Below are positions 1 through 64,000 of a DNA stretch of 64,000 bases, piece after piece. Every line of letters begins with the position of its first letter. Position 1 is the first letter of the stretch. Position numbers and translations under genes: made by a program. This DNA comes from Methylorubrum sp. B1-46. GTDB taxonomy: Bacteria > Pseudomonadota > Alphaproteobacteria > Rhizobiales > Beijerinckiaceae. The DNA is taken from NCBI RefSeq assembly GCF_021117295.1, contig NZ_CP088247.1, positions 4,913,001-4,977,000 on the forward strand, given 5' to 3'. The notes beneath the pieces were generated by a model. The model saw only the letters and a program-made list of their open reading frames with translations. It had not been told where the DNA came from and did no database searches.

Positions 1-701
1 CGATGCTCGGCGCGCAGGCGGATGAGGCCGTCTTCGAGACCATCGACCAGCAGGATTGGGTGCGCGCCTCGCTGGAGGGACTGAAACCGGTCCGCGCCGG
101 CCGCTTCCTCGTCCATGGCGGCCATGACCGGCATCAGGTGCGGGCCAACGATCTCGCCATCGAGATCGAGGCGGCGCTCGCCTTCGGCACCGGCCACCAC
201 GGCACCACGCTCGGCTGCCTGCGGGCCCTGGTCGACGAGTTGAAGCGGCGGCGTCCGGCCCGCGTGCTCGATGTCGGCACCGGCACGGGCATCCTGGGAT
301 TCGCCGCCGCCAAGGCCCTGCGCACGCCCGTGATCGCCGGCGACCTCGACCCCGAGGCGGTGAGCACCGCCCGCGGCAATGCCCGCCTCAACGGGCTCGG
401 GCCCTATATGCGCCTCTACCACGCGCCGGGCGTGCGCCATGCGCTTGCCGACCGGCCCCGCGGCTTCGACGTGGTGTTCGCCAACATCCTGGCCCGCCCG
501 CTCAAGCGGCTCGCGCCCTCGCTCACCGCCGTGGTGGCCCATGACGGCGTGCTGATCCTCTCCGGCCTGATCGAGCGCGACGTGCCGGGCGTGCTCTCGA
601 CCTACCGCCATCGCGGTTTCCACCTCGCCCGCTTCGGCGTGATCGAGGGCTGGGCGACGCTGGTGCTGCGCAGGGGCGGGGCGGCGGCGCGCCCGCGCTG
701 A
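1..701 (+). CDS. prmA: Ribosomal protein L11 methyltransferase (PrmA), 5' end cut by window
   Basis: SAM-dependent methyltransferase of the PrmA family, which methylates ribosomal protein L11 in the cytoplasm. Visible in the translated part are the family stretch FGTGHHGTTLGCL, the SAM-binding glycine motif VLDVGTGTGILGF and, further on, the NILA motif before the last strands. The first in-frame ATG is at position 3, but the protein read from there (232 residues) is shorter than usual for the family (about 290) and begins inside the N-terminal domain. The gene therefore almost certainly starts upstream of the window. The aminopeptidase gene follows 41 bases later on the same strand. Confidence 0.9.
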   Translation, partial: MLGAQADEAVFETIDQQDWVRASLEGLKPVRAGRFLVHGGHDRHQVRANDLAIEIEAALAFGTGHHGTTLGCLRALVDELKRRRPARVLDVGTGTGILGFAAAKALRTPVIAGDLDPEAVSTARGNARLNGLGPYMRLYHAPGVRHALADRPRGFDVVFANILARPLKRLAPSLTAVVAHDGVLILSGLIERDVPGVLSTYRHRGFHLARFGVIEGWATLVLRRGGAAARPR

Positions 702-742
702 GAAGGCTGTCGCGGGGACGAGCGACGCGGTAGGTTTCCGCC

Positions 743-2581
743 ATGACGACGACGCCTCCCCGCTTCCAGACCTTCGACGATCCGAGCCACGCCAAGGGGC
801 CCGAGCGGATCGAGGCCCTGCGCGCCGCCCTGCGGGAGATCGGCGCCGACGGGTTCGTGGTGCCGCGGGCCGATGAGCATCAATCCGAGTACGTGCCCGG
901 CAACGCCGAGCGGCTCGCCTGGCTCACCGGCTTCACCGGCTCGGCCGGCCTGGCGATCGTGCTCGCCGAGGAGGCCGCCCTGTTCGTGGATGGCCGCTAC
1001 ACCCTCCAGGCACCGGAGCAAGTCGACACGGGCGCGATCTCTGTCGTGCCGCTCGCCGAAACGACGCCGGAGGCGTGGCTCGGCACGCATCTGAAGCCCG
1101 GCCAGACCCTCGCCTACGATCCCTGGCTCCACACGCCCGACGGCGTGGCCCGCTTGGAACGCGCCGCCTTGAAGGCGGGCGCGTCGCTGCGGGCCGTGCC
1201 GGACAACCTCGTCGACGCGGTCTGGGCCGGGCGGCCCCGTCCGCCGGCCGGCCGTGTGGCGGCTCATCCCGACGATCTGGCCGGCGAGACGGTGCCGGAA
1301 AAACTCGCGCGCATCCGCGCGGCGCTGGCCGAGGGCGGGATCGACACCCTCGTCATCTCCGATCCGCACAACCTCGCCTGGGCCTTCAACCTGCGCGGGG
1401 CCGACATCCCGCACACGCCGCTCGCGCTGGGTTACGCGATCGTCCCCCGCGAGGGGCGGGCCGCGCTCTACCTGACCTCGCAGGCGATCGATGCCGACCT
1501 CCGCACGGCTTTCGCACCGCTGGCCGATCTGCGCCCGCGGAGCGCCTTCGCCGAGGATCTGGCGGGTCTCTGCAAGAATGCCGCGCGGGTGCGGCTCGAT
1601 GCGGCGACGGGTGCCGCGGCGCTGAAGGATCGAGTGGAGGCGGCCGGGGGCGTCGCCGATGTCGGCGCCGATCCGATCACCGCGATGAAAGCGGTCAAGA
1701 ACGCCGCCGAGATCGCCGGTACCCGCGCCGCCCATCACCGCGACGGCCTGGCCGTGACGCGCTTCCTCGCCTGGCTCGACCGTGCCGCTGCCGAGGGCGT
1801 GAGCGAGATCGCCGCGGTCGAGGCGCTGGAGGATTTTCGCCGTGAGGGCGGGGGGCTGCGCGACGTCTCCTTCCCCACCATCTCCGGTTCGGGTCCGAAC
1901 GGGGCCATCGTCCATTACCGCGTCACCCGCGCCACCGACCGCACCGCGCAGCCGGGCGAACTGTTCCTGATCGATTCCGGCGCGCAGTACGCCGACGGTA
2001 CCACCGACATCACCCGCACCGTCGCGGTCGGCACGCCAACGGAGGAGATGCGCGACCGCTTCACCCGCGTGCTCAAAGGCCACATCGCCATCGCCCGCGC
2101 GGTCTTCCCCGAGGGGACGACGGGGGCGCAGATCGACGCCCTCGCCCGGATGAGCCTGTGGGAGGCGGGGCTCGATTACGACCACGGCACCGGCCACGGC
2201 GTCGGCGCTTTCCTCTCGGTCCACGAGGGACCCCAACGCATCGCCAAGACCGGCACGGTGCCGCTGAAGCCCGGCATGATCCTGTCGAACGAGCCCGGCT
2301 ACTACCGCAGCCGCGCCTACGGCATCCGCATCGAGAATCTGATCTTGGTCGAGACCCGCGCCATTCCCGGCGGCGACCGGCCGATGCTCGGCTTCGAAAC
2401 CCTGACGCTCGCCCCCCTCGACCGGCGGCTGATCGATCCCGTGCTGCTCGGTCCGGCCGATACCGCCTGGCTCGATGCCTATCACGCGCGGGTGCGGGCG
2501 GTCCTGTCGCCCGACCTCGATCGGCCGACGCGGGGCTGGCTTGAGGCGGCGACCCGGCCGCTCGGTGAGGCCGCCGCGTGA
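743..2581 (+). CDS. pepP: Xaa-Pro aminopeptidase, M24B family
   Basis: Cytoplasmic metallopeptidase that removes an N-terminal residue preceding proline. The 612-residue protein has two creatinase-N-like domains (about residues 15-310) and a C-terminal pita-bread catalytic domain. The dinuclear metal ligands are all recognisable: Asp in LFLIDSGAQYADGTTDITRT (two Asp), His in HGTGHGVGAF, Glu in LSNEPGYY and Glu in GIRIENLILVE. The length fits the large three-domain aminopeptidase P type (as in eukaryotic APP1) rather than the 440-residue E. coli PepP. Its TGA overlaps the GTG start of the downstream phosphatase gene (GTGA), so the two are probably translationally coupled. Confidence 0.92.
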   Translation: MTTTPPRFQTFDDPSHAKGPERIEALRAALREIGADGFVVPRADEHQSEYVPGNAERLAWLTGFTGSAGLAIVLAEEAALFVDGRYTLQAPEQVDTGAISVVPLAETTPEAWLGTHLKPGQTLAYDPWLHTPDGVARLERAALKAGASLRAVPDNLVDAVWAGRPRPPAGRVAAHPDDLAGETVPEKLARIRAALAEGGIDTLVISDPHNLAWAFNLRGADIPHTPLALGYAIVPREGRAALYLTSQAIDADLRTAFAPLADLRPRSAFAEDLAGLCKNAARVRLDAATGAAALKDRVEAAGGVADVGADPITAMKAVKNAAEIAGTRAAHHRDGLAVTRFLAWLDRAAAEGVSEIAAVEALEDFRREGGGLRDVSFPTISGSGPNGAIVHYRVTRATDRTAQPGELFLIDSGAQYADGTTDITRTVAVGTPTEEMRDRFTRVLKGHIAIARAVFPEGTTGAQIDALARMSLWEAGLDYDHGTGHGVGAFLSVHEGPQRIAKTGTVPLKPGMILSNEPGYYRSRAYGIRIENLILVETRAIPGGDRPMLGFETLTLAPLDRRLIDPVLLGPADTAWLDAYHARVRAVLSPDLDRPTRGWLEAATRPLGEAAA

Positions 2582-3069
2582 GCGGGCCGCACAAGCCCGC
2601 CGTCCTCTTCGTATGCCTGGGCAACATCTGTCGTTCGCCGCTCGCCGAAGCCGCGTTCCGTCGCGAGGCGGAGCGGATCGGGCTCGATGTCGCCGTCGAT
2701 TCCGCCGGCACCGGCGACTGGCATGTCGGCTCGCCGCCGGACCCTCGGGCGATCGCGGTGGCGCTGGCGAACGGCATCGACATCTCCGGCTATCGCGCGC
2801 GTCAGGTCGCGCCGGGCGATTTCGAGCGCTTCGACCACGTGGTCGCCCTGGATCGCGCCAACCTCGCCAAGTTGCGCGCCCTGAGGCCGGCCGGCTCGCG
2901 GGCCGCGTTGAGCCTGCTCCTCGACCATGTGCCGGGCCGGGAGGGCGAGCCCGTGGCCGACCCCTATTACGGCGCGGATGAGGGCTTCGACACCACTTGG
3001 GCCGACGTCACCGCGGGCGCCCGCGCGCTTGCCCGCGCCCTTGCCCGCCGGCTCGCCGGGCCGGAATGA
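2578..3069 (+). CDS. Low-molecular-weight protein-tyrosine phosphatase
   Basis: A 163-residue LMW-PTP. The P-loop VCLGNICRSP (C-x5-R) lies at the N-terminus and the general-acid Asp is in the C-terminal DPYYG motif; both are intact. It starts with GTG at 2578, overlapping the stop of the aminopeptidase gene. Its own stop overlaps the ATG of the next gene (ATGA), so this is a tight three-gene operon. No exopolysaccharide tyrosine-kinase partner lies nearby. A role in protein or small-molecule phosphate removal is inferred from the family only. Confidence 0.9.
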   Translation: MSGPHKPAVLFVCLGNICRSPLAEAAFRREAERIGLDVAVDSAGTGDWHVGSPPDPRAIAVALANGIDISGYRARQVAPGDFERFDHVVALDRANLAKLRALRPAGSRAALSLLLDHVPGREGEPVADPYYGADEGFDTTWADVTAGARALARALARRLAGPE

Positions 3070-3872
3070 ATGCGCTTGCGCGGCGCGCGGCGGGGCTGCT
3101 CGGCGTCCCCGTCGCCGAGGCTCGGCCGATGGCGGGCGGCGACCTCTCCCGATGCGTTCGCCTGAGGCTGACGGATGGGCGGGACGCGGTGGCGAAAAGC
3201 GGGCCGGCGCCGCGGGAAGAAGCCCGGATGCTCGCCGCAATCGCCGCGACCGGTGCCCCGGCTCCCGCGGTGCTCGCAGCCGACGAGACCGTGCTCGTCC
3301 TCGAATGCCTGCCCGCGACGGGCGCCGGACGGCAAGCCGAGGCCGATCTCGGCCGGGTCGTGGCCCGTCTGCACGCGGCGGAGGGCGCGCGCTACGGCTG
3401 GCACGCCGACTACGCCTTCGGCTCGGTGGCCATCGAGAACGGTTGGAGCGACGACTGGCCCGCCTTCTGGAGAGAGCGCCGCCTGCTCTGCCATGCCGGC
3501 CACCTTCCCGCTCCCCTCTTCCGGCGGGTCGAGCGGTTGGCGGATGACTTGAGCAACCGCCTGCCGGAGCGGCCCCGCGCCGCCCTGCTCCACGGCGACC
3601 TTTGGGGCGGCAACATCCTTTACGCGGGCGAGCGCGTCGCGGGGCTGATCGACCCCGCCTGCTATCACGGCCACGCCGAGGTCGATCTGGCGATGCTCAG
3701 CCTGTTCGGCCGCCCCGGTCCCGCCTTCCACGCGGCCTACGGGGCGCTCGAGCCCGGCGCGGCGGAGCGGGCGCCGATCTACAAGCTCTGGCCGGCCCTG
3801 GTGCATCGGCGCCTGTTCGGCGCCGGCTACGATGGCATGGTCGAGGGGTTTCTCGACGCGGCCGGCGTCTGA
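3066..3872 (+). CDS. Fructosamine kinase family protein
   Basis: Aminoglycoside-phosphotransferase-fold kinase of the fructosamine/ketosamine kinase group (268 residues from the chosen start), expected to phosphorylate glycated amines so that they decompose (protein deglycation). The catalytic loop LLHGDLWGGNILY and the metal-binding Asp in GLIDPACYHGHAEVDLAML are present. The ATG at 3066 was chosen because it overlaps the phosphatase stop (ATGA). The frame is open further upstream, but that stretch would lie inside the phosphatase gene and reads as Arg/Pro-rich nonsense. Confidence 0.85.
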   Translation: MNALARRAAGLLGVPVAEARPMAGGDLSRCVRLRLTDGRDAVAKSGPAPREEARMLAAIAATGAPAPAVLAADETVLVLECLPATGAGRQAEADLGRVVARLHAAEGARYGWHADYAFGSVAIENGWSDDWPAFWRERRLLCHAGHLPAPLFRRVERLADDLSNRLPERPRAALLHGDLWGGNILYAGERVAGLIDPACYHGHAEVDLAMLSLFGRPGPAFHAAYGALEPGAAERAPIYKLWPALVHRRLFGAGYDGMVEGFLDAAGV

Positions 3873-4007
3873 CCCGATCTCCGCTTGATCAAAGCGGCGT
3901 TCGGATCAGCAAGCCCGCGCCGCGCAGGAGCGACGGCCAAATCCGCCATCCCGAAGGGATCAACCCGATTCGGTATGGTCACCGCCTCCGATCGCGGTGT
4001 GTCGTCC

Positions 4008-6134
4008 CTACTCCGCCGGAGCCGGCATGGCCGACATCCGCGGCTCGAACCGACCCTCGCCCGTCGGCTTCATCTCGACGCGCCGGTCGTGGAATTTGTT
4101 CAGGGTCGAGCGGTGGCCGATCGAGACGATGGTGGTGCCGGGCAGGGTCTCGCGCAGCATCCGGTAGATCTCGGCCTCGGTCTCCTCGTCCAGCGCCGCA
4201 GTCGATTCGTCGAGGAACAGCCAGTCGGGCTTGGCCAGGATCGCCCGGGCGATGGCCAGCCGCTGCTGCTCGCCGCCCGACAGGCGCCGGTCCCAGCTAT
4301 CGACGGTGTCGAGCTGGTCGGCGAGCTGCGGCAGCCGCGCGGCCCGCAACGCCTCGCGGATCGCCTCGTCGGAGAAGTGATCGATGGTGTTGGGATAGGC
4401 CACCGCGCCGCGCAGCGAACCGAGCGGGAGGTAGGGCCGCTGCGGAAGGACCAGCGCCGACTGCCCGGCCGGCACATCGACCCGGCCCTTGCCGAACGGC
4501 CAGATCCCGGCGATCGCCCGGAACAGGGTGGACTTGCCCGAGCCCGAGGGGCCGGCGACCAGCGTCGCGCTGCCCTTGGGCAGTTCGAACGAGGATGCTT
4601 GCACGATCTCGCGGCCGTCGGGCAGAGCCAGCGTCAGGTCGCGGCCGGTCACGGCGCCGGCGGTGTCGTTGCCGTTGGCGAGGCCGTAGCCGGCGCCCGC
4701 CAGCGCCTCGGCCTTGGTCATCGCCCGTTTGAACGAGCCGAGACGGATCGTGTTCGCCTTGTAGGCGGCGAGGATGGTGTAGGAATTGATGAAGAAGTTC
4801 AGCGAGTTCTGAACGTTGCTGAAGGCGTTCGAGGTCTGCTGCAGGGCGCCCAGGGTGATCTTCTTGGCGAAGAACGACGGCGCGGCGATGACGAGCGGGA
4901 AGATCGTGCTCGCCTGCCGGTAGCTGAAGGTGAAGGCGATCAGCTTGATGCGCCGGAAGATGATGCCGACGTAATTGTCGACGATGGCGTGGAACAGGGT
5001 GGCGAGCCGCGAGGATTCGGCCTGCTCGCCGCGCAGCAGGGCGATCTGCTCGGAGTAGATGCGGTTGCGGGCCAGCGCGAAGCGGAAATCCGCCTCGACC
5101 TGCTCCTGCCGGTAGTCGAGGCCGATGAGCGGCTTGCCGATCAGGTGGGTCAGCCACGTGCCGACCACGGCGTAGGCGATCACCAGCCAGACCAGGAAGC
5201 CCGGAATCACCGTGTCGGTGAAGGGCAGCACGAAGTCGCGCGAGAGCGTCCACAGGATGACGATGAAGGACACGAGCTGCGCGGCCTGCGACAGGAGCCG
5301 GGTCGAAAGCGTCGTGGTCTGCGCGATGAAGTTGTTGACGTCCGACTGGATGCGCTGATCCGGGTTGTCGGCGTGCTCGTCGACGAACGGGATGCGGTAA
5401 TGCGTGCCCTGCCCCAGCCAGCGCTCGTACAGGTTATGGGTGAGCCAGGTACGCCAGCGCAGTTGCAGCCCCGAATCGACGTAGATGTCGATCATGCCGA
5501 TCACGACGTTGAGGATCGCCAGCGGCACGAAGATGTAGCCGAGCTGATACCAGAAGGCCGCTGCATCGAACTCCTGCAGCGCATTGTACATGTCGCGATA
5601 GAAGAAGTTGAACCGCAGCGTCAGCGCGACATCGGCGAAGTTCACGAAGATCGACAGCGCGACGAGGTTGCGGCCGATCTGCCCTTCCGTGCGCCCGAAG
5701 CGGCGGAACATCCCGATCTCGCGGCTCGGGGCGTCGTGACTCGCGAAATAGGGGTCGGCGATCAGGGTGATGTCGCGGATCGGCTTCCAATAGGAGATGG
5801 CGAGCACTATGCCGCCGAACACCACCGAGCCGGTCGCCGCGAAATCCGGCGGCAGCAGCGCCGCGACGGTGGCGGGCAGCGCGCCCATGGCGGCGAGCGT
5901 CTTGGCGCCGGCCAGAACGAGGTAGCCGATGCCGTAGACCGAGACGAAAATCTTGAGATAGGCCGAGAGGTTGTTCGCGGCGACGAGGATGCACGCCATC
6001 GCAAAGCCCGCGAGCGAGACGTAGAGCGGCGGGCTCGGAATTCCCGGCACGATCACCGGCAGGGCTAGCAGCAGGAGTGCGAAGAGCGCGGTGAGCACGG
6101 CCTGGATGCCGAGCCTGCTCTTGAATGCGGCCAC
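4008..6134 (-). CDS. SbmA/BacA-like ABC transporter, fused membrane and ATPase domains
   Basis: Half-transporter of the SbmA/BacA-like (ABC_membrane_2) group, with about six N-terminal membrane segments (residues 1-370) and a C-terminal nucleotide-binding domain. Walker A is GPSGSGKSTLFRAIAG, the signature is LSGGEQQRLAIARAIL and Walker B is DWLFLDESTAALD. Relatives move vitamin B12, peptides or long-chain acyl-CoA; the substrate here is not decided by sequence. An upstream GTG at 6143 is possible, but AAGGAG sits 8 bases before the GTG at 6134, which decides the start (708 residues). The gene is convergent with the fructosamine kinase gene. Confidence 0.85.
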   Translation of the reverse strand: MAAFKSRLGIQAVLTALFALLLLALPVIVPGIPSPPLYVSLAGFAMACILVAANNLSAYLKIFVSVYGIGYLVLAGAKTLAAMGALPATVAALLPPDFAATGSVVFGGIVLAISYWKPIRDITLIADPYFASHDAPSREIGMFRRFGRTEGQIGRNLVALSIFVNFADVALTLRFNFFYRDMYNALQEFDAAAFWYQLGYIFVPLAILNVVIGMIDIYVDSGLQLRWRTWLTHNLYERWLGQGTHYRIPFVDEHADNPDQRIQSDVNNFIAQTTTLSTRLLSQAAQLVSFIVILWTLSRDFVLPFTDTVIPGFLVWLVIAYAVVGTWLTHLIGKPLIGLDYRQEQVEADFRFALARNRIYSEQIALLRGEQAESSRLATLFHAIVDNYVGIIFRRIKLIAFTFSYRQASTIFPLVIAAPSFFAKKITLGALQQTSNAFSNVQNSLNFFINSYTILAAYKANTIRLGSFKRAMTKAEALAGAGYGLANGNDTAGAVTGRDLTLALPDGREIVQASSFELPKGSATLVAGPSGSGKSTLFRAIAGIWPFGKGRVDVPAGQSALVLPQRPYLPLGSLRGAVAYPNTIDHFSDEAIREALRAARLPQLADQLDTVDSWDRRLSGGEQQRLAIARAILAKPDWLFLDESTAALDEETEAEIYRMLRETLPGTTIVSIGHRSTLNKFHDRRVEMKPTGEGRFEPRMSAMPAPAE

Positions 6135-6377
6135 GCGGGTCACTCCTTCTCGCTGCGGCGGCCCTGCCCCTCCCTGACGGAGGGATCGTGCCGGCGGACG
6201 GGTTCAATTGCCGAATGCCGCGCCCCTGGCTATCCGTCGTGGCGAGAACGTGGCGCGGAGCCGCACCTGTCACGTGAAATTTCGGTCATGTCGCGGTTCG
6301 GCCCGCCGTTCATTAGCGTCGCGGTCCGCCGGGTGCGACACCGTGGCCGGACTTCTCGAAAGGCGTCGTCACCGCGA

Positions 6378-6707
6378 TCAGTTCGCGTCCCAGTTCCAGT
6401 CGCCGTAATCCGGCTCGCGGCAGCGGTAGCCGATTGGGCATTGCGGGTTGTCGCGGGTGGGGACGAAGCGCAGCTCGGCAATCTCGGTGATCTCGCAGAA
6501 GCTGCGGTCGCGCACGAAGCGCTCGGGCGGGCGTCCGCCGAAGCCGAGCGTCACCGCGCCTTCCGCCTTCACCACGGCCATCGCCTCCGCGCAGGTCGGC
6601 CGCACCGTCTGCGTGCGCGACTGGGCGAAGGCGGGAGCAAGGGCGAAGGGCGACGTCAGCAAGGGCGCCAATGCCGAGCCGAGAACGGCGAGGGTGACAG
6701 GTTTCAT
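6378..6707 (-). CDS. Small secreted hypothetical protein with conserved cysteines
   Basis: Unrecognised 109-residue protein. The start MKPVTLAVLG gives an N-terminal signal peptide ending around AFAQ (about residue 29). The mature part has four cysteines (PTCAEA, SFCEI, PQCPIG, YRCREP), which suggests two disulfides in the periplasm. The frame is open well upstream of this ATG, but only this start gives a signal peptide. It lies alone, divergent from the membrane protein gene at 6888. Confidence 0.6.
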   Translation of the reverse strand: MKPVTLAVLGSALAPLLTSPFALAPAFAQSRTQTVRPTCAEAMAVVKAEGAVTLGFGGRPPERFVRDRSFCEITEIAELRFVPTRDNPQCPIGYRCREPDYGDWNWDAN

Positions 6708-6887
6708 CACGCGGGTACGGCCGACGGCCGGTGGCGGCCGCCAAGCTTGACCATGGCAGGTTCCGCTTGCGCCGGGAAGGGGTTGCCGTGCCTCTGCCGC
6801 ATTCCGGGAGTCTATCCCGACTCCTAGGCTTACAAATCGACTGCGCCGGCAGGTTCTGCTTCCTGAAAGGTATTTTCGGACGCTACG

Positions 6888-7589
6888 ATGACGATGTCGG
6901 GAGCAGAGTCGCAAGGGACGGTCGGCGAGACGGCGATGGCGGACGACGGTCACAACGCGGACGGGAAGGACGCGACGCGGGAGGCTCCCGCCACCGCCCT
7001 GTCGCGACGTCTCGTGATCCCTGTCGTCCTCGCTGCGGGCTGGGGCGCCCTGTTTGCCTACACGCTGGTGGTGCTCACCGATGACGGGCCGGTCGCGGCG
7101 CACGCCGGACACACCCGGCTTGCCGCCGCCGACGGGATCGACGTACCGGAGGTTCGCCTACCCGAGCCGGAACGGCCGGTCACACCTGCCGCCAACCCCC
7201 CGGCGCGGGTGCTGACGGTCGCGGCACCGGCCCCGCCGCTCGACACCGTGGTCGCCCGGGCCGAGCCGCGGCCCGCCGCGCCGCTGGTGGAGCGGGCGGC
7301 CTTCGTCGGCATCTGGGGACCCAATTCGGTCGCTTGCGGCCAGCGCCAGCGCCGCCGCGGCTTCCTGCCCGCCACCATCACGGAGGACGGCGCCAAGGCT
7401 GGGCGCACCGTCTGCCGCTTCCGCAACAACCGCCGCGAGGGCAGCGCCTGGACCATGGCCGCCGATTGCAGCGAGCGTGGCCGCCGCTGGACCTCCCAGG
7501 TCCGCCTCCTCGTCGAGCATGACCGGCTCACCTGGAGCAGCGGCAAGGGCCAAGCGAACTACATCCGCTGCAGCCGCAAATCCGATTGA
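6888..7589 (+). CDS. Membrane-anchored hypothetical protein, periplasmic C-terminal domain
   Basis: A 233-residue protein not recognised by name. Residues 1-40 are hydrophilic. One membrane helix follows (RLVIPVVLAAGWGALFAY, about residues 40-65), then a Pro/Ala-rich linker. The C-terminal domain (about 135-230) starts at FVGIWGPNSVAC and has three cysteines with many Arg and aromatic residues, resembling small lipocalin/inhibitor-like folds attached to envelope proteins in this group. The orientation (C-terminus outside) is inferred from positive residues before the helix. A hairpin terminator follows directly. Confidence 0.6.
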   Translation: MTMSGAESQGTVGETAMADDGHNADGKDATREAPATALSRRLVIPVVLAAGWGALFAYTLVVLTDDGPVAAHAGHTRLAAADGIDVPEVRLPEPERPVTPAANPPARVLTVAAPAPPLDTVVARAEPRPAAPLVERAAFVGIWGPNSVACGQRQRRRGFLPATITEDGAKAGRTVCRFRNNRREGSAWTMAADCSERGRRWTSQVRLLVEHDRLTWSSGKGQANYIRCSRKSD

Positions 7590-7601
7590 CGAACGGCTCG
7601 C

Positions 7602-7642
7602 GCATCGTCCCGAAAGGTGGTCGCCGGCTTTCGGGACGATGC
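7602..7642. terminator. Bidirectional hairpin with perfect 14-bp arms
   Basis: GCATCGTCCCGAAA at 7602-7615 and its exact reverse complement at 7629-7642 flank a 13-base loop. It fills the gap between two convergent genes, so it can end transcripts from both sides. The CCGAAA...TTTCGG core resembles extragenic palindromes that are common in Hyphomicrobiales genomes, so it may also belong to a repeat family. Confidence 0.75.
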
Positions 7643-7643
7643 T

Positions 7644-8567
7644 CTACGCTGCATCGACGGCAAACCGCAGCCGCAGCGCGCCCGCCCGGAACACGACCCG
7701 CTCCGGCACGAACCGCCACAGGCGCTCGGCGCCTTCGCTCCGTTCCTCCGCCGCCGGATCGAGCACGATTTCGGTGCGCCCGCTCATCTGCAGCAGATCG
7801 CCGGTCGCGAAATCCGGAAAGACGAGCCCCGCCCATGGGTTTTCCATCATGTTTCCCAGCGTGTTGAAGGCACGGTTGCCTGAATAGTCGGGAATCGTGA
7901 GGCGGCCGTCGGCTCCGATCCGCACGAAACCGGCCGGCCCGCCCCGGTGCGAGACATCGACCCGCCGCCGGCCGTCCGGTGCCTCGACGGCGCTCGCGAC
8001 GAAGAAGGTCTCCGCTGCCGCGATCACTGCTCGCGCTGCTGCGTCGAGCCGGTCCGACATGCGAGGGCGCGACCGTGATTCGCGCGGCCGGTCCGGTTCC
8101 GACGCGTGTCGAACGCGGATATATTGCGGACAATTGCCGAAGCTCTCCTCGACCCGGACCGCGAACCCCTCCGGACCGCTCCGCTCGATCCGTCCGTTGA
8201 GGCGGTTACGGCGGCGCGTAGCCAGCTCGATCCCGAGCAGACCCACACCCGCCCCGTCCTCCAATCCCGCCTCGGCGGGATCGTCGGCATCGCGCGGCGC
8301 CTCCACCCGGAGGTGAAGCGGGTCCGGCGCGTGGAGGAAGCCCGGCGCCCCCTCGCGCAGGGTCGCCCAGGGGCGCCCCTCCCCGTCCACGCTGCCGAGC
8401 ACCGCGAACGGCAGGAGCGGGAAGAACGCCCGGTGCTGCTCGATCAGGTGATCGCGGATCATCCGCGGTCCGAGTTCCGCCATCCGCCCGGCGATGCCGA
8501 CATGCTCCTGCATCGCCACCTCGCCCCGGTGCCAGGGCCAGGATGGGGCTGCGGCCTGCGCGCTCAT
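7644..8567 (-). CDS. Pyridoxamine 5'-phosphate oxidase-like FMN-binding protein
   Basis: A 307-residue split-barrel flavoprotein with two barrel-like halves. The first contains [18 protein letters not shown]. The second contains [20 protein letters not shown] and then [12 protein letters not shown] and [16 protein letters not shown]. Relatives are general FMN- or F420-type oxidoreductases of unknown substrate, not the true PdxH. The ATG at 8567 overlaps the stop of the upstream glutathione S-transferase gene (ATGA), which fixes the start and indicates one operon. A detoxification role is inferred from that pairing. Confidence 0.8.
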
Positions 8568-9190
8568 GCCGAACCTCCCGCCGCGTTCAGGCCGACCGGC
8601 GAGGCCGGAAGCGCCACGAAGCCGGGCAGCGCCTCGATGCGGGCGAGCCACGCGCGGACATGTCGGTAGGCCGCGAGATCGACGTTCCCCTCGGGAGCGG
8701 CGGCGATGTAGCTGTAGAGCGCCACGTCGGCGATGGTCGGGCGCTCGGCGGCGAGCCAATCGCGTGCCGACAATTCCGCATCGATCAGCGCCAGGATCTG
8801 GTGGGCGCGGGCGATCACCTCCGCTGCATCGAAGCCGGCACCGAACAGCGTGACGAGCCGGGCAGCGCAGGGGCCGTAGGCGATGGGGCCGGCTGCAACC
8901 GAGAGCCAGCGCTGGACGCGCGCTGCCCCTTCCGCATCCTCGGGCAGCCAGTCGCCGCGCCCGAGCTTCTTGGCGAGGTAGACGAGGATGGCATTCGAAT
9001 CAGGCACGATCACGCCGTTGTCGTCGAGGACGGGAACCTGCCCGAACGAATTCATCGCCAGGAAGTCCGGCGAACGGTTCTGACCGCTGGCGAAATCGAC
9101 CTCGACCGTCTCGAAGGGCTGGCCGAGCAGCGACAGGAACAGGCGCGCTCGGTGGGCGTGGCCCGAGAGCGTCAGGCTGTAGAGCTTCAT
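8564..9190 (-). CDS. Glutathione S-transferase
   Basis: A 208-residue cytosolic GST. The N-terminal thioredoxin-like domain starts [19 protein letters not shown] and contains the glutathione-binding cis-Pro in FGQVPVLDD and the acidic-Ser pair in [13 protein letters not shown]. The all-helical C-terminal domain follows (about residues 90-205). GGAG lies 7 bases before the ATG at 9190. The gene is divergent from a LysR regulator that begins 153 bases away and is the first gene of a pair with the FMN-binding protein, a common arrangement for a LysR-controlled detoxification operon. Confidence 0.88.
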
Positions 9191-9343
9191 GGGGGTGTCT
9201 CCGCGAGCCGCTGGATCGGCTGTGGATCGATCACACTCCCTCTGGGCCGCGAGGTGAACTGGTATAATCGGCAAGCAACTGTTGCGTTATGCGGAACAAT
9301 CGCCTCTCTGCTCGCCGGGAAGGGGTTTCCGGAGGGCGCCGTC
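9191..9343. promoter_or_regulatory. Divergent promoter region between GST operon and LysR gene
   Basis: These 153 bases separate two divergent starts and must carry both promoters. The stretch around 9255-9300 (TGGTATAATCGGCAAGC) is AT-richer than its surroundings and contains a TATAAT-like hexamer on the plus strand. A LysR operator (T-N11-A) is expected here but was not pinned down. Confidence 0.4.
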
Positions 9344-10249
9344 ATGGATCGGTTGCAGGGAATGCGTGTGTTCGTGCGGGTGGCCGAGAGCGGCGGCTTC
9401 GCCGGAGCGGCCCGGGCGCTCGGCATGAGTCCGGCCGCCGTTACCCGTGCGGTCGCGGCGCTCGAGATCGCTATCGGCGCGCGGCTGTTCATCCGCACCA
9501 CGCGCTCGGTGAAGCTGACCGACGCGGGCGGCCGCTATCTCGAGGATTGCCGCCGAATCCTGTCCGAGATCGCGGAAGCCGAGGCGGCCGCCGCCGGTTC
9601 GACCGCGACGCCGACCGGTATGCTGACGCTGACGGCGCCGGTGCAGTTCGGCCGCCTCTACGTGCTGCCGGTGTTGACCGACTATCTCGCGCGCCATCCG
9701 GCCGTGTCGATCCGCGCGCTCTTCCTCGACCGAATCAGCAACATGATCGAGGAGGGCATCGATGTCGGCGTGCGGATCGGGCACCTCGCCGATTCCGGGC
9801 TGAGCGCGATCCGCGTCGGCAGCGTGCGTCGGGTCATCTGCGCCGCGCCGAGTTATCTCGAACGGCACGGCATACCCGAGACGCCCCGCGACCTGCGCGA
9901 ACACGCGGTGATCGGCGCGTGGAGCCCCGGTGCCCTACCGGAATGGCGGTTCGGACCCGAGCGGCGCATCGTGGTCGCGGTCCATCCCCGGCTCACCTGC
10001 AACACCGTGGATGCGGCGCTCGCCGCGGCCCTCGACGGGGGAGGAATCGTGCGGCTGCTGTCCTATCAGGTCGCGCCGGCGGTGGCGGAGGGACGCCTGC
10101 GCATCCTGCTCAGCGACGATGAAGAGGCGCCGGTCCCGATCCACGTGGTCAGCCCCGAGGGGCGGCGGGCCCCGGCCAAGACCCGCGCCTTCGTCGATCT
10201 TGCCGTGGCCCGATTGCGCGCCGATCCGAGGGTGAACCCGGCGGGGTGA
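9344..10249 (+). CDS. LysR-family transcriptional regulator
   Basis: A 301-residue LysR-type regulator. The winged helix-turn-helix is at residues 1-60 (MDRLQGMRVFVRVAESGGFA, then AARALGMSPAAVTRAVAALE), followed by the linker helix and a periplasmic-binding-like effector domain (about 90-295). A GGAGG lies 9 bases before the ATG at 9344. The open frame extends far upstream, but that would run through the divergent GST gene. The likely target is the GST/FMN-protein operon; the effector is unknown. Confidence 0.88.
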   Translation: MDRLQGMRVFVRVAESGGFAGAARALGMSPAAVTRAVAALEIAIGARLFIRTTRSVKLTDAGGRYLEDCRRILSEIAEAEAAAAGSTATPTGMLTLTAPVQFGRLYVLPVLTDYLARHPAVSIRALFLDRISNMIEEGIDVGVRIGHLADSGLSAIRVGSVRRVICAAPSYLERHGIPETPRDLREHAVIGAWSPGALPEWRFGPERRIVVAVHPRLTCNTVDAALAAALDGGGIVRLLSYQVAPAVAEGRLRILLSDDEEAPVPIHVVSPEGRRAPAKTRAFVDLAVARLRADPRVNPAG

Positions 10250-10393
10250 GGCCGCTCAGACTCCGACGCCGTCATGGCGACGCGGAGCCGAAGCCATCCA
10301 AGGGCTCTTCCCTTTCAGGATTCGTCGCGCCGCTGGATCGCTTCGCCGTCGCGCGCGATGATGGCGAGGGCAAGGAGTCCCCGCCCACTCCGC

Positions 10394-11998
10394 TCAGTAC
10401 ACGTCGGCCTGATAACGCCCGGCCTTCTTCAGGGCGGCGAGATAGGCCACCGCCTCGTCGGGGTTCTTGCCGCCGTGCTGCGCGGCGACGTCGATGATCG
10501 CGCGCTCCACGTCCTTGGCCATGCGCTTGGCATCGCCGCAGACGTAGAAATGGGCGCCGCCCTCCAGCCACTTCCACAGCTCGGCGCCGTTCTCGCGCAT
10601 CCGGTCCTGCACGTAGGTCTTCTCGGTGCCATCGCGCGACCAGGCCAGTGAGAGGCGGGTCAGCACCTTCTCGTCCTTCAGGCCGTTCAGCTCGTCCTTG
10701 TAGAAGAAGTCGGTCGCCTGCCGCTGGTGGCCGTAGAACAGCCAGTTGCGGCCGGGCGCCTTCGTTGCCGCGCGCTCGCGCAGGAAGGAGCGGAACGGCG
10801 CGACACCGGTGCCGGGGCCGCACATGATCACGTCTTTGGAGGCATCCTGCGGCAGGGCGAAGCCGTGCGCCTTCTGCAGGTAGATGCGGACCTTGGTCTG
10901 CTCGGGCAGACGCTCGCCGAGATGCGTCGAGGCGACGCCCAGGCGCAGCCGCGAGCGATGGTTGTAGCGCACCGCATCGACGGTCAGCGAGACGCGGCCG
11001 GCATCCATCTTCGGCGAGGACGAGATCGAGTAGAGCCGCGGCTGCAACTCGTCGAGCGCCTCCAGGAAGACCTCGGCATCGGGCCGCGCACCGGGGAACT
11101 TGTGGAGCGCGCCGAGCACGTCGAGATAGGCGGCATCGCCGTCCGGATCCTCGCCGGCCGCCAGCGCCTGCGCCTTCTTGCGCGCCTCGCCCGAGGTCAG
11201 CAGCGACAGGAGCTGGTAGAGGTTGTCCGGCGCCGAACCCAATGAGTAGTCGGTGAGCAACCGGTCGCGCAGGGTCTTGCCGCCGATCTTCCGCTCGGGC
11301 CGCGTACCGAGTTCGGCGATCACCGCATCGACCAGGGCCGGAGCGTTGGCCGGGAACAGGCCGAGAGAGTCGCCGGCTTCATACTGGATCGGCGTATCCC
11401 TCAGGTCGATCTCGATGTGCCAAGTCTCCTTCTCGCCGCCCGGCGCGTTGAGGCGCGTGCGGGAGAGGAAGGTCGCCTCGACCGGGTTTTCGCGGCAATA
11501 GCCCAGCGGCCCGAGTTCCGGCTCCTTCTTCGGTGTGTCGCCTTCCGCTTTCTTCGGGGCCGCCGGGCCGCCCGAGGCGCCGAACTCCTCCTCCAGCTTC
11601 TTCAGCATCCGCAGCGTTTCCTTGCCGCCGGGCTGGCAGAGGTTCAGCCGCTCCTCGCTCTTCAAAAAGATCGCGTTGGCGTAGTCGGCGCAGTTGTAGC
11701 CGCACTGGCCGCAATCCTGCTGGGCCATGGCGGCCATCAGTTTCTGCGGCTCCGAGCGATCCTTGGCGATCGCCATGCGATCGTCGATCGGCATCGACGG
11801 GTCGTGCCAGGGCGCGTCGTCGTTGTCGGCGAGCTTGGGGCCCGTCGAGGACGCCTCGCCCGGCGCCAGAGCGGTGGCGCCCTCGACCGCCGGGCCGAGC
11901 AGCGCGGCGAAGTAGCCGGACAGCCAGGAGCGCTGGTCGGCGTTGAAGGGGGCGCTCTCGGGGATGAGAACGAGGGGGGGCGCGACGTGCTGGGTCAT
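10394..11998 (-). CDS. CysJ-like NADPH flavoprotein reductase with N-terminal Fe-S domain
   Basis: A 534-residue reductase. The C-terminal two thirds is the FAD/NAD(P)H diflavin-reductase core of sulfite reductase alpha subunits: RLYSISSSPKM (FAD), CGPGTGVAPFRSFL and FYGHQRQATDF (nucleotide), ending in AGRYQADVY. There is no flavodoxin domain. Instead the N-terminal part holds CGQCGYNCADYANAI followed by LNLCQPGG, a four-Cys Fe-S motif like that of RnfB/FeS (PF04060) domains. It is the last gene of the nitrate operon and its ATG overlaps the nirA stop (ATGA). Electron supply to NirA or to an unlinked nitrate reductase is inferred. Confidence 0.82.
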   Translation of the reverse strand: MTQHVAPPLVLIPESAPFNADQRSWLSGYFAALLGPAVEGATALAPGEASSTGPKLADNDDAPWHDPSMPIDDRMAIAKDRSEPQKLMAAMAQQDCGQCGYNCADYANAIFLKSEERLNLCQPGGKETLRMLKKLEEEFGASGGPAAPKKAEGDTPKKEPELGPLGYCRENPVEATFLSRTRLNAPGGEKETWHIEIDLRDTPIQYEAGDSLGLFPANAPALVDAVIAELGTRPERKIGGKTLRDRLLTDYSLGSAPDNLYQLLSLLTSGEARKKAQALAAGEDPDGDAAYLDVLGALHKFPGARPDAEVFLEALDELQPRLYSISSSPKMDAGRVSLTVDAVRYNHRSRLRLGVASTHLGERLPEQTKVRIYLQKAHGFALPQDASKDVIMCGPGTGVAPFRSFLRERAATKAPGRNWLFYGHQRQATDFFYKDELNGLKDEKVLTRLSLAWSRDGTEKTYVQDRMRENGAELWKWLEGGAHFYVCGDAKRMAKDVERAIIDVAAQHGGKNPDEAVAYLAALKKAGRYQADVY

Positions 11999-13788
11999 GC
12001 GGCGGCCTTGAGGGCGGGTTGTTCTTCGGCAGCATCGCGCAGGGCTTCTGGGCCGGTGCGCGCGGTGAAGGCCTGGAAGCTCTCCTCCGGGCCCTGGCGG
12101 CGGGCGAGATAGGTGGTGAGCAGGGCCTCGACGCGCGAGGGCGCGTCCTCGGCCTTCACGGCCTTCCAGATCTCGGTGCCGATCTTCGGGTTCTCGGCAA
12201 AGCCGCCGCCGACGACGATGTCGTAGCCCTCGACGGTGTCGCCCTCCTCCGAGACGACGACCTTGGCGCCGATCAGGCCGATATCGCCGATATAGTGCTG
12301 GGCGCAGCTATGGTGGCAGCCGGTGAGGTGGACGTTCACCGGCACGTCGAGCGCCGGCACGGTCTTCTCGACGTGATCGGCGATGATCATCGCGTGGCCC
12401 TTGGTGTCGGAGGCCGCGAACTTGCAGCCGCGGGAACCGGTGCAGGCGATGAGCCCGGAGCGGATGCCGGCGGCCTTGACCGTCAGGCCGAGCGCTTCGA
12501 CGCGGGCCTCGACCTCGGCGACCTTGGCGTCCGGCACACCCGAGAAGATGAAGTTCTGCCAGACCGTCATGCGAATCTGGCCGTCGCCGCACTCGGCCGC
12601 GACCTTGGCCAGCCCCCGCATCTGGTCGGTGGTCATCTTGCCCACGGGCAGCACCACGCCGACCCAGTTCAGGCCGGGCTGGACCTGCTTGTGCACGCCC
12701 ACATGGCTGAAGCGGTCGGTCGGACGGCGGGGCGCGACATAGGCGGGATCGACCCGGTCGAGCTTGCGCCCGAGTTTTTCTTCGACGGCGGCGATGTACT
12801 TGTCGAAGCCCCAGGCATCGAGGACGTACTTCATCCGGGCCTTGTTGCGGTTAGTCCGGTCGCCGTTCTCGATGAAGACGCGGATGATCGCGTCGGCCAC
12901 GCGGTTGCAGTCCTCGGGCTTGAGGATGATCCCGGTGTCGCGGGCCAGATCCTTGTGGCCGGAGATGCCGCCGAGCACGAGGCGCATCCAGACGCCCGGC
13001 GCGACGGCGGCGCCCTCCAGCACTTGGATCGCTTGGAAGCCGATGTCGTTGGTCTCCTCCAGGGCCGGCATCACGCCGCCGCCGTCGAACGAGACGTTGA
13101 ACTTGCGCGGCAGGCCGTAGAGCGAGCGGTCGTTCAGGATCCAGTTGTGCCAGGCCTTGGTGAGGGGCCGCGTGTCCAAGAGTTCCTGCGCGTCGATGCC
13201 GGCGGCGGGCGAGCCGGTGACGTTGCGGATGTTGTCGGCGCCCGCGCCCTGCGCGGTCAGGCCGAGATCGGTCAGCCCGTCGAGGAAGGGCTGCGCGTGC
13301 TCCGGGTTGATCTCGCGCACCTGCAGGCCCGCGCGGGTGGTGACGTGGCTATAGGCGCCGCCATGAGCGTCCGCGAGGTCGGCGATGCCGGCCAACTGCC
13401 AGTGGTTCAGGATACCGTTGGGCACCCGGATCCGGCACATATAGGAGACTTGGTTCGGCGCGACCCAGAACATGCCGTGGTAGCGCCAGCGGAAATTGTC
13501 CTCGGGCTTCGGAGCCTTGCCGGTGGCGGCCTCCGCCTTCAGGCGATTATGGCCGTCGAAGGGGTTCTCGGCGCGCTTCCACTTCTCCTGGTCGCACAGC
13601 TTGCCGCCCGCCTTCACGGTGCGCTCCTGCGCCTTGATGTGGATCGCATCCGGGCCCGTGGGCTCCGCGGGCGGGGCGGAAGCGGCCGCTTGCCCGATCG
13701 CGAGGCCGCCGGTCATCCGGGCGGCGGCGATGCCCGAGGCGAAGCCTTCGAGATACCGCGTCTGCTCGGCGTTGAATTCGTCTGCCAT
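11995..13788 (-). CDS. nirA: Ferredoxin-type nitrite reductase (nitrite/sulfite reductase family)
   Basis: A 597-residue sirohaem/[4Fe-4S] reductase, expected to reduce nitrite to ammonium with six electrons. The cofactor cysteines are visible as ACTGSRGCKF (C-x5-C) and TGCHHSCAQHY (C-x3-C). The two ferredoxin-like repeats of the family surround them. Sulfite reduction is the alternative, but its position between nitrate transport genes and a reductase favours nitrite. GAGG precedes the ATG at 13788; the longer open frame would overlap the upstream gene. Confidence 0.88.
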   Translation of the reverse strand: MADEFNAEQTRYLEGFASGIAAARMTGGLAIGQAAASAPPAEPTGPDAIHIKAQERTVKAGGKLCDQEKWKRAENPFDGHNRLKAEAATGKAPKPEDNFRWRYHGMFWVAPNQVSYMCRIRVPNGILNHWQLAGIADLADAHGGAYSHVTTRAGLQVREINPEHAQPFLDGLTDLGLTAQGAGADNIRNVTGSPAAGIDAQELLDTRPLTKAWHNWILNDRSLYGLPRKFNVSFDGGGVMPALEETNDIGFQAIQVLEGAAVAPGVWMRLVLGGISGHKDLARDTGIILKPEDCNRVADAIIRVFIENGDRTNRNKARMKYVLDAWGFDKYIAAVEEKLGRKLDRVDPAYVAPRRPTDRFSHVGVHKQVQPGLNWVGVVLPVGKMTTDQMRGLAKVAAECGDGQIRMTVWQNFIFSGVPDAKVAEVEARVEALGLTVKAAGIRSGLIACTGSRGCKFAASDTKGHAMIIADHVEKTVPALDVPVNVHLTGCHHSCAQHYIGDIGLIGAKVVVSEEGDTVEGYDIVVGGGFAENPKIGTEIWKAVKAEDAPSRVEALLTTYLARRQGPEESFQAFTARTGPEALRDAAEEQPALKAAA

Positions 13789-13799
13789 CGCTGCCTCAC

Positions 13800-15020
13800 T
13801 CACGCTGCGAGGGTTTTCGGGGCCGGGCCGAACATCAGGTCGTCCCGGTCGTCGGGGGAAAGCGGCGCGCCGGAGCGGATCAGCTCCTTGCAGCGCGCCT
13901 GCTCCGCGATATCGCCGACGAAGACCGCTCCTGCGAGGCGGTCGTCGACGATGATCAGCTTGCGGTAGAGCCCGGCGGCGGCGTCGTGCATCACGACGGC
14001 CTCGGCGCCCTCGGGCGTATCGACCAGCCCGGCGGAGAAGACCGGCAGGCCCGAGACTTTGAGGCTGGTGGCCAGCGACGTGCCGGGATAGGCCGCCGCC
14101 TCGCCGAGAAGAACGCGCGACAGCACCTCGGCCTGCTCGTAGGCGGGCTCGACCAGGCCGTAGACGACACCCCGGTGCTCGGCGCATTCGCCGAGCGCGT
14201 GGATCGCCGGGTCGGAGGTGGTCATCCGGTCGTCCACCGTGATGCCGCGCCCGCAGGTCAGCCCGCAGCCCTGCGCCAGCGCCGTCGAGGCGCGGATGCC
14301 CACCGACATCACCACGAGATCGGCCGGAATCACCGTGCCGTCCTTCAGCACCAACCGCTCGACCCGTCCGTCGCCCTCGATCGCCGCCGTGTCGGCGCAC
14401 AGCATCACCCGGACCCCGCGGGCTTCCATCGCCGCGCGCACGAGACGGGCGGCGGTGTGGTCGAGCTGACGCTCCATCACCCGGTCCATGACGTGGACCA
14501 GCGTGGTGTCGACGCCAAGCCGGGCGAGCCCGACCGCGGCCTCCAGGCCCAGAAGCCCGCCGCCGATCACGACCGCTTTGGCGTGCTCCACCGCCGCCTT
14601 GCGGATCGCCGCCACGTCGGCGAAATCGCGAAACGTCAGGACGCCCGGCAGGTCGATGCCCGGCAGCGGCAGACGGATCGGCAGCGAGCCCACCGCCAGC
14701 ACCAGCTTGTCGTAGGGCAGGACATGCGTCTGCCCGACCATCGCGATGCGGTTGACCCGGTCGATCTCGGTCACCGGCGCGCCGGTGACGAGGCGGATGC
14801 CGTGTGCCTCGTACCAGGAGAGCGGGCGGAAGCCGCAGGCCGCCTCGTCCACCTCACCGCCGAGCAGCGAGGAGAGCAGCACCCGGTTGTAGGCCGCCAC
14901 CGGCTCGGCGCCGACCACGGTCACGTCGTAGCGATCCGGCGCCCGCTCCGTCAGCCGCTCGAGGAAGCGGAGCGAGGCCATGCCGTTGCCGGCGACGACG
15001 AGTCTGTCCTTAACGCTCAT
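13800..15020 (-). CDS. NirB N-terminal-like FAD/NAD(P)-dependent oxidoreductase
   Basis: A 406-residue stand-alone pyridine-nucleotide-disulfide-type flavoprotein, resembling the N-terminal half of NirB and the NasB-type electron donors. Seen are the FAD motif VVAGNGMASLRFLE, AYNRVLLSSLL, the NAD motif VVIGGGLLGLEAAVGLA and the second FAD contact ALGECAEHRG. There is no BFD [2Fe-2S] or sirohaem domain. It could pass electrons from NAD(P)H to nitrate reductase or NirA. A GTG at 15041 is possible, but the ATG at 15020 with an upstream GGGGGA is preferred. It lies 11 bases before nirA. Confidence 0.82.
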   Translation of the reverse strand: MSVKDRLVVAGNGMASLRFLERLTERAPDRYDVTVVGAEPVAAYNRVLLSSLLGGEVDEAACGFRPLSWYEAHGIRLVTGAPVTEIDRVNRIAMVGQTHVLPYDKLVLAVGSLPIRLPLPGIDLPGVLTFRDFADVAAIRKAAVEHAKAVVIGGGLLGLEAAVGLARLGVDTTLVHVMDRVMERQLDHTAARLVRAAMEARGVRVMLCADTAAIEGDGRVERLVLKDGTVIPADLVVMSVGIRASTALAQGCGLTCGRGITVDDRMTTSDPAIHALGECAEHRGVVYGLVEPAYEQAEVLSRVLLGEAAAYPGTSLATSLKVSGLPVFSAGLVDTPEGAEAVVMHDAAAGLYRKLIIVDDRLAGAVFVGDIAEQARCKELIRSGAPLSPDDRDDLMFGPAPKTLAA

Positions 15021-15045
15021 GAACCCGTGATCCCCCTTCACGAAT

Positions 15046-15840
15046 TCAGGCCGCGAGCGCCGGCTTGGCGTGGCGGGCGTAGAGGAATTCCAGCACCGCG
15101 GCGCGGGCGTGGACGTAGGTCGCGTCCTCCACGAGATCGAGCCGGCGGCGGGGCCGGGCCAGCGGCACGGGCAGGATCTCGCCGATGGTGGCCGAGGGCC
15201 CGTTCGTCATCATCACGATGCGGTCGGAGAGCAGCACCGCCTCGTCCACGTCGTGGGTGATCATGATGACGGTGTTTCTGAGCCGCGTCTGGATCTCCAT
15301 GAGCTGGTCCTGAAGGTGGGCGCGGGTCAGCGCGTCGAGCGCCCCGAACGGCTCGTCCATCAGCAGGACGGTCGGCTCCATGGCCAGCGCGCGGGCGATG
15401 CCGACGCGCTGCTTCATGCCGCCCGAGATCTCCGCCGGGCGTTTGTCGGCGGCGTGCATCATGTTCACCAGCGCGAGGTTGTGCTCGATCCACTGGGCGC
15501 GTTCGGTGCGGGTCTTCTTGCCCTTGAGCACCTTGTCGACGGCCAGCGCCACGTTCTCGCGCACCGTCAGCCAGGGCAGGAGCGAGTGGTTCTGGAACAC
15601 CACGGCGCGGTCGGGGCCGGGGGCGTTCACTTCCTTGCCGTCGAGCAGCACGCCGCCGGTGGAGGCCTTGAGCAGGCCGGCGACGATGTTGAGCACCGTC
15701 GACTTGCCGCAGCCCGAATGCCCGATGATCGAGACGAACTCGCCCTTGGCGATGTCGAGGTTCACGTCGCGCAGGACCTCAGAGGTGTTAGCCCCGCGGC
15801 GGAAGGTGATGCCGACCTGTGAGAGAGTGAGGTGGGCCAT
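15046..15840 (-). CDS. nrtD: Nitrate/nitrite ABC transporter ATP-binding protein
   Basis: A 264-residue ATPase of the nitrate/sulfonate/taurine importer group. Walker A is GHSGCGKSTVLNIVAG, the Q-loop is FQNHSLLPWLTVREN, the signature is ISGGMKQRVGIARALA and Walker B is VLLMDEPFGALDALTR, with the switch His in ITHDVDEA. It energises uptake through the NrtB pore using substrate from NrtA. GGGAG lies ahead of the ATG. Unlike cyanobacterial NrtC it has no fused binding-protein domain. Confidence 0.9.
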   Translation of the reverse strand: MAHLTLSQVGITFRRGANTSEVLRDVNLDIAKGEFVSIIGHSGCGKSTVLNIVAGLLKASTGGVLLDGKEVNAPGPDRAVVFQNHSLLPWLTVRENVALAVDKVLKGKKTRTERAQWIEHNLALVNMMHAADKRPAEISGGMKQRVGIARALAMEPTVLLMDEPFGALDALTRAHLQDQLMEIQTRLRNTVIMITHDVDEAVLLSDRIVMMTNGPSATIGEILPVPLARPRRRLDLVEDATYVHARAAVLEFLYARHAKPALAA

Positions 15841-15853
15841 GTTTGTTGCTCCC

Positions 15854-16711
15854 TCAGCTTGCGGAGGTGCCGCGGGTCACCAGCACGCCGACGCCGGCGA
15901 CCAGCCGGTCGAGGACGAAGCCGATGAGGCCGACATAGACGAGGGCGACGATGATCTCGGAGATGTGGGAGGAGTTCCACGCATCCCAGATGAAGAAGCC
16001 GATGCCGACGCCGCCGATCAGCATCTCGGCCGCGACAATAGCGAGCCAGGACAGGCCGACACCGATGCGAAGACCGGTGAAGATGTAGGGTGCCGCCGAG
16101 GGCAGCATGATCTTGTAGAAGAACTCGATCGGGTTCAGCCGGATGACGGCGGCGACGTTGCGGTAGTCCTGCGGAATGTTGCGGATGCCGACCGCCGTGT
16201 TGATGATGATCGGCCAGATCGAGGTGATGAAGATCACGAAGATCGCCGAGGGCTGGCCGTCGCGGAAGGCGGCGAGCGAGAGCGGGAGCCACGCCAGCGG
16301 CGGGATCGTGCGCAGCACCTGGAAGATCGGGTCGAGCCCGCGCATCGCCCATTCGGACTGGCCGACGAGCGTGCCGAGCAGGACGCCGGCCACGACTGCC
16401 AGCGAGAAGCCCAGCGCCACGCGCTTCAGGCTCGCGGCGATATGCCAGAACAGGCCCTTGTCGGTGCCGCCGTTGTCGTAGAATGGATCGACGATGATGT
16501 CCCAGGCCTCCGCCACCACCCGCGAGGGCGGCGGCAGGCCGGCGGTGGGGGAGGAGCACAGCACCTCCCATAGGAGCAGGAAGCCCGCCAGGACGACGAG
16601 CGGCGGCAGGACGCGGGCGGCGACGCCACGCAAGCCGGCCAGGGTGACGAAGGGCGCGCGGGCCTTGGCGGCGCGTTCGCGGGTGGCCGCGAGGGTTGCT
16701 CCGGTAGCCAT
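15854..16711 (-). CDS. nrtB: Nitrate ABC transporter permease
   Basis: A 285-residue inner-membrane permease of the BPD_transp_1 type with about six helices. The ATPase-coupling EAA loop lies around AAVIRLNPIEFFYKIMLPSA (about residue 190). The ATG at 16711 shares its A with the nrtA stop (TGATG), which fixes the start; a GTG immediately upstream would add one residue. It forms the pore for nitrate/nitrite imported by the NrtA/NrtD system. Confidence 0.9.
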   Translation of the reverse strand: MATGATLAATRERAAKARAPFVTLAGLRGVAARVLPPLVVLAGFLLLWEVLCSSPTAGLPPPSRVVAEAWDIIVDPFYDNGGTDKGLFWHIAASLKRVALGFSLAVVAGVLLGTLVGQSEWAMRGLDPIFQVLRTIPPLAWLPLSLAAFRDGQPSAIFVIFITSIWPIIINTAVGIRNIPQDYRNVAAVIRLNPIEFFYKIMLPSAAPYIFTGLRIGVGLSWLAIVAAEMLIGGVGIGFFIWDAWNSSHISEIIVALVYVGLIGFVLDRLVAGVGVLVTRGTSAS

Positions 16712-18003
16712 CACGCGACCTTCTTGATGCCGAGGCTGGCGAGGTAGGCGGCGGGGTTATCGGGATCGAAGACCTTGCCGTCGAACAGCGTCTCGACGCC
16801 GCGCGAGGTGGAGGTCGGGATCGCGGAGACGCCGAGGGCCTTGGCAGCCTCGCGCCAGAGATCCTCGCGGTTGACCTTGCCGATCAGCGCCTTGGTGTCG
16901 GTCTGCGCGTCGAACTTGCCCCAGCGGATGTCCTCGGTGAGGAACCAGAGGTCGTGCGACTGGTACGGGTAGGAGGCGTTGTCGGCCCAGAATTTCATGG
17001 TGAAGGGGCTGTTCTCGACGACGCGGCCGGTGCCGTAATCGAACTTGCCCTTCATCCGGTCGACGACGTCAGCCACCGGCACGTTGATCCACTGCCGCTT
17101 GGCCACGATCGCCGCCATCTCGTCGCGGTTCTCGGGCTTCTCACACCATTGCTGGGCCTCCATCACCGCCATCAGCAGGGCTTTCGCCGCGTTGGGGTAC
17201 TTGTCGACCCAGGCCGCACGCATGGCGAAGGCCTTCTCCGGGTGGTCCTTCCAGAGTTCGCCGGTGGTGATGGCGGTATAGCCGATGCCCTGATGGATGA
17301 GCTGCTCGTTCCACGGCTCGCAGACGCAGAAGCAGTCCATCGTGCCGACCTTCATGTTCGCCACCATCTGAGGCGGGGGCACGACGATGGTCTCGATGTC
17401 CTTGTCGGGGTCGATGCCGCCGGCGGCGAGCCAGTAGCGGATCCAGAGATCGTGGGTGCCGCCGGGGAAGGTCATGGCCGCCTTCACCGCCTTGCCCGAC
17501 GCCTTCTTGGCCTCCAGCACCGCTTTGAACGGCTTGGTGTCCAGCCCGATCTTGTGGTCGATATGCTCCTTGGCGATCGAGATGCACTGACCGTTCAGGT
17601 TGAGCCGGGCCATGATGTACATCGGCACGGGCACGTTGTTCTGCGTCACCCGGCCCGCCGAAATCAGGTAGGGCATCGGGCTGAGGATGTGGGCGCCGTC
17701 GATACCGTTGCCCTCGGAGCCGAGCACGAGGTTGTCGCGGGTCGTGCCCCAGCTCGCCTGCTTCAGCACCTCTGTCTCGGGCAGTCCGTATTTGGCGAAG
17801 ATGCCCTTCTCCTTGGCCACGAAGAGCGGCGCCGCGTCGGTGAGCGCGATGAAGCCGAGCTTGGCGCCCTTCACCTCGGGCCCCGCGCCCTGCGCGAAGG
17901 CACCGACCGGCAGGGCGGCGCGGGCGGCACCCGCCAGGGCGAGGGCGGCCGCCGCTCCCTTGAGGACGCCGCGACGGGTCGTGTTGCCGTGATCGATGCT
18001 CAT
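16711..18003 (-). CDS. nrtA: Nitrate-binding periplasmic protein, Tat-exported
   Basis: A 430-residue substrate-binding protein of the NrtA/CmpA family. The N-terminus NTTRRGVLKGAAAALALAG is a twin-arginine signal, cleaved near AFAQ. The body carries family features such as GFIALTDAAPLFVAKEKGIF, DGAHILSPMPYLIS and DCFCVCEPWNEQLIHQGIGY, where nitrate ligands lie in known structures. GGAGCGAAGAG precedes the ATG at 18003. The 160-base leader ahead of it holds a sigma-54-like promoter, an ANTAR element and a terminator, so expression of this gene and everything downstream should depend on nitrogen limitation and on nitrate/nitrite. Confidence 0.92.
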   Translation of the reverse strand: MSIDHGNTTRRGVLKGAAAALALAGAARAALPVGAFAQGAGPEVKGAKLGFIALTDAAPLFVAKEKGIFAKYGLPETEVLKQASWGTTRDNLVLGSEGNGIDGAHILSPMPYLISAGRVTQNNVPVPMYIMARLNLNGQCISIAKEHIDHKIGLDTKPFKAVLEAKKASGKAVKAAMTFPGGTHDLWIRYWLAAGGIDPDKDIETIVVPPPQMVANMKVGTMDCFCVCEPWNEQLIHQGIGYTAITTGELWKDHPEKAFAMRAAWVDKYPNAAKALLMAVMEAQQWCEKPENRDEMAAIVAKRQWINVPVADVVDRMKGKFDYGTGRVVENSPFTMKFWADNASYPYQSHDLWFLTEDIRWGKFDAQTDTKALIGKVNREDLWREAAKALGVSAIPTSTSRGVETLFDGKVFDPDNPAAYLASLGIKKVA

Positions 18004-18036
18004 CCGCTCTTCGCTCCGGTGCGCTGTCTGCACATG

Positions 18037-18109
18037 AAAAAAGCCGCTGTCCGGGGATCGCCTGCGCGATCGACATTCGTCGCGTGCGGGCATTCCGGAT
18101 CAGCGGCTT
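18037..18109 (-). terminator. Intrinsic terminator in the nrtA leader (attenuator)
   Basis: On the minus strand AAGCCGCTG-A-TCCGG (18109-18095) pairs with CCGGACAGCGGCTT (18054-18041) with one bulged A, followed directly by a run of U (18042-18037). The enclosed 40 bases form two smaller hairpins. It lies 33 bases before the nrtA start. Its 5' arm overlaps the 3' half of the second ANTAR hairpin, so the two structures cannot coexist. Confidence 0.85.
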
Positions 18110-18145
18110 TGCTGACGTTTGAGGCCCGTCACCGTTGGCGAGCCC
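18100..18145 (-). promoter_or_regulatory. Two-hairpin ANTAR (NasT) antitermination element
   Basis: On the minus strand the first hairpin is GGGCUCGCC, loop AACGGU, GACGGGCCU (18145-18122, one C-A mismatch and wobbles). After a six-base linker comes UCAGC, loop AAAGCC, GCUGA (18115-18100). Both have six-base loops with A at position 1 and G at position 4, the rule known for ANTAR-protein RNA targets. The second hairpin takes bases that the terminator needs. NasT, encoded just upstream, is the obvious ligand. Confidence 0.85.
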
Positions 18146-18158
18146 GTGCGAACGGCTT

Positions 18159-18175
18159 TGCAGGAGCCGTGCCAA
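18159..18175 (-). promoter_or_regulatory. Sigma-54 (-24/-12) promoter of the nrtA operon
   Basis: The minus strand reads TTGGCACGGCTCCTGCA. The GG and GC doublets have exactly ten bases between them, as in the consensus TGGCACG-N4-TTGC. The predicted start is about 12 bases downstream, near 18148, only a few bases before the first ANTAR hairpin. The RNA would therefore begin almost exactly with the regulatory element. NtrC control is inferred; no clear NtrC site was assigned. Confidence 0.75.
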
Positions 18176-18427
18176 AGGCGGTGTCAGGAGCGGTTTGACG
18201 TGTCGTCCGGTCTCGGCTCGATCGCTTCGACGCCGCTTTCCGTCACCCCAGCTTCGTGTTGCAGCGCCCCGAGATGACGGCGCCGAACCGGACCAACCGG
18301 CCGGGAAGGGTGTGAGACCGATGCAGGGACGCGCTCAGGGCGGGCAAGGTCGCCACGCCGGGCCGCCGTAACGGACCCCTTGCTGCATTGCACGCGGTCG
18401 ACAGGCCGGAGATCGATGGCGCTGCAC

Positions 18428-18462
18428 AAAAAATGGGCTGCTGATGCCGCGATGCGCAGCCC
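18428..18462 (-). terminator. Intrinsic terminator after nasS
   Basis: On the minus strand GGGCTGC (18462-18456) and GCAGCCC (18441-18435) form a perfect 7-bp stem with a 14-base loop, followed by A and six T (18433-18428). It lies 28 bases after the nasS stop and separates the nasTS transcript from the nrtA operon. Confidence 0.85.
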
Positions 18463-18490
18463 AAGTGGGTTCGACGCGCTCGAAGGGAGC

Positions 18491-19507
18491 TCACCCGCCG
18501 ATGGCCGCCTCGAGGAGGTCCGGTCGGTAGAGCGCGGCCGCTCGGTCCGCCGCGTCGCCGCCGGGCGCGACCTGCCCGCAGGCGATCATCTGCGTGACCA
18601 GCCAGCGGGCATGGGCCGGGTCCGGCCGATGGGTCGCGGCGTCGAGGCGCAGATAGGCCGGGTTCGCACGCTCGCGCCCGCCGGCATCCACGATCAGCGC
18701 ACCGGCGAGCGTGCGGGCGATGAGCGCGGCATCCGAATCGAGCTCGGCGCGCGCGGCGAGCAGGGTGCTCAGGGCGACGCGGTTGGCCGGATCGGCGCAC
18801 CACAGCCCGGCCCGATGGACGGCCCGCACCAGGGGAGGCATGAAGTCCGCTCCCTCGGCAGGCAGGGCCAGCACCTTTTCCGGGCAATCGGGTGCGATCT
18901 CGCAGCCGAGCGCCGCGATCCGGCCGAGGCCGGCAGCGACCGCGACGCTGTTCCAGGGCGCGCCGACGCAGAAGCCGTCGATGCGTCCGCGCCCGAGCGC
19001 ATCCACCGTATCGGGCGGCGGAACCACGACGAGGCGCACCGCGGCGTCGAGATCGAGCCCGCCGAGGCCCGCGAACAGGCGAAGCTGGTAGGAATGGCTG
19101 GAGAAGGGATGCACGGTGCCGATGGTGAGCGGACGTCCCTCCCCGGCCCGCGTGCGGGCGACCCGGGCGAAGCTCGCCGCCACGTCGGTGAGACCGTCGC
19201 TCTCGGGCGCCATCGCCGCCCAGAGCGCGTTCGAGACGGTCACCGCATTGCCGTTGAGACCGAGCGCCATCGGCACGCTGATGTCTGCCTGCGGCCCCGA
19301 GAGCCCCAATGCGCTGGCGATGGCGAGCGGCCCGAGCATGTGCGCGGCGTCGAGATGGCCGAGCGCCAGCCGGTCGCGCAGGGTTGCCCAGGACGGCTCG
19401 CGCGACAGCGCGATCTCGAGCCCCTCGGCCCGCGCGAAGCCCATCTCGGCCGCCGCGATCACGGGGGCAGCATCGGTGAGCGGAACGTATCCGAGCCTGA
19501 GTCTCAT
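18491..19507 (-). CDS. nasS: NasS-like nitrate/nitrite sensor protein (soluble NrtA homologue)
   Basis: A 338-residue protein related to NrtA/CmpA substrate-binding proteins but starting directly with MRLRLGYVPLTDAAPVIAA and carrying no signal peptide, so it is cytoplasmic. Family stretches include HLDAAHMLGPLAIAS, TVHPFSSHSYQLRLF and IDGFCVGAPWNSVAV. Known NasS proteins hold NasT inactive and release it when nitrate or nitrite binds. The ATG overlaps the nasT stop (ATGA), as expected for a stoichiometric pair. The longer open frame through nasT is spurious. Confidence 0.88.
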   Translation of the reverse strand: MRLRLGYVPLTDAAPVIAAAEMGFARAEGLEIALSREPSWATLRDRLALGHLDAAHMLGPLAIASALGLSGPQADISVPMALGLNGNAVTVSNALWAAMAPESDGLTDVAASFARVARTRAGEGRPLTIGTVHPFSSHSYQLRLFAGLGGLDLDAAVRLVVVPPPDTVDALGRGRIDGFCVGAPWNSVAVAAGLGRIAALGCEIAPDCPEKVLALPAEGADFMPPLVRAVHRAGLWCADPANRVALSTLLAARAELDSDAALIARTLAGALIVDAGGRERANPAYLRLDAATHRPDPAHARWLVTQMIACGQVAPGGDAADRAAALYRPDLLEAAIGG

Positions 19508-20091
19508 CCGAGCAGGTCCGCCGCGGTAACGATGGCGCGGGCGATGTCGACGATCTTGCGCTTCTCGTTCATCGCCTGCCGGCGCAGGAGCTTGTAGGCC
19601 TCGTCCTCGCTCATCCCCTTGCGCGTCATCAGGATGCCCTTGGCCCGCTCGATCAGCTTGCGGTCGGCGAGTTCGGAGCGGGCCTCGTCGAGTTCGCGCT
19701 GGAGCCGCGCGAAGGCGTTGAAGCGAAGGATGGCGATGTCGAGGATCGAGCGGATCCGCTCGGTCCGCAGGCCATCGACCACGTAGGCCGAGATGCCCGC
19801 ATCGACCGCCGCCTGCATCATGGTCTGGTCCGAGCGGTCCACGAACATCGCCACCGGCCGCTCCGCCTGCCGGGACAGGCCCGACATCTGCTCCAGCACG
19901 TCGCGGCTCGGGCTCTCCAGATGCACCACGATCACGTCGGGCTTGAGGCCCGCCACCCGCGCCTGGAGATCGGGCCCGTCGGGCAGGACGACGACCCTGT
20001 CGACGCCCGAGGCCCGCAGGCCCTCCTCCAGGATGGCCGCGCGGGCGGGGCTCGGGTCGATCACGGCGACGGTGAGGCTGGTCTCGGTCAT
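19504..20091 (-). CDS. nasT: NasT-like ANTAR-domain antiterminator
   Basis: A 195-residue response-regulator-like protein. Residues 1-125 form a receiver-like domain (LTVAVIDPSPARAAILEEGL, then DVIVVHLESPS) in which the usual phospho-acceptor position in VIVVHLES is not a clear Asp, so control is probably by NasS rather than phosphorylation. Residues about 135-190 are an ANTAR RNA-binding domain: LIERAKGILMTRKGMSEDEA and YKLLRRQAMNEKRKIVDIA. The target is proposed to be the element at 18100-18145. It is the first gene of the nasTS pair. Confidence 0.9.
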   Translation of the reverse strand: MTETSLTVAVIDPSPARAAILEEGLRASGVDRVVVLPDGPDLQARVAGLKPDVIVVHLESPSRDVLEQMSGLSRQAERPVAMFVDRSDQTMMQAAVDAGISAYVVDGLRTERIRSILDIAILRFNAFARLQRELDEARSELADRKLIERAKGILMTRKGMSEDEAYKLLRRQAMNEKRKIVDIARAIVTAADLLG

Positions 20092-20327
20092 CGAGGCCCG
20101 AATGGTTCGATCCGTTCGAGGAGGACGTGCGGGTGGGAGTTGGAGGAGCAGGTGTTTTGAGAACGTGCTGATGGCACCAAAGGTCGGCTGACACGCAAGC
20201 CGTGCGCCGCCCGATCCGCGACGATCTGCGACAACAGTTACGAACCGGACATCTGTCGGCCCCGCTTCTGCCGCAAACCGGGGCGCACACTCAAGCCGTT
20301 CACGAATCCATTGAGAGGGGTCGGTCC

Positions 20328-20945
20328 ATGCGCGTCGTCGATCTGCTGCGGAAGCCGGACGTGTCCGCGACCCCTCGCCCCGTGCTTCCCCCTTTCCTGC
20401 CGACGCTCGGCCTCGCCGTGGTCGCCGCGCTGCTGTCGCTCGCCTGCCGCGAGCCGGCCAAGGGACCGACCATGGAACCGGCCGGCTCGTCGCGGCCGGT
20501 TCCGGCCATGGCCGCGGCGCCTGGCCTCGCGGTGTTCGATCCGGGCAAGGCGCTCCTCGCCGACGTCGAGGCGGGGCCGGCCAGCGAAACCTTCGCCCGC
20601 CTCATGCCCCTCGTCGCGGCGAGCGAGGCCGCGCCGGCCGCAGCCCGTCCTCCGCGTGTCGCCGCCCGGCCCGAGCGCCGTCGCGCGCCTGCCAGCCGGA
20701 TGGTGACGACCCAGCCGGCGAACCCCCAGAAGAATGCGGAGCCGGTCGTCCCGGCGCCTGCCGCGATGGCCCGCGCGGAGGAAGAGGACGACCGCTTCCT
20801 TCCCACCGGTGCCCTCCCCTTCGCCGCCGTCGATGCGGCCTGGGATGCGGCCCGCCGGGCCGGCACCGGAGCGGCGACGGGTGTTGCGACCGGCGTGACG
20901 AGCCTCGGCAGCTCGGTCGTCAGTCTCGTGTCGGAACTGCGCTGA
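20328..20945 (+). CDS. Hypothetical membrane-anchored or exported protein
   Basis: Unrecognised 205-residue protein starting MRVVDLLRKPD after GAGAGGGG. One hydrophobic segment (LPTLGLAVVAALLSLAC, about residues 26-42) could be a membrane anchor or signal; the Cys after it is not in a canonical lipobox. The rest is Ala/Pro/Arg-rich and of low complexity, and the C-terminus has a Thr/Gly/Val run (GAATGVATGVTSLGSSV). An upstream start in the same frame (20202) would bury the hydrophobic segment. Confidence 0.5.
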   Translation: MRVVDLLRKPDVSATPRPVLPPFLPTLGLAVVAALLSLACREPAKGPTMEPAGSSRPVPAMAAAPGLAVFDPGKALLADVEAGPASETFARLMPLVAASEAAPAAARPPRVAARPERRRAPASRMVTTQPANPQKNAEPVVPAPAAMARAEEEDDRFLPTGALPFAAVDAAWDAARRAGTGAATGVATGVTSLGSSVVSLVSELR

Positions 20946-21151
20946 GCCCGCGCACCGGCCCGGCGTTCTCAGAATCGTTTAGTCCGGAAACCTTGCGAAG
21001 CGCGGCCGCTGCGCCACTTCGCGCGGGGCACAGCCGCGATTGCGCCCGCCTCCGCAGCGAGGCGGCTTTTGCGCGCGTGATGCCCTGTTAGAAAGCCGAA
21101 GCCCGCGTATCCCCCACGCCGTTCGGCTCGGACGCGACGACGGAGACCGGG

Positions 21152-23011
21152 ATGGCGGGACGGATCGAGGATTACGCCCTGATCGGCGACGGCCGCACCG
21201 CTGCCCTGGTCGGGCGCGACGGCAGCATCGATTGGCTGTGCATGCCGCGCTTCGACGCCTCGGCGTTGTTCGCGAGCCTGCTCGGAACGGAGGAGCACGG
21301 CTTCTGGAAGCTGGCCCCCGCAGCCGAGGGCGCGCAGCATTCCTGGCGCTACCGCACCGGCTCGCTGGTGCTGGAGACGACGCATAAGACCCATGAAGGC
21401 GAGGTCCGCGTTACCGACTTCATGCCCGTCGGCGACGGCAGCCACGTCATCCGCCTCGTCGAGGGCGTGCGTGGCCGGATGGCGATGCGCATGGAACTGG
21501 CTGTGCGTTTCGATTACGGTTCGGCGGTGCCGTGGGTGTCGCGCAGCGAACTCGGCGACCTGCGCGCCATCTCCGGGCCGCACAAGGTCGTGCTGCGCAC
21601 CAACGCGCCGATGCGCGGCTCCACCCGCCAGACGACGGTCTCGGAATTTACGGTCTACAAGGGCGACGCGGTTCGGTTCGTCCTCAGCTACGGCGCCTCG
21701 CACGAGGAGGACCCTGCCCCGATCGAGCCGCGCCGCTGGCTCGACGACACCAACCGCTTCTGGCGCGAATGGTCGAGCCGCTGCACCCTGGAGACGCCCT
21801 GGAACGACATCCTGCGCCGCTCGCTCCTGACGCTGAAGGCGCTGATCTACCGCCCGACCGGCGGGATCGTCGCCGCGCCCACCACCTCCCTGCCCGAGGA
21901 ACTCGGCGGGGTGCGCAACTGGGACTATCGCTTCTGCTGGCTGCGCGACTCGACCTTCACGCTGCTCGCCCTGATGGATTCGGGCTACATGGAGGAGGCC
22001 CGCGCGTGGCGCGACTGGCTGACCCGGGCGGTGGCCGGCAACCCGGAGCAGGCGCACATCCTTTACGGCATCGCCGGAGAGCGGCTTCTGCCGGAAATCG
22101 AACTCGACTGGCTGCCCGGCTACGAGGGCTCAAGGCCGGTGCGCGTCGGCAACGCGGCGATCGCGCAGTTCCAGCTCGACGTCTACGGCGAGGTCTTCGA
22201 CGCGCTGTTCCAGGCCCGCGCCGGCGGCATGGGGCAGAACAAGGAGGGCCTGCGCGTCGGCCAGGCGCTGATCAAGCACCTCGAGACCGCCTGGCGCGAG
22301 CCTGACGAAGGCATCTGGGAGGTGCGCGGCGGGCGGCGCCACTTCGTCCACTCCAAGGTGATGGCCTGGGTTGCCTTCGACCGGGCGATCCGCAGCGTCG
22401 AGATGATGGGCGTGGACGATCTGCACTCCGTGGAACCGCCGGTCGATCATTGGAAGGCGATCCGCGACGAGATTCACGCCGAGGTCTGCGAGAAGGGCTT
22501 CGACCCCGAGCTGAACAGCTTCGTCCAGTCCTACGGAAGCAAGGCGCTCGACGCGAGCCTGCTGCTGGTCGCGCACATGGGCTTCCTGCCGCAGGACGAT
22601 CCGCGCGTGATCGGCACGGTGGCGGCGATCGAGCGGCACCTGATGCGCGACGGCTTCATCCTGCGCTACGAAACCGAAGGCCAGACTACCGACGGCCTGC
22701 CCGGCAACGAGGGCGCCTTCCTGCCCTGCAGCTTCTGGTACGCCGACAACCTGATCGGGCTCGGCCGCTGCCAGGAGGCGCGGGCGCTGATCGAGCGCCT
22801 GATCGGCGTCTGCAACGATCTCGGATTGGTCTCGGAGGAGTACGACGTGCGCGAAAAACGGCTGGTGGGGAACTACCCTCAGGCGTTCACGCATGTTGCA
22901 CTCGTGAACACGATCCTCAATTACAGCCGCGCGGTCGGTCCGGCGACGGAACGAGGCAGCGGCGCGGACCATTCCGAGTCGAGGGTAGGCGAATCCGTTG
23001 CAGCGCGGTAG
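21152..23011 (+). CDS. Glycoside hydrolase family 15 protein (glucoamylase/trehalase type)
   Basis: A 619-residue cytoplasmic GH15 enzyme. The N-terminal super-sandwich domain begins RIEDYALIGDGRTAALVGRD with GSIDWLCMPRFD. The (alpha/alpha)6 barrel contains RNWDYRFCWLRDSTFTL (substrate loop with the Arg-Asp pair), and the late motif QTTDGLPGNEGAFLPCSFW carries a catalytic Glu candidate. Bacterial members hydrolyse alpha-glucans, maltodextrin or trehalose. The gene precedes transketolase by 51 bases, so a link to sugar or trehalose breakdown feeding the pentose phosphate route is plausible but inferred. Confidence 0.85.
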   Translation: MAGRIEDYALIGDGRTAALVGRDGSIDWLCMPRFDASALFASLLGTEEHGFWKLAPAAEGAQHSWRYRTGSLVLETTHKTHEGEVRVTDFMPVGDGSHVIRLVEGVRGRMAMRMELAVRFDYGSAVPWVSRSELGDLRAISGPHKVVLRTNAPMRGSTRQTTVSEFTVYKGDAVRFVLSYGASHEEDPAPIEPRRWLDDTNRFWREWSSRCTLETPWNDILRRSLLTLKALIYRPTGGIVAAPTTSLPEELGGVRNWDYRFCWLRDSTFTLLALMDSGYMEEARAWRDWLTRAVAGNPEQAHILYGIAGERLLPEIELDWLPGYEGSRPVRVGNAAIAQFQLDVYGEVFDALFQARAGGMGQNKEGLRVGQALIKHLETAWREPDEGIWEVRGGRRHFVHSKVMAWVAFDRAIRSVEMMGVDDLHSVEPPVDHWKAIRDEIHAEVCEKGFDPELNSFVQSYGSKALDASLLLVAHMGFLPQDDPRVIGTVAAIERHLMRDGFILRYETEGQTTDGLPGNEGAFLPCSFWYADNLIGLGRCQEARALIERLIGVCNDLGLVSEEYDVREKRLVGNYPQAFTHVALVNTILNYSRAVGPATERGSGADHSESRVGESVAAR

Positions 23012-23062
23012 GCGCATCCCGTCCGGCGGGCGGGCAATGGAAGCGAGAAAGACGGGTACTCC

Positions 23063-25138
23063 ATGAGCGGTGCAGACACGAGCCCGAAGGCGGCCCTGAG
23101 CGAGGGCGACAAGCTCGCGATCGACACGATCCGGACGCTCGCGATCGACGCGGTGCAGAAGGCGAATTCCGGCCATGCCGGCGCGCCGATGGCGCTGGCT
23201 CCCGTCGCCTACACACTGTGGAACCGGTATCTGCGATACGATCCGGCCCATCCGCACTGGCCCAACCGTGACCGCTTCGTGCTCTCGGCGGGTCACGCCT
23301 CGATGCTGCTCTACGGGCTGTTGCATCTGGCTCGGGTCGCGGAGAAGGACGGCGGCAACACGCCCGCTATCTCGCTCGACGACATTAAGAAGTTTCGGCA
23401 GCTCGACAGCCGGACGCCGGGCCACCCGGAATACCACTTCACCACCGGCGTCGAGACCACCACCGGCCCGCTCGGCCAGGGTGTGGCGAATTCCGTCGGC
23501 ATGGCGATCGGCGGCCGCTTCAAGGGCGAGCGCCTGAACCGGCCCGACCTGCCGCTGTTCGACTACAACGTCTACGCCATCTGCTCGGACGGCGACCTGA
23601 TGGAGGGCGTCAGCCAGGAGGCGGCCTCGATCGCCGGGCACCTGCGCCTGTCGAACCTGTGCTGGATCTACGACAACAACACCATCACCATCGAGGGCCA
23701 CACCGAACTCGCCTTCTCGGAGGAGGTCGCCGCGCGCTTCCTCGCCTATGGCTGGCAGGTGCTGCGGGTGGCCGATGCCAACGACACCCACGCCATCGCC
23801 TCGGCGCTCGAGACCTTCCTGCAATCGAGCGACCGCCCGACCCTGATCATCGTCAACTCGATCATCGGCTACGGCGCGCCGACCAAGCAGAACACGTCGA
23901 AGGCTCACTCGGACGCGCTCGGCCCCGACGAGGTGAAGGGCGCCAAACGCGCCTATGGCTGGCCGGAGGATTCCGAGTTCCTCGTGCCGGACGGGGTCTA
24001 CGAGACCTTCGCCGAGGGCATCGGCAAGCGCGGCGCCGCGCTCTACAGCCAGTGGCAGGGCTTTTTCGAGGCGGCCAAGGCAGCCGATGCCGAGCACGCC
24101 GAGGAACTCTCCGCCTTCCTCGAAGGCCGGCTGCCCCAGGGCTGGGACCGCGACATCCCGGTTTTTGAAGCCGACGCGAAGGGCCTCGCGACCCGCGAAT
24201 CCTCCGGCAAGGTGCTCAACGCCATCGCCAAGCACGTGCCGTTCCTGCTCGGCGGCTCGGCCGATCTCGCGCCCTCCAACAAGTCGAACCTCACCTTCGA
24301 GGGCGCGGGCTCGCTGACCCCGTTCGAGCCGGGCGGGCGCAACATCCATTTCGGCGTGCGCGAGCATGCCATGGGCTCGATCGTGAACGGCCTCGGCCTC
24401 GTGGGCCTGCGGGCCTACGGCGCGACCTTCCTGGTCTTTGCCGATTATATGCGCCCGCCGATCCGGCTCGCTGCGCTGATGGAGCTGCCGGTCTTCCACA
24501 TCTTCACCCACGACTCGATCGGCGTGGGCGAGGACGGGCCGACCCACCAGCCGGTGGAGCAACTGCTCTCCTTGCGCTGCATCCCCGGCCTCGTGACGCT
24601 GCGCCCGGCCGATGCCAACGAGGTGGCCGAGGCCTACCGGGTGATCTTCTCGCTGAAGGACCAGCCGGCGGTGCTGGCGCTCTCGCGCCAGCCGCTGCCG
24701 ACCTTCGACCGCACAAAATACGCGCCCGCCTCGGGCACGGCGAAGGGTGCCTACGTGCTGGCCGACAGCGACGGCACGCCGGACGTGATCCTGATCGGCA
24801 CCGGGTCCGAGGTGCAGCTCTGCATCGGCGCCTACGAGACCCTGAAGGGCGAGGGCGTGAAGGCCCGCGTCGTCTCGATGCCGTCCTGGGAGCTGTTCGA
24901 GCGCCAGGACGAGGCCTACCGCAACAGCGTCCTGCCGCCGGACGTGCTGGCGCGCGTGGCGGTGGAGCAGGGCAGCGTGATCGGCTGGGACCGCTACGCC
25001 GGCTCCTCGGGCGCGATCGTCGGCATGCACACCTTCGGCGCCTCGGCCCCGATCAAGGACCTGCTCGGCAAGTTCGGCTTCACCGCCGAGAAGGTGATCG
25101 AAGCCGCCCGCGCGCAGGTGACCAAGCACAAGAAATAA
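23063..25138 (+). CDS. tkt: Transketolase
   Basis: A 691-residue thiamine-diphosphate enzyme transferring two-carbon units between sugar phosphates. Seen are the N-terminal His of NSGHAGAPMALAP, GPLGQGVANSVGMAIG, the ThDP/metal motif CSDGDLMEGVSQEA ending in YDNNTITIEGHT, and the pyrimidine-domain Glu in FGVREHAMGSI with HDSIGVGEDGPTHQPVEQL. All catalytic regions are intact. It lies between GH15 and the transaldolase/isomerase fusion, forming a pentose phosphate cluster. Confidence 0.95.
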   Translation: MSGADTSPKAALSEGDKLAIDTIRTLAIDAVQKANSGHAGAPMALAPVAYTLWNRYLRYDPAHPHWPNRDRFVLSAGHASMLLYGLLHLARVAEKDGGNTPAISLDDIKKFRQLDSRTPGHPEYHFTTGVETTTGPLGQGVANSVGMAIGGRFKGERLNRPDLPLFDYNVYAICSDGDLMEGVSQEAASIAGHLRLSNLCWIYDNNTITIEGHTELAFSEEVAARFLAYGWQVLRVADANDTHAIASALETFLQSSDRPTLIIVNSIIGYGAPTKQNTSKAHSDALGPDEVKGAKRAYGWPEDSEFLVPDGVYETFAEGIGKRGAALYSQWQGFFEAAKAADAEHAEELSAFLEGRLPQGWDRDIPVFEADAKGLATRESSGKVLNAIAKHVPFLLGGSADLAPSNKSNLTFEGAGSLTPFEPGGRNIHFGVREHAMGSIVNGLGLVGLRAYGATFLVFADYMRPPIRLAALMELPVFHIFTHDSIGVGEDGPTHQPVEQLLSLRCIPGLVTLRPADANEVAEAYRVIFSLKDQPAVLALSRQPLPTFDRTKYAPASGTAKGAYVLADSDGTPDVILIGTGSEVQLCIGAYETLKGEGVKARVVSMPSWELFERQDEAYRNSVLPPDVLARVAVEQGSVIGWDRYAGSSGAIVGMHTFGASAPIKDLLGKFGFTAEKVIEAARAQVTKHKK

Positions 25139-25153
25139 GGGCGCAGGCGATGA

Positions 25154-25306
25154 ACCCTCTCCCCTCTGCGGGAGAGGGTGCCTGCGGAGCTGGCGGGTGA
25201 GGGGCAGCGCGACGGCGCCAGGTCAAGCGGGCGTCGATCCAGCGGAAACCTTGCCCCTCTCCCGACCCGCTTCGCGGGCCACCCTCCCCCGCAGAGGGGG
25301 GAGGGT
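25154..25306. repeat. Composite inverted intergenic repeat (REP-like)
   Basis: A self-complementary unit at 25154-25179 (ACCCTCTCCC/GGGAGAGGGT) and a second at 25281-25306 are near-exact inverted copies of each other. An inner hairpin (GACCCGC TTC GCGGGCC) lies next to the second. Together they can fold into one long hairpin between tkt and the fusion gene. C/G-rich elements of this look are common between genes of Hyphomicrobiales. Confidence 0.75.
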
Positions 25307-25373
25307 AACGTGCAGCGCGCCGCCCTATCTACGGGCAGGTGACGCCTGAAAATTTCACGCGAGGACGACCGAG

Positions 25374-28196
25374 ATGAACGCGCTGAACGCCCTCTTCTCC
25401 GAGCACGAGCAGGCGGTCTGGCTCGACTTCGTGGCCCGCGGCTTCATCGCCAAGGGCGAACTCAAGGCGCTGGTCGAGAAGGACGACCTGCGCGGTGTCA
25501 CCTCCAATCCGGCGATCTTCGAGAAGGCGATCGGCCATTCGGCCGAGTACGACGACAGCCTCAAGGCCGCCCTCGATCACGGCGACGCCCGCGTCATCGA
25601 CCTCTACGAGGGGCTGGCCATCGCCGACATCCAGGCGGCGGCCGACGTGCTGCGGTCCGTCTACGAGTCGAGCGACGGCGCCGACGGCTATGTCAGCCTC
25701 GAAGTCTCACCCTACCTCGCCCTCGACACCGAGGAGACCCTGAGGGAAGCGCGCCGCCTGCATCAGGCGGTCGGGCGCGACAACCTGATGGTGAAAGTGC
25801 CGGCCACCCCTGCCGGCCTGCCGGCGATCCGCCAGCTCACGAGGGAGGGCATCTCGGTCAACATCACCCTGCTGTTCTCGCAAGATGTCTACGAGGAGGT
25901 CGCCCACGCCTTCATCGACGGCCTGACCGAGTTCGGAGAGAGGGGCGGCGACGTCTCTCGGGTCGCGAGCGTGGCGAGTTTCTTCATCAGCCGCATCGAC
26001 ACCCTCGTCGACAAGCGGCTCGACGAAATCGGCGGCTACGAGGATCTGAAGGGCAAGGTGGCGATCGCCAACGCCAAGCTCGCCTACCAGCGCTACAAGC
26101 GCATCTTCTCCGGGCCGAAATGGGCGGCGCTGGAGGCCAAGGGCGCCAAGGCGCAGCGCCTGCTCTGGGCCTCCACGGGGACCAAGAACAAGGCCTATTC
26201 CGACGTGCTCTACGTCGAGGAGCTGATCGGCAAGAACACAGTCAACACCATGCCGCCAGCCACCATGGACGCGTTCCGTGACCATGGACGGGTGCGGGCG
26301 ACGCTGGAGGAGAATATCGGCGAGGCCGAGACCGTGATGGCGCGGCTCGCTGAGGCCGGCATCGACATCGAGGCGGTGGCCCGCCAACTCGTCGATGAGG
26401 GCGTGCAGCTCTTCGTCGATGCCGCCGACGCGCTGCTCGGCGCTGTCGCGGGCAAGCGCGCGGCCTTCCTCGACCACCGGCTCGATGCCCAGACCTTCAA
26501 GTTCGACGACGCGCTCCAGGCGGCGACCGACAAGGCGGTCGAGGCTTGGCGCGCCAGCGGCGCGATCCGCCGCCTCTGGGCCCACGACGCAAGCGTCTGG
26601 ACCGGCCGCGACGAGGACAAGTGGCTCGGCTGGCTGCGCATCGTCGAGGACGAACTGGAGCGGGTCGAACTCTACGAGGGCTTCGCCGAGGAGGTCCGGG
26701 CGGAGGGTTTCACCGATGCGGTGGTGCTCGGCATGGGCGGCTCCAGCCTCGGGCCGGAGGTGATCGCCGCGACTTACGGCCATCGCGAGGGCTATCCGCG
26801 GCTGCGCATCCTCGACTCGACCGATCCGGACGAGGTGCGGGCCGTCGAGGCGGCGGTGAACCTCGAAAAGACGCTGTTCATCGTCGCCTCGAAGTCCGGC
26901 TCGACCCTCGAGCCCAACGTGTTCCGCGATTACTTCCTCGGTCGGATGAAGGAGGTCGTCGGATCTGAGAAGGCCGGCCGCCACTTCGTCGCCGTGACCG
27001 ATCCGGGTTCCGCGATGGAGAAGGCCGCGAAGGAGGACGGCTTCCGAAAAATCTTCCTCGGCGTGCCGCAGATCGGCGGGCGCTACTCGGTGCTGTCGGC
27101 CTTCGGTCTCGTCCCCGCGGCGGCGGCCGGCGTCGAAATCCAGGACTTCCTCGACAGCGCCCGGATGATGGTCCGCTCCTGCGGGCCGGCGGTGCCGCCC
27201 GCGGCCAATCCCGGCGTGCGCCTCGGGGCGGCCATGGGTGTGGCCGCCAAGGAGTTCGGTCGCGACAAGATCACGATCATCGCCTCCCCCGGCATCGACA
27301 CCTTCGGCACCTGGGCCGAGCAACTCATCGCCGAATCGACCGGCAAGGAGGGCGTCGGCATCATCCCGATCGAGGGCGAGCCGGTGGGCGTGCCGGCGGT
27401 CTACGGCGAAGACCGCCTGTTCGTGTATCTGCGCTTGGCGGCCCAGGCCGATGCTCGCCAGGACGAGGCGGTGAAGATCCTGGAGAGCGAGGCGCAGCCG
27501 GTGGTGCGCATCGATCTCGACAAGGTGGAGCAACTTCCGCAGGAATTCTTCCGCTTCGAGATCGCCACGGCGGTGGCGGGCGCGGTGCTCGGCATCAACC
27601 CGTTCAACCAGCCCGACGTCGAGGCGAGCAAGATCGCGACGAAGAAGCTCTTTTCCGCAGCCGAGGAGACCGGTTCGCTGCCGGCCGAGACGCCGATCTT
27701 CGAGGACGGGACGGTCGCGCTCTACGCCGACCCGGCCAATGCCGAGGCCCTGCGCTCCGGGGACGGCTTCGAGGCGATCGTGGCCGCGCATTTGGCGCGG
27801 GTGAAGCCGTGCGACTACGTCGCCCTGCTCGCCTATGTGGAGCGCAACGAGGCACATCACGCGACCCTGCATGAGGCGCGCCTCGCCCTACGCGACGCGC
27901 GCCGGGTCGCGACCTGCCTGGAGTTCGGTCCGCGCTTCCTCCACTCGACCGGGCAGGCCTACAAGGGCGGTCCTGCCTCCGGCGTGTTCCTGCAGATCAC
28001 CGCCGACCCCTCGGCCGACCTGCCGATCCCCGGACGCAAGCTCGGTTTCAAGACCGTGATCGCGGCCCAGGCGCGGGGTGATTTCGCTGTCCTGTCCGAG
28101 CGCAAGCGCCGAGCGCTGCGAGTTCATCTCAAGGGCGGTGATGTCTCCGGCGGCGTGAAGCGCGTCGCGGCGGCGATCAAGGCGGCGGTGGGGTAG
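25374..28196 (+). CDS. Bifunctional transaldolase / glucose-6-phosphate isomerase
   Basis: A 940-residue fusion. Residues 1 to about 370 are transaldolase: LRGVTSNPAIFEKAIG, the Schiff-base Lys in NLMVKVPATPAG and ISVNITLLFS. Residues about 380 to 940 are phosphoglucose isomerase: AVVLGMGGSSLGPEV (about 450), IVASKSGSTLEPNVF (about 504), VPQIGGRYSVLSAFG and FEIATAVAGAVLGINPFNQP. No frameshift or internal stop separates them. Such fusions are known in several bacterial groups. The enzyme joins the non-oxidative pentose phosphate pathway, with transketolase encoded next door, to fructose-6-phosphate/glucose-6-phosphate exchange. Confidence 0.93.
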   Translation: MNALNALFSEHEQAVWLDFVARGFIAKGELKALVEKDDLRGVTSNPAIFEKAIGHSAEYDDSLKAALDHGDARVIDLYEGLAIADIQAAADVLRSVYESSDGADGYVSLEVSPYLALDTEETLREARRLHQAVGRDNLMVKVPATPAGLPAIRQLTREGISVNITLLFSQDVYEEVAHAFIDGLTEFGERGGDVSRVASVASFFISRIDTLVDKRLDEIGGYEDLKGKVAIANAKLAYQRYKRIFSGPKWAALEAKGAKAQRLLWASTGTKNKAYSDVLYVEELIGKNTVNTMPPATMDAFRDHGRVRATLEENIGEAETVMARLAEAGIDIEAVARQLVDEGVQLFVDAADALLGAVAGKRAAFLDHRLDAQTFKFDDALQAATDKAVEAWRASGAIRRLWAHDASVWTGRDEDKWLGWLRIVEDELERVELYEGFAEEVRAEGFTDAVVLGMGGSSLGPEVIAATYGHREGYPRLRILDSTDPDEVRAVEAAVNLEKTLFIVASKSGSTLEPNVFRDYFLGRMKEVVGSEKAGRHFVAVTDPGSAMEKAAKEDGFRKIFLGVPQIGGRYSVLSAFGLVPAAAAGVEIQDFLDSARMMVRSCGPAVPPAANPGVRLGAAMGVAAKEFGRDKITIIASPGIDTFGTWAEQLIAESTGKEGVGIIPIEGEPVGVPAVYGEDRLFVYLRLAAQADARQDEAVKILESEAQPVVRIDLDKVEQLPQEFFRFEIATAVAGAVLGINPFNQPDVEASKIATKKLFSAAEETGSLPAETPIFEDGTVALYADPANAEALRSGDGFEAIVAAHLARVKPCDYVALLAYVERNEAHHATLHEARLALRDARRVATCLEFGPRFLHSTGQAYKGGPASGVFLQITADPSADLPIPGRKLGFKTVIAAQARGDFAVLSERKRRALRVHLKGGDVSGGVKRVAAAIKAAVG

Positions 28197-28220
28197 GACG
28201 GCGGTCGCCGAATCGATTTC

Positions 28221-28248
28221 CCCCTCTCCCCGCAAGCGGGGCGAGGGG
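28221..28248. terminator. GC-rich hairpin between convergent genes
   Basis: CCCCTCTCCCCGC and GCGGGGCGAGGGG pair with one T-C mismatch around a tight loop. It sits between the stop of the fusion gene and the stop of the convergent DedA gene and resembles the REP-like unit at 25154. A terminator role is inferred from position, since no T-run follows. Confidence 0.5.
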
Positions 28249-28285
28249 CTCTCACGGCTGAGGTCGTGGGTGCGCTTGGAAAAAA

Positions 28286-28930
28286 TCAATCCGCCAGCGG
28301 GCCGGGGATCGCCGCTTCCGCCTTGACCAGCAGCCGCTCCTCGTGCCGCTTCATGAACAGCCACAGGGCCACCCCTCCGAAGACGACGAAGGCCAGCAGC
28401 GCGAGGCCGACCGGGCCGACGATGTGCTCAATCGAGCGGCCGCAGGCATAGGCGCCGAAGCCCATGATGCCGGCCCAGGCGAGGCCGCCGAGTCCGTTGA
28501 ACAGCATGAAGCGGCGGGCATCGAGGCGGTTCACCCCGGCCAGCACCGCCGCGTAGGCGCGCAGCATCGCCGTGAAACGGCCGAAGAACACGATCTTCCC
28601 GCCATGCTCGCGGAACAGGTACTGCCCGAGTTTGAGCCGTCCGTGGTCGAGGGCGATGAGATGGCCGTAGCGCAACAGCAGCGGCATGCCCCAGCGGCGC
28701 CCGACCCAGTAGCCGACATTGTCGCCGAGGATCGCCGCCGCGGCCGCGGCTGCGACGATAAGGACGACGTTCAGGCTCCCGGTGCTGCCGGCATAGACGG
28801 CCGACGAGATCAGGATGGTCTCGCCCGGCATCGGCACGCCCGCGCTCTCCAGCGCGACGACGACGAAGACGGCGAGATAGCCGTAATGGGCGATCAGATC
28901 GGCGATCGGCAGTCCCTGGAGGAAGGACAT
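28286..28930 (-). CDS. DedA family membrane protein
   Basis: A 214-residue inner-membrane protein of the DedA/VTT (SNARE-associated) family with about five hydrophobic segments. The family glycine/Glu loop ESAGVPMPGETILIS and the Arg-containing FFGRFTAMLRAYAAVLAGV motif are both present. Members act in lipid carrier or phospholipid translocation and membrane homeostasis. The ATG at 28930 was chosen because it places the first helix correctly; the longer frame adds only Arg-rich sequence. Confidence 0.85.
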   Translation of the reverse strand: MSFLQGLPIADLIAHYGYLAVFVVVALESAGVPMPGETILISSAVYAGSTGSLNVVLIVAAAAAAAILGDNVGYWVGRRWGMPLLLRYGHLIALDHGRLKLGQYLFREHGGKIVFFGRFTAMLRAYAAVLAGVNRLDARRFMLFNGLGGLAWAGIMGFGAYACGRSIEHIVGPVGLALLAFVVFGGVALWLFMKRHEERLLVKAEAAIPGPLAD

Positions 28931-29012
28931 GGGATGAAACGGCTCCGCGGAACGTGTTGCGGCGCAGTCTGTCCATGAACGTGGCCGCAACAGGGCGGCC
29001 CTGCCCTGCCCA

Positions 29013-29330
29013 TTAGCGGGTCTGCTCTGCCTCGGCAGAGGTTTCCGTGCCGGGTTCGATCCAGGCCGGAGCGGGGCCGGTGCCTGCGGCGGTGGCCGGG
29101 ATCGGCCTGAGGGCGGCAGAGTCGTCCTCCGGCAGCGGCAGAAGCTGCGCGAGACCCTCCGACACCCCGAACAGGATGGGGTTTCTGGCGGAGCCGGATG
29201 CGGGCGGGATGAGGCGCGTGCTGTCGATCATGACGCGGGTTGGGTTCGGACCGCCGGCGGCGGACGTTGCGACAAGCCTTTCGACGCCCCCTGGTTGCAT
29301 GGAGGCGTCGATCGACGTGACGTGTGGCAC
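29013..29330 (-). CDS. Possible small hypothetical protein
   Basis: Between DedA and the chemoreceptor a minus-strand frame reads VPHVTSIDASMQPGGVERLV and continues with ordinary-looking, Pro/Ser-rich sequence to NAEQTR-like residues at the end (about 105 residues from the GTG at 29330, or 95 from the ATG at 29300). A GAGG precedes the GTG. No family is recognised. Otherwise the 28931-29367 gap shows nothing, so the call rests only on frame length and plausible composition. Confidence 0.25.
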   Translation of the reverse strand: MPHVTSIDASMQPGGVERLVATSAAGGPNPTRVMIDSTRLIPPASGSARNPILFGVSEGLAQLLPLPEDDSAALRPIPATAAGTGPAPAWIEPGTETSAEAEQTR

Positions 29331-29367
29331 GCCAGCCTCGCGACCAGCGATCCCGTCCTCCACGTCT

Positions 29368-30828
29368 TCAGTTCGCCTTGAGGAACTTCTCGACGCTCGC
29401 GCCCAGGCCGGCGGAATGCGTGGAGAGGTCTTCGGCGATGGAGCGAACTGCGGCGACATGGCTCCCGGTGGCATCCGCCGCCGAGGAGACGCCGACGATG
29501 TTGCCGGACATCTCGTGCGTCGAGGCCGCCTGCTCCTCGACCGCACTCGCCATGGCGAGCGTCAGCCCCGAGAGATCCGTCACCGCCGCGGTGATCGTGC
29601 CGATAGCCTCGACCGCCTCGCTGGTCGCGCTCTGGATCGCGGCGATCTGCCCGGAGATCTCGCCGGTCGCCCGGGCTGTCTGCTCGGCCAGCGCCTTCAC
29701 CTCGGCGGCCACCACGGCGAAGCCGCGGCCGGCGGCGCCGGCGCGGGCCGCCTCGATGGTGGCGTTGAGCGCGAGCAGGTTGGTCTGATCGGCGATCGAG
29801 CGGATCATTCCGACCACCGCATCGACCTTGCGCGCGTTTTCGGCGAGCTGGCGCACCGTGCCATCTGTCGTCTCAGCCTGCGCCGCGATCCGCTGGGCGC
29901 GCTCGGAGACGCTGCCGACCTGCCCCGAGATCTCCTGAATCGAGGCCGTCATCTGGGCCGAACCAGAGGCGACGGAGGCGGCGCGCTGCCGGGCATCCTC
30001 GGCCGAGCGCGACAATTCCTCGGCCGAGTGCCCCATCCGCTCCACCGCCGACCGGACCGCCTCGACGACCTGTGAGACATCGGCCGACATCTGGACCTGG
30101 GCCGTGATCACCGACCACGTCACCATCGGACCGACATACTCGCCCTCCGGCCCGTGGATCGCCGAGACGCGCAGATCGAGGGTTTCGGGGCCGACCTTGA
30201 TCTTGGCCCGGTGGGGCAGACGGCTGCTGTCGGCCAGCATCGCCCGCTGATGGTGCGGGTTCTTATGGAATACGTCGAAGGAGCGCCCCAGCATCTCCGA
30301 AACCTTGATCGGCAGGTGCTCCTCGATCGTGGAGAGCGTCGTCACCGAGGTCCGGTTCAGATAGTTGATCTTGAACTCGTCCTTCGGGTCCGCGGTCATG
30401 ACGGCGACGGGCATGCCATCGATCATCGTCAGAAGCCGGCTGGTCTCGTTCTTCTTGGCGGTGATGTCGGTCGCGAACTTCACCACGCGCTCCGGCGTTC
30501 CGCTGGCCCCGATTACGGGGTTGTAGGTCGCCTCAAGCCAGATCTTGCGGCCAGATTTGCCGAGGCGGAGGAACTCGCCCGACGCGTATCGCCCGGCGCG
30601 GAGCGTCTCCCAGAAAGCGCGGTAATCGGCGCCCTCGGCATAGGCGGCTTCGACGAAAAGGCGGTGATGCTTGCCCTTGATCTCCTCGAGCCCGTAGCCG
30701 ACGGCGGCAAGGAAGTTCTGGTTGGCATCCAGAATGGTGCCATCCATGGCGAACTCAATGATGGCGAGCGACCGATCCAGTGCATCGAGTCTCGCCTGCG
30801 CCTCACTATATTTTGATTTGCTAAACAT
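29368..30828 (-). CDS. Soluble methyl-accepting chemotaxis protein with PAS domains
   Basis: A 486-residue chemoreceptor without membrane segments. A PAS domain occupies about residues 20-125 ([20 protein letters not shown], then [20 protein letters not shown] and the PAC strand VVKFATDIT). A second PAS-like sensor follows (about 135-245; [20 protein letters not shown]). The signalling domain (about 260-486) has the family hairpin core [18 protein letters not shown] type suggests redox or energy sensing with haem or FAD; no cofactor residue is certain. An AT-rich upstream region presumably holds the promoter. Confidence 0.9.
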
Positions 30829-31178
30829 GAAGAGCCCCCGTGACGCCCTTACTCCGCATTATCTGGGATATGCAGAATAGTATTTGTCACCGCATGGCGC
30901 CGAATCGCAGGCTGGATTGCCAATTATTTGATTTCGCGCCCGCAATAAATGTTCATTTTGCAGGTAAATTTATTGTTAATAAGAAGCTTATGTATGAAAA
31001 CAATTCTGCGTCGTTGCGCTGTTGCCAGTTCGATTTCCGGTGAGGAATACAGATTTTGCCATAACATATGCTATTTTTGGTCCGGCGCTGCGCTGTCGTT
31101 TCTTGGTCGCAGATTGCTCGAAGCCGATGGCGAGCCACCGCCCTTTCATGCGTGGGCGGTGGACGCCGTTGGGCCGGC
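30829..31178. other. AT-rich intergenic region upstream of the chemoreceptor
   Basis: No gene is supported here. About 30900-31080 is clearly richer in A/T than the surroundings, with runs such as TAAATTTATTGTTAATAAG. It should contain the minus-strand promoter of the PAS chemoreceptor. The short frames it carries lack ribosome sites and family resemblance. Confidence 0.5.
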
Positions 31179-32051
31179 TCAGAGACCGCGGCCAAGATCC
31201 ATCAACGGCACCGGTGCGGCGTGGGGCCGGCTGCCGAGCATCGCGTCGATCAGCGCCAGGACCTCCGTCCGCCCGACATTGGCCGCCGGCTCGAACGGGG
31301 TCCAGGTCTGGGTGAAGTCGAGACGCTCGAACACGTCGCGGTAGCGGCGCAGCTCGCTCACGGTCAGCGGCACGCCGCGCACGAAGGCCTTGTGCGCCGA
31401 GATCGTCAGCGCCCTGCGAAAGTCATTCGGGTCGAGTTCGAACTTGAGGGCATCGCCGCAGAAACAGATTTTTCTGCCCCGGTCGAACAGCACGGCATGG
31501 CCGTCGAAATGGCCGGCGGTGCGATGCAGTTCGAGGCCGGGCAGCGGCTCGAGGAAGTCGTCGTAGGGCCAGGACACTTGGAGCGCCGCGCTCCAGGTAA
31601 AGTCCGCCGCCGGCAGGCAGAGCTCCGGGTCGAAGCGATCTTGGAGCTGCACCAGCGCGCCGTAAGAGTGCGGGTGGGAGGCCGAGAGCACCTGCATGCC
31701 GCCGAGCCGCTCGATCTGGTCGAGGGCCGCCTCGCTGAAGACGGGGCAGCCCTCGAAGCCCATATTCCCGTTCTCGGTCCGGATCAGGTAGGCGCTCGGG
31801 CCGATGCCGGAGACCGGCTCGTTCCAGAAGCGCCAGACGCCGGGCTCCAGCTCCTCCCAGTGGCAGGGAAAGGCTTCCTGCGCCTCGCGCGCGGTGCGGA
31901 AGCGCCAGCCGTCTTGCGGCACGACGTGGCGGGCGTCGAGGCACATCGGGCAATGCGGCGGCGGCGCGAAATGGCGCTGCCAGAAACCGCAATTGTCGCA
32001 AGCGTAGGCGGGCAGCTTCAGGGCGCCCGCGAAGGGCAGATAACCGGGCAC
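31179..32051 (-). CDS. MBL-fold metallohydrolase-like protein with N-terminal zinc ribbon
   Basis: A 290-residue protein. Residues about 17-37 form a rubredoxin/zinc-ribbon-like CDNCGF...CPMC pair of CXXC knuckles. The remainder resembles a metallo-beta-lactamase fold: LIRTENGNMGFEG, the metal loop as SASHPHSYGALVQLQ, the third-strand His in TAGHFDGHAVLF and an Asp in CFCGDALKF. The usual HxHxDH is reduced to HPHSYG, so metal binding is altered. The GTG at 32051 is chosen because a later ATG would remove the ribbon. It lies downstream of the RND permease gene on the same strand. Confidence 0.7.
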   Translation of the reverse strand: MPGYLPFAGALKLPAYACDNCGFWQRHFAPPPHCPMCLDARHVVPQDGWRFRTAREAQEAFPCHWEELEPGVWRFWNEPVSGIGPSAYLIRTENGNMGFEGCPVFSEAALDQIERLGGMQVLSASHPHSYGALVQLQDRFDPELCLPAADFTWSAALQVSWPYDDFLEPLPGLELHRTAGHFDGHAVLFDRGRKICFCGDALKFELDPNDFRRALTISAHKAFVRGVPLTVSELRRYRDVFERLDFTQTWTPFEPAANVGRTEVLALIDAMLGSRPHAAPVPLMDLGRGL

Positions 32052-32155
32052 GGGCAAACCTGCTTTGGAAAAAGAGAACGGCCGGAAGCTAGTGCTCCCG
32101 GCCGCATTCTCATCCCCTGTCACGCGTCCTGCCGCGCCACCCTCAGCGAGTTGCC

Positions 32156-35100
32156 TCAACCGTGGGCCGGGGCTCCGTGCGGTTCGCCGCGCGAATCCTT
32201 CCCGTGCGGATCCTTGCCGCGCTTGCGGCCGATCCAGATCACCGCCTTGCGGATCACCACGTAGAAGACCGGCGTCAAGAACAGACCGAAGAAGGTCGCG
32301 CCGATCATCCCGAAGAACACCGCCGTGCCGAGCGCTTGGCGCATTTCGGCGCCGGGGCCCGTGGCGATGACGAGCGGCAGCACGCCGAGGATGAAGGCGA
32401 AGGCCGTCATCAGGATCGGGCGCAGGCGCAGGCGGCAGGCCTGGACGGCGGCGTCCACCGGCCCCTTGTGCTCGCTCTTCTCGATGTCGTGGGCGAATTC
32501 CACGATCAGGATCGCGTTCTTGGCGGCCAGACCGATGAGCACGATCAGGCCGATCTGGGTCAGGATGTTGTTGTCCTGCCCTCTCAACTGCACCCCGAAC
32601 AAGGCGGCGAGCACGCCTGTCGGCACCACCAGCAGGATTGCCAGCGGCAGGGCCCAGGATTCGTACTGCGCGGCGAGCACGAGGAAGACGAGGAGCACGC
32701 CCAGCGCGAAGACGTAGATGGCCGTGCCGCCCGCCGCCTTCTGCTGGTAGGCGATCTCGGTCCAATCGTAGGAATAGCCCTCGGGCAGGGCCCGCTTGGC
32801 GATCTCCTCCATGGCGTCGAGCGCCTGGCCGGTCGAGACGCCCGGCTGCGCCACGCCCTGCAGCGGCACCGAGTAGTACAGGTTGAACCGCTGCACGATC
32901 TGCGGGCCGGCGATGTCGCGGATCGAGGCCAGTGTCCCCATCGGCACCAGGGCGCCGGTGGAGGAGCGGACCTTGAGCTGCTCGATGTCGCGCCGCGACA
33001 TGCGGTAGACCGCGTCCCCCTGCACGCGCACCTGATAGATACGGCCCAGCGTGTTGAAGTCGTTGACGTAGGCACCGCCGAGCGCCGTCTGCACCGTCGA
33101 GAAGACGTTGGCGAGCGGCACGTTGAGCATGCGCGCGATGGTGCGGTCGATGTCGAGGTAGAGCTGCGGCGTGTCGTTGCCGAAGGTCGTGAAGACCCGC
33201 GTCACGTCCTTGCTCTGGTTGGCTTGGCCGATCACCTCGCCGGCCGCCGCGAGCAGCGGGCCGATCTCGGAGGATTGGCGGCTTTCGATCTGCATCTTGA
33301 AGCCGCCGCCCTGGCCGAGGCCGCGCACCGGCGGCGGCGGGATGACGATGATCCGTGCCTCTTGGATGCCCGCGGTCGCCTTGAGCACGTCGCCGGTGAT
33401 GACGGCCGCGCTCCGGCCCTGCGCGGCCCGTTCCTTGGCGCCCTTGAGGGTGAGGAACATCACCGCCGCGTTGGTGGTGTTGGTGAAGGTCGCGCCGTCG
33501 AAGCCCGCGATGATGACGGTGTTGGTGATGCCGTCGACGCCGCGGGCGATCTTGGCGGCCCGGTTCACCGCCTCGGTGGTGCGGTCGAGCGAGGAGCCCG
33601 CGGGCAGCTGCACGACGCCGATCAGGTAGCCCTGATCCTGATCCGGGATGAAGCCCGTGGGCGTCGTGTGGGCAAGATGCAGCGTGCCCGCGATCACGCC
33701 GGCATAGAGGATCAGCATGGCGATCACGCCGATGACCGTCCCGGTCAGGAAGCGGACCGAATGGCCGTAGACGTTCGACAGCCAGTCGAAGCTGCGGTTG
33801 AACAGGTGCGCCAGCCAGTTGACGAAGCGCGCCAGGAAGAACTTCGGCGGCTTGTGCTCGTGGTGCGGCTTCAAGAGCAGTTTGCAGAGAGCCGGCGAGA
33901 GCGTCAGCGAGTTGAAGGCCGAGATGATAGTCGAGGCCGCGATGGTGAGCGCGAACTGCTTGTAGAACTGGCCCGAGATGCCGGGGATGAAGGCGGTCGG
34001 GATGAACACCGCCGCGAGCACGAGGGCGATGGCGATGACGGCGCCGCCCACCTCGTCCATGGTCTTGTGGGCCGCCTCGCCGGCCGAGAGCCCCTCGGCC
34101 ATGTTGCGCTCGACGTTCTCCACCACGACGATGGCGTCGTCGACGACGATGCCGATGGCGAGCACGAGACCGAACAGGGTCAGGTTGTTGAGCGAGAAGC
34201 CCAGCGCCGACATCACCGCGAAGGTGCCGACGAGCGAGACGGGAATCGCGATCACCGGGATCAGCGCCGTGCGCCAGCTCTGGAGGAAGACCAGAACCAC
34301 GATCACGACGAGGAGGACCGCCTCGAACAGGGTCTTGTAGACCTCGTGGATCGATTCCTCGATGAACTCTGTCGGATTGTAGGCGATGCGGTACTCGACG
34401 TCCGGCGGGAAGCGCTTCTTCAGCTCCTCCATCGTCTTCTTGACCGAGTCCGCGGCCTCGAGCGCGTTGGTGCCCGGCCGCTGGAAGGCGCCGATGCCGA
34501 CCGCGGGCGTGTCGTTGAGGAAGGAGTTCGTGGTGTAGTCCTTCTGGCCCATCTCGACGCGGGCGATGTCGCGCACGCGCACGAGGCGCCCGTCGCTCGC
34601 CTTGACGATGACGTCGGCGAACTCCTCCGGCGTCTGGAAGCGCCCCTGCGACTGCACCACGAGCTGGAAGGCGGCGCCGGGCGCGGCGGGCGGGCCGTTG
34701 AGCTGGCCGGCGGCGACCTGCACGTTCTGCTCCTGCAGCGCGCTCGTCACGTCGGTGGTGGTCAGGCCGTAGGCGGCCATCTTCTGCGGATCGATCCAGA
34801 TCCGCTCGGCATACTCGTTGCCGCCGAAGATCGAGATGTCGCCGACGCCGTCGAGGCGCAGCAACTCGTCGCGGATGTTGAGGTAGATGTAGTTGGCCAG
34901 GTAGTTCTGGTCGTAGGTCTTGTTGGGCGAGAGCAGGTGCACGACCAGCATCAGGTCGGGCGAGGCCTTGCGCACGATGACGCCGAGGTTGCGCACGTCC
35001 GGCGGCAGGCGCGGCTGCGCCACCGAGAGCCGGTTCTGCACCAAGACGTTGGCGATATCGAGGTTGGTGCCGACCTTGAAGGTCACGGTCAGCAGCATCG

Positions 35101-35365
35101 CGCCGTCGTTGGTCGACAGCGACGTCATGTAGAGCATGTTGTCGACGCCGTTGATCTCCTGCTCCAGCGGCGTCGCGATTGTGGCGGCCACGGTCTCGGC
35201 GTTGGCGCCGGGGAAGCTCGCGCGCACGGTCACGGTCGGCGGCACGATCTCGGGATATTGCGAGACCGGCAGCTTCTCGTAGGCGACGAAGCCGAGGATC
35301 AGGAAGATGATCGACGTGACCGAGGCGAAGATCGGCCGGTCGACGAAGAAATGGGCGAAACGCAT
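32156..35365 (-). CDS. RND efflux pump permease, HAE1 family
   Basis: A 1069-residue AcrB/MexB-type inner-membrane transporter with 12 helices and two large periplasmic loops. It starts MRFAHFFVDRPIFASVTSII. The proton-relay Asp pair in helix 4 is visible in GIVVDDAIVVVENVE, and the porter motif PTVTVRASFPGANAETV lies after helix 1. It should expel hydrophobic drugs or solvents together with the adaptor encoded 152 bases upstream and an outer-membrane channel that is not encoded here. Specificity is unknown. Confidence 0.93.
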   Translation of the reverse strand: MRFAHFFVDRPIFASVTSIIFLILGFVAYEKLPVSQYPEIVPPTVTVRASFPGANAETVAATIATPLEQEINGVDNMLYMTSLSTNDGAMLLTVTFKVGTNLDIANVLVQNRLSVAQPRLPPDVRNLGVIVRKASPDLMLVVHLLSPNKTYDQNYLANYIYLNIRDELLRLDGVGDISIFGGNEYAERIWIDPQKMAAYGLTTTDVTSALQEQNVQVAAGQLNGPPAAPGAAFQLVVQSQGRFQTPEEFADVIVKASDGRLVRVRDIARVEMGQKDYTTNSFLNDTPAVGIGAFQRPGTNALEAADSVKKTMEELKKRFPPDVEYRIAYNPTEFIEESIHEVYKTLFEAVLLVVIVVLVFLQSWRTALIPVIAIPVSLVGTFAVMSALGFSLNNLTLFGLVLAIGIVVDDAIVVVENVERNMAEGLSAGEAAHKTMDEVGGAVIAIALVLAAVFIPTAFIPGISGQFYKQFALTIAASTIISAFNSLTLSPALCKLLLKPHHEHKPPKFFLARFVNWLAHLFNRSFDWLSNVYGHSVRFLTGTVIGVIAMLILYAGVIAGTLHLAHTTPTGFIPDQDQGYLIGVVQLPAGSSLDRTTEAVNRAAKIARGVDGITNTVIIAGFDGATFTNTTNAAVMFLTLKGAKERAAQGRSAAVITGDVLKATAGIQEARIIVIPPPPVRGLGQGGGFKMQIESRQSSEIGPLLAAAGEVIGQANQSKDVTRVFTTFGNDTPQLYLDIDRTIARMLNVPLANVFSTVQTALGGAYVNDFNTLGRIYQVRVQGDAVYRMSRRDIEQLKVRSSTGALVPMGTLASIRDIAGPQIVQRFNLYYSVPLQGVAQPGVSTGQALDAMEEIAKRALPEGYSYDWTEIAYQQKAAGGTAIYVFALGVLLVFLVLAAQYESWALPLAILLVVPTGVLAALFGVQLRGQDNNILTQIGLIVLIGLAAKNAILIVEFAHDIEKSEHKGPVDAAVQACRLRLRPILMTAFAFILGVLPLVIATGPGAEMRQALGTAVFFGMIGATFFGLFLTPVFYVVIRKAVIWIGRKRGKDPHGKDSRGEPHGAPAHG

Positions 35366-35517
35366 CGTTCAAACCTCTCGCCGGCCGGTGCGCGCGCTGG
35401 CGCGACCCGTGCGGCTTGCCGTCTGCGTCCAGGCCGGCGCCGCCCGGTCGGTCCGGGAGCGTCGGCGCTCGAATCTTGCTCGTCCGCGTCCCGCCTCGCC
35501 CCCGCGACGGCGCGGTA

Positions 35518-36663
35518 TCACTTCTTCGTCGGGGGCAGCTCGACCGTCTCGGGCTTTACCTGCGCGCCCGGGCGGACCTTGGCGACGCCGTTGATGACCA
35601 CGAGTTCGTCGCCCTTCAGGCCGTCGCGGACCACGCGGTAGCCGTCGACGATCGGCCCGAGCTTGACGGTACGGGCCGCGACCTTGTCGCCCTCGCCGAG
35701 CACGTAGACGATGCGCTTGTCCTGGTTGGCCGAGACCGCCTCGTCGGGAATCAGGATGCCCTGGAACGGCTTGGTGGCCGGCATCGCGACGATGCCGAAC
35801 AGGCCCGGCTTGATGAACCCGTCCGGGTTCTCGACGGTGGCGCGCAGCAGCATCGTGCCGGTCTGGTAGTCGACCCGGTTGTCGACGAAGTCGAGCGTGC
35901 CCTTGCGGGTCGGCTTCTCCTCGCCGGACAGGGCGATCTGGACGGGAGCGCCCTTGCCGCGCTGCATCTGGCCCATGCCGATGCCGAGCGAGCCCTGGTA
36001 CTTCAGGAACGAGCGCTCATCGACGTTGAAGCCGAAATAGATCGGATCGAGCGAGACGATCCGGGCCAGGATCGTCTGGTCGGTGCTGACGATGTTGCCC
36101 TCGGTGACGAGGCGCTGGCTGATCCGCCCGTTGATCGGCGACTTCACTTCCGTGAAGTCGTAGTTGAGCTGGGCGTTGCGAAGCGCGGCTTCCGCGCTGT
36201 CCACGTCGGCCTGGGCGGTCTGCGAGGCCTGACGGCGCTGGTCGGTGACCTGCTCGGAGATGTTGCCGCCGCGCGAGAGAACCTGGGCGCGCTCCAGGTC
36301 GGTCTGGGTGAACGAGAGCCGCGCCTTGGCCGACGTGAGCGCGGCCTGAGCCTGCTCCAGGGCCGCCTTGTAGGGCCGGCGGTCGATGATGAAGAGCACT
36401 TCACCCTTCTTCACGTTCGCGCCGTCCTGGAACATGATCTTGTCGAGATAACCCGTCACGCGGGCGCGGACCTCGACGAATTCGATCGGGTCGAAGCGGC
36501 CGGTATATTGGTCCTGCTCGACGATCTCGCGCACCACCGGCTTGGCGACGGTTACGCCGGGCGGCGGCGCGCCCGGCATCTGCGCGCCGGCCGGCCCGGC
36601 CGCCAGCAGCGCGGAGGCAATCAGCGGTGTGGCGAGAAGAAGAGGCCTGAGGCTGCGCATCAT
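35518..36663 (-). CDS. RND efflux periplasmic adaptor (membrane fusion protein)
   Basis: A 381-residue adaptor of the AcrA/MexA type. The N-terminal signal (LRPLLLATPLIASALLAAG) is cleaved near AGAQ. The barrel-sandwich starts VDQYTGRF-like (EQDQYTGRFDPIEFVEVRAR), a coiled-coil hairpin occupies about residues 110-170 (QAALTSAKARLSFTQTDLER) and a beta-barrel follows. No lipobox is seen, so it is probably soluble or signal-anchored. It is encoded first, followed by the permease gene. Confidence 0.9.
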   Translation of the reverse strand: MMRSLRPLLLATPLIASALLAAGPAGAQMPGAPPPGVTVAKPVVREIVEQDQYTGRFDPIEFVEVRARVTGYLDKIMFQDGANVKKGEVLFIIDRRPYKAALEQAQAALTSAKARLSFTQTDLERAQVLSRGGNISEQVTDQRRQASQTAQADVDSAEAALRNAQLNYDFTEVKSPINGRISQRLVTEGNIVSTDQTILARIVSLDPIYFGFNVDERSFLKYQGSLGIGMGQMQRGKGAPVQIALSGEEKPTRKGTLDFVDNRVDYQTGTMLLRATVENPDGFIKPGLFGIVAMPATKPFQGILIPDEAVSANQDKRIVYVLGEGDKVAARTVKLGPIVDGYRVVRDGLKGDELVVINGVAKVRPGAQVKPETVELPPTKK

Positions 36664-36782
36664 TCGGTTCCCTGCATGGCGCGGCCTAGTCCCGGCAACC
36701 TAGTATGGGGCGTGCGCCCGCGCACATGGCAGCCCTCGGCGAGAGGAACGGTTAGACGCCCTGCAGCGCAGACATGCCTGAC

Positions 36783-37106
36783 CTACGCTTCGACCGGCTC
36801 GCCCGCGGCGTACCAATCCTTGAAGGCGCCTACGTAATGCTCGCTGACGTTGATCCCGGATTGCTGCGCCGCGGCGATCGCGTGGACCGAGCGGACCCCG
36901 GAGGCGCAGGAGAAGACCGGCCGGCGCCCGTCCGCCTCGATCAACGCCTTCAGCGCCGCAGGATCGAAGGTCGAGAGCGGGTGCGAGACCGAGCCGGGAA
37001 TGCGCCCGCGGGCGAATTCGTGATCCTCGCGCACGTCGATGAGCAGCAGCGAGCCGTCCGCCAAGCCCTGCTTGACCGTCTCGCGGTCGAGGTCGACCAC
37101 TTTCAT
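36783..37106 (-). CDS. Rhodanese-domain protein
   Basis: A single-domain 107-residue rhodanese. The family start LLLIDVREDHEFARGRIPGS and the active-site loop CASGVRS, with the sulfur-carrying Cys, are intact. Such proteins transfer sulfane sulfur in the cytoplasm; the acceptor is unknown. It stands between the RND adaptor gene and the glycosyltransferase gene with gaps on both sides. Confidence 0.88.
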   Translation of the reverse strand: MKVVDLDRETVKQGLADGSLLLIDVREDHEFARGRIPGSVSHPLSTFDPAALKALIEADGRRPVFSCASGVRSVHAIAAAQQSGINVSEHYVGAFKDWYAAGEPVEA

Positions 37107-37180
37107 CGCAACCGATCTTTCCGAGAGAGGAGCCGCCGAAAGAGGGCGGATCGAAACGCGTTGGGGTGTCCGAGGATGTC

Positions 37181-38542
37181 TTAAGTCCTCTCGCCCGCAC
37201 CGCGCAACATCGGCGCGGCCGCCGTCGGCAGGCTGGCGAGCGCGGCATCGACGCGCTCAAAATGCGCGGCCCAGCGCGGCGGTTCGTAGCCCGCGAGGCG
37301 TCCGACAAGCTCCGTCCTGAACCCGGAGCCCGGCTCGCTCAGGGCCTCGACGGCTCGCGTCCAGCCCGGACCGTCGAGTGGATCGAGGAGGTGGGCGAAG
37401 CGTCCGCCGATCTCCCGGTGGACCGGGATGTCGGAGGCCACGACCGGAAGGCCGCTCGCCGCCGCCTCGACCACCGGCAGACCGTATCCCTCGATGAAGG
37501 AGGGCATCAGCAGGGCGGTGGCGCCGCGCATCAGGGCCGCCAGCCCCTGCGTCGAGAGACCGACCACCTCGCTGACATGAGGGCGAATCACCGCGCAGCG
37601 GTCGAGCATGTCGGCGACGTTCTCGATCTCCCAGCCGCGCCGCCCGACCAGGACCAGCCGTGGCGTCGCCGGACCGAGACGCCCGGCGAGGTCGCGCCAG
37701 AGGTTGAGCAGCAGGAGGTGATTCTTGCGCGGCTCGATCGTGCCGCAGACGAGGAAGGTCGGCCGGGCGAGCCCCGGCCAATTCGCCTCGTCCGCGCCGT
37801 TCGAGAAGACAGGCTCGACGCCGAGGGGCGCCACGGTCACCGGCTTGGCGCCGAGGCCGCGACGGCGGGCGTAGTCCGTGAACCGGGCGCCGACGTCGCC
37901 CGAATTGACGAGCACGTGCGCGGCGTGGCGCGCGACGGTCTCCATCCGCGCGGCGTGGCGCTCCGCTTCCCCCGGCCGGCCGTATTCCGGATGCGAGATC
38001 GGGATCAGGTCGTGGACGAAGAAGACCGGCCGCACGTCGCGCCTTGTGTAGAGCCAGTCGAAGCGCTCCGGCCGGTCGAGCCGCAGATGCGAGGTGTGCA
38101 GGTAGATCGTGCCCTCGGGCAGGCGCTCGGTGCCGCCGGAGCGCAGCACCCGAAGGGCGGTCTCGGCCTGGAGGCGGCGCCGGTCGAGCCCCCCTTCCCG
38201 CTGACGCCGGCTCGCTCTCCGCGGCGGGCGGTCCTCGGCGCTGGGGGCGAGGGCGAGCGAGGCCGCCAGGCTCTGGAAGACCGGATCGACCTCGGCCGTC
38301 ACGTCCTCGATCCAGCCCTCCGCGACCGCCTCGACGATGCCGCGGGCGGCGTTCCGGTCGAGCACGCGCGGACCCAGTGCCGTCGAGACGAGCCCGAAGC
38401 GCGTCGCCTCCGTGCCTCCGGACAGGATGTGCCGCGCATAGGCGAGGTCGACCCGGTCGATGCCGGTCGGGCTGGCGTGACGGAGCCGGGTGATGAGGCG
38501 GGTCAGGTCGATGGCGAGACAGGCTTGCATGGGCCGCTGCAT
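37181..38542 (-). CDS. Glycosyltransferase family 4 protein
   Basis: A 453-residue GT-B glycosyltransferase. The N-terminal half begins CLAIDLTRLITRLRHASPTG and contains PVFFVHDLIPISHPEY. The C-terminal nucleotide-sugar domain has FLVCGTIEPRKNHLLLLNLW, the E-x7-E region FIEGYGLPVVEAAASGLPVV and SDIPVHREIGG. It probably adds a hexose to a surface polysaccharide or lipid. It follows the luxI/PAS genes on the same strand, so it may be under quorum control, but that is inference. The start at 38542 has no strong ribosome site; an ATG at 38530 is the alternative. Confidence 0.85.
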   Translation of the reverse strand: MQRPMQACLAIDLTRLITRLRHASPTGIDRVDLAYARHILSGGTEATRFGLVSTALGPRVLDRNAARGIVEAVAEGWIEDVTAEVDPVFQSLAASLALAPSAEDRPPRRASRRQREGGLDRRRLQAETALRVLRSGGTERLPEGTIYLHTSHLRLDRPERFDWLYTRRDVRPVFFVHDLIPISHPEYGRPGEAERHAARMETVARHAAHVLVNSGDVGARFTDYARRRGLGAKPVTVAPLGVEPVFSNGADEANWPGLARPTFLVCGTIEPRKNHLLLLNLWRDLAGRLGPATPRLVLVGRRGWEIENVADMLDRCAVIRPHVSEVVGLSTQGLAALMRGATALLMPSFIEGYGLPVVEAAASGLPVVASDIPVHREIGGRFAHLLDPLDGPGWTRAVEALSEPGSGFRTELVGRLAGYEPPRWAAHFERVDAALASLPTAAAPMLRGAGERT

Positions 38543-38620
38543 AGACCGGAACCCGTCACCCTGGCGACCGGCGCCGAGCGCCGATCCTTCATCTGGGGCT
38601 CCGAGATTCGGCGCCGTGCT

Positions 38621-39226
38621 TCAGTTCGCCGGCGGCTCGGTCGTGCCGCTGTGGCTCGCGATTTCGCGGGCGACCTCCAGCAGGAGGACGTCCACGAGCT
38701 GGCGCAGCCGGGGCCTGCCGCTCGCATCGATCGCCCGGCGCGCCGCGATGAGGAGTTCGGCCGCCTCGTCGATGGCCTCCGCCGCAGCCGCACGTTCCAG
38801 TTCGCGCAAGCTCCGTGTCGCGGCGCCGGGGTCGGCAAGCTCGACCAAGGTCCCCTCCCCGCGAACCGGCTGTTGCCGTGCATCGCGATGGATCCGGCCG
38901 CGGCATAGAACCTGGCGCGCGTGCCCGGACGAGGACGCGACCCACAGGTCGATGGCGACGTCGTCTTCCTGCTCGGCGGCACGGCCGACATCGCCGAGGA
39001 AGCGGGCGGCCTCCGACGCCTCGAGACCGGCCGTAGCCTGCTCGCTGCGCAGGGGGCGTCCGGAGAGGCGGGCATCGCCCGCCATCCGTTCGGCGGCTCC
39101 CGAATCGAGGAGGAAGCATCCGGTCGCCGGGTTCCATTCCCAGGCTCCGACGATCTCGGGCTTCGCCAGCGATCCGACGATCCCCGGTGCCGTTGCGCGT
39201 CGGGCGTCACTGCGTCTGCGTTTCAC
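38621..39226 (-). CDS. PAS-like domain protein downstream of the AHL synthase
   Basis: A 201-residue cytoplasmic protein. The N-terminal half looks like a PAS fold: KPEIVGAWEWNPATGCFLLD, then the sequence to VAIDLWVASSSGHARQVLC and a final strand. The C-terminal third is helical (SLRELERAAAAEAIDEAAEL) with a possible coiled coil, and has no DNA-binding or kinase motif. The GTG at 39226 is preceded by GGGGAG at 7 bases. The longer open frame upstream overlaps the AHL synthase gene and is spurious. It may be a modulator of the quorum circuit; the function is unknown. Confidence 0.6.
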   Translation of the reverse strand: MKRRRSDARRATAPGIVGSLAKPEIVGAWEWNPATGCFLLDSGAAERMAGDARLSGRPLRSEQATAGLEASEAARFLGDVGRAAEQEDDVAIDLWVASSSGHARQVLCRGRIHRDARQQPVRGEGTLVELADPGAATRSLRELERAAAAEAIDEAAELLIAARRAIDASGRPRLRQLVDVLLLEVAREIASHSGTTEPPAN

Positions 39227-39306
39227 GATACTGCTCCCCGCGCGCGATGCGTCAGGCTGAAGGTGTGCGTCCGGCGCTGCGGTCGGGCGGCGGCGCCGAG
39301 GTCGGG

Positions 39307-39330
39307 CGACGGAGGCTGGGGCCTCCGCCG
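39307..39330 (-). terminator. Hairpin between AHL synthase and PAS gene
   Basis: CGGAGGC-TGGG-GCCTCCG (39310-39327), extended by two more pairs after a mismatch, lies 10 bases after the AHL synthase stop on the minus strand. There is no T-run, so it may only attenuate or stabilise the transcript. Confidence 0.4.
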
Positions 39331-39339
39331 TTGCGTTCG

Positions 39340-39975
39340 TCAGGAGGCGAGGCGGGCGACGCTGGTGCGCGGCGGAGCCAGGACGGAGCGGATGTCGCCG
39401 CGCTTGTTCTGGAGCTGGCGCAGCGATCGGCGGTCGAAGGCCGCCTCGACCGCGACGATCTCCTCGCCCTCGATTTGGTGCGGCAGGCCGAGGGGGATGG
39501 CGCGCAGGTGCAGTTGAAGCAGGCGCAGGATCCAGCTCGTCGGCATCTCGGAGACGAAGCTGGTGATTCCCCGCGGCAGGCCCCATTCGACGATGGCCGT
39601 CATCAGGGCCAGCGCCGTCGGGTTGAGCCGCCGGCCCGAAGTCCGCGCACTCTCGGCGACGCAGATGCGGCCCCATTCGACGATGTGCGCGCCCGACGGC
39701 GCCGTTCCCTCGCAGAGCTGCGGCAGCACCATCGGAAGCAGATAAGGCCGCGTCGTCGGCAGCAGGCGCGAATAGCCGATGACGGTCTCGCTCTCGTCGA
39801 GGGCGAGCAGGTGAACGGCATGCTCGTCGTCGAACTCGTCGATCTCGCGCCGGTCGGGCCGGGCGAGGTTGGACCAGCCCAGCTCCTCGACGAAGACCCG
39901 GTGCCTCAAGTGGAAGGCTTGATCCAGAGCACCGGCATAGTCCTGCATGTTCTCAGCGGTCACGACATGGATCAT
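39340..39975 (-). CDS. Acyl-homoserine-lactone synthase (LuxI family)
   Basis: A 211-residue LuxI-type synthase that makes an N-acyl-homoserine lactone from SAM and acyl-ACP or acyl-CoA. Invariant residues are present: Arg and Phe in LRHRVFVEELGW, the acidic pair in EIDEFDDEHAVHLLAL, Arg in VIGYSRLLPTTRPYLL and the Glu-Trp-x-Arg patch VEWGRICV. Relatives in Methylobacterium make C6-C8 or unsaturated C14 signals; the acyl chain here is not decided. The start codon is two bases after a strong hairpin that contains its Shine-Dalgarno GAGG. The LuxR gene lies upstream on the same strand. Confidence 0.93.
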   Translation of the reverse strand: MIHVVTAENMQDYAGALDQAFHLRHRVFVEELGWSNLARPDRREIDEFDDEHAVHLLALDESETVIGYSRLLPTTRPYLLPMVLPQLCEGTAPSGAHIVEWGRICVAESARTSGRRLNPTALALMTAIVEWGLPRGITSFVSEMPTSWILRLLQLHLRAIPLGLPHQIEGEEIVAVEAAFDRRSLRQLQNKRGDIRSVLAPPRTSVARLAS

Positions 39976-39977
39976 CG

Positions 39978-40006
39978 GAACACCTCTTCAGAAACCTGAG
40001 GTGTTC
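39978..40006 (-). promoter_or_regulatory. Perfect 9-bp hairpin covering the AHL synthase ribosome site
   Basis: GAACACCTC and GAGGTGTTC (39978-39986 and 39998-40006) are exact inverted repeats around 11 bases. In the mRNA the 3' arm begins with GAGG, which is the Shine-Dalgarno at seven bases from the AUG, and pairs fully with CCUC of the 5' arm. A folded leader should block translation. The same palindrome could instead be a protein operator. Confidence 0.7.
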
Positions 40007-40618
40007 GTCCCAAATTCAGCCGAGTGGCGGCACTACGGGAATCCGTAGGTTTTCGTTCGATGAGGCTGCCGCGATACGGGAGGGGAAGGCGATCGTGAGC
40101 GCTTCTACCGGAAGTATATGAATTGCGCTGCCGAAGTCTCTATCTTGGATTGTATGTCGAAAACAATACACAAGATGTCGGTCGAGAGAAAAATTTGGCT
40201 CAGGCCGACCGACTCGGTCGGTGCTCGCGGGCGATCGCCCCTCGATCCGGACTGATGCAATGCACGCAGCCGCAAGTGCGGGCGGAGGATGTCTCCGGCC
40301 CGTCCTACCGGTCCGAGTATCGCATCGGGGGTGATGCGCCAGACATTCAATTTTGCATTGTCTTTTCCGAAAGCCCACGGTCGCCTGACGGATTGATGCG
40401 CCCTGCCCCGTGCGGCGCTTCGATCGTGCCGCGTCACGACTCCGCGATGTGCGTCGCGGGCTCGGCGAGCGCACGCGCTCTCAGAACAGGCGTCCGGCCG
40501 CGTCCGCGATGCGGACAGGCCCGATCATACGGTTTCCGGCTAATCCGTTCGGGTCTGCCCAATCCCCTCCGTCTCGCGATGACGGAGGAGAGATTGAAGC
40601 AATCAGCCGGAGATAGAA
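40007..40618. other. Long intergenic region between luxR and luxI
   Basis: About 610 bases without a supported gene. It holds two palindromes (40205-40221 and 40229-40240) and an AT-richer stretch at about 40120-40200 with promoter-like hexamers on the minus strand (TACAAT at 40154-40149, TATTGT at 40168-40163). The luxI promoter is presumably here, which implies a long 5' leader. Short open frames are not credible. Confidence 0.5.
40205..40221. promoter_or_regulatory. Candidate lux-box-like operator
   Basis: CCGACCGA-C-TCGGTCGG is a perfect 8-bp inverted repeat around one base. It lies about 40-60 bases upstream of promoter-like hexamers reading toward luxI. The size fits a LuxR-type dimer site, but the sequence is not a classical lux box. 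A perfect GGGCGATCGCCC lies eight bases further on. Confidence 0.4.
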
Positions 40619-41350
40619 TCAGACGATCAGGCCGCGCCGAAATCCCTCGGCCACCGCCTGGGTGCGCGAGATGCAGCCGAGTTTCATCCGGGCGGAGCGC
40701 AGATGGAAATCGACGCCATGCCGGGAGATGCCCATCAACTCGCCGATCTCCCAATCGGTCTTGCCCTCGGCGACCCATTGCAGGCTCTCGCGCTCGCGCG
40801 GGGTCAGTCCCATCCGGCGCTCGCTGGGGCCGTTGTCGATGAGCAGCGTCTGCCCGACCACGTAGGAGGCGAGCAGGGTCAGCATGCCGCGTTGCCCCGG
40901 GCTGATCTCGAGTTGCCGGCCGGCGAAGGTCAGTCCGCCGCGCTCCTCCTCGAGCGTGGCGAGCGGCACGGTGAAGCCGTCTCCGAGGCCGAACTCGCTC
41001 GCCTCGTTCATCACCTGCCGCGAACGGAGATCGAGCACGCCGGCCGGCTCAATCTCCGACCAACGGAAACCGGTCGTGCTGGTCAGCGTCGTCTGCACGA
41101 TCGGATCCGTATACATGTAGCCTTTCGAGAAGTAGAGTCGGTTCCACTCGTCGGATGTATTTTCCAATATGAGGTAATTCTTTTGCGTCCGCGCCGGCAG
41201 ACGCTTCAGCGGTATCATCGCCGAGATAACGTATTCGATTCCCAACGCGTTGAGCCGCGGCATGATCGCTCGCAGGATATCCTCACGCGAATGTGCTCGG
41301 TCGAGCGACTTCAGGATTTCCAACGTCAGGTCGAGTGATTTTCTAGACAT
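40619..41350 (-). CDS. LuxR-family autoinducer-binding regulator
   Basis: A 243-residue LuxR-type regulator. The N-terminal domain has the autoinducer-pocket pattern (aromatic/acidic residues around WNRLYFSKGYMYTDPIV and FRWSEIE, then GLGDGFTVPL with the conserved Gly). The C-terminal HTH is LTPRERESLQWVAEGKTDWE plus IGELMGISRHGVDFHLRSAR. It should bind the signal made by the LuxI protein encoded 640 bases downstream and act on promoters in this block. Confidence 0.93.
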   Translation of the reverse strand: MSRKSLDLTLEILKSLDRAHSREDILRAIMPRLNALGIEYVISAMIPLKRLPARTQKNYLILENTSDEWNRLYFSKGYMYTDPIVQTTLTSTTGFRWSEIEPAGVLDLRSRQVMNEASEFGLGDGFTVPLATLEEERGGLTFAGRQLEISPGQRGMLTLLASYVVGQTLLIDNGPSERRMGLTPRERESLQWVAEGKTDWEIGELMGISRHGVDFHLRSARMKLGCISRTQAVAEGFRRGLIV

Positions 41351-41666
41351 GGCCGTGCAAAACTATCGCTCTCCCATCACGATAAGTCGCTCGGCCGCTC
41401 TTGAGAAGGGAGACCGAAAATTTCTCTCAGGTTGCCTCTCTGCGGTCCTTACGAGTGGCTCGGCACAGAAAATACGCTGCAACGCCTTGTCTGCTGTCAT
41501 GCTTGATGCAGTGCGGTGAAACAATGCGCCTGCTCAAATTTCGGGGAAAGGGGCGTCTTCATGCACATCATCCGCCCGGCGAGGCGCACGGGGGCGTCCG
41601 CGGCGTGCGGTGGGGGTTGCGCTGCCGGAAGCGGACCGCTATGAGCCGCGAGCCCCGCAAGGGCAT
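41351..41666. other. Intergenic region upstream of tRNA-Pro
   Basis: No gene is supported. It must contain the luxR promoter (minus strand, just above 41350) and the tRNA-Pro promoter (plus strand). The stretch 41340-41480 is AT-richer. Nothing else was recognised. Confidence 0.4.
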
Positions 41667-41743
41667 CGGAGTGTAGCGCAGCCCGGTAGCGCACCTGTCT
41701 GGGGGACAGGGGGTCGTCGGTTCAAGTCCGGCCACTCCGACCA
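41667..41743 (+). tRNA. tRNA-Pro (anticodon GGG)
   Basis: A 77-base tRNA with acceptor arms CGGAGTG and CACTCCG, discriminator A and an encoded CCA. The D-arm region is GCGCAGCCCGGTAGCGC. The anticodon arm CTGTC-TGGGGGA-GACAG-like reads CTGTCTGGGGGACAG with GGG as anticodon, and the T-arm has GGTTCAAGTCC. It reads CCC/CCU proline codons. No integrase or duplicated 3' end was seen beside it. Confidence 0.95.
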
Positions 41744-41898
41744 TTCTTTCGCGCAGGCCTTGATCCTGCCGAAAGTCGCGGTCGCCGCCTTCTTGCCAGC
41801 TTCGTTCCTGGTCGCGCTTCGAGCCACGGAGCCGTGATCGGTCGCGCCCGGCCGTCCGCGGGGAACCGCGCAAGAGCCGGCCTTCGACTTCCCTTTGA

Positions 41899-42852
41899 TC
41901 ATGACGTTTGCGGGCTGTCGGTGTCGGGTCGGCGATCAGTGCGGCGCAGCTTCACGATCGTCTCTCGCAGCCAGCGCTGGCTCGGCACGGCGTCGTTCGA
42001 GGCGTGCCAGATCATCGAGATCGAGACGTCCGGCAGGACGATCGGCGCCGGGCTCACGGTCAGGCCCATGCTGTCGGCGAAGAAGCGGGCGAGCCGCGAA
42101 TGCATCGTGGCGATAACGGGAGCCTGCCGCACCACGAACGGCATCACCGAGAACCGCGGTGAGGTCAGCGCGATGACGCGCTTGCGGCCGATCTTGGCCA
42201 GCGCGTCGTCCACGACGCCGTGGGCGCTCTCGACGAGGCTGGTCAGCAGGTGGGGCAGCCGCACGTAGTCGTCGAGCGAGATCGGCGCGCTCACCCCGAC
42301 GAGCTCGGCGTTGAAGATGCAAAGGTAGTTTTCCTTGTTGAGGATCCGGCGCTTGTGGTGCGTCTGGCCCTGCTCGAACACGCCGATGCCGAGATCGACC
42401 CGTCCGGTATCGAGGTCGTCGAGGATGCGGTTCCGATCGACCGTGTGCAGCAGAAGCTTCACCCCCGGCGCCACCGCCTGCAGATGCGCGATCAGGGTCG
42501 GCATCAGCAGCACCTCGGTCGAGTCCGGGATGCCGAGGGTGAAGGTGAGGTCCGCTGTCGCCGGGTCGAAGGCATCCGGCGGAGCGGTGATCTCTTGGAT
42601 CTGTGCGAGCGCCGCCTGCACGGGCGCCATCAGCGCCAGGGCCCGCGGTGTCGGCCGCATGCCGTCGGGCGCCCGCGTGAGCAGCTCATCCGAGAAGGCG
42701 GTGCGCAACCGTCCCAGGGCATGGCTCATCGCCGACTGGCTGATGCCGATGCGGCCGGCCGCGCGGGTCACGCTGCGCTCGGTCAGCAGCGCGTCGAGGG
42801 CGACGAGCAGGTTCAGGTCGAGACGGGAAAGATGCACGTGATCGATGCGCAT
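41899..42852 (-). CDS. LysR-family regulator, NodD-like
   Basis: A 317-residue LysR regulator. The HTH is at residues about 10-70 (LDLNLLVALDALLTERSVTR, AAGRIGISQSAMSHALGRLR), close in style to NodD/NodD-like proteins. The effector domain contains FTLGIPDSTEVLLMPTL and VDLGIGVFEQG. It is divergent from the small secreted protein gene that starts 98 bases away, its likely target. The effector is unknown. Confidence 0.88.
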   Translation of the reverse strand: MRIDHVHLSRLDLNLLVALDALLTERSVTRAAGRIGISQSAMSHALGRLRTAFSDELLTRAPDGMRPTPRALALMAPVQAALAQIQEITAPPDAFDPATADLTFTLGIPDSTEVLLMPTLIAHLQAVAPGVKLLLHTVDRNRILDDLDTGRVDLGIGVFEQGQTHHKRRILNKENYLCIFNAELVGVSAPISLDDYVRLPHLLTSLVESAHGVVDDALAKIGRKRVIALTSPRFSVMPFVVRQAPVIATMHSRLARFFADSMGLTVSPAPIVLPDVSISMIWHASNDAVPSQRWLRETIVKLRRTDRRPDTDSPQTS

Positions 42853-42949
42853 TATGAAATCGATCCATTTGATTCATGGTATGCAACCCAGCACATACAG
42901 TCTCACGAAGCGACGGGGAGCCCGCCGCCGTAAAACGAGGCTGATCACC

Positions 42950-43201
42950 ATGTCCAAGACTGTTCTTTCGCTCACCGCCGCCGCGCTGGCCTTCACCGCG
43001 CTCGCGACGGCCTCCGCCCGCGCCGAGGAGACCGGCACGGCCCACAACGTCAAGACCGTCGGCGCGCTGACCCTGCAGACCCAGGGCCTCGCGACCAGCG
43101 ATCTCTCGGTCCACCGCCAGGGCGGCTTCGCCCTCCCCGGCTCGGTTCAGTGGATCGCCACCCCCGTCGATCAGCTCAGGACCCGGCAGGCCGCCTTCTG
43201 A
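42950..43201 (+). CDS. Small secreted hypothetical protein
   Basis: An 83-residue protein starting MSKTVLSLTAAALAFTALAT with a signal peptide cleaved around ASARAEE. The mature part of about 60 residues has no cysteines and contains VGALTLQTQGLATSDLSVHR. No family is recognised. The ATG at 42950, with an upstream CGAGG, fits; the frame is open further up but would overlap the LysR start. It is probably controlled by the divergent LysR protein. Confidence 0.6.
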   Translation: MSKTVLSLTAAALAFTALATASARAEETGTAHNVKTVGALTLQTQGLATSDLSVHRQGGFALPGSVQWIATPVDQLRTRQAAF

Positions 43202-43237
43202 GCCGGCCTCGTGAGACGCACCGACGGACCGCATGAC

Positions 43238-43263
43238 CCTCCGGCGCCACACGGCGCCGGAGG
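43238..43263. terminator. Strong bidirectional hairpin terminator
   Basis: CCTCCGGCGCC-ACAC-GGCGCCGGAGG is an 11-bp perfect stem with a four-base loop, followed on the plus strand by CATTGTTT. It sits between the small secreted protein gene and the convergent RND permease gene. Confidence 0.8.
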
Positions 43264-43316
43264 CATTGTTTGACGAGCACCGATCCTACGGGCACCGCCC
43301 GCATCCAGTCCGCCGA

Positions 43317-46300
43317 TCACAGCGTCGCGCCCGCGGGCTTGAACCGGGCGAAGCGCAGGGCCAGCATCGGCAGCACGGCAAGGTTGAGCACCGTCGAGGT
43401 GGCGAGGCCGCCGAGGATGACAAGCGCCATCGGCCCCTCGATCTCGCGGCCGGGCTCGCCCGCACCGAGCGCCAGCGGCATTAGGCCGAGACCGGTGACG
43501 AGGGACGTCATCAGGATCGGCACCAGCCGGTCGGCCGCTCCCTCGATCGCGGCCGCCTCGTTCCAGGGGCGCCTTTCCAGCAGCACCATGTGCTCGTAAT
43601 GCGCGATCATCATGATGGTGTTGCGCAGCGAGATGCCGAACAGCGTCACGAAGCCGACGATCGACCCCAGCGAGATCACCGCGCCGCTGAGCGCCACCGC
43701 CAGCACGCCGCCGACGAAGGCGAAGGGCAGGTTGACGAGAACGAGGGCGAGGTTGGTCAGTGAGCCCGTGACGACGAGGAGCAGCAGCACGATCCCGAGA
43801 CCAGCGAGACCCGCGTAGAGGGCGAGTTCGCGCCGCGCCTTCGCCTGCGTCTCGGCCGCGCCGCCGAAGCCGATATCGACGCCCGAGGGCTGTGCCACCT
43901 CACGGGCGATCTTGCGCTTGGCGGCCTCTGTGAAGGAGGCGACGTCGCGTCCCTCCACATTCGCGGTCACCACGCGCACCCGCTGCGCCCCGATATGGCC
44001 GACGGCGTAGCGGCCGGCGGTCTCGTAGATGTCCGCCACCTGGGCGAGGCGGATGTAGCTGCCGCTCGGCGTGCGGAGAGGCAGGTTGCCGAGCGTCGTG
44101 AGGCGCGTGCGCGCAGCCGGTTCGAGCACGACGACGACGTTGAACACGGCGTTGCCCTCGTAGGCCTGGCCGACGATGTCGCCTTGATAGGCGGTGCGCA
44201 CGATCTCCAGCACCTCGATCGCGTCGAGGCCCCAGTGGCGCAGATCGGTCGGGCGCAGGCTCACATTGACCTGCGGCAGGCCCGGCGGCGACTTGAGCTG
44301 GACGTCGGCCGCGCCGCGCACCTCGGCGAGTTCGCGCGCGACATCGCGGGCGGTGGCCTCGATCCGGTCGAGATTCGAGCCGGTGACGCTGATTACGACC
44401 GGCGCGGTGAAGCCCGAGACGACTTCCTCGATGCGCTCGGTCAGGAAGGTCTTGAGCGAGAAGCTCGCGCCGGGCGTCGCCGCCATCAGTGCGCGGATGC
44501 CGGCCTCCGCCCGCTCCTGCCCCGCACCGTCGAGGCCGGGTTCGAGATCGATATGGATCTCGCTGTCATGCGTGCCGCCGAGATCGTAGCCGGCCTCGGC
44601 GCGTCCGACCTGCTGGGCCACCGCGCGTACGCCGGGCACCGCCTTCAGCCCCGCCGCGATGCGCTCGCCGAGCCGGAGCGTCTCCTGCAGCGAGGTGCCG
44701 GGCGCCGAGGCCATGTGCAGGATGAGGTGCCCCTCCTTGAGGTCGGGCAGGAACACGCCGCCGAAGAACGGAACCGGCAGGGCCGCTGCCAGCGTCAGCG
44801 CGAGACTGCCGGCCATGACGAGGCGCGGGTGACGGTTGAGCCGGGCGAGCCCGCGGACGTAGCGGCTCCGCACCCAGCGGCTCACCGGCGGCTCGCGGGC
44901 GGGGAGGTCGGTGCGCCCGGAGAGCAGCAGCCGGGCCAGCGCGGGCGTCACCGTCAGCGCCACGGCGAGCGAGGTCAGCACGGCGAGGATGTAGGCCAGC
45001 GCCAGGGGCGCGAACAGACGGCCGGGCACGCCGGTCAGCGCCAGCACCGGCAGGAAGACGAGCAGCACCGCGACGGTGGCATAGGCGACCGAGACGCGCA
45101 CCTCCAGGATCGCGTCGAGCACCACCCGCGCGCCGGATGCGGGCACGGCGGCGCGGCGGTTCTCGCGCAGGCGGCGCATCACGTTCTCGACGCCGATCAC
45201 CGCATCGTCCACCACCTCGCCGATGGCGATGGCGAGCCCGCCGAGCGTCATGGTGTTGAGGCTCTGGCCGAAGGCGCCAAGGGTCAGCACCGCACCGATC
45301 AGCGAGAGCGGGATCGCGGTGGCGCTGATGAGCGCCGTGCGCCAGTCGGCGAGGAAGACGAACAGCACGACGACGACGAGGATGCCGCCGAGCGCGAGCG
45401 CCTGGACCACGTTGTTCGTGGCCTGCGTCACGAAGTTGGCCGGGCGGAACAGGTCGGTGCGTAAGGAGATGCCGTCGCGCTCCAGGCCGGGGCGCATCTC
45501 GGCCAGCGCCGCCTCGACGCCGGCCGTCACATCGAGGGTGTTGGCGCCGTACTGCGCGCCGACCATCAGCAGCACGCCGGGTTTCCCGTCGACCAGGGCC
45601 GCGCTGATCGCCGGCTCCGGCCCGGCCACGACATCGGCGACATCGCCGAGCACCACGCTCGCCCCGCCCTCGTTGATGAGCACCGTGCGCGCCACCGCCT
45701 CGGGGGTCAGCGACTGCCCCTCGGTCTGCAGGGTGATGCGCTGGTTGACCGTATCGACGAAGCCCGCCCCGCGCACGCCCGTCGCCTTGCGGCCGGCGGA
45801 AAGCACGTCGTTCAGGCCGATCCGGAAGCGGACCAGATCCTGCGGCCGGACCTGGATACGGATCGAGCGGAGGTCGCCGCCATAGACCAGCACCTCGCCG
45901 ACGCCGGGGGCGGCGAGCAGGCGCAGGCGCAGGCGCCAATCGGCCACCGTGCGCAGGTCCATCAGCGACTGCGTCGAAGAGGTCAGGCCGATAAGGAGAA
46001 CCGAACTCGTCGATGAGGTCAGCGCCGTCATGGTGGGGGGCAGGACGCCCTGCGGCAGCCGCGCCGTCACCGCGGCCAGCCGCTCGTTCACGAGCTGGCG
46101 CGCGCGGTAGATGTCGCTGCCCGAGGCGAAGGTGGCGGTGATGACCGAGAGGCCCTGGATCGAGTTCGAGCGCATCGTCGCCAGCCCCGGCAGGCCGCTG
46201 ATCGCGACCTCCAGCGCTTGCGTCACCAGAACCTCGACCTGTTCGGGGTTGAGGCCGGGCGCCTCGGTCTGCACCGTTACCGTGGGGGGCGCGAATTCCG

Positions 46301-46496
46301 GAAAGACGTCGTACTTGGCCGACCCGAGCGCAACGACGCCGTAGACGGCGAAGGCCAGGACCAGCGCAAGGACGATGCCGGGCCGGCGCACGGCGAAGGC
46401 GACCAGGGCGGATTGAAGGCCGGCCGGTGCCGGAGCCGGAGGGGGCGGCGGCGCCTCGTCTCGCACCGGCCGGCGTGCGGGCGGATGGTCGAGCAT
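43317..46496 (-). CDS. RND efflux permease, CzcA/CusA (heavy-metal) type
   Basis: A 1059-residue RND transporter. After a Pro-rich N-terminus it has VAFAVRRPGIVLALVLAFAV and DVFPEFAPPTVTVQTEAPGL, typical of the heavy-metal efflux branch. Helix 4 reads AIAIGEVVDDAVIGVENVMR with acidic residues, and the C-terminal helix block contains LRNTIMMIAHYEHM. No His-rich tail or clear metal-binding Met cluster is visible, so the metal or compound is unknown. It is encoded right after its adaptor gene (2-base gap). Confidence 0.88.
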   Translation of the reverse strand: MLDHPPARRPVRDEAPPPPPAPAPAGLQSALVAFAVRRPGIVLALVLAFAVYGVVALGSAKYDVFPEFAPPTVTVQTEAPGLNPEQVEVLVTQALEVAISGLPGLATMRSNSIQGLSVITATFASGSDIYRARQLVNERLAAVTARLPQGVLPPTMTALTSSTSSVLLIGLTSSTQSLMDLRTVADWRLRLRLLAAPGVGEVLVYGGDLRSIRIQVRPQDLVRFRIGLNDVLSAGRKATGVRGAGFVDTVNQRITLQTEGQSLTPEAVARTVLINEGGASVVLGDVADVVAGPEPAISAALVDGKPGVLLMVGAQYGANTLDVTAGVEAALAEMRPGLERDGISLRTDLFRPANFVTQATNNVVQALALGGILVVVVLFVFLADWRTALISATAIPLSLIGAVLTLGAFGQSLNTMTLGGLAIAIGEVVDDAVIGVENVMRRLRENRRAAVPASGARVVLDAILEVRVSVAYATVAVLLVFLPVLALTGVPGRLFAPLALAYILAVLTSLAVALTVTPALARLLLSGRTDLPAREPPVSRWVRSRYVRGLARLNRHPRLVMAGSLALTLAAALPVPFFGGVFLPDLKEGHLILHMASAPGTSLQETLRLGERIAAGLKAVPGVRAVAQQVGRAEAGYDLGGTHDSEIHIDLEPGLDGAGQERAEAGIRALMAATPGASFSLKTFLTERIEEVVSGFTAPVVISVTGSNLDRIEATARDVARELAEVRGAADVQLKSPPGLPQVNVSLRPTDLRHWGLDAIEVLEIVRTAYQGDIVGQAYEGNAVFNVVVVLEPAARTRLTTLGNLPLRTPSGSYIRLAQVADIYETAGRYAVGHIGAQRVRVVTANVEGRDVASFTEAAKRKIAREVAQPSGVDIGFGGAAETQAKARRELALYAGLAGLGIVLLLLVVTGSLTNLALVLVNLPFAFVGGVLAVALSGAVISLGSIVGFVTLFGISLRNTIMMIAHYEHMVLLERRPWNEAAAIEGAADRLVPILMTSLVTGLGLMPLALGAGEPGREIEGPMALVILGGLATSTVLNLAVLPMLALRFARFKPAGATL

Positions 46497-46498
46497 GC

Positions 46499-47599
46499 TC
46501 AATCGTCGTCCGCGTCGGAGGCCTGGATCTGCCCTCGCAGCTCCTCGGAGAGGACGGCCTGCGGACCGGTCACGACGATCTCCGCCTCCGGCCCGAGATC
46601 GTCCACGACGTAGGCGTCGGCCGAGATCGGCGCGTCCGGCTTGAGCGGATGGCGGGCAAACGCGTCGTCGCCGACGCTGCGGTAGATCCAGGCGCTGCCC
46701 TGCCAGTGCACCACCGCGCTCTCGGGCACGGCGATGCCGCTCGTCTCGCGCTCCGAGGTCAGGAAGGCCAGCGTGCTCATGCCGGGCAGGAGTCCGCTGT
46801 CGCCGGCCACGGTGTAGAAGTAGCTGACGCCCTGGATGCGCTGGTCGGTGCGGGTCGCGGGCGAGACGTAGCGGAGTGCCACGCGCTCGCTCTGCGGCGG
46901 CACCTCGGCATGGGCGATGGCCGGCGGCGCCTTCAGCGTCTCGCCGGGCGGCAGGGTCACCTGCACGAGGAAGTCGGTCCGCTCGATCAGCCGGGTGATG
47001 GCGGGCGCGCGCTCGATGATGGCGCGCCCGATCACCGTGCCCCATTCCTGCTGCGCGGTGGCCGCCAGCGTCCGGACCTGGGACTGCGCCGCGGCGAGCG
47101 CCGCCTCGTCGGTGCGGAAGCTGCCCTCGGTGGTCTCGAGCTGGACCTTGGTCGCGTAGGGCCCGAGATTGCGCGCCCGCGCATAGGCCGCCCGCGAGAC
47201 CTCCGCCTTGGCCTCCGCTGTCTGCAACTGCGCCTTGGCGCTGGCGTAGCTGTTGGTGAGTTCGGTGACGCGCGCGAGGTCGAGGACCGAGCCGAAGGCT
47301 TGCACCTCGATGCGGTGAGCCATCCGCTTCTGCCGCGCCGTCTCGACACCGATCCGGTTCTGCTCCTCGTCGCTCAGCCGCACGACGGCGCGGCCGCCCT
47401 CGACGGAGACCCGAACCGCTGCAAGGGTCGGCGCGGGCGAGTACGCTGCGGGTGCGACCGCGCTGGACAACCGCGCCTGCAGATCCGAGAAGATCGGCCC
47501 CGCGCTGACGCGCAGGCCGGATCCGGCTTCCGTCAGCACGAGTGCGCCGAGCGCACCCACGCCGAGCGCCAGCCCCACGGGCAGGACGACCCGCCGCAT
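46499..47599 (-). CDS. RND periplasmic adaptor, CusB-like
   Basis: A 366-residue membrane fusion protein. The N-terminal signal or anchor is RVVLPVGLALGVGALGALVL. The segment AVVRLSDEEQNRIGVETARQ is the classic CusB/CzcB start of the beta-barrel, followed by a helical hairpin (SYASAKAQLQTAEAKAEVSR) and the lipoyl/barrel parts. No metal-binding N-terminal extension is seen. A GTG immediately before the ATG is possible, but GGAG at eight bases supports the ATG at 47599. Confidence 0.85.
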   Translation of the reverse strand: MRRVVLPVGLALGVGALGALVLTEAGSGLRVSAGPIFSDLQARLSSAVAPAAYSPAPTLAAVRVSVEGGRAVVRLSDEEQNRIGVETARQKRMAHRIEVQAFGSVLDLARVTELTNSYASAKAQLQTAEAKAEVSRAAYARARNLGPYATKVQLETTEGSFRTDEAALAAAQSQVRTLAATAQQEWGTVIGRAIIERAPAITRLIERTDFLVQVTLPPGETLKAPPAIAHAEVPPQSERVALRYVSPATRTDQRIQGVSYFYTVAGDSGLLPGMSTLAFLTSERETSGIAVPESAVVHWQGSAWIYRSVGDDAFARHPLKPDAPISADAYVVDDLGPEAEIVVTGPQAVLSEELRGQIQASDADDD

Positions 47600-47904
47600 C
47601 ACACCGTCTCCTCAGCCCTCGCGTTCTCCGGCGCGATTTGCCACTTTTGCCCGGTTTTGTTTGCGAGGTCTACCCGAATTGGTGGCGATGCCCACAAGCG
47701 GCGAAGAGCGGGGTCCGCCGGCCATGGCGACATAGACCGGGAGCGGCCGGCAGGCACGGGCGGAGAGGTCGGCACGCCTTCAACCGATCCTTCGCACTAT
47801 CACCGGCTCGCGTCCGATCGCCCGGGAATGTCGATTCCCGACCCTGGACAGGGGCGGGCAATCCGCAGATGAAAAGCGGCCTTGTCCGAGCGAGTTTTTG
47901 AGCT
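47600..47904. other. Intergenic region between divergent genes
   Basis: About 305 bases that must hold the RND adaptor promoter (minus strand). No RNA gene, operator or credible open frame was recognised; the long shadows crossing it come from neighbouring coding frames. Confidence 0.4.
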
Positions 47905-48318
47905 TTGCGCGTCGTGAAGAAGTTCTTGAAGAAGGCGAAACTGGCGGCCCTGACGACACGGCGGCCGCCGGCCTCGATCGTCCGCACGCCGTTGCCGGGC
48001 TTCGATCCGATCGACTATCTCTACTGGTATCCGGACGTGCGCGTGTTCCCGCAGGGGCCGCTGGTCCACTACATCCATTACGGCTGGCGGGAAGGGCGCG
48101 ACCCGAGCGCCGGCTTCAGCACCGAGGGCTACCTGCGGGCCAACCCGGACGTGCGTGAGAGCGGCTGTAATCCGCTGGTGCATTTCGTCGAGTGCGGTCT
48201 CGCCGAGGGGCGGTGCGGCTGGCAGAAGGATCCGAACGCGCCGCCGCCGAAGCCGCATCCGCTGGATTATCAATCGGGCAAGCTTCTGCCGCCGCCGGGC
48301 CGCGCCGCCCAGGGCTGA
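47905..48318 (+). CDS. Small protein with FDxxxYLxxYPDV-type repeats
   Basis: A protein of about 137 residues. After a basic N-terminus (VVKKFLKKAKLAAL) it has two repeats of about 35 residues: FDPIDYLYWYPDV...VHYIHYGWREGRDPSAGF, then FSTEGYLRANPDV...VHFVECGLAEGR. The same repeat type accompanies glycosyltransferases and large secreted proteins in this group. Its function is unknown. The start is uncertain (TTG at 47905 or GTG at 47914) because no good ribosome site is present. Confidence 0.6.
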   Translation: MRVVKKFLKKAKLAALTTRRPPASIVRTPLPGFDPIDYLYWYPDVRVFPQGPLVHYIHYGWREGRDPSAGFSTEGYLRANPDVRESGCNPLVHFVECGLAEGRCGWQKDPNAPPPKPHPLDYQSGKLLPPPGRAAQG

Positions 48319-48444
48319 GGTTGGTCGAGGCCGTGCCCGCAGGCCGAGACGCCGCAGTTACGGACGCCCACGGCCCCTCGGTTGACGGCGACCTCCGGCT
48401 ATGGCTGTAGGCCTTACTGCGTCCCGTGAGGGTTTAACTCGATC

Positions 48445-48960
48445 ATGTCCGAAGGCGATACACTGGCCAAGGCTCTGGCCGATGTCCGGCAGCGGATGGC
48501 CCATCTTCAGGCCGAGTACGAGCGCGTCTCCGCTGAATTGACCAAGCTCCGCGTGGCGGAGAAGTCGCTCGCGGCGATCGTGGAAGGCGCGCCCCTCGGG
48601 GATGCCTTGGGCGGTGTGGGCGCGGTCGCCTCGACGTTTTCCGCCGAGGTACGGTCGGGACGTGGCGGGCGCGGCAGCCGTGGACCGCGCGCCAACTCGG
48701 CCAAGGGGCGGCTGAAGGCGCTTCTGGAAGGCGCCGGGCCGCAGGGCCTGTCGCATGCCGAGATCGCGCGGCGCCTGCCCGACGTCGCACCCAACACCCT
48801 CAACACCTATCTCAGCGTCATGGCCAATAGCGGCGAGGCCGTGCGCCGAGGCGACTTCTACTCGGCCGGAACGCCCGTCTCCGCCGACGAGGCGCCGGAG
48901 GACGAGGCCGCTCCGCAGGAATCGGCCGACCGCGACGAGGACGCCGACGTGGCCGAGTGA
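48445..48960 (+). CDS. Hypothetical protein with coiled coil and winged-helix-like region
   Basis: A 171-residue cytoplasmic protein. Residues about 8-50 form a probable coiled coil (MAHLQAEYERVSAELTKLRV). Residues about 75-90 are Gly/Arg-rich. Residues about 88-145 look like a winged helix (RLKALLEGAGPQGLSHAEIA, ARRLPDVAPNTLNTYLSVMA). The tail is acidic. A DNA-binding role is suggested by the fold-like pattern only; no family name is assigned. Confidence 0.65.
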   Translation: MSEGDTLAKALADVRQRMAHLQAEYERVSAELTKLRVAEKSLAAIVEGAPLGDALGGVGAVASTFSAEVRSGRGGRGSRGPRANSAKGRLKALLEGAGPQGLSHAEIARRLPDVAPNTLNTYLSVMANSGEAVRRGDFYSAGTPVSADEAPEDEAAPQESADRDEDADVAE

Positions 48961-48981
48961 GGCGGACGCCCCCGGCCCGGA

Positions 48982-50811
48982 TCAATCGGGAAGCGCGAAG
49001 ACGACGAGGGCGTCGCCGGTGCCGAAGCCGGACGCCTTGGTGAAGGAGGCGCCGCCCGCAGCGACCGCCACGTATTGGCGGCCTTCGACCGTATAGGTGA
49101 TCGGCGGCCCGCCGATTCCCGCCCCGCACTGGAAGCGCCAGAGGATCTCGCCGGTCTTGGCGTCGTGGGCATCGAGATGCCCGTCCTCCTCGCCCGAGAA
49201 GACGAGGCCGCCCGCGGTGGCGAGCGTGCCGCCGGAGAGCCGGCTTGCGGCCGTGCGCGACCACGCCACGGCGCCGCCGCGGGCGAGGTCGACCGCCGTC
49301 AACGTCGAGAAGGCCGGTTCGCCCTTCGCCTCGCCGGTCTCGGTGTAGCGGATCTCGCCGCGACCGCCGGCCGCTGGCGCCGTCTTCACCGTGTAGGTCG
49401 CCGCCCCGTGCCGCACCTGAGCGAAGGCCAGCCCGCTTCCCGCGTCGTAGGCCACCGGATGCCAGGAGACCGCCCCGAGAGGGCCGGGGCTGACCACCGT
49501 GCCTTCCGGGCTCGGCGGCACGAACAGGTTCTTGTGCGTGATGAGAGGGGCGGACTTGCCGAGGAGCCGTCCGTCCGCGCGGTCGTGGACGTAGATCCAG
49601 CCGAGCTTACTCGCCTGCGCCACCGCCTTCACCGGCCCTTTCGCGGTGGGATAGTCGAGCAGGAAGGGCGGGCTCGCCACGTCGTAGCCCCATTCCTCGT
49701 GGGGCACCTGCTGGAAGTGCCAGCGGAGCTGCCCGGTCCGTACGTCGAGCGCCACGAGGCTCATGGTGTAGAGGTTGTCGCCGGGCCGGGTCAGACCGAA
49801 ATTCTGCGGCGCCGGGTTGCCGGTGCCGAGATAGATCAGCCCGAGACCGGCGTCATAGGCCGGCGTCATCCAGAGCGAGCCGCCGCCGACCTTCCAGGCC
49901 TCTGCGTGCCGGGAGGCTGCAGCCTTTTCCGCGGCGATGTCGCGGTTGAGCGGGATGCCGTCCGGGGTCTTTTCCGCGAAGGCGCCCTCCCAGCCGTCGG
50001 CCTTGGTGACGTACCAGCGCCAGCGCTCCTCGCCGGTCTTCGCGTCGTAAGCGGCGAGCCAGCCGCGCCGGCCGTAGCCGCCCTCGATCCCGACCACGGC
50101 GCCGCCGTCGAGGCCGCCCCGCTCGTCCTCGACATGGAGGCCGTAGCCGGCGCCCGTCACCCCGGCGATGACGAGACCTTCGGCCACCAGCGGCGGCATC
50201 TTGAAGCCCAACCGGCTCGATCCCTGGACCGGCTTATCGCCCAAGGTCGCGGCCAGGGCCGAGGCGGTCTCGGTCTCGCCCTCCTCCGGGCGTACCGCCT
50301 CGCGGTCCCAGACCAGTCGACCGGTCTTCGCCTCGAGGGCGATGACGCGCCCGTCCATGGTCGCCTCCAAAACCAGGCCGCCGGACACGGCGACTCCTCT
50401 GTTCGAGGGCGGCCCGAAGATCTTCTCCGTGCGTGCCTTGTGGGTGTAGGTCCACAGCACCTTTCCGGACTTCGCCTCCAGCGCCGCCACATGGTTTCCC
50501 GTGGTCGAGACGTACATCACGCCCTCCACCACCACCGGCTCGGCCTGGAAATAGCCGGTCACTCCGGTCTGGAAGATCCAGGCGGGACGCAGGCGGGCGA
50601 CATTGCCGCGGTCGATCTGCGCCAGCGGCGAATGGTGGGTGTTGGAGGCGTCGCGCCCGAAGGCCGGCCAGTCGCCGGAGGGCCGGCCGGTTTCTTGCGC
50701 AACGGCGCCGGCGATCGGCAGCAGAGCCGGTAAAAGGAGCAGCCATGCGGCGGCGCTGCGGACAGGGCGCATCTTCGAAGGCCCGACAAGCGGCGTCGTG
50801 TGGCGTCTCAC
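48982..50811 (-). CDS. PQQ-dependent dehydrogenase (quinoprotein beta-propeller)
   Basis: A periplasmic quinoprotein, 609 residues from the chosen start. The signal peptide (RSAAAWLLLLPALLPIAGAV) ends near VAQ. Propeller tryptophan-docking repeats are seen, e.g. ALEAKSGKVLWTYTHKAR, ALEAKTGRLVWDREAV and HDAKTGEILWRFQCGAGIGG. The motif where alcohol dehydrogenases have WDYD reads EWGYDVASPPF, so the usual catalytic Asp position is Gly. No vicinal Cys pair and no cytochrome domain are seen. The GTG at 50811 with GGGAGG at seven bases is preferred over the ATG at 50772. The substrate is unknown. Confidence 0.85.
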   Translation of the reverse strand: MRRHTTPLVGPSKMRPVRSAAAWLLLLPALLPIAGAVAQETGRPSGDWPAFGRDASNTHHSPLAQIDRGNVARLRPAWIFQTGVTGYFQAEPVVVEGVMYVSTTGNHVAALEAKSGKVLWTYTHKARTEKIFGPPSNRGVAVSGGLVLEATMDGRVIALEAKTGRLVWDREAVRPEEGETETASALAATLGDKPVQGSSRLGFKMPPLVAEGLVIAGVTGAGYGLHVEDERGGLDGGAVVGIEGGYGRRGWLAAYDAKTGEERWRWYVTKADGWEGAFAEKTPDGIPLNRDIAAEKAAASRHAEAWKVGGGSLWMTPAYDAGLGLIYLGTGNPAPQNFGLTRPGDNLYTMSLVALDVRTGQLRWHFQQVPHEEWGYDVASPPFLLDYPTAKGPVKAVAQASKLGWIYVHDRADGRLLGKSAPLITHKNLFVPPSPEGTVVSPGPLGAVSWHPVAYDAGSGLAFAQVRHGAATYTVKTAPAAGGRGEIRYTETGEAKGEPAFSTLTAVDLARGGAVAWSRTAASRLSGGTLATAGGLVFSGEEDGHLDAHDAKTGEILWRFQCGAGIGGPPITYTVEGRQYVAVAAGGASFTKASGFGTGDALVVFALPD

Positions 50812-51016
50812 GTTCAATCCTCCCGTCCTTTGCTTCCTGGTTACGGTGGACCGGCGATCCTGTCGAACGACCATGACATTTCAGGTGTTGCTTCCTCGCA
50901 TCCCCGACTTTCTTGGAGCCATCGTCCGTCTGCGCGGTTGTTAGGCACACAGAGGCCGCCGGTGTCCGCACCGGACATCCCAGCAGCGGTCACCTGAATT
51001 GAGACGTGAGGACTTG

Positions 51017-51286
51017 ATGCGAACTCTGATTTTGGCCGCGACACTGGCCTTCGCCGGACCTGCTTTCGCCCAGACCGCCGCGCCGACGGCGCCGCGGCCC
51101 GGTGCGCCCGTGGTCGGCGGCCAGAACAACACCGGAGCCGACACGAACGTCACGATTCCCCGCGGTAGCACCGGAGCCGACACGGTGCAGACCGATCCGG
51201 CGGTGGGCGGCAATGCCAACCAGCCCTCGCGCGCGGTGCCGCAGGGCAGCGGCGGCGGCGGGAGCAGCGGCGCCGGGGGCAACTGA
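51017..51286 (+). CDS. Small secreted Gly/Asn/Thr-rich protein
   Basis: An 89-residue protein. The signal peptide MRTLILAATLAFAGPAFA is cleaved before QTAAP. The mature part is low complexity with an imperfect internal repeat (NNTGADTNVTIP, then GSTGADTVQTDP) and a glycine-rich end. A GAGG lies seven bases before the ATG. No family is recognised. It is convergent with the histidine kinase gene. Confidence 0.55.
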   Translation: MRTLILAATLAFAGPAFAQTAAPTAPRPGAPVVGGQNNTGADTNVTIPRGSTGADTVQTDPAVGGNANQPSRAVPQGSGGGGSSGAGGN

Positions 51287-51299
51287 GCCTCGATGACAG

Positions 51300-51327
51300 G
51301 CCGGGCCGGCCTCGTGCCGGACCCGGC
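51300..51327. terminator. Hairpin between convergent genes
   Basis: GCCGGGCCGGC and GCCGGACCCGGC pair with one bulged base around a five-base loop. It occupies the gap between the small secreted protein gene and the kinase stop codon. There is no T-run. Confidence 0.6.
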
Positions 51328-52473
51328 TCACACGCGCGCGGCCATCCGCAGCTCGAACTGGGCGCCCTTGCCGGGTTTCAACGTCAATGTCCCGTCGAGC
51401 TGGCGAGCGAGATTGCCGATCACGCGCATACCAAGGCTCGCTCTCGCCTTCAGCGGGTCGAAGCCCGGCGGCAGGCCGACGCCGTCGTCGCAGACCGAGA
51501 CGGTCAACCCGCCATCCTCCCGCATCACCGCCTCGACGCGGATCTCGCCCTGACCTTCGGGATAGGCGTACTTGATCGCGTTGGTCACGAGTTCGTTCAC
51601 GAACAACCCGAGCGGGATCGCGAGATCGGCCGGCATCGTCACCGCCGCGGCCCGACAGCGCAGCGCGTGGGCGCCCGCACTTTCCGTCAGCTTCTCGCAT
51701 AAAGCTTCGAGGAAGCCGGCCACATCGATCCGGGTGAGATCGGGCTGGCGCCAGAGCTGGTCGTGAACCTGGGCCACTGCCTCGACGCGGGCGCGTGCAT
51801 CGGCCAGAGCGCTCTTCACGCTTTCGTTCTCGGTGCCGCGCGCTTGGAGCGCAAGCAGGCCGGCCACCACGGCGAGGCTGTTCTTGACCCGGTGGCTCAT
51901 CTCGCGGCTCAGGAGGTCCTGTCGCTCCAGCGCGACCTTGAGCTGCGCTTCCGAACGCTGACGCTCGATCGCGCTGCCGAGCAGGTTGGCGAAGCCCTGC
52001 ATGAAGGCGATGTCGGCCGGGCCGAACACGCCCTCGCGGGTGTCGTCCACCTCCAGCACGCCGTAATGGCCATCCCGATTGGTGATGAGGACGTTCACCG
52101 CCCGGCGGATGCCGTGGCTTGCCATCAGTTCCGGTGTTCGGAAGCGGGTTTCGTTCTCCAGATGATTGGAGATGACGGGCCGTCCGGTCTTCAGGGCGTA
52201 GCCGGCAGGTGAGGCGAGGTCGGCGCCGATCACCGCGCGGCCGACACAGTCCGGCTCCCAGCCGACGCCGGCGCAGACGAGGAGCACATCCTGGGCCGGC
52301 TGGTATTCGAGCGCCTTGCAGAACTGGGCTTGCATCCCCTCCGCACAAAGTTCGGTCGCCCGCTGCAGGAGCGGAAGGAGTTCGGTGGCGCGCAGCGCCT
52401 CCACGCCGAAGTCGGACAGGATTGCCTGCTGGCGCAGCCGAAGGTCCAGGGCCTCCGGCGAAATCTCGGTCAT
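51328..52473 (-). CDS. GAF-domain sensor histidine kinase (HisKA_2/HWE type)
   Basis: A 381-residue cytoplasmic kinase. The GAF domain covers about residues 25-175 (VCAGVGWEPDCVGRAVIG, then RRAVNVLITNRDGHYGVLEV). The dimerisation/phospho-acceptor helix is LLSREMSHRVKNSLAVVAGL with its His. The ATPase domain has FVNELVTNAIKYAYPEGQGE (N box) and VCDDGVGLPPGF (G1). Such kinases usually work with PhyR- or CheY-like receivers in the general stress response of Alphaproteobacteria; no response regulator is adjacent. The signal is unknown. Confidence 0.88.
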   Translation of the reverse strand: MTEISPEALDLRLRQQAILSDFGVEALRATELLPLLQRATELCAEGMQAQFCKALEYQPAQDVLLVCAGVGWEPDCVGRAVIGADLASPAGYALKTGRPVISNHLENETRFRTPELMASHGIRRAVNVLITNRDGHYGVLEVDDTREGVFGPADIAFMQGFANLLGSAIERQRSEAQLKVALERQDLLSREMSHRVKNSLAVVAGLLALQARGTENESVKSALADARARVEAVAQVHDQLWRQPDLTRIDVAGFLEALCEKLTESAGAHALRCRAAAVTMPADLAIPLGLFVNELVTNAIKYAYPEGQGEIRVEAVMREDGGLTVSVCDDGVGLPPGFDPLKARASLGMRVIGNLARQLDGTLTLKPGKGAQFELRMAARV

Positions 52474-52638
52474 GGGGTCGTCTCAGGGTTCCCTGGATGC
52501 GGGTCTTCGCGCACGCACTGCGCGATTGCAGACGACCGTGTCGGCAATGTGGGAGAGATGCGGTTGCGATGAGAGATGGATTGTGAAGTTCAAATGGAAA
52601 GGGCCGGCCGAACCGCGCCCTTCCCTGCCTGGCCTGTC

Positions 52639-53025
52639 TCAGGGCTTGGCGTCGAGGAGCTTTTCCGCGCGGGTGACGGCTGCCTCGCAGCCCTTGGCGT
52701 CGCCCTTGCCGTCGGCGGTGCGGGCTTCCTCCAGGGCGACCCGAGCCTGCTGGGCTTGGTCCCCGCCCTTGCCGGCTTCCGCCGATTTTTCGGGAGGTGC
52801 CTCGCGTCGGTCGGTCTGCCCGCCGGTGCCGGTCTGTCCCTCGCCCTCGCGATGGGCGGCGACGGTCTTGCTGCCGGTCGAGGCGGCGATCGACTCCGAG
52901 GCCTCGGCCTTCGCCCGTCCGTCCAGGGCGGCGATCCGGTCGGAGCAGGGCGAGGCGAGGGCCGGTCCGGCCAGCAGTGTTGCGAGAAGCGGTAGGCAGA
53001 AGGCGGCGCGTGCGGCCTGCATCAT
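52639..53025 (-). CDS. Small secreted Ala/Glu-rich hypothetical protein
   Basis: A 128-residue protein. The signal peptide AAFCLPLLATLLAGPALASP is followed by CSDRIAALDG. The centre is hydrophilic and Gly/Thr-rich, and the C-terminus is helical (QQARVALEEARTADGKGDAK, then GCEAAVTRAEKLLDAKP). Two cysteines could form one disulfide. No family is recognised. Confidence 0.55.
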   Translation of the reverse strand: MMQAARAAFCLPLLATLLAGPALASPCSDRIAALDGRAKAEASESIAASTGSKTVAAHREGEGQTGTGGQTDRREAPPEKSAEAGKGGDQAQQARVALEEARTADGKGDAKGCEAAVTRAEKLLDAKP

Positions 53026-53155
53026 GGAGGGGCATCCTCTTCGTGGCGAATAGCGACGGAGAAAGCCGCGAGGACGCGTCCGGGTTGCCAGATGAACCGA
53101 TGAGACCGCCCCTGCGATGGGAGCATGGCGGCGTCGTCGTGTCGGGAACGGCCGA

Positions 53156-54826
53156 TCAGGCGGCCTTGATCGTCGAGAGGAAGCCGCTCACGGCGGTGCC
53201 GAGTTGTGCGGAGCGGCGGGTGAGTTCCGAGGCCGAAGCGAGAACCCGAGCCGAGGCGGCGCCGGTCTGACCCGCCACGTCCCGCACGGCCGCGATGTTG
53301 CCGGTCACGGAGTGGGTGCCCTGCGCCGCCTGGGCCACGTTGCGCACGATCTCCTGTGTGGCGGCGCCCTGCTGCTCCATCGCCGCGGCCACGCCGCCGG
53401 CGATGGCCTGCAGCTCGACGATGGTTCGGCCGATCGCCTGGATGGCATCCACCGCCTGCCGCGTCTCGCTCTGGATGTCGCCGATCTGCGCGGCGATCGT
53501 CCGGGTGGCCTGGCTCGTCTGCGCGGCCAAGTCCTTGACCTCGCCCGCGACCACGGCAAAGCCCCGTCCCGACTCGCCGGCCCGCGCCGCCTCGATCGTG
53601 GCGTTCAGCGCCAGCAGGTTGGTCTGGCCGGCGATGCTCGAGATCATGCCGACGACGGCGCCGATCTTCTCCGCACCTTCGGACAGGTTGCGGATGATCG
53701 CATCGGTGCGTGCGGCATCGGCGGCCGCCCGGTCGGACATGCCGGAGGAGCGGGCGACCTGTGCCGCGATCTCGCCGATCGACGAGGCCATCTCCTCGCT
53801 GGCGGAGGCGACCGTCTGCACGTTGGCCGACATCTGCTCGGCGGCGCCCGCGACGCTCGCCGATTGCTCGGTGGTGGTAGAGGCCGAGCGCGCCATCTCC
53901 TGCGCCGTCGCCTCCATCTCGCCGGCGGCGGAGGCCAGGGCGAGGGAAAGACCGGAGACTTCGACCTCGAAGCTCTGCATGGCCTGATCGAGGGTCCGGG
54001 ACCGGCGCATCTTCGCTTCCGCGTCGTGGGCTCCGCGCAGGTCCGCGTCGCGGCGGGCAATCATCGCGTCCTTGAACACCTGAACCGCACGGGCCATCGC
54101 TCCGATCTCGTCACGCCGGGCCGCACCCTCGACCGGGACCGTGAGATCTCTCGCCGCGAGCCGGCTCATGGTGCCGGTGATGGTGTTGATCGGCCGGGCG
54201 ACGCCGCCGACCACGGTCACGACGCCGAAGGCGAGGCCGCCGCAGGCCAGCAGCAGACAGGCCAGAATCGCCCCGCCCGACCAGCCGGCTGTGACCTGCG
54301 AGCGGGCGAACTCGGCCTGGCTCTCGCGGAGCTGCAGGGCGGTGAGCTTCGACATGGTCTGATGGAATTGCGGCATCCGCAGCAGCAGGGTCTCGTGCGC
54401 GGCGGCGTGTGCGTCGAGATCGCCCTGGGTCAACTGTGCGACGAGATCGGCGACCATCGCCCCGTTCCGGGTCATCTGCCCCTGCATCACCGCCACGAGC
54501 TTCGTCTCCTCGTCGGTGAGGTGGGTCGACACGTAATCGGACCAGGCCTTGCCGAGTTCGCGCGCGCTCCGCTCGATCGCAGCCGCGGCCACCTTCGGAA
54601 CGCTCTGCCCCTCGGCAGCACCGCGCGACGTCTCGATGATGTGGTCGTAGCTGTCGCGCATAGCCAGAAACTGGCTCAGCGGGATCAGCCGATCCTCGAA
54701 ATTCGTCCTGAGGCTCGCGTTGCTCCAGTAGAGCCCAAAACTGCCGACACCTGTCGAGATCAGGAGCAGCAATCCCATGAACGACAACATGAGAATCAGG
54801 CGGCTCTTGATCGTCACGGGCAACAT
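53156..54826 (-). CDS. Membrane methyl-accepting chemotaxis protein
   Basis: A 556-residue chemoreceptor. TM1 is about residues 8-30 ([17 protein letters not shown]). A periplasmic four-helix-bundle sensor follows (about 31-180), then TM2 ([20 protein letters not shown], about 182-205), HAMP ([20 protein letters not shown]) and the signalling domain with [15 protein letters not shown]. The C-terminus has no CheR-docking pentapeptide. The ATG at 54826 is preferred to a GTG nine bases upstream. The ligand is unknown. Confidence 0.9.
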
Positions 54827-55132
54827 GCAGGGCACCCCAGGGCGTTTCTCGCTTTGAGACCGATCCTGGCGCCGAAAGATGCAAGATAAGTAAAATATGT
54901 TGGTTCAAGCCGGAGTAAAATGCCGACAGCCGATACAATCTCAAGCTCGGAAGCGAGCCCGGAAGCGGGCGTTGCGAGGAGTTTCGCCGTTTGCCGGCAC
55001 GATCGCGCGGATCATCCGCGCTGACGGGGTCCCGCAGGCGACGAAGAGAAGCGCCCCCGATGCGACCGGCCGAACCTCGCGAGAGGTGTGGTTGGCCGCG
55101 TCGAGGGCGCTTGTCGCGGACTCGGATGCGGA
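54827..55132. other. Intergenic region upstream of the chemoreceptor
   Basis: About 300 bases with no supported gene. The part next to the chemoreceptor start (54850-54950) is AT-richer and likely contains its promoter on the minus strand. Nothing further was recognised. Confidence 0.4.
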
Positions 55133-55159
55133 CCGATCCCGGCTTTGGGCCGGGATCGG
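55133..55159 (-). terminator. Hairpin after the molybdopterin subunit gene
   Basis: CCGATCCCGGC-TTTGG-GCCGGGATCGG is an 11-bp perfect stem with a five-base loop, eight bases beyond the stop codon of the minus-strand gene. Confidence 0.75.
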
Positions 55160-55167
55160 AGCGCGGA

Positions 55168-57519
55168 TCAGGTGCTGAGCTGGTCGCGCAGCGGCAGCTC
55201 GCGCACCCGGCGTCCCGTGGCGGCGAAGACCGCGTTGGCGATGGCCGGCGCGACCGGGGGCACGCCCGGCTCGCCGACGCCGCCGAGCGGGCTGTCGTAG
55301 TCGTTCGAGGGCACGAGATGGACCCGCACCACCTTCGGGGCGGCGTCGATGCGGATGACCTCGTAGCCGTCGTAGTTCGCCTGTTCGGCCCGGCCGTTCT
55401 TGAAGGTGATCTTCGAGGTGAGCGCGAGGCCCATCCCCATGACCACCGCGCCCTCCATCTGCGAGCGGACGCGCTCCGGGTTCACCTGCGGCCCGCAATC
55501 GACGGCGATGTCGATGGCGTGGACCTTCACCCCACCCTTGTCATCAACCTCCACCTCGGCTGCGACCGCGGTGTAGGTGACGAAGCTGTAATGGCCGGCG
55601 ATGCCCAGCCCCCGGCCCTTCTCCAGCTTGCGGCCCCACTTGGCGCCGTCGGCCACCGTCTCGATCACGCGGCGCAGGCGGCCGGTATCGACGGGGTAGC
55701 GCTTCGGATCCTCGCCGTAGTTCCAGACGTCGCCGATCTCAGTCGGATCAATCTTCCGGGCCGGGCCGATGAGTTCGAGGAGGTAGTCCTTCGGGTCGCG
55801 GCCCGCCGCGTGCGCGAGTTCGGCCACGAAGGACTGGATCGCGAAGGCGTGCGGGATGTTGGAGACCGAGCGGAACCAGCCGATCCGGGTATGGGCGGAG
55901 GCTTCCGGGTTCTCGAAGCGCAGGTTCTTCAGGGCGAGCGGGTTGTTGACGAGGCCCATGCCGAGCTCGAACGGCAGCTCATGCTTCGGGTCGGGCGCGA
56001 AGATCGAGCCGATCGTCGGCGCCACCGAGCGGTGGAGCCACGCCACCGGCATGCCCTTGTCGTCGACGCCCGCCTCGATCCGCTCGACCGAGATGGTGTG
56101 GTAGTAGCTGTGCTGGATGTCGTCCTCGCGGGTCCAGACCAGCTTGACCGGCTGGCCGTCCATGGCCTGCGAGCAGAGGGCAGCCTCGACCACGTAGTCG
56201 GGCTTCGACTTGCGGCCGAAGCCGCCGCCGAGCAGCGTCACGTTCACCCGCACCTTGTCGGCAGGCAGGTTGAGGCGCTTGACCACCCGGTCGTGCGCCG
56301 CCTGCGGACCCTGGGTGCAGGCCCAGATCTCGCAAGCGCCGTCCTTGATGCGGGCGACCGCGGCCGGCGGCTCCATCGGCGCCTGGGCGAGGTGGGGCAC
56401 GAAGTACTCCGCCTCGAACTTCGCCTTGGCGGTCTTCATCGCCGCATCGACGTCGCCGGCCACCCGCACGACCTTGCCGGGCTTGCGTGCGGCGGCTTCG
56501 AGTTCCTTGCGGAAGGCGTCGGTGTCGTAGCCGGCGTTCGGGCCATCATCCCAGGTGATCTTCAGGGCCTCGCGGCCCTTCATCGCCGCCCAGGTGTTCT
56601 TGGCGATCACCGCGATGCCGCCGAGCGGCATGAACTCGGACGGGATCTCGCCGCCCTCGATCTTGAGGATCTTGACCACGCCCGGGACCTTCTTGGCCTC
56701 GGTGTCGTCGTAGCTCACGACCTTGCCGCCATAGACGGCCGGGCGCGCGACGACGGCGTAGAGCATCCCGTCGAGCTTCACGTCGAGGGCGTAGATTGCC
56801 TTGCCGGTGGTGATGTCGTGGTTGTCGATGAGGCCGATCTTGCCCTTGCCGATATAGCGGAAGGCCTCCGGCTTCTTGAGCTGCACGCTCTCGCGGGCCG
56901 GCACCGGCAGGGCGGCAGCGGCCTCGGCCACGTCGCCGTAGCCCAGCTTACGGCCGGACTTGGCGTGGGTCAGAACGTGACCCTCGGCCTTCACCTCACC
57001 CGCGGGCACGCCCCACTGCTTGGCGGCGGCCTGGATCAGCATCAGCCGCGCGGCGGCACCCGCATGGCGGAAATGCTGGAAGAAGTGGCGCAGCGAGCGC
57101 GAGCCGTCGGTGTCCTGGTTGCCGAAATGAGTCTCCTCGCCCCAGGCCTGGACCACCTTCACCTTCGACCAGTCGGCCTCCAGCTCGTCGGCAACGGTGA
57201 AGGCGATCGAGGTGCGAACGCCCTGGCCCATCTCGGAGCGGTGGTTGGTGACGGTGACGGTGCCGTCACGCGCGATCGCGACGAAGACCTTCGGATCGTC
57301 GCGCCAGCCGTTCGGCATGCCGTCGGCGCCGAACTTCTTAGCCTTCTGCTCCTCGGTCTGGCCCTCGTCGGCCTTGGCACGGTCCGAGAGCGAGAGGGCG
57401 AGCACCAGGGCGCCCATGCCGCCGAGGATGCCGCGGCGGCTGACATTGTCGAGCCGGACCGGGCCGGCGGAATCCTTGGAGGCGGCGAGTTCGGCCATCA
57501 GCTTGGCTTCGTGAATCAC
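55168..57519 (-). CDS. Xanthine dehydrogenase-family molybdopterin-binding subunit
   Basis: A 783-residue large subunit of the isoquinoline-1-oxidoreductase/aldehyde dehydrogenase type. A twin-arginine-like segment near the N-terminus ([19 protein letters not shown]) suggests periplasmic export. Family motifs include [15 protein letters not shown] after GGGFG, and the C-terminal [19 protein letters not shown] carries the catalytic Glu. The GTG at 57519 overlaps the stop of the Fe-S subunit gene (GTGA). There is no FAD subunit, so electrons must go to another carrier, probably cytochrome c. The substrate (aldehyde or N-heterocycle) is unknown. Confidence 0.88.
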
Positions 57520-58004
57520 AGGCGCTCTCCCTTGTTCGCGGGCGCCGTCTGGCCGGCAGCCTGATGGATCGCGGCGCGGATGCGCGGATAGGTGCCGCAG
57601 CGGCAGATGTTGCCGCTCATGTTCTCGTCGATCTGGGCGTCGGTTGGCTTCGGGCTGTCCTTGAGGAGCGAGGCCGCCTGCATGATCTGGCCGGTTTGGC
57701 AGTAGCCGCACTGGGCCACGTTCAGGTCGCGCCACGCCACCTGGACCGGGTGGTTGCCGTCGGGGGAGAGCCCCTCGATCGTCGTGATCTCCTGGCCTTC
57801 CGCCGCCGAGACCGGGGTGATGCAGGCCCGCGCGGCAGTGCCGCCGAGATGGACCGTGCAGGCGCCGCACTGGGCGATGCCGCAGCCGAATTTGGTGCCG
57901 GTGAGGCCGAGCTCGTCGCGCAGGTACCAGAGCAACGGCATTTCGGGATCGCCGTCGAAGCTGCGTTCGGCTCCATTGACCGTGAGTTTTATCATCGCTG
58001 CCAT
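57516..58004 (-). CDS. [2Fe-2S] subunit of the xanthine dehydrogenase-family enzyme
   Basis: A 162-residue iron-sulfur subunit. The plant-type cluster is [17 protein letters not shown], and the second cluster is [11 protein letters not shown] plus [11 protein letters not shown]. It is the electron-transfer partner of the molybdopterin subunit encoded next. The ATG at 58004 ([11 protein letters not shown]) is chosen; 57995 is possible. The longer open frame upstream is Arg/Pro-rich and lacks family resemblance. There is no Tat signal of its own, so it would be carried out with the large subunit. Confidence 0.88.
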
Positions 58005-58422
58005 CTGCCGTTTCAGAAGGAAGGGCGCGCGAGCGGCTGGAATGCGCGCCCGGCGGCCGGATCGATCTTCCGTTCCCCTTGGATGCCGTACCGGGACCGA
58101 TCCGAGGCCCGACGGGCGGGTGGAGCGGTGCCGTGGCGGCCGGTTCACGGGCGAAGCCGTCCGGCTCTTGACTGTGCCTGTCGTCGATCGCGGGGGCGGC
58201 GTTGTCGCTCCGCCGCGACGATGCGGACGCCGTGAGGCGGCCTCGACTGCATTTCTTATCTGGAATTAATCAGAACTGGGAGGCTGTGGCAATCGCGCGA
58301 CCGGGTCGTGTCCGATGCTTTGGTGCCCCAGATGCCGGGTCGGGCGCGATGGGCGGCAAACTGCGAAATCGTCTGTGCGATCCCACACACGAACTCGGCA
58401 GCAAATGTTGCGTCGAACCGCC
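58005..58422. other. Intergenic region upstream of the oxidoreductase operon
   Basis: About 420 bases with no supported gene. The stretch 58250-58275 (TTTCTTATCTGGAATTAATC) is AT-rich in a GC-rich setting and may be the operon promoter on the minus strand. No operator was assigned. Confidence 0.4.
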
Positions 58423-58773
58423 CTAACCTCTGCGGCGGTCGTGATCGGCTTTTACGGATTCGGGCAGGCCCGCGTACCAAGCGGCGTAGGGCGTGTTGGC
58501 GATCATGCGGCGGTTCTGGTCGGGCGCGCCGTCGGTCCACCAGACCGGCCCGCGCTCGCCGAGCCCGTGCTTGGCGGCATCCACCGCCGCCCGTGCGCAC
58601 GCGAGCGCCGCCGCCTCGCCGGAACGCTTGGCGGCCCGCACCGCGCGGCGGGCCTCCATAAGGTCACGGACCAAGCGGTCGCGCTGCATGGGTTCGAGGT
58701 CGGGCCGGTGACGCCGCCACAGCCGGCCGTGCACGACGATGTAGCGCCCATCCGGTGTTTCCAGCACCCGCAT
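58423..58773 (-). CDS. Conserved-looking hypothetical protein
   Basis: A 116-residue soluble protein beginning MRVLETPDGRYIVVHGRLWR, rich in Arg and Ala. The central helix is AVRAAKRSGEAAALACARAA, and the C-terminal segment is NRRMIANTPYAAWYAGLPES. GGAG lies eight bases before the ATG; an upstream GTG would add 13 residues. It is not recognised by function. Confidence 0.6.
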   Translation of the reverse strand: MRVLETPDGRYIVVHGRLWRRHRPDLEPMQRDRLVRDLMEARRAVRAAKRSGEAAALACARAAVDAAKHGLGERGPVWWTDGAPDQNRRMIANTPYAAWYAGLPESVKADHDRRRG

Positions 58774-58919
58774 CGTCGCTTCTCCGCGCCGCTTCTCAGG
58801 ATTTGCCGCCACGATGCCCCGCCGCTTCCGCCCCGTCCGGCACGGCGCCGCAGCGGACGCTTCGCGAGACGGGCCGAGGCGAAGGCGCTCGCTTCGCGCA
58901 ATGGTTCCGGGGCCGTGTC

Positions 58920-59123
58920 TCAGGCGAAATCGCCGACTTGGTCGGCGACGATGTCGGGTGCCGTCACCGCGGCGTAGCCCGCCCGCCAGAGACGGTGCTC
59001 GTCCGAGCCCGCCGGATGCGGGTTGGCGGCTGCATCCTCGCGCCGCTCGGCCGCCCGGCGGCCGTCGAGATAGGCGGGCATGTTGGTCTCGTCGCCGTCG
59101 ATGCCTTCGCCGATCGCTTCCAT
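58920..59123 (-). CDS. Small hypothetical protein
   Basis: A 67-residue acidic protein, MEAIGEGIDGDETNMPAYLD onward, ending IVADQVGDFA. A GGGGAGGG precedes the ATG at 59123. It has no membrane segment, cysteine or known motif. The ribosome site and plausible composition support it. Confidence 0.45.
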   Translation of the reverse strand: MEAIGEGIDGDETNMPAYLDGRRAAERREDAAANPHPAGSDEHRLWRAGYAAVTAPDIVADQVGDFA

Positions 59124-59375
59124 GGTTCGCCCTCCCCTCGCCGCCCGCGAGCCAAACGAATGGGCGAATCTATCATTGCCCGCAGGGATGGCGAGGGGCG
59201 GCACAGAACAACCCGCTGCCTTTCCAATGGGGCGGTGTTTGCGTTCGGACCCGGTTCACTTAAGCCGCGCTTAGGCTGACAGCCGCGGCGCCGGCCCCGC
59301 CGGAGACGCGTCGGCACTTGGCGCGTTTCACGAACGAGCCTGCACGGCCGGCCGCGTCGGCCGCACGACACAACA

Positions 59376-59404
59376 CCGAGAACGGCCCCGAGAACGGCCC
59401 CGAG
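59376..59404 (+). repeat. 12-bp tandem repeat before a small gene
   Basis: CCGAGAACGGCC occurs twice in direct succession, then a partial third copy CCGAG that supplies the GAGG ribosome site before the ATG at 59411. If translation began upstream, it would encode ENGPENGPED. Confidence 0.6.
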
Positions 59405-59410
59405 GACGCC

Positions 59411-59665
59411 ATGAGCCGCCTGGACGAACTGAAGAACGACCCCGCCTTCCGCCAAGCCGCCCTTGCGGTGCGCGGGGCGGCCAGCACCCTGAGCGGCCGG
59501 GCCATGACCCACGAGGAGGCCGAGCTTCTGGTGAGCTTCGCGCTCGCCACCTACGCCAATGCCGGCGGCCTCGCCGAGCCGAGCCTGAGCCGGCTGGCCC
59601 GCTTCGCCGGCAAGGTCGAGCCCGATGCGAGCTTCGAGAGCCTCGAGAGCATGATGAAGCACTGA
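59411..59665 (+). CDS. Small hypothetical protein
   Basis: An 84-residue helical protein starting MSRLDELKNDPAFRQAALAV, with no cysteines and no membrane segment. The frame is open upstream to 59318, so an N-terminal extension is possible. GAGG lies five bases before the chosen ATG. It is convergent with the PEP carboxylase-like gene. No family is recognised. Confidence 0.5.
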   Translation: MSRLDELKNDPAFRQAALAVRGAASTLSGRAMTHEEAELLVSFALATYANAGGLAEPSLSRLARFAGKVEPDASFESLESMMKH

Positions 59666-59701
59666 GGCCGGCAGGGGGCGCCAGCCCCCTGCCCTCCGTC
59701 C

Positions 59702-62635
59702 TCAGCCGAACGCGCCGACCTCGTGCTGGATGATCCCCGAGATCTCGCGGACCCGCTCGAACATTCGCCGGATCGGCCCGAACAGGGTGTTGTGCTCGGT
59801 CTCGTAGGTGCCGACGTCGCGCGGGCCCGGCGGCTCGCCGAAATTGAGGCCAAGCGTCGGGTCGGGCGTCACCGGGTAGATCTCGTCGAGCAGCTTCAGG
59901 CAGCCGTCGATGTCGAGGCGCAGGAAGCGCTCCAGCAGCATCTCGCGGGTCAGGCCCGCCTGCGGCCGGAAGTTCGGGATGTGGGCGGCCAGGAACCAGA
60001 TCCGGTGGATCAGCGCGAGGCGGATCGCGTGGAGCAGGGCGAGCCGGGTCGACATCGTCGCCAGATCCGGCGCCGCCGCCTGGAGGAAGAGGCCGTCGCG
60101 GGTGAGCCGACCGAACAGGCGGCGCAGGTCGGGGGCGAGGTTCAGCCGCTCCAGCGCCGCGGCGATGGTGACGAGTTCGTCGCGGCGTGCGTCGCGCCGG
60201 GTACGCCGGGCGCGCTCCAGCCACACCGCCGGGTCGAGGGTATCGATATAGGCGCGCATCACGTCGAGGTCGCCGACGCTGGCGGCGTGCTGCACAAGGC
60301 GGAAGGCGCGGGAGAAGCGCACCGAATTCTGGCGCATGTGGCGGAACAGCTCCGGCGCCCGGTGCGCGGCGCGGCCGACGCCGTGCAGCGAGTTGGCGAG
60401 ATAGCCGAGCTGCTGCAGGATCGCGTTGTTGGGGATCGCCCGCATCTGGCGCGGATGGGTGATCGCGGCGGGGCCGCCGCCATCCGACTGGCGCGCGACG
60501 GGGCGCGAGCCGGTGCGGTCGATCAGGCTCGGGCCGAAGGTGCCGAGGAGCGCCGCGTAGCCGCGGTCGTCCACCAGCGCTTCCATGTCCTGGCGGACCA
60601 CGCGGAAGAACTCGGCGGCGAAATCCGCCTCCTCGTAGATCGGGTCGGCACCGGCGGGCGCCGCCTTCTCGTTGAGCGCGTAGTCGGCGAAGGCGTCGTC
60701 CTCGGTCAGCGCGTCGGCGAAGACGTGCTCGGCGATGCGCGCCACCGAGGCGCCCGCGAGTTCGGGGGAGCCGAACATCAGGTAGCCGTCCGAGCCCTGG
60801 AAGCTCGATTCGAGCCGCTCGCGGATGCCCGCCGCGGCGTCGCGCCGGCGCGAATCCTCCGGCGCGAGATAGGCGAGGCGGTCGCGCAGGGATGTCGGAT
60901 GGGCGCCGCGGCCGATCGATTCTCCGTGGGTGTCGAAGATGACGAGTTCGATGTCGGACAGCCCGTTCTGCGTCATCAGTTCGGTGATGCGCAGGCGCAG
61001 GCGCTCGATCCAGAAGGTGGCGGCCAACTGCCCGACATAGCGCCCGGAATCCGAGTAGCCGAACTGGACGGAGAGCCGGCCGAGCCGCTTGAGGTGGGCG
61101 CGCCAATGCGGGTTGCGCAGCGCGTCGTCGAGCACGCGGATGCCCTGTTCCAGCGCGCTCGCCGTCTCGAACAGCGGCGTGATCTCGAGCTTGTCCGAGA
61201 TGCCGTAGTGGCGCGCGAGCCAGAGGGCGGCGAGCAGGGTGTAGCCGGTCTCGGTCTCGGCGATGAGGAAGCGCACCGGATGGGTGCCGTCGACATGCTT
61301 GAGGATCTGAGTGATCGTCATCATCAGCCGCGCGGCCGAGGCGCGCTCGGCGGCGAGCGCCCCGAAATCGACCGGCACTGGGCGCACGTCGTTGAGCAGC
61401 GTGTTGATCGCCGAGAGGTGCGAGCGGCGCTGCGCCGCATCGGTCGGTTCGCCCTCGAGTTCGATGACCCGGCGCACCGCGTTGTGGATCTGGCTGGCGT
61501 TGAGCCGGAAATGCGGCAGGGCGTTCGACAGGCCGTGGGCGGCCACGCCGGAGCGCAACACGGCGATGGCACGACGATCCGCGTCCGACTCGGCGGCACC
61601 GAGCGCGGCGGCGAGACCGGCCAGGATCGGCCCGGCATCGGTCTGCGCCCGCTCCCGCTCGATGATGAGGGCCAGCGCGAAGCGGTGGACCGCCTCCAGG
61701 GACGGCTTGGTGCCCAGCAGCGGCGCGCCCGCGAGCTGGCGCTCGACGGCGTCGCGCGCGCCCGCCGTCAGCTCGCGCACGACGCGGGTGGCGGGGATGT
61801 CGGGCAGGTCGCGCAGCAGGCGGTCGTACTGCATGCGCTTCGAGATCAGCCGGTAGCGCATCGTGTCCCACCAGCCGATATCGGTGCGGCCGTCGGTATC
61901 GCAGCCGACCCAGCTCGCGATGGCGAGTGGCTTGGGCACCAGCTCGGTCCAGCGGTCCGGCCAGCGGGCGCGGGCGGCGTCGAGGATCGCGCCGTTGAAG
62001 GCGTCGATGGCCGCGCGGCCGTGGTTGGCGGCGACACAGGCCTGCTCGAACTCGTCGTCGAGGCTGATCTGCGGGTCGGGCCGGGTCGAGCGGGCGGCGG
62101 CCTCGCCGATGATCGGGGCGCGCTTGTCGGCATCCGCCAGCGAGGCGGCCCGCGCGATCCGCTCGGCCACCGCCCGCGGCATGCCGAAGGTCGGATGCGC
62201 CGTGAACACCGCAGCAAAGGCGGTGCGGCCGACGCGATCGCGGAACGTCTCGAAATCGCCCGAGCCCCGCGACACCGCCGCCACGAGCCGGTTGGCGAGG
62301 TCCACCACGGCGGCCGGCTCCCCGGCCGATGTGTCGGCATCGAGGCCGACATAGGCGCGCAGCCGCTCGGCGCGCGCCGTGAGCGCCCGCCGCCGCAGAG
62401 TGGCGAGCAGCGCATCGAGATCCGACTCCCCGATCTCGTCGCGGTCGATCCGGCGCGTGATCGCGAGCGTGACGGCCAGGACAGGATTGCGGAACGGATC
62501 CTCGCTCGCCTGCTCGCGGGTGCGGGCGACGAGGTCGAGAAGCTCGGCTTCCAGGTCGCGATCGGCCGCTTCGCGACCGTCGACGGTGCGATCCGCGGGT
62601 TGCGTTTGGCCGAAGCGGGGGTCTTCGAGGGGCAT
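59702..62635 (-). CDS. Divergent phosphoenolpyruvate carboxylase-like protein
   Basis: A 977-residue protein aligned in outline with PEP carboxylase. Family landmarks are altered: FTAHPTFGMPRA where HPTE-x-RR is expected, WVGCDTDGRT for GGDRDGNP, GYSDSGRYVGQLAA for GYSDSAKDAG, THGESIGRGAHP for HGRGGSIGRGG, and no C-terminal NTG. The metal-ligand Glu in PLFETASALE and the Asp of GYSDS remain. Carboxylation of PEP is therefore doubtful; a paralogue with another role is suggested. The ATG at 62635 (MPLEDPRFG) was chosen. The gene stands apart from serine-cycle genes. Confidence 0.8.
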   Translation of the reverse strand: MPLEDPRFGQTQPADRTVDGREAADRDLEAELLDLVARTREQASEDPFRNPVLAVTLAITRRIDRDEIGESDLDALLATLRRRALTARAERLRAYVGLDADTSAGEPAAVVDLANRLVAAVSRGSGDFETFRDRVGRTAFAAVFTAHPTFGMPRAVAERIARAASLADADKRAPIIGEAAARSTRPDPQISLDDEFEQACVAANHGRAAIDAFNGAILDAARARWPDRWTELVPKPLAIASWVGCDTDGRTDIGWWDTMRYRLISKRMQYDRLLRDLPDIPATRVVRELTAGARDAVERQLAGAPLLGTKPSLEAVHRFALALIIERERAQTDAGPILAGLAAALGAAESDADRRAIAVLRSGVAAHGLSNALPHFRLNASQIHNAVRRVIELEGEPTDAAQRRSHLSAINTLLNDVRPVPVDFGALAAERASAARLMMTITQILKHVDGTHPVRFLIAETETGYTLLAALWLARHYGISDKLEITPLFETASALEQGIRVLDDALRNPHWRAHLKRLGRLSVQFGYSDSGRYVGQLAATFWIERLRLRITELMTQNGLSDIELVIFDTHGESIGRGAHPTSLRDRLAYLAPEDSRRRDAAAGIRERLESSFQGSDGYLMFGSPELAGASVARIAEHVFADALTEDDAFADYALNEKAAPAGADPIYEEADFAAEFFRVVRQDMEALVDDRGYAALLGTFGPSLIDRTGSRPVARQSDGGGPAAITHPRQMRAIPNNAILQQLGYLANSLHGVGRAAHRAPELFRHMRQNSVRFSRAFRLVQHAASVGDLDVMRAYIDTLDPAVWLERARRTRRDARRDELVTIAAALERLNLAPDLRRLFGRLTRDGLFLQAAAPDLATMSTRLALLHAIRLALIHRIWFLAAHIPNFRPQAGLTREMLLERFLRLDIDGCLKLLDEIYPVTPDPTLGLNFGEPPGPRDVGTYETEHNTLFGPIRRMFERVREISGIIQHEVGAFG

Positions 62636-62805
62636 CGAGCGTTCCTGGTCGTGCGCGGCCGGTGACCGTCGGACGGCGGCGCCCACGCGGTTCTCACCCT
62701 TCGGCCCGCGACGCAAGGACCGTTCCTGCAGGGGACCCCGTCTCAAGGCTCCGTGTCCCTGAGCGCGTGCAACGGCGCGTGATCCGGTCTAGGGTCGTGC
62801 CGATC

Positions 62806-63264
62806 ATGGAGACCCTGGTGATCCTGGCCGCGGTGGCGGCGACCCTGCTCGCCTGCATCTTCGTGGTCACCCTCTCCAAGGGGCCGCGCCAGCCTCCCCT
62901 GCGCCTTCCCCGCGAGGAGGAATGGGCCGACAACGCGGACGAAGTCTCGAAGGTGCTGACCGCCGCCGAACCCAGCCCGATCGACCGCGGGGCGCAGGTG
63001 CTCGATGCCCGCGCCCTCGATGCCCAGGTCATGGGCGGCCGGATGGCCGAGGGTCCCGTGATCGAGGGCCGGATCATCGAGGGAGAGGTGGTGGACGGCG
63101 CGGCAAGCGTGCGCGGCGCCGGGACATCAAAGAGGTTCGAAGCGGAAGAACTCGATAGCCGGATGCTCGATCAACTTCTCGACCAGCAGAACCGGGCGCT
63201 GAAACAGGCGCTGGAGCCCGACGCGACCCCGCCCTCCGAGGCGAAGGACCGGCCGGCCCGATGA
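62806..63264 (+). CDS. Single-pass membrane hypothetical protein
   Basis: A 152-residue protein with one N-terminal membrane helix (LVILAAVAATLLACIFVVTL). A hydrophilic part follows with a repeated pattern of short acidic units (LDARALDAQVMGG, AEGPVIEGRIIEGEVV), then a helical tail (LDSRMLDQLLDQQNRALKQA). The ATG at 62806 puts the helix at the N-terminus. Its stop overlaps the ATG of the next gene (ATGA), so the two are coupled. No function is known. Confidence 0.6.
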   Translation: METLVILAAVAATLLACIFVVTLSKGPRQPPLRLPREEEWADNADEVSKVLTAAEPSPIDRGAQVLDARALDAQVMGGRMAEGPVIEGRIIEGEVVDGAASVRGAGTSKRFEAEELDSRMLDQLLDQQNRALKQALEPDATPPSEAKDRPAR

Positions 63265-64000
63265 GCCCGATGAAACGGAGCGTCCCGATCATCGCCCTCG
63301 CGGCGGCGTGGATGGCGGTCGCCCCGGCGACGATCCCTGCCGCCCGCGCGCAGGACGAGGCCCCCGCCGAGTCCGAGGCCGTGCCGGAGGCGCCGAAGCC
63401 GAAGCCGCGGCCCAAGCCCAAGCCCAAGCCGAAACCGGAGGCCAAGCCCGAAGCGAAGTCCGACGCCACGCCCGCAGCCTCGGCGCCCGCGGACGCGAAA
63501 GCCGTGGACACGAAGCCCGCCGCTGTGCCGGCCGCGGCGGCCCCCGCGGCTGATCCGGCTCCCGTCGCGACGAACTTCGCCGCGCCGCCGGTGGTCTGCG
63601 AACCGGACCAGGCGGTCCGCTATCAGGGGGCCAGGAACGTCGATCTGTGGGTGACGCGCAGCGGCACCATCACCATCGACAACCCCCTGCGACCGCTCAC
63701 GCCCGACGTCACCCGCGTGCTCCAGGTCGTGGTCGCCGGCAAGGTCGCCACCGCCTACGGGCCGGACCTGCTCTCCCTGCGTCGCGGAGGATCGCCGGCG
63801 ACGCTGGAAGGGACCATCGGCGGGAAGATCCAGTGGAACCCCTCTTTGGTGGCGCTTCCCGACAGCCTTCCGATCAATACCGAGACCAGCGAGCCGCTGG
63901 CCGAGCTGCGCTTCCGCGAATGCGGCACCGCGCCCTCGGGCAAGCTGCTGCCGCCGCCCAAGGCCCGCCGCATGGCGCCGACGCCCGAGGCCATCGCGGC
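63261..64000 (+). CDS. Secreted Lys/Pro-rich protein, 3' end cut by window
   Basis: At least 246 residues. The signal peptide (IIALAAAWMAVAPATIPAAR) is followed by QDEAPAES, then a Pro/Lys repeat tract (KPKPRPKPKPKPKPEAK) and an Ala/Pro linker. A folded domain begins about residue 110 (VVCEPDQAVRYQGARNVDLW) with two cysteines (VCEP, FRECG). No stop is reached before the window ends. The Lys/Pro tract resembles cell-wall- or peptidoglycan-spanning linkers. The ATG overlaps the upstream gene. Confidence 0.6.
   Translation, partial: MSPMKRSVPIIALAAAWMAVAPATIPAARAQDEAPAESEAVPEAPKPKPRPKPKPKPKPEAKPEAKSDATPAASAPADAKAVDTKPAAVPAAAAPAADPAPVATNFAAPPVVCEPDQAVRYQGARNVDLWVTRSGTITIDNPLRPLTPDVTRVLQVVVAGKVATAYGPDLLSLRRGGSPATLEGTIGGKIQWNPSLVALPDSLPINTETSEPLAELRFRECGTAPSGKLLPPPKARRMAPTPEAIA

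What the first reader, a model, noticed from the sequence alone, without database searches (positions are those of the whole stretch)
18037..18175. Complete nitrate-responsive attenuator: sigma-54 promoter, twin ANTAR hairpins and terminator in one leader
Seen: a -24/-12 motif with exact spacing, whose predicted start lies a few bases before a first hexaloop hairpin (loop AACGGU). Six bases later comes a second (loop AAAGCC). Both have A at loop position 1 and G at position 4. The second hairpin uses bases that also form the 5' arm of a U-tailed terminator 33 bases before nrtA. Known: NasT-type ANTAR proteins bind such twin hairpins and prevent termination (Klebsiella nasF, NasT/NasS). Inferred: NasS frees NasT on nitrate/nitrite, and nitrogen limitation drives the promoter. 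The three layers fit in under 140 bases.
Basis: partly seen in the sequence, partly recalled or inferred. Interest (0 to 1): 0.78.

Follow-up and report, generated by a model that had tools for sequence, protein, structure and literature searches.

The report
Nitrate-controlled leader before nitrate transport genes
A short control region in a Methylobacterium-type bacterium very probably lets the cell read its nitrate-uptake genes only when nitrogen is short and nitrate is present; the device is of a known kind, but its relatives show two unusual versions worth testing.

Summary
On the minus strand, between nasTS and nrtABC-nirBN-nirA, lie an exact -24/-12 site (18175-18159), a predicted start at 18148, hexaloop hairpins P1 (loop AACGGU) and P2 (loop AAAGCC), and a U-tailed terminator whose 5' arm is P2's loop and 3' strand. 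The genome shows one ANTAR gene (nasT), one rpoN and one strong copy of this leader. A covariance model found the leader in 110 of 111 genomes of the genus; base changes support both hairpins and the terminator. It is a new member of a known kind.

Following it through the genus gave more. Of 123 leaders, all keep the sigma-54 site, P1 A1/G4 and P2 G4. But 43 of 45 leaders before nirBN carry G, not A, at P2 loop position 1. And in 13 genomes with two leaders, 11 nrtABC leaders show no U-tailed terminator by my test, while promoter and hairpins are more alike than nrtA's four-fold sites. Two open questions become testable: what A1 is for, and what NasT does without a terminator.

The parts
18159..18175 (-). 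sigma-54 (-24/-12) promoter TTGGCACGGCTCCTGCA; predicted +1 at 18148
   Evidence: a site with at least 9 of 13 consensus bases, at a near-fixed distance from P1, in 123 of 123 genus leaders
18122..18145 (-). P1 hexaloop hairpin, loop AACGGU (18136-18131), begins at about +4
18099..18116 (-). P2 (antiterminator) hexaloop hairpin, loop AAAGCC (18110-18105)
18037..18110 (-). intrinsic terminator: 5' arm 18110-18095 (P2 loop and 3' strand), 3' arm 18054-18040, U-tract 18042-18037; excludes P2
   Evidence: (z -5.7)
16711..18003 (-). nrtA, nitrate transporter substrate-binding protein (start 18003). Named by context and relatives; NCBIfam gives only a sub-cut-off SsuA-family match
15854..16714 (-). 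nrtB, nitrate transporter permease (TIGR01183, above cut-off)
15046..15840 (-). nrtC/D-type nitrate transporter ATPase (TIGR01184, above cut-off)
13800..15041 (-). nirBN: NirB N-terminal-like FAD reductase (TIGR02374, below its cut-off; covers the N-terminal half of the model)
11995..13794 (-). NirA family protein (PRK09567, above cut-off); start inferred
18491..19522 (-). nasS: NrtA-like sensor (29% identical to NrtA); start inferred
   Evidence: no NCBIfam match
19504..20091 (-). nasT: receiver-like + ANTAR RNA-binding antiterminator, the only ANTAR match in the genome

Best explanation
A nitrate-responsive antitermination leader. RNA polymerase with sigma-54 starts at about 18148, so the transcript begins almost with hairpin P1. 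Without nitrate, NasT is held by NasS; the P2 sequence is captured by the downstream arm and transcription stops at the U-tract before nrtA. With nitrate or nitrite, NasS lets NasT go; NasT binds the P1 and P2 loops, keeps P2 folded, the terminator cannot form and nrtABC-nirBN-nirA is transcribed. Shown by sequence: promoter match, hairpins, terminator, their mutual exclusion, conservation, gene context. Inferred from NasS-NasT, NasR and EutV work elsewhere: nitrate release of NasT, its binding here, readthrough. Inferred only: an NtrC-type activator under nitrogen limitation.
For: Exact -24/-12 site; terminator z -5.7; P1/P2 covariation; P2 loop/arm pairing with the terminator 3' arm: 14 distinct arm pairs from 42 class i leaders, 139 of 140 cells paired, with changes such as loop position 3 from A-U to G-C (the arm's place was chosen by best pairing near T-rich sequence, which favours pairing); P2 arm-to-downstream duplex, window z -4.7, 0 of 200 shuffles as good, class i median z -3.0 with 33 of 43 at most 5 of 200; one strong leader in the own genome, E 4.5e-11, next 0.107 (150 of 14124 candidates scored); leader in 110 of 111 genus genomes; one ANTAR gene. 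NasT matches PDB chains 1s8n, 6wsh/6ww6 (EutV, name recalled), 4akk ('nitrate regulatory protein') and 1qo0 (AmiR). Paper passages seen: PMC3795266 (nitrate splits NasS-NasT; NasT binds nasA leader RNA), PMC3369931 (twin hexaloops, A1/G4), PMC7496416 (52% against 5% readthrough with NasR with and without nitrate).
Against: P1+P2 fold alone is only modestly better than shuffles, and the fold of the whole stretch to the ATG does not form P1. P1 has a C.A mismatch beside its closing pair; in 12 of 45 distinct leaders that position is not a standard pair. 10 of 43 class i leaders do not beat 195 of 200 shuffles for the P2 arm duplex. No NtrC site in the window above chance. Rfam silent. No expression, start-site or binding data.
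Confidence: 0.88

Rival explanations
1. The stem with the U-tract is simply the end-of-operon terminator of nasTS, and P1/P2 have no regulatory role.
For: It lies downstream of nasTS and folds very stably.
Against: A sigma-54 site lies between nasS and the stem, and such a site is kept at a near-fixed distance from P1 in 123 of 123 leaders; P1/P2 covary; in 13 genomes a second twin-hairpin leader stands before nrtA, besides the one before nirBN.
Confidence: 0.04
2. NasT binding to P1/P2 acts mainly on something other than the intrinsic terminator, such as translation, RNA stability or Rho, and the terminator is secondary.
For: In 11 of 13 two-leader genomes the nrtA leader keeps P1/P2 without a U-tailed terminator that passes my test; [quoted passage not shown]
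Against: In class i, 33 of 43 leaders, the window included, have a P2 arm that pairs downstream better than at least 195 of 200 shuffles, and 110 of 123 genus leaders pass the terminator test.
Confidence: 0.06
3. The terminator-less nrtA leaders of relatives are decaying relics (a rival to the novel case, not to the reading of the window).
For: 11 of the 13 lie apart from the nasTS-nirBN leader; some keep remnants of the arm; one such nrtA (G018) looks frameshifted.
Against: In 10 named class iii leaders mean identity of the P1-P2 core is 0.83 against 0.46 downstream and 0.71 at four-fold nrtA sites; on the nrtA tree the class needs 3 changes, at least 2 forced by well-supported branches, so it is not one clade.
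Confidence: 0.3

Closest known systems
NasS-NasT with the nasA leader (Paracoccus denitrificans; passages of PMC3795266 and PMC5424462)
   Same: nasT-nasS gene order, NasT binding a hairpin leader just downstream, nitrate/nitrite as signal
   Different: There the structural operon begins with nasA and the NtrC-binding sequence reported is at the nasT promoter; here a sigma-54 site sits directly on the leader and the first genes are nrtABC
NasR and the nasF leader (Klebsiella oxytoca; passages of PMC7496416 and PMC3369936)
   Same: P1/P2 hexaloops with A1 and G4, P2 overlapping an intrinsic terminator, nitrate control; sigma-54 promoter (recalled)
   Different: NasR is a single NIT-ANTAR protein; here sensor (NasS) and antiterminator (NasT) are separate
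NasT at nosR, nirA and other targets (Bradyrhizobium diazoefficiens; passages of PMC6759348)
   Same: Alphaproteobacterial NasT antitermination
   Different: Several targets reported there; here one strong leader in the genome. Of 28 nrtA loci outside Methylobacteriaceae, 26 gave no twin hairpin in the 420 bases scanned and two gave low-grade hits that I dropped
EutV and the eut leaders (passages of PMC3369931 and PMC8934654)
   Same: Dual hexaloop motif; the RNA-binding Tyr and Met fall on Tyr and Met of NasT by alignment
   Different: Ethanolamine signal through phosphorylation; the eut loops are reported to keep A1 and G4, whereas 43 of 45 nirBN leaders of this genus have G1 in P2

Membership tests
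ANTAR-target RNA (dual hexaloop) | two neighbouring hairpins with hexanucleotide loops and a short linker | tested here: met
   linker 5 nt in the window; but, where P1 does not form in the longest fold
ANTAR-target RNA (dual hexaloop) | A1 and G4 in both loops | tested here: met
   window: AACGGU and AAAGCC. In the genus G4 123 of 123 in both loops, P1 A1 123 of 123, P2 A1 80 of 123
ANTAR-target RNA (dual hexaloop) | P2 overlaps a mutually exclusive intrinsic terminator | tested here: met
   window. Passed by 110 of 123 genus leaders, failed by 13
ANTAR-target RNA (dual hexaloop) | bound by an ANTAR protein | not testable with these tools
   only NasT was found as a possible partner in the genome
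NasS-NasT system | ANTAR protein with receiver-like N-terminus | tested here: met
   Pfam ANTAR above cut-off; receiver-like part by sub-cut-off matches and by solved relatives
NasS-NasT system | adjacent NrtA-like sensor | tested here: met
   29% identity to NrtA over 346 residues
NasS-NasT system | nitrate/nitrite releases NasT | not testable with these tools
   needs protein work
sigma-54 promoter | -24 GG and -12 GC with exact spacing and consensus (consensus recalled) | tested here: met
   12 of 13 consensus positions; rpoN present
sigma-54 promoter | upstream activator site (not strictly defining) | tested here: inconclusive
   only an NtrC palindrome was sought, in 350 nt; none above shuffles in the window
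Rfam families | match at gathering threshold | tested here: not met
   only a tRNA in the window

The most novel reading that the evidence does not exclude
In Methylobacterium the NasT leader has split into functional types. Solo nrtABC leaders use promoter-proximal twin hairpins to bind NasT without any intrinsic terminator, so NasT there acts by a mode not described for NasT in the papers I saw (Rho, 5'-end stability or translation). And nirBN leaders work with G1 in the P2 loop, showing that A1 is dispensable in the antiterminator hairpin, or that NasT has adapted to it.
Probability: 0.35. Interest if true: 0.6.

Novelty: new member of a known kind. Interest (0 to 1): 0.4.

Why it matters
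For the window: it gives a compact, complete and well-conserved NasT leader in a genetically tractable group of methylotrophs, apparently the only strong one in the genome. For the field: the A1 rule was set by mutants and SELEX, yet the EutV-RNA crystal structure shows no specific contact to A1, and its authors propose that A1 may prevent pseudotriloops through cross-loop pairing (passage of PMC8934654). Forty-three natural leaders carry a G1 that could pair across the loop, so the proposal can be tested with natural RNAs. The terminator-less nrtA leaders offer a test of whether NasT does more than antitermination.

Tried and rejected
NtrC site: palindrome scan of 77 leaders, nothing in the window; 6 of 77 had a site reached by at most 2 of 30 shuffles, at differing places. 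Rut-like C-richness of terminator-less leaders: C minus G over 65 nt, median 8 against 4 in class i and -2 in class ii, but 11.6% of background windows reach 8; inconclusive. Alternative pairing of linker plus P2 5' arm, or of P1, with downstream sequence in 13 class iii leaders: no trend (0 of 13 and 1 of 13 with at most 5 of 200 shuffles as good). A consensus fold of 12 class iii leaders (L049 left out) showed no alternative that I found convincing. The Methylorubrum start-site paper PMC9320726 has none of the words sigma 54, rpoN, riboswitch, attenuat or nitrogen in its main text; its supplements were not available to me. PMC12797532's two 'nasT' hits were an author name. Fourteen weaker model hits in the own genome (E 0.107 to 4.95): seven came as loci L113-L119 (three of these places were fetched again as L194-L196); none lies by a close nrt, nas or nir gene, but L116's partial hit falls in a transporter gene 31% identical to nrtB, beside one 44% identical to nrtC; not pursued. 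Eight weak hits in relatives (L186-L193) were dropped before the counts. L253-L256 were fetched but not analysed. The single fixed NasT difference between class i and ii (residue 157) may be mere phylogeny.

Full report
WHAT IS THERE. The window lies in a 5.5 Mb genome; its NrtA is 99% identical to that of Methylorubrum aminovorans. On the minus strand the order is nasT, nasS, leader, nrtA, nrtB, nrtC, a NirB N-terminal-like reductase (called nirBN here), a NirA family protein and a sulfite-reductase-type flavoprotein. Two refinements: the linker is five bases if P1's terminal G-U pair is counted, and P1 has a C.A mismatch next to its closing pair.

IS IT MORE THAN CHANCE. The -24/-12 site is exact and is the only site within two mismatches in 64 kb. 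The terminator folds far better than shuffles (z -5.7, 0 of 200). P1+P2 alone do not stand out strongly (z -1.97, 10 of 200). The stretch 18148-18035 folds with P1 and the terminator (z -3.2, 2 of 200), but the longer stretch to the ATG (z -2.2, 5 of 200) pairs P1's bases with the region before nrtA. So I turned to relatives.

RELATIVES WITH NAMES. A scan of named genomes with NrtA gave 80 loci (212 relatives were found, the best 80 kept). By their titles 52 are Methylobacteriaceae and 28 are not. A motif scan upstream of nrtA found twin hexaloop hairpins in 51 of the 52; the last, L032, was missed by the scan and read by eye. Among the 28 others, two low-grade hits (L090, L094), without a usable sigma-54 site, were dropped. 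With the window this makes 53 leaders, 45 of them distinct over the hairpins. Named pairs counted on that alignment exceed all 500 shuffles for cells paired, cells changed on both sides and covariation score; pairs with a double change (7 against 5.0) were reached by 27 and further pair types by 7 of 500 shuffles; slid registers score far lower. Shuffles do not remove relatedness.

THE SWITCH. The terminator 5' arm is P2's loop and 3' strand. In 42 class i leaders there are 14 distinct arm pairs; 139 of their 140 cells are standard pairs, including A-U, G-U and G-C at loop position 3. The arm's place was picked by best pairing, which favours this result. The P2 arm pairs downstream better than shuffled sequence: window z -4.7; class i median z -3.0, 33 of 43 leaders with at most 5 of 200 shuffles as good; class ii median z -1.9, 8 of 24 (its class i includes L098, which failed the terminator test).

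WHO ACTS ON IT. The search found one ANTAR protein in the genome, NasT, and one sigma-54. NasT matches the PDB chains 1s8n (a putative antiterminator), 6wsh, 4akk (nitrate regulatory protein) and 1qo0 (AmiR). I take 6wsh/6ww6 to be EutV from memory; its Tyr164 and Met172 (numbers of PMC8934654) fall on Tyr and Met of NasT if the paper's numbers are two lower than the chain's, which is my inference. A model of the leader finds one strong copy in the genome, E 4.5e-11; the next is 0.107 (150 of 14124 first-look candidates scored). So nrtABC-nirBN-nirA is likely the only NasT target of this form here.

GENUS-WIDE. The model finds the leader in 110 of 111 genomes of the genus and 109 of 109 of good quality; the miss is 70% complete. 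I fetched and classed all 123 places listed at E up to 1e-4. In 123 of 123 a sigma-54 site with at least 9 of 13 consensus bases stands upstream. Its C(-12) lies 20 nt before the first base of the P1 loop in 93, 24 nt in 17, and 19 or 21-23 nt in the other 13. As sigma-54 starts about 12 nt after that C (recalled), the transcript would begin within a few bases of P1. P1 has A1 and G4 in 123 of 123, P2 has G4 in 123 of 123.

THREE CLASSES. (i) The window type: nasTS, leader, nrtABC. (ii) nasTS, leader, nirBN-nirA without nrtABC between. (iii) A second leader before a separate nrtABC in genomes that also have class ii. Of 45 leaders before nirBN all pass the terminator test, and 43 have G at P2 loop position 1 (41 GAGGCC, 2 GAGGCT). 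The two with A1 (L206, L216) look like class i leaders; L206 is followed by what I read as an NrtA-like start, so its nrtA may be broken or short. Of 78 leaders before nrtA, 65 pass and 13 fail. The test asks for a T-rich tail 45-94 nt after the P2 loop and at least 6 of the last 8 stem bases paired with P2's arm; under a looser rule two of the 13 (L153, L166) showed weak matches. Thirteen genomes have two leaders, each with one nirBN leader (G1, with terminator) and one nrtA leader; the latter fails in 11 of 13, and the two that pass (L182, L248) have weak or distant U-tracts. Among the other 65 nrtA leaders 2 fail: L178, from a fragmented genome in which no ANTAR gene was found, and L203, with a degenerate U-tract. 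These counts do not correct for shared ancestry. In 25 genomes with class ii or iii leaders searched with NrtA, 16 have no match above about 41% identity and 9 have one at 81-90%.

ARE THE TERMINATOR-LESS LEADERS ALIVE. In ten named class iii leaders (L049 included, which has a weak terminator) mean pairwise identity is 0.83 for the sigma-54 site, 0.83 for P1-P2, 0.46 from P2 to the ATG, and 0.71 at four-fold sites of nrtA. Across 13 such leaders the P2 arm mostly does not pair downstream better than shuffles (median z -0.6; 2 of 13 with at most 5 of 200). On the nrtA tree the class needs three changes, at least two forced by well-supported branches, and none of 200 bootstrap trees needs only one. 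So a NasT site seems kept without a terminator, and not in a single clade; whether the state is old or was gained more than once I cannot tell. Against this: remnants of the arm can be seen in some, one nrtA of this class seems frameshifted (G018), and the identity gap may partly reflect indels. A C-rich, Rho-like stretch was not convincing and no alternative fold was found. The mechanism there is open.

THE G1 LEADERS. PMC3369931 (passages) reports A1 and G4 as needed in both loops; PMC7496416 (passages) found the same preference by SELEX. PMC8934654 (passages) found no specific contact to A1 and proposed that A1 may prevent pseudotriloops. GAGGCC could pair G1 with C5 or C6. Between NasT of 13 class i and 11 class ii genomes the only fixed difference is residue 157, Arg/Ala against Met/Leu, in the ANTAR domain (the 24 NasT loci). 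Class ii may be one clade, so this is a lead only.

WHAT IS KNOWN. NasS-NasT, twin hexaloops, P2-terminator exclusion and the link to nitrate genes are published (passages). PMC12316311 (passages) predicts sigma-54 promoters for nitrate transporter and ANTAR genes in Pseudomonadota. Searches combining Methylobacterium or Methylorubrum with NasT, ANTAR, hexaloop, nitrate assimilation or start sites, and NasT with Rho-dependent termination, listed no paper whose title or abstract start deals with these leaders in this genus; several lists were capped (for example 20 of 169), and subscription papers are mostly not in that library.

VERDICT. Real, correctly read, and a new member of a known kind. 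The genus survey adds two variants of moderate interest outside the window.

Noticed in passing
18003-18093 (-): The nrtA frame stays open upstream to an ATG at 18093, through the terminator; a mechanical caller could place the start there. The start at 18003 fits the leader better.
   Followed up: partly
L151, L154-L156, L159-L165, L167-L169, L171-L174, L177, L179, L180, L183-L185 and 19 more: P2 loop GAGGCC/GAGGCT: G instead of A at position 1 in 43 of 45 leaders before nirBN.
   Followed up: yes
L153, L157, L158, L166, L170, L175, L176, L178, L203, L228, L234, L236, L242: nrtA leaders with sigma-54 site and twin hairpins but no U-tailed terminator passing the test.
   Followed up: yes
L158 (G018:C1:4049706-4050973): nrtA matches in two overlapping pieces, so it may be frameshifted (or a sequencing error).
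   Followed up: no
L188 2001-2038 (-): A genome of another family has a leader-like stretch with the same P2 sequence and a U-tailed stem between a nasS-like and a nirBN-like gene; P1 is shorter and no sigma-54 site was found.
   Followed up: no
L253-L256: Weaker matches of the leader model in other genera of the family (E 9e-6 to 5e-4), fetched but not analysed.
   Followed up: no
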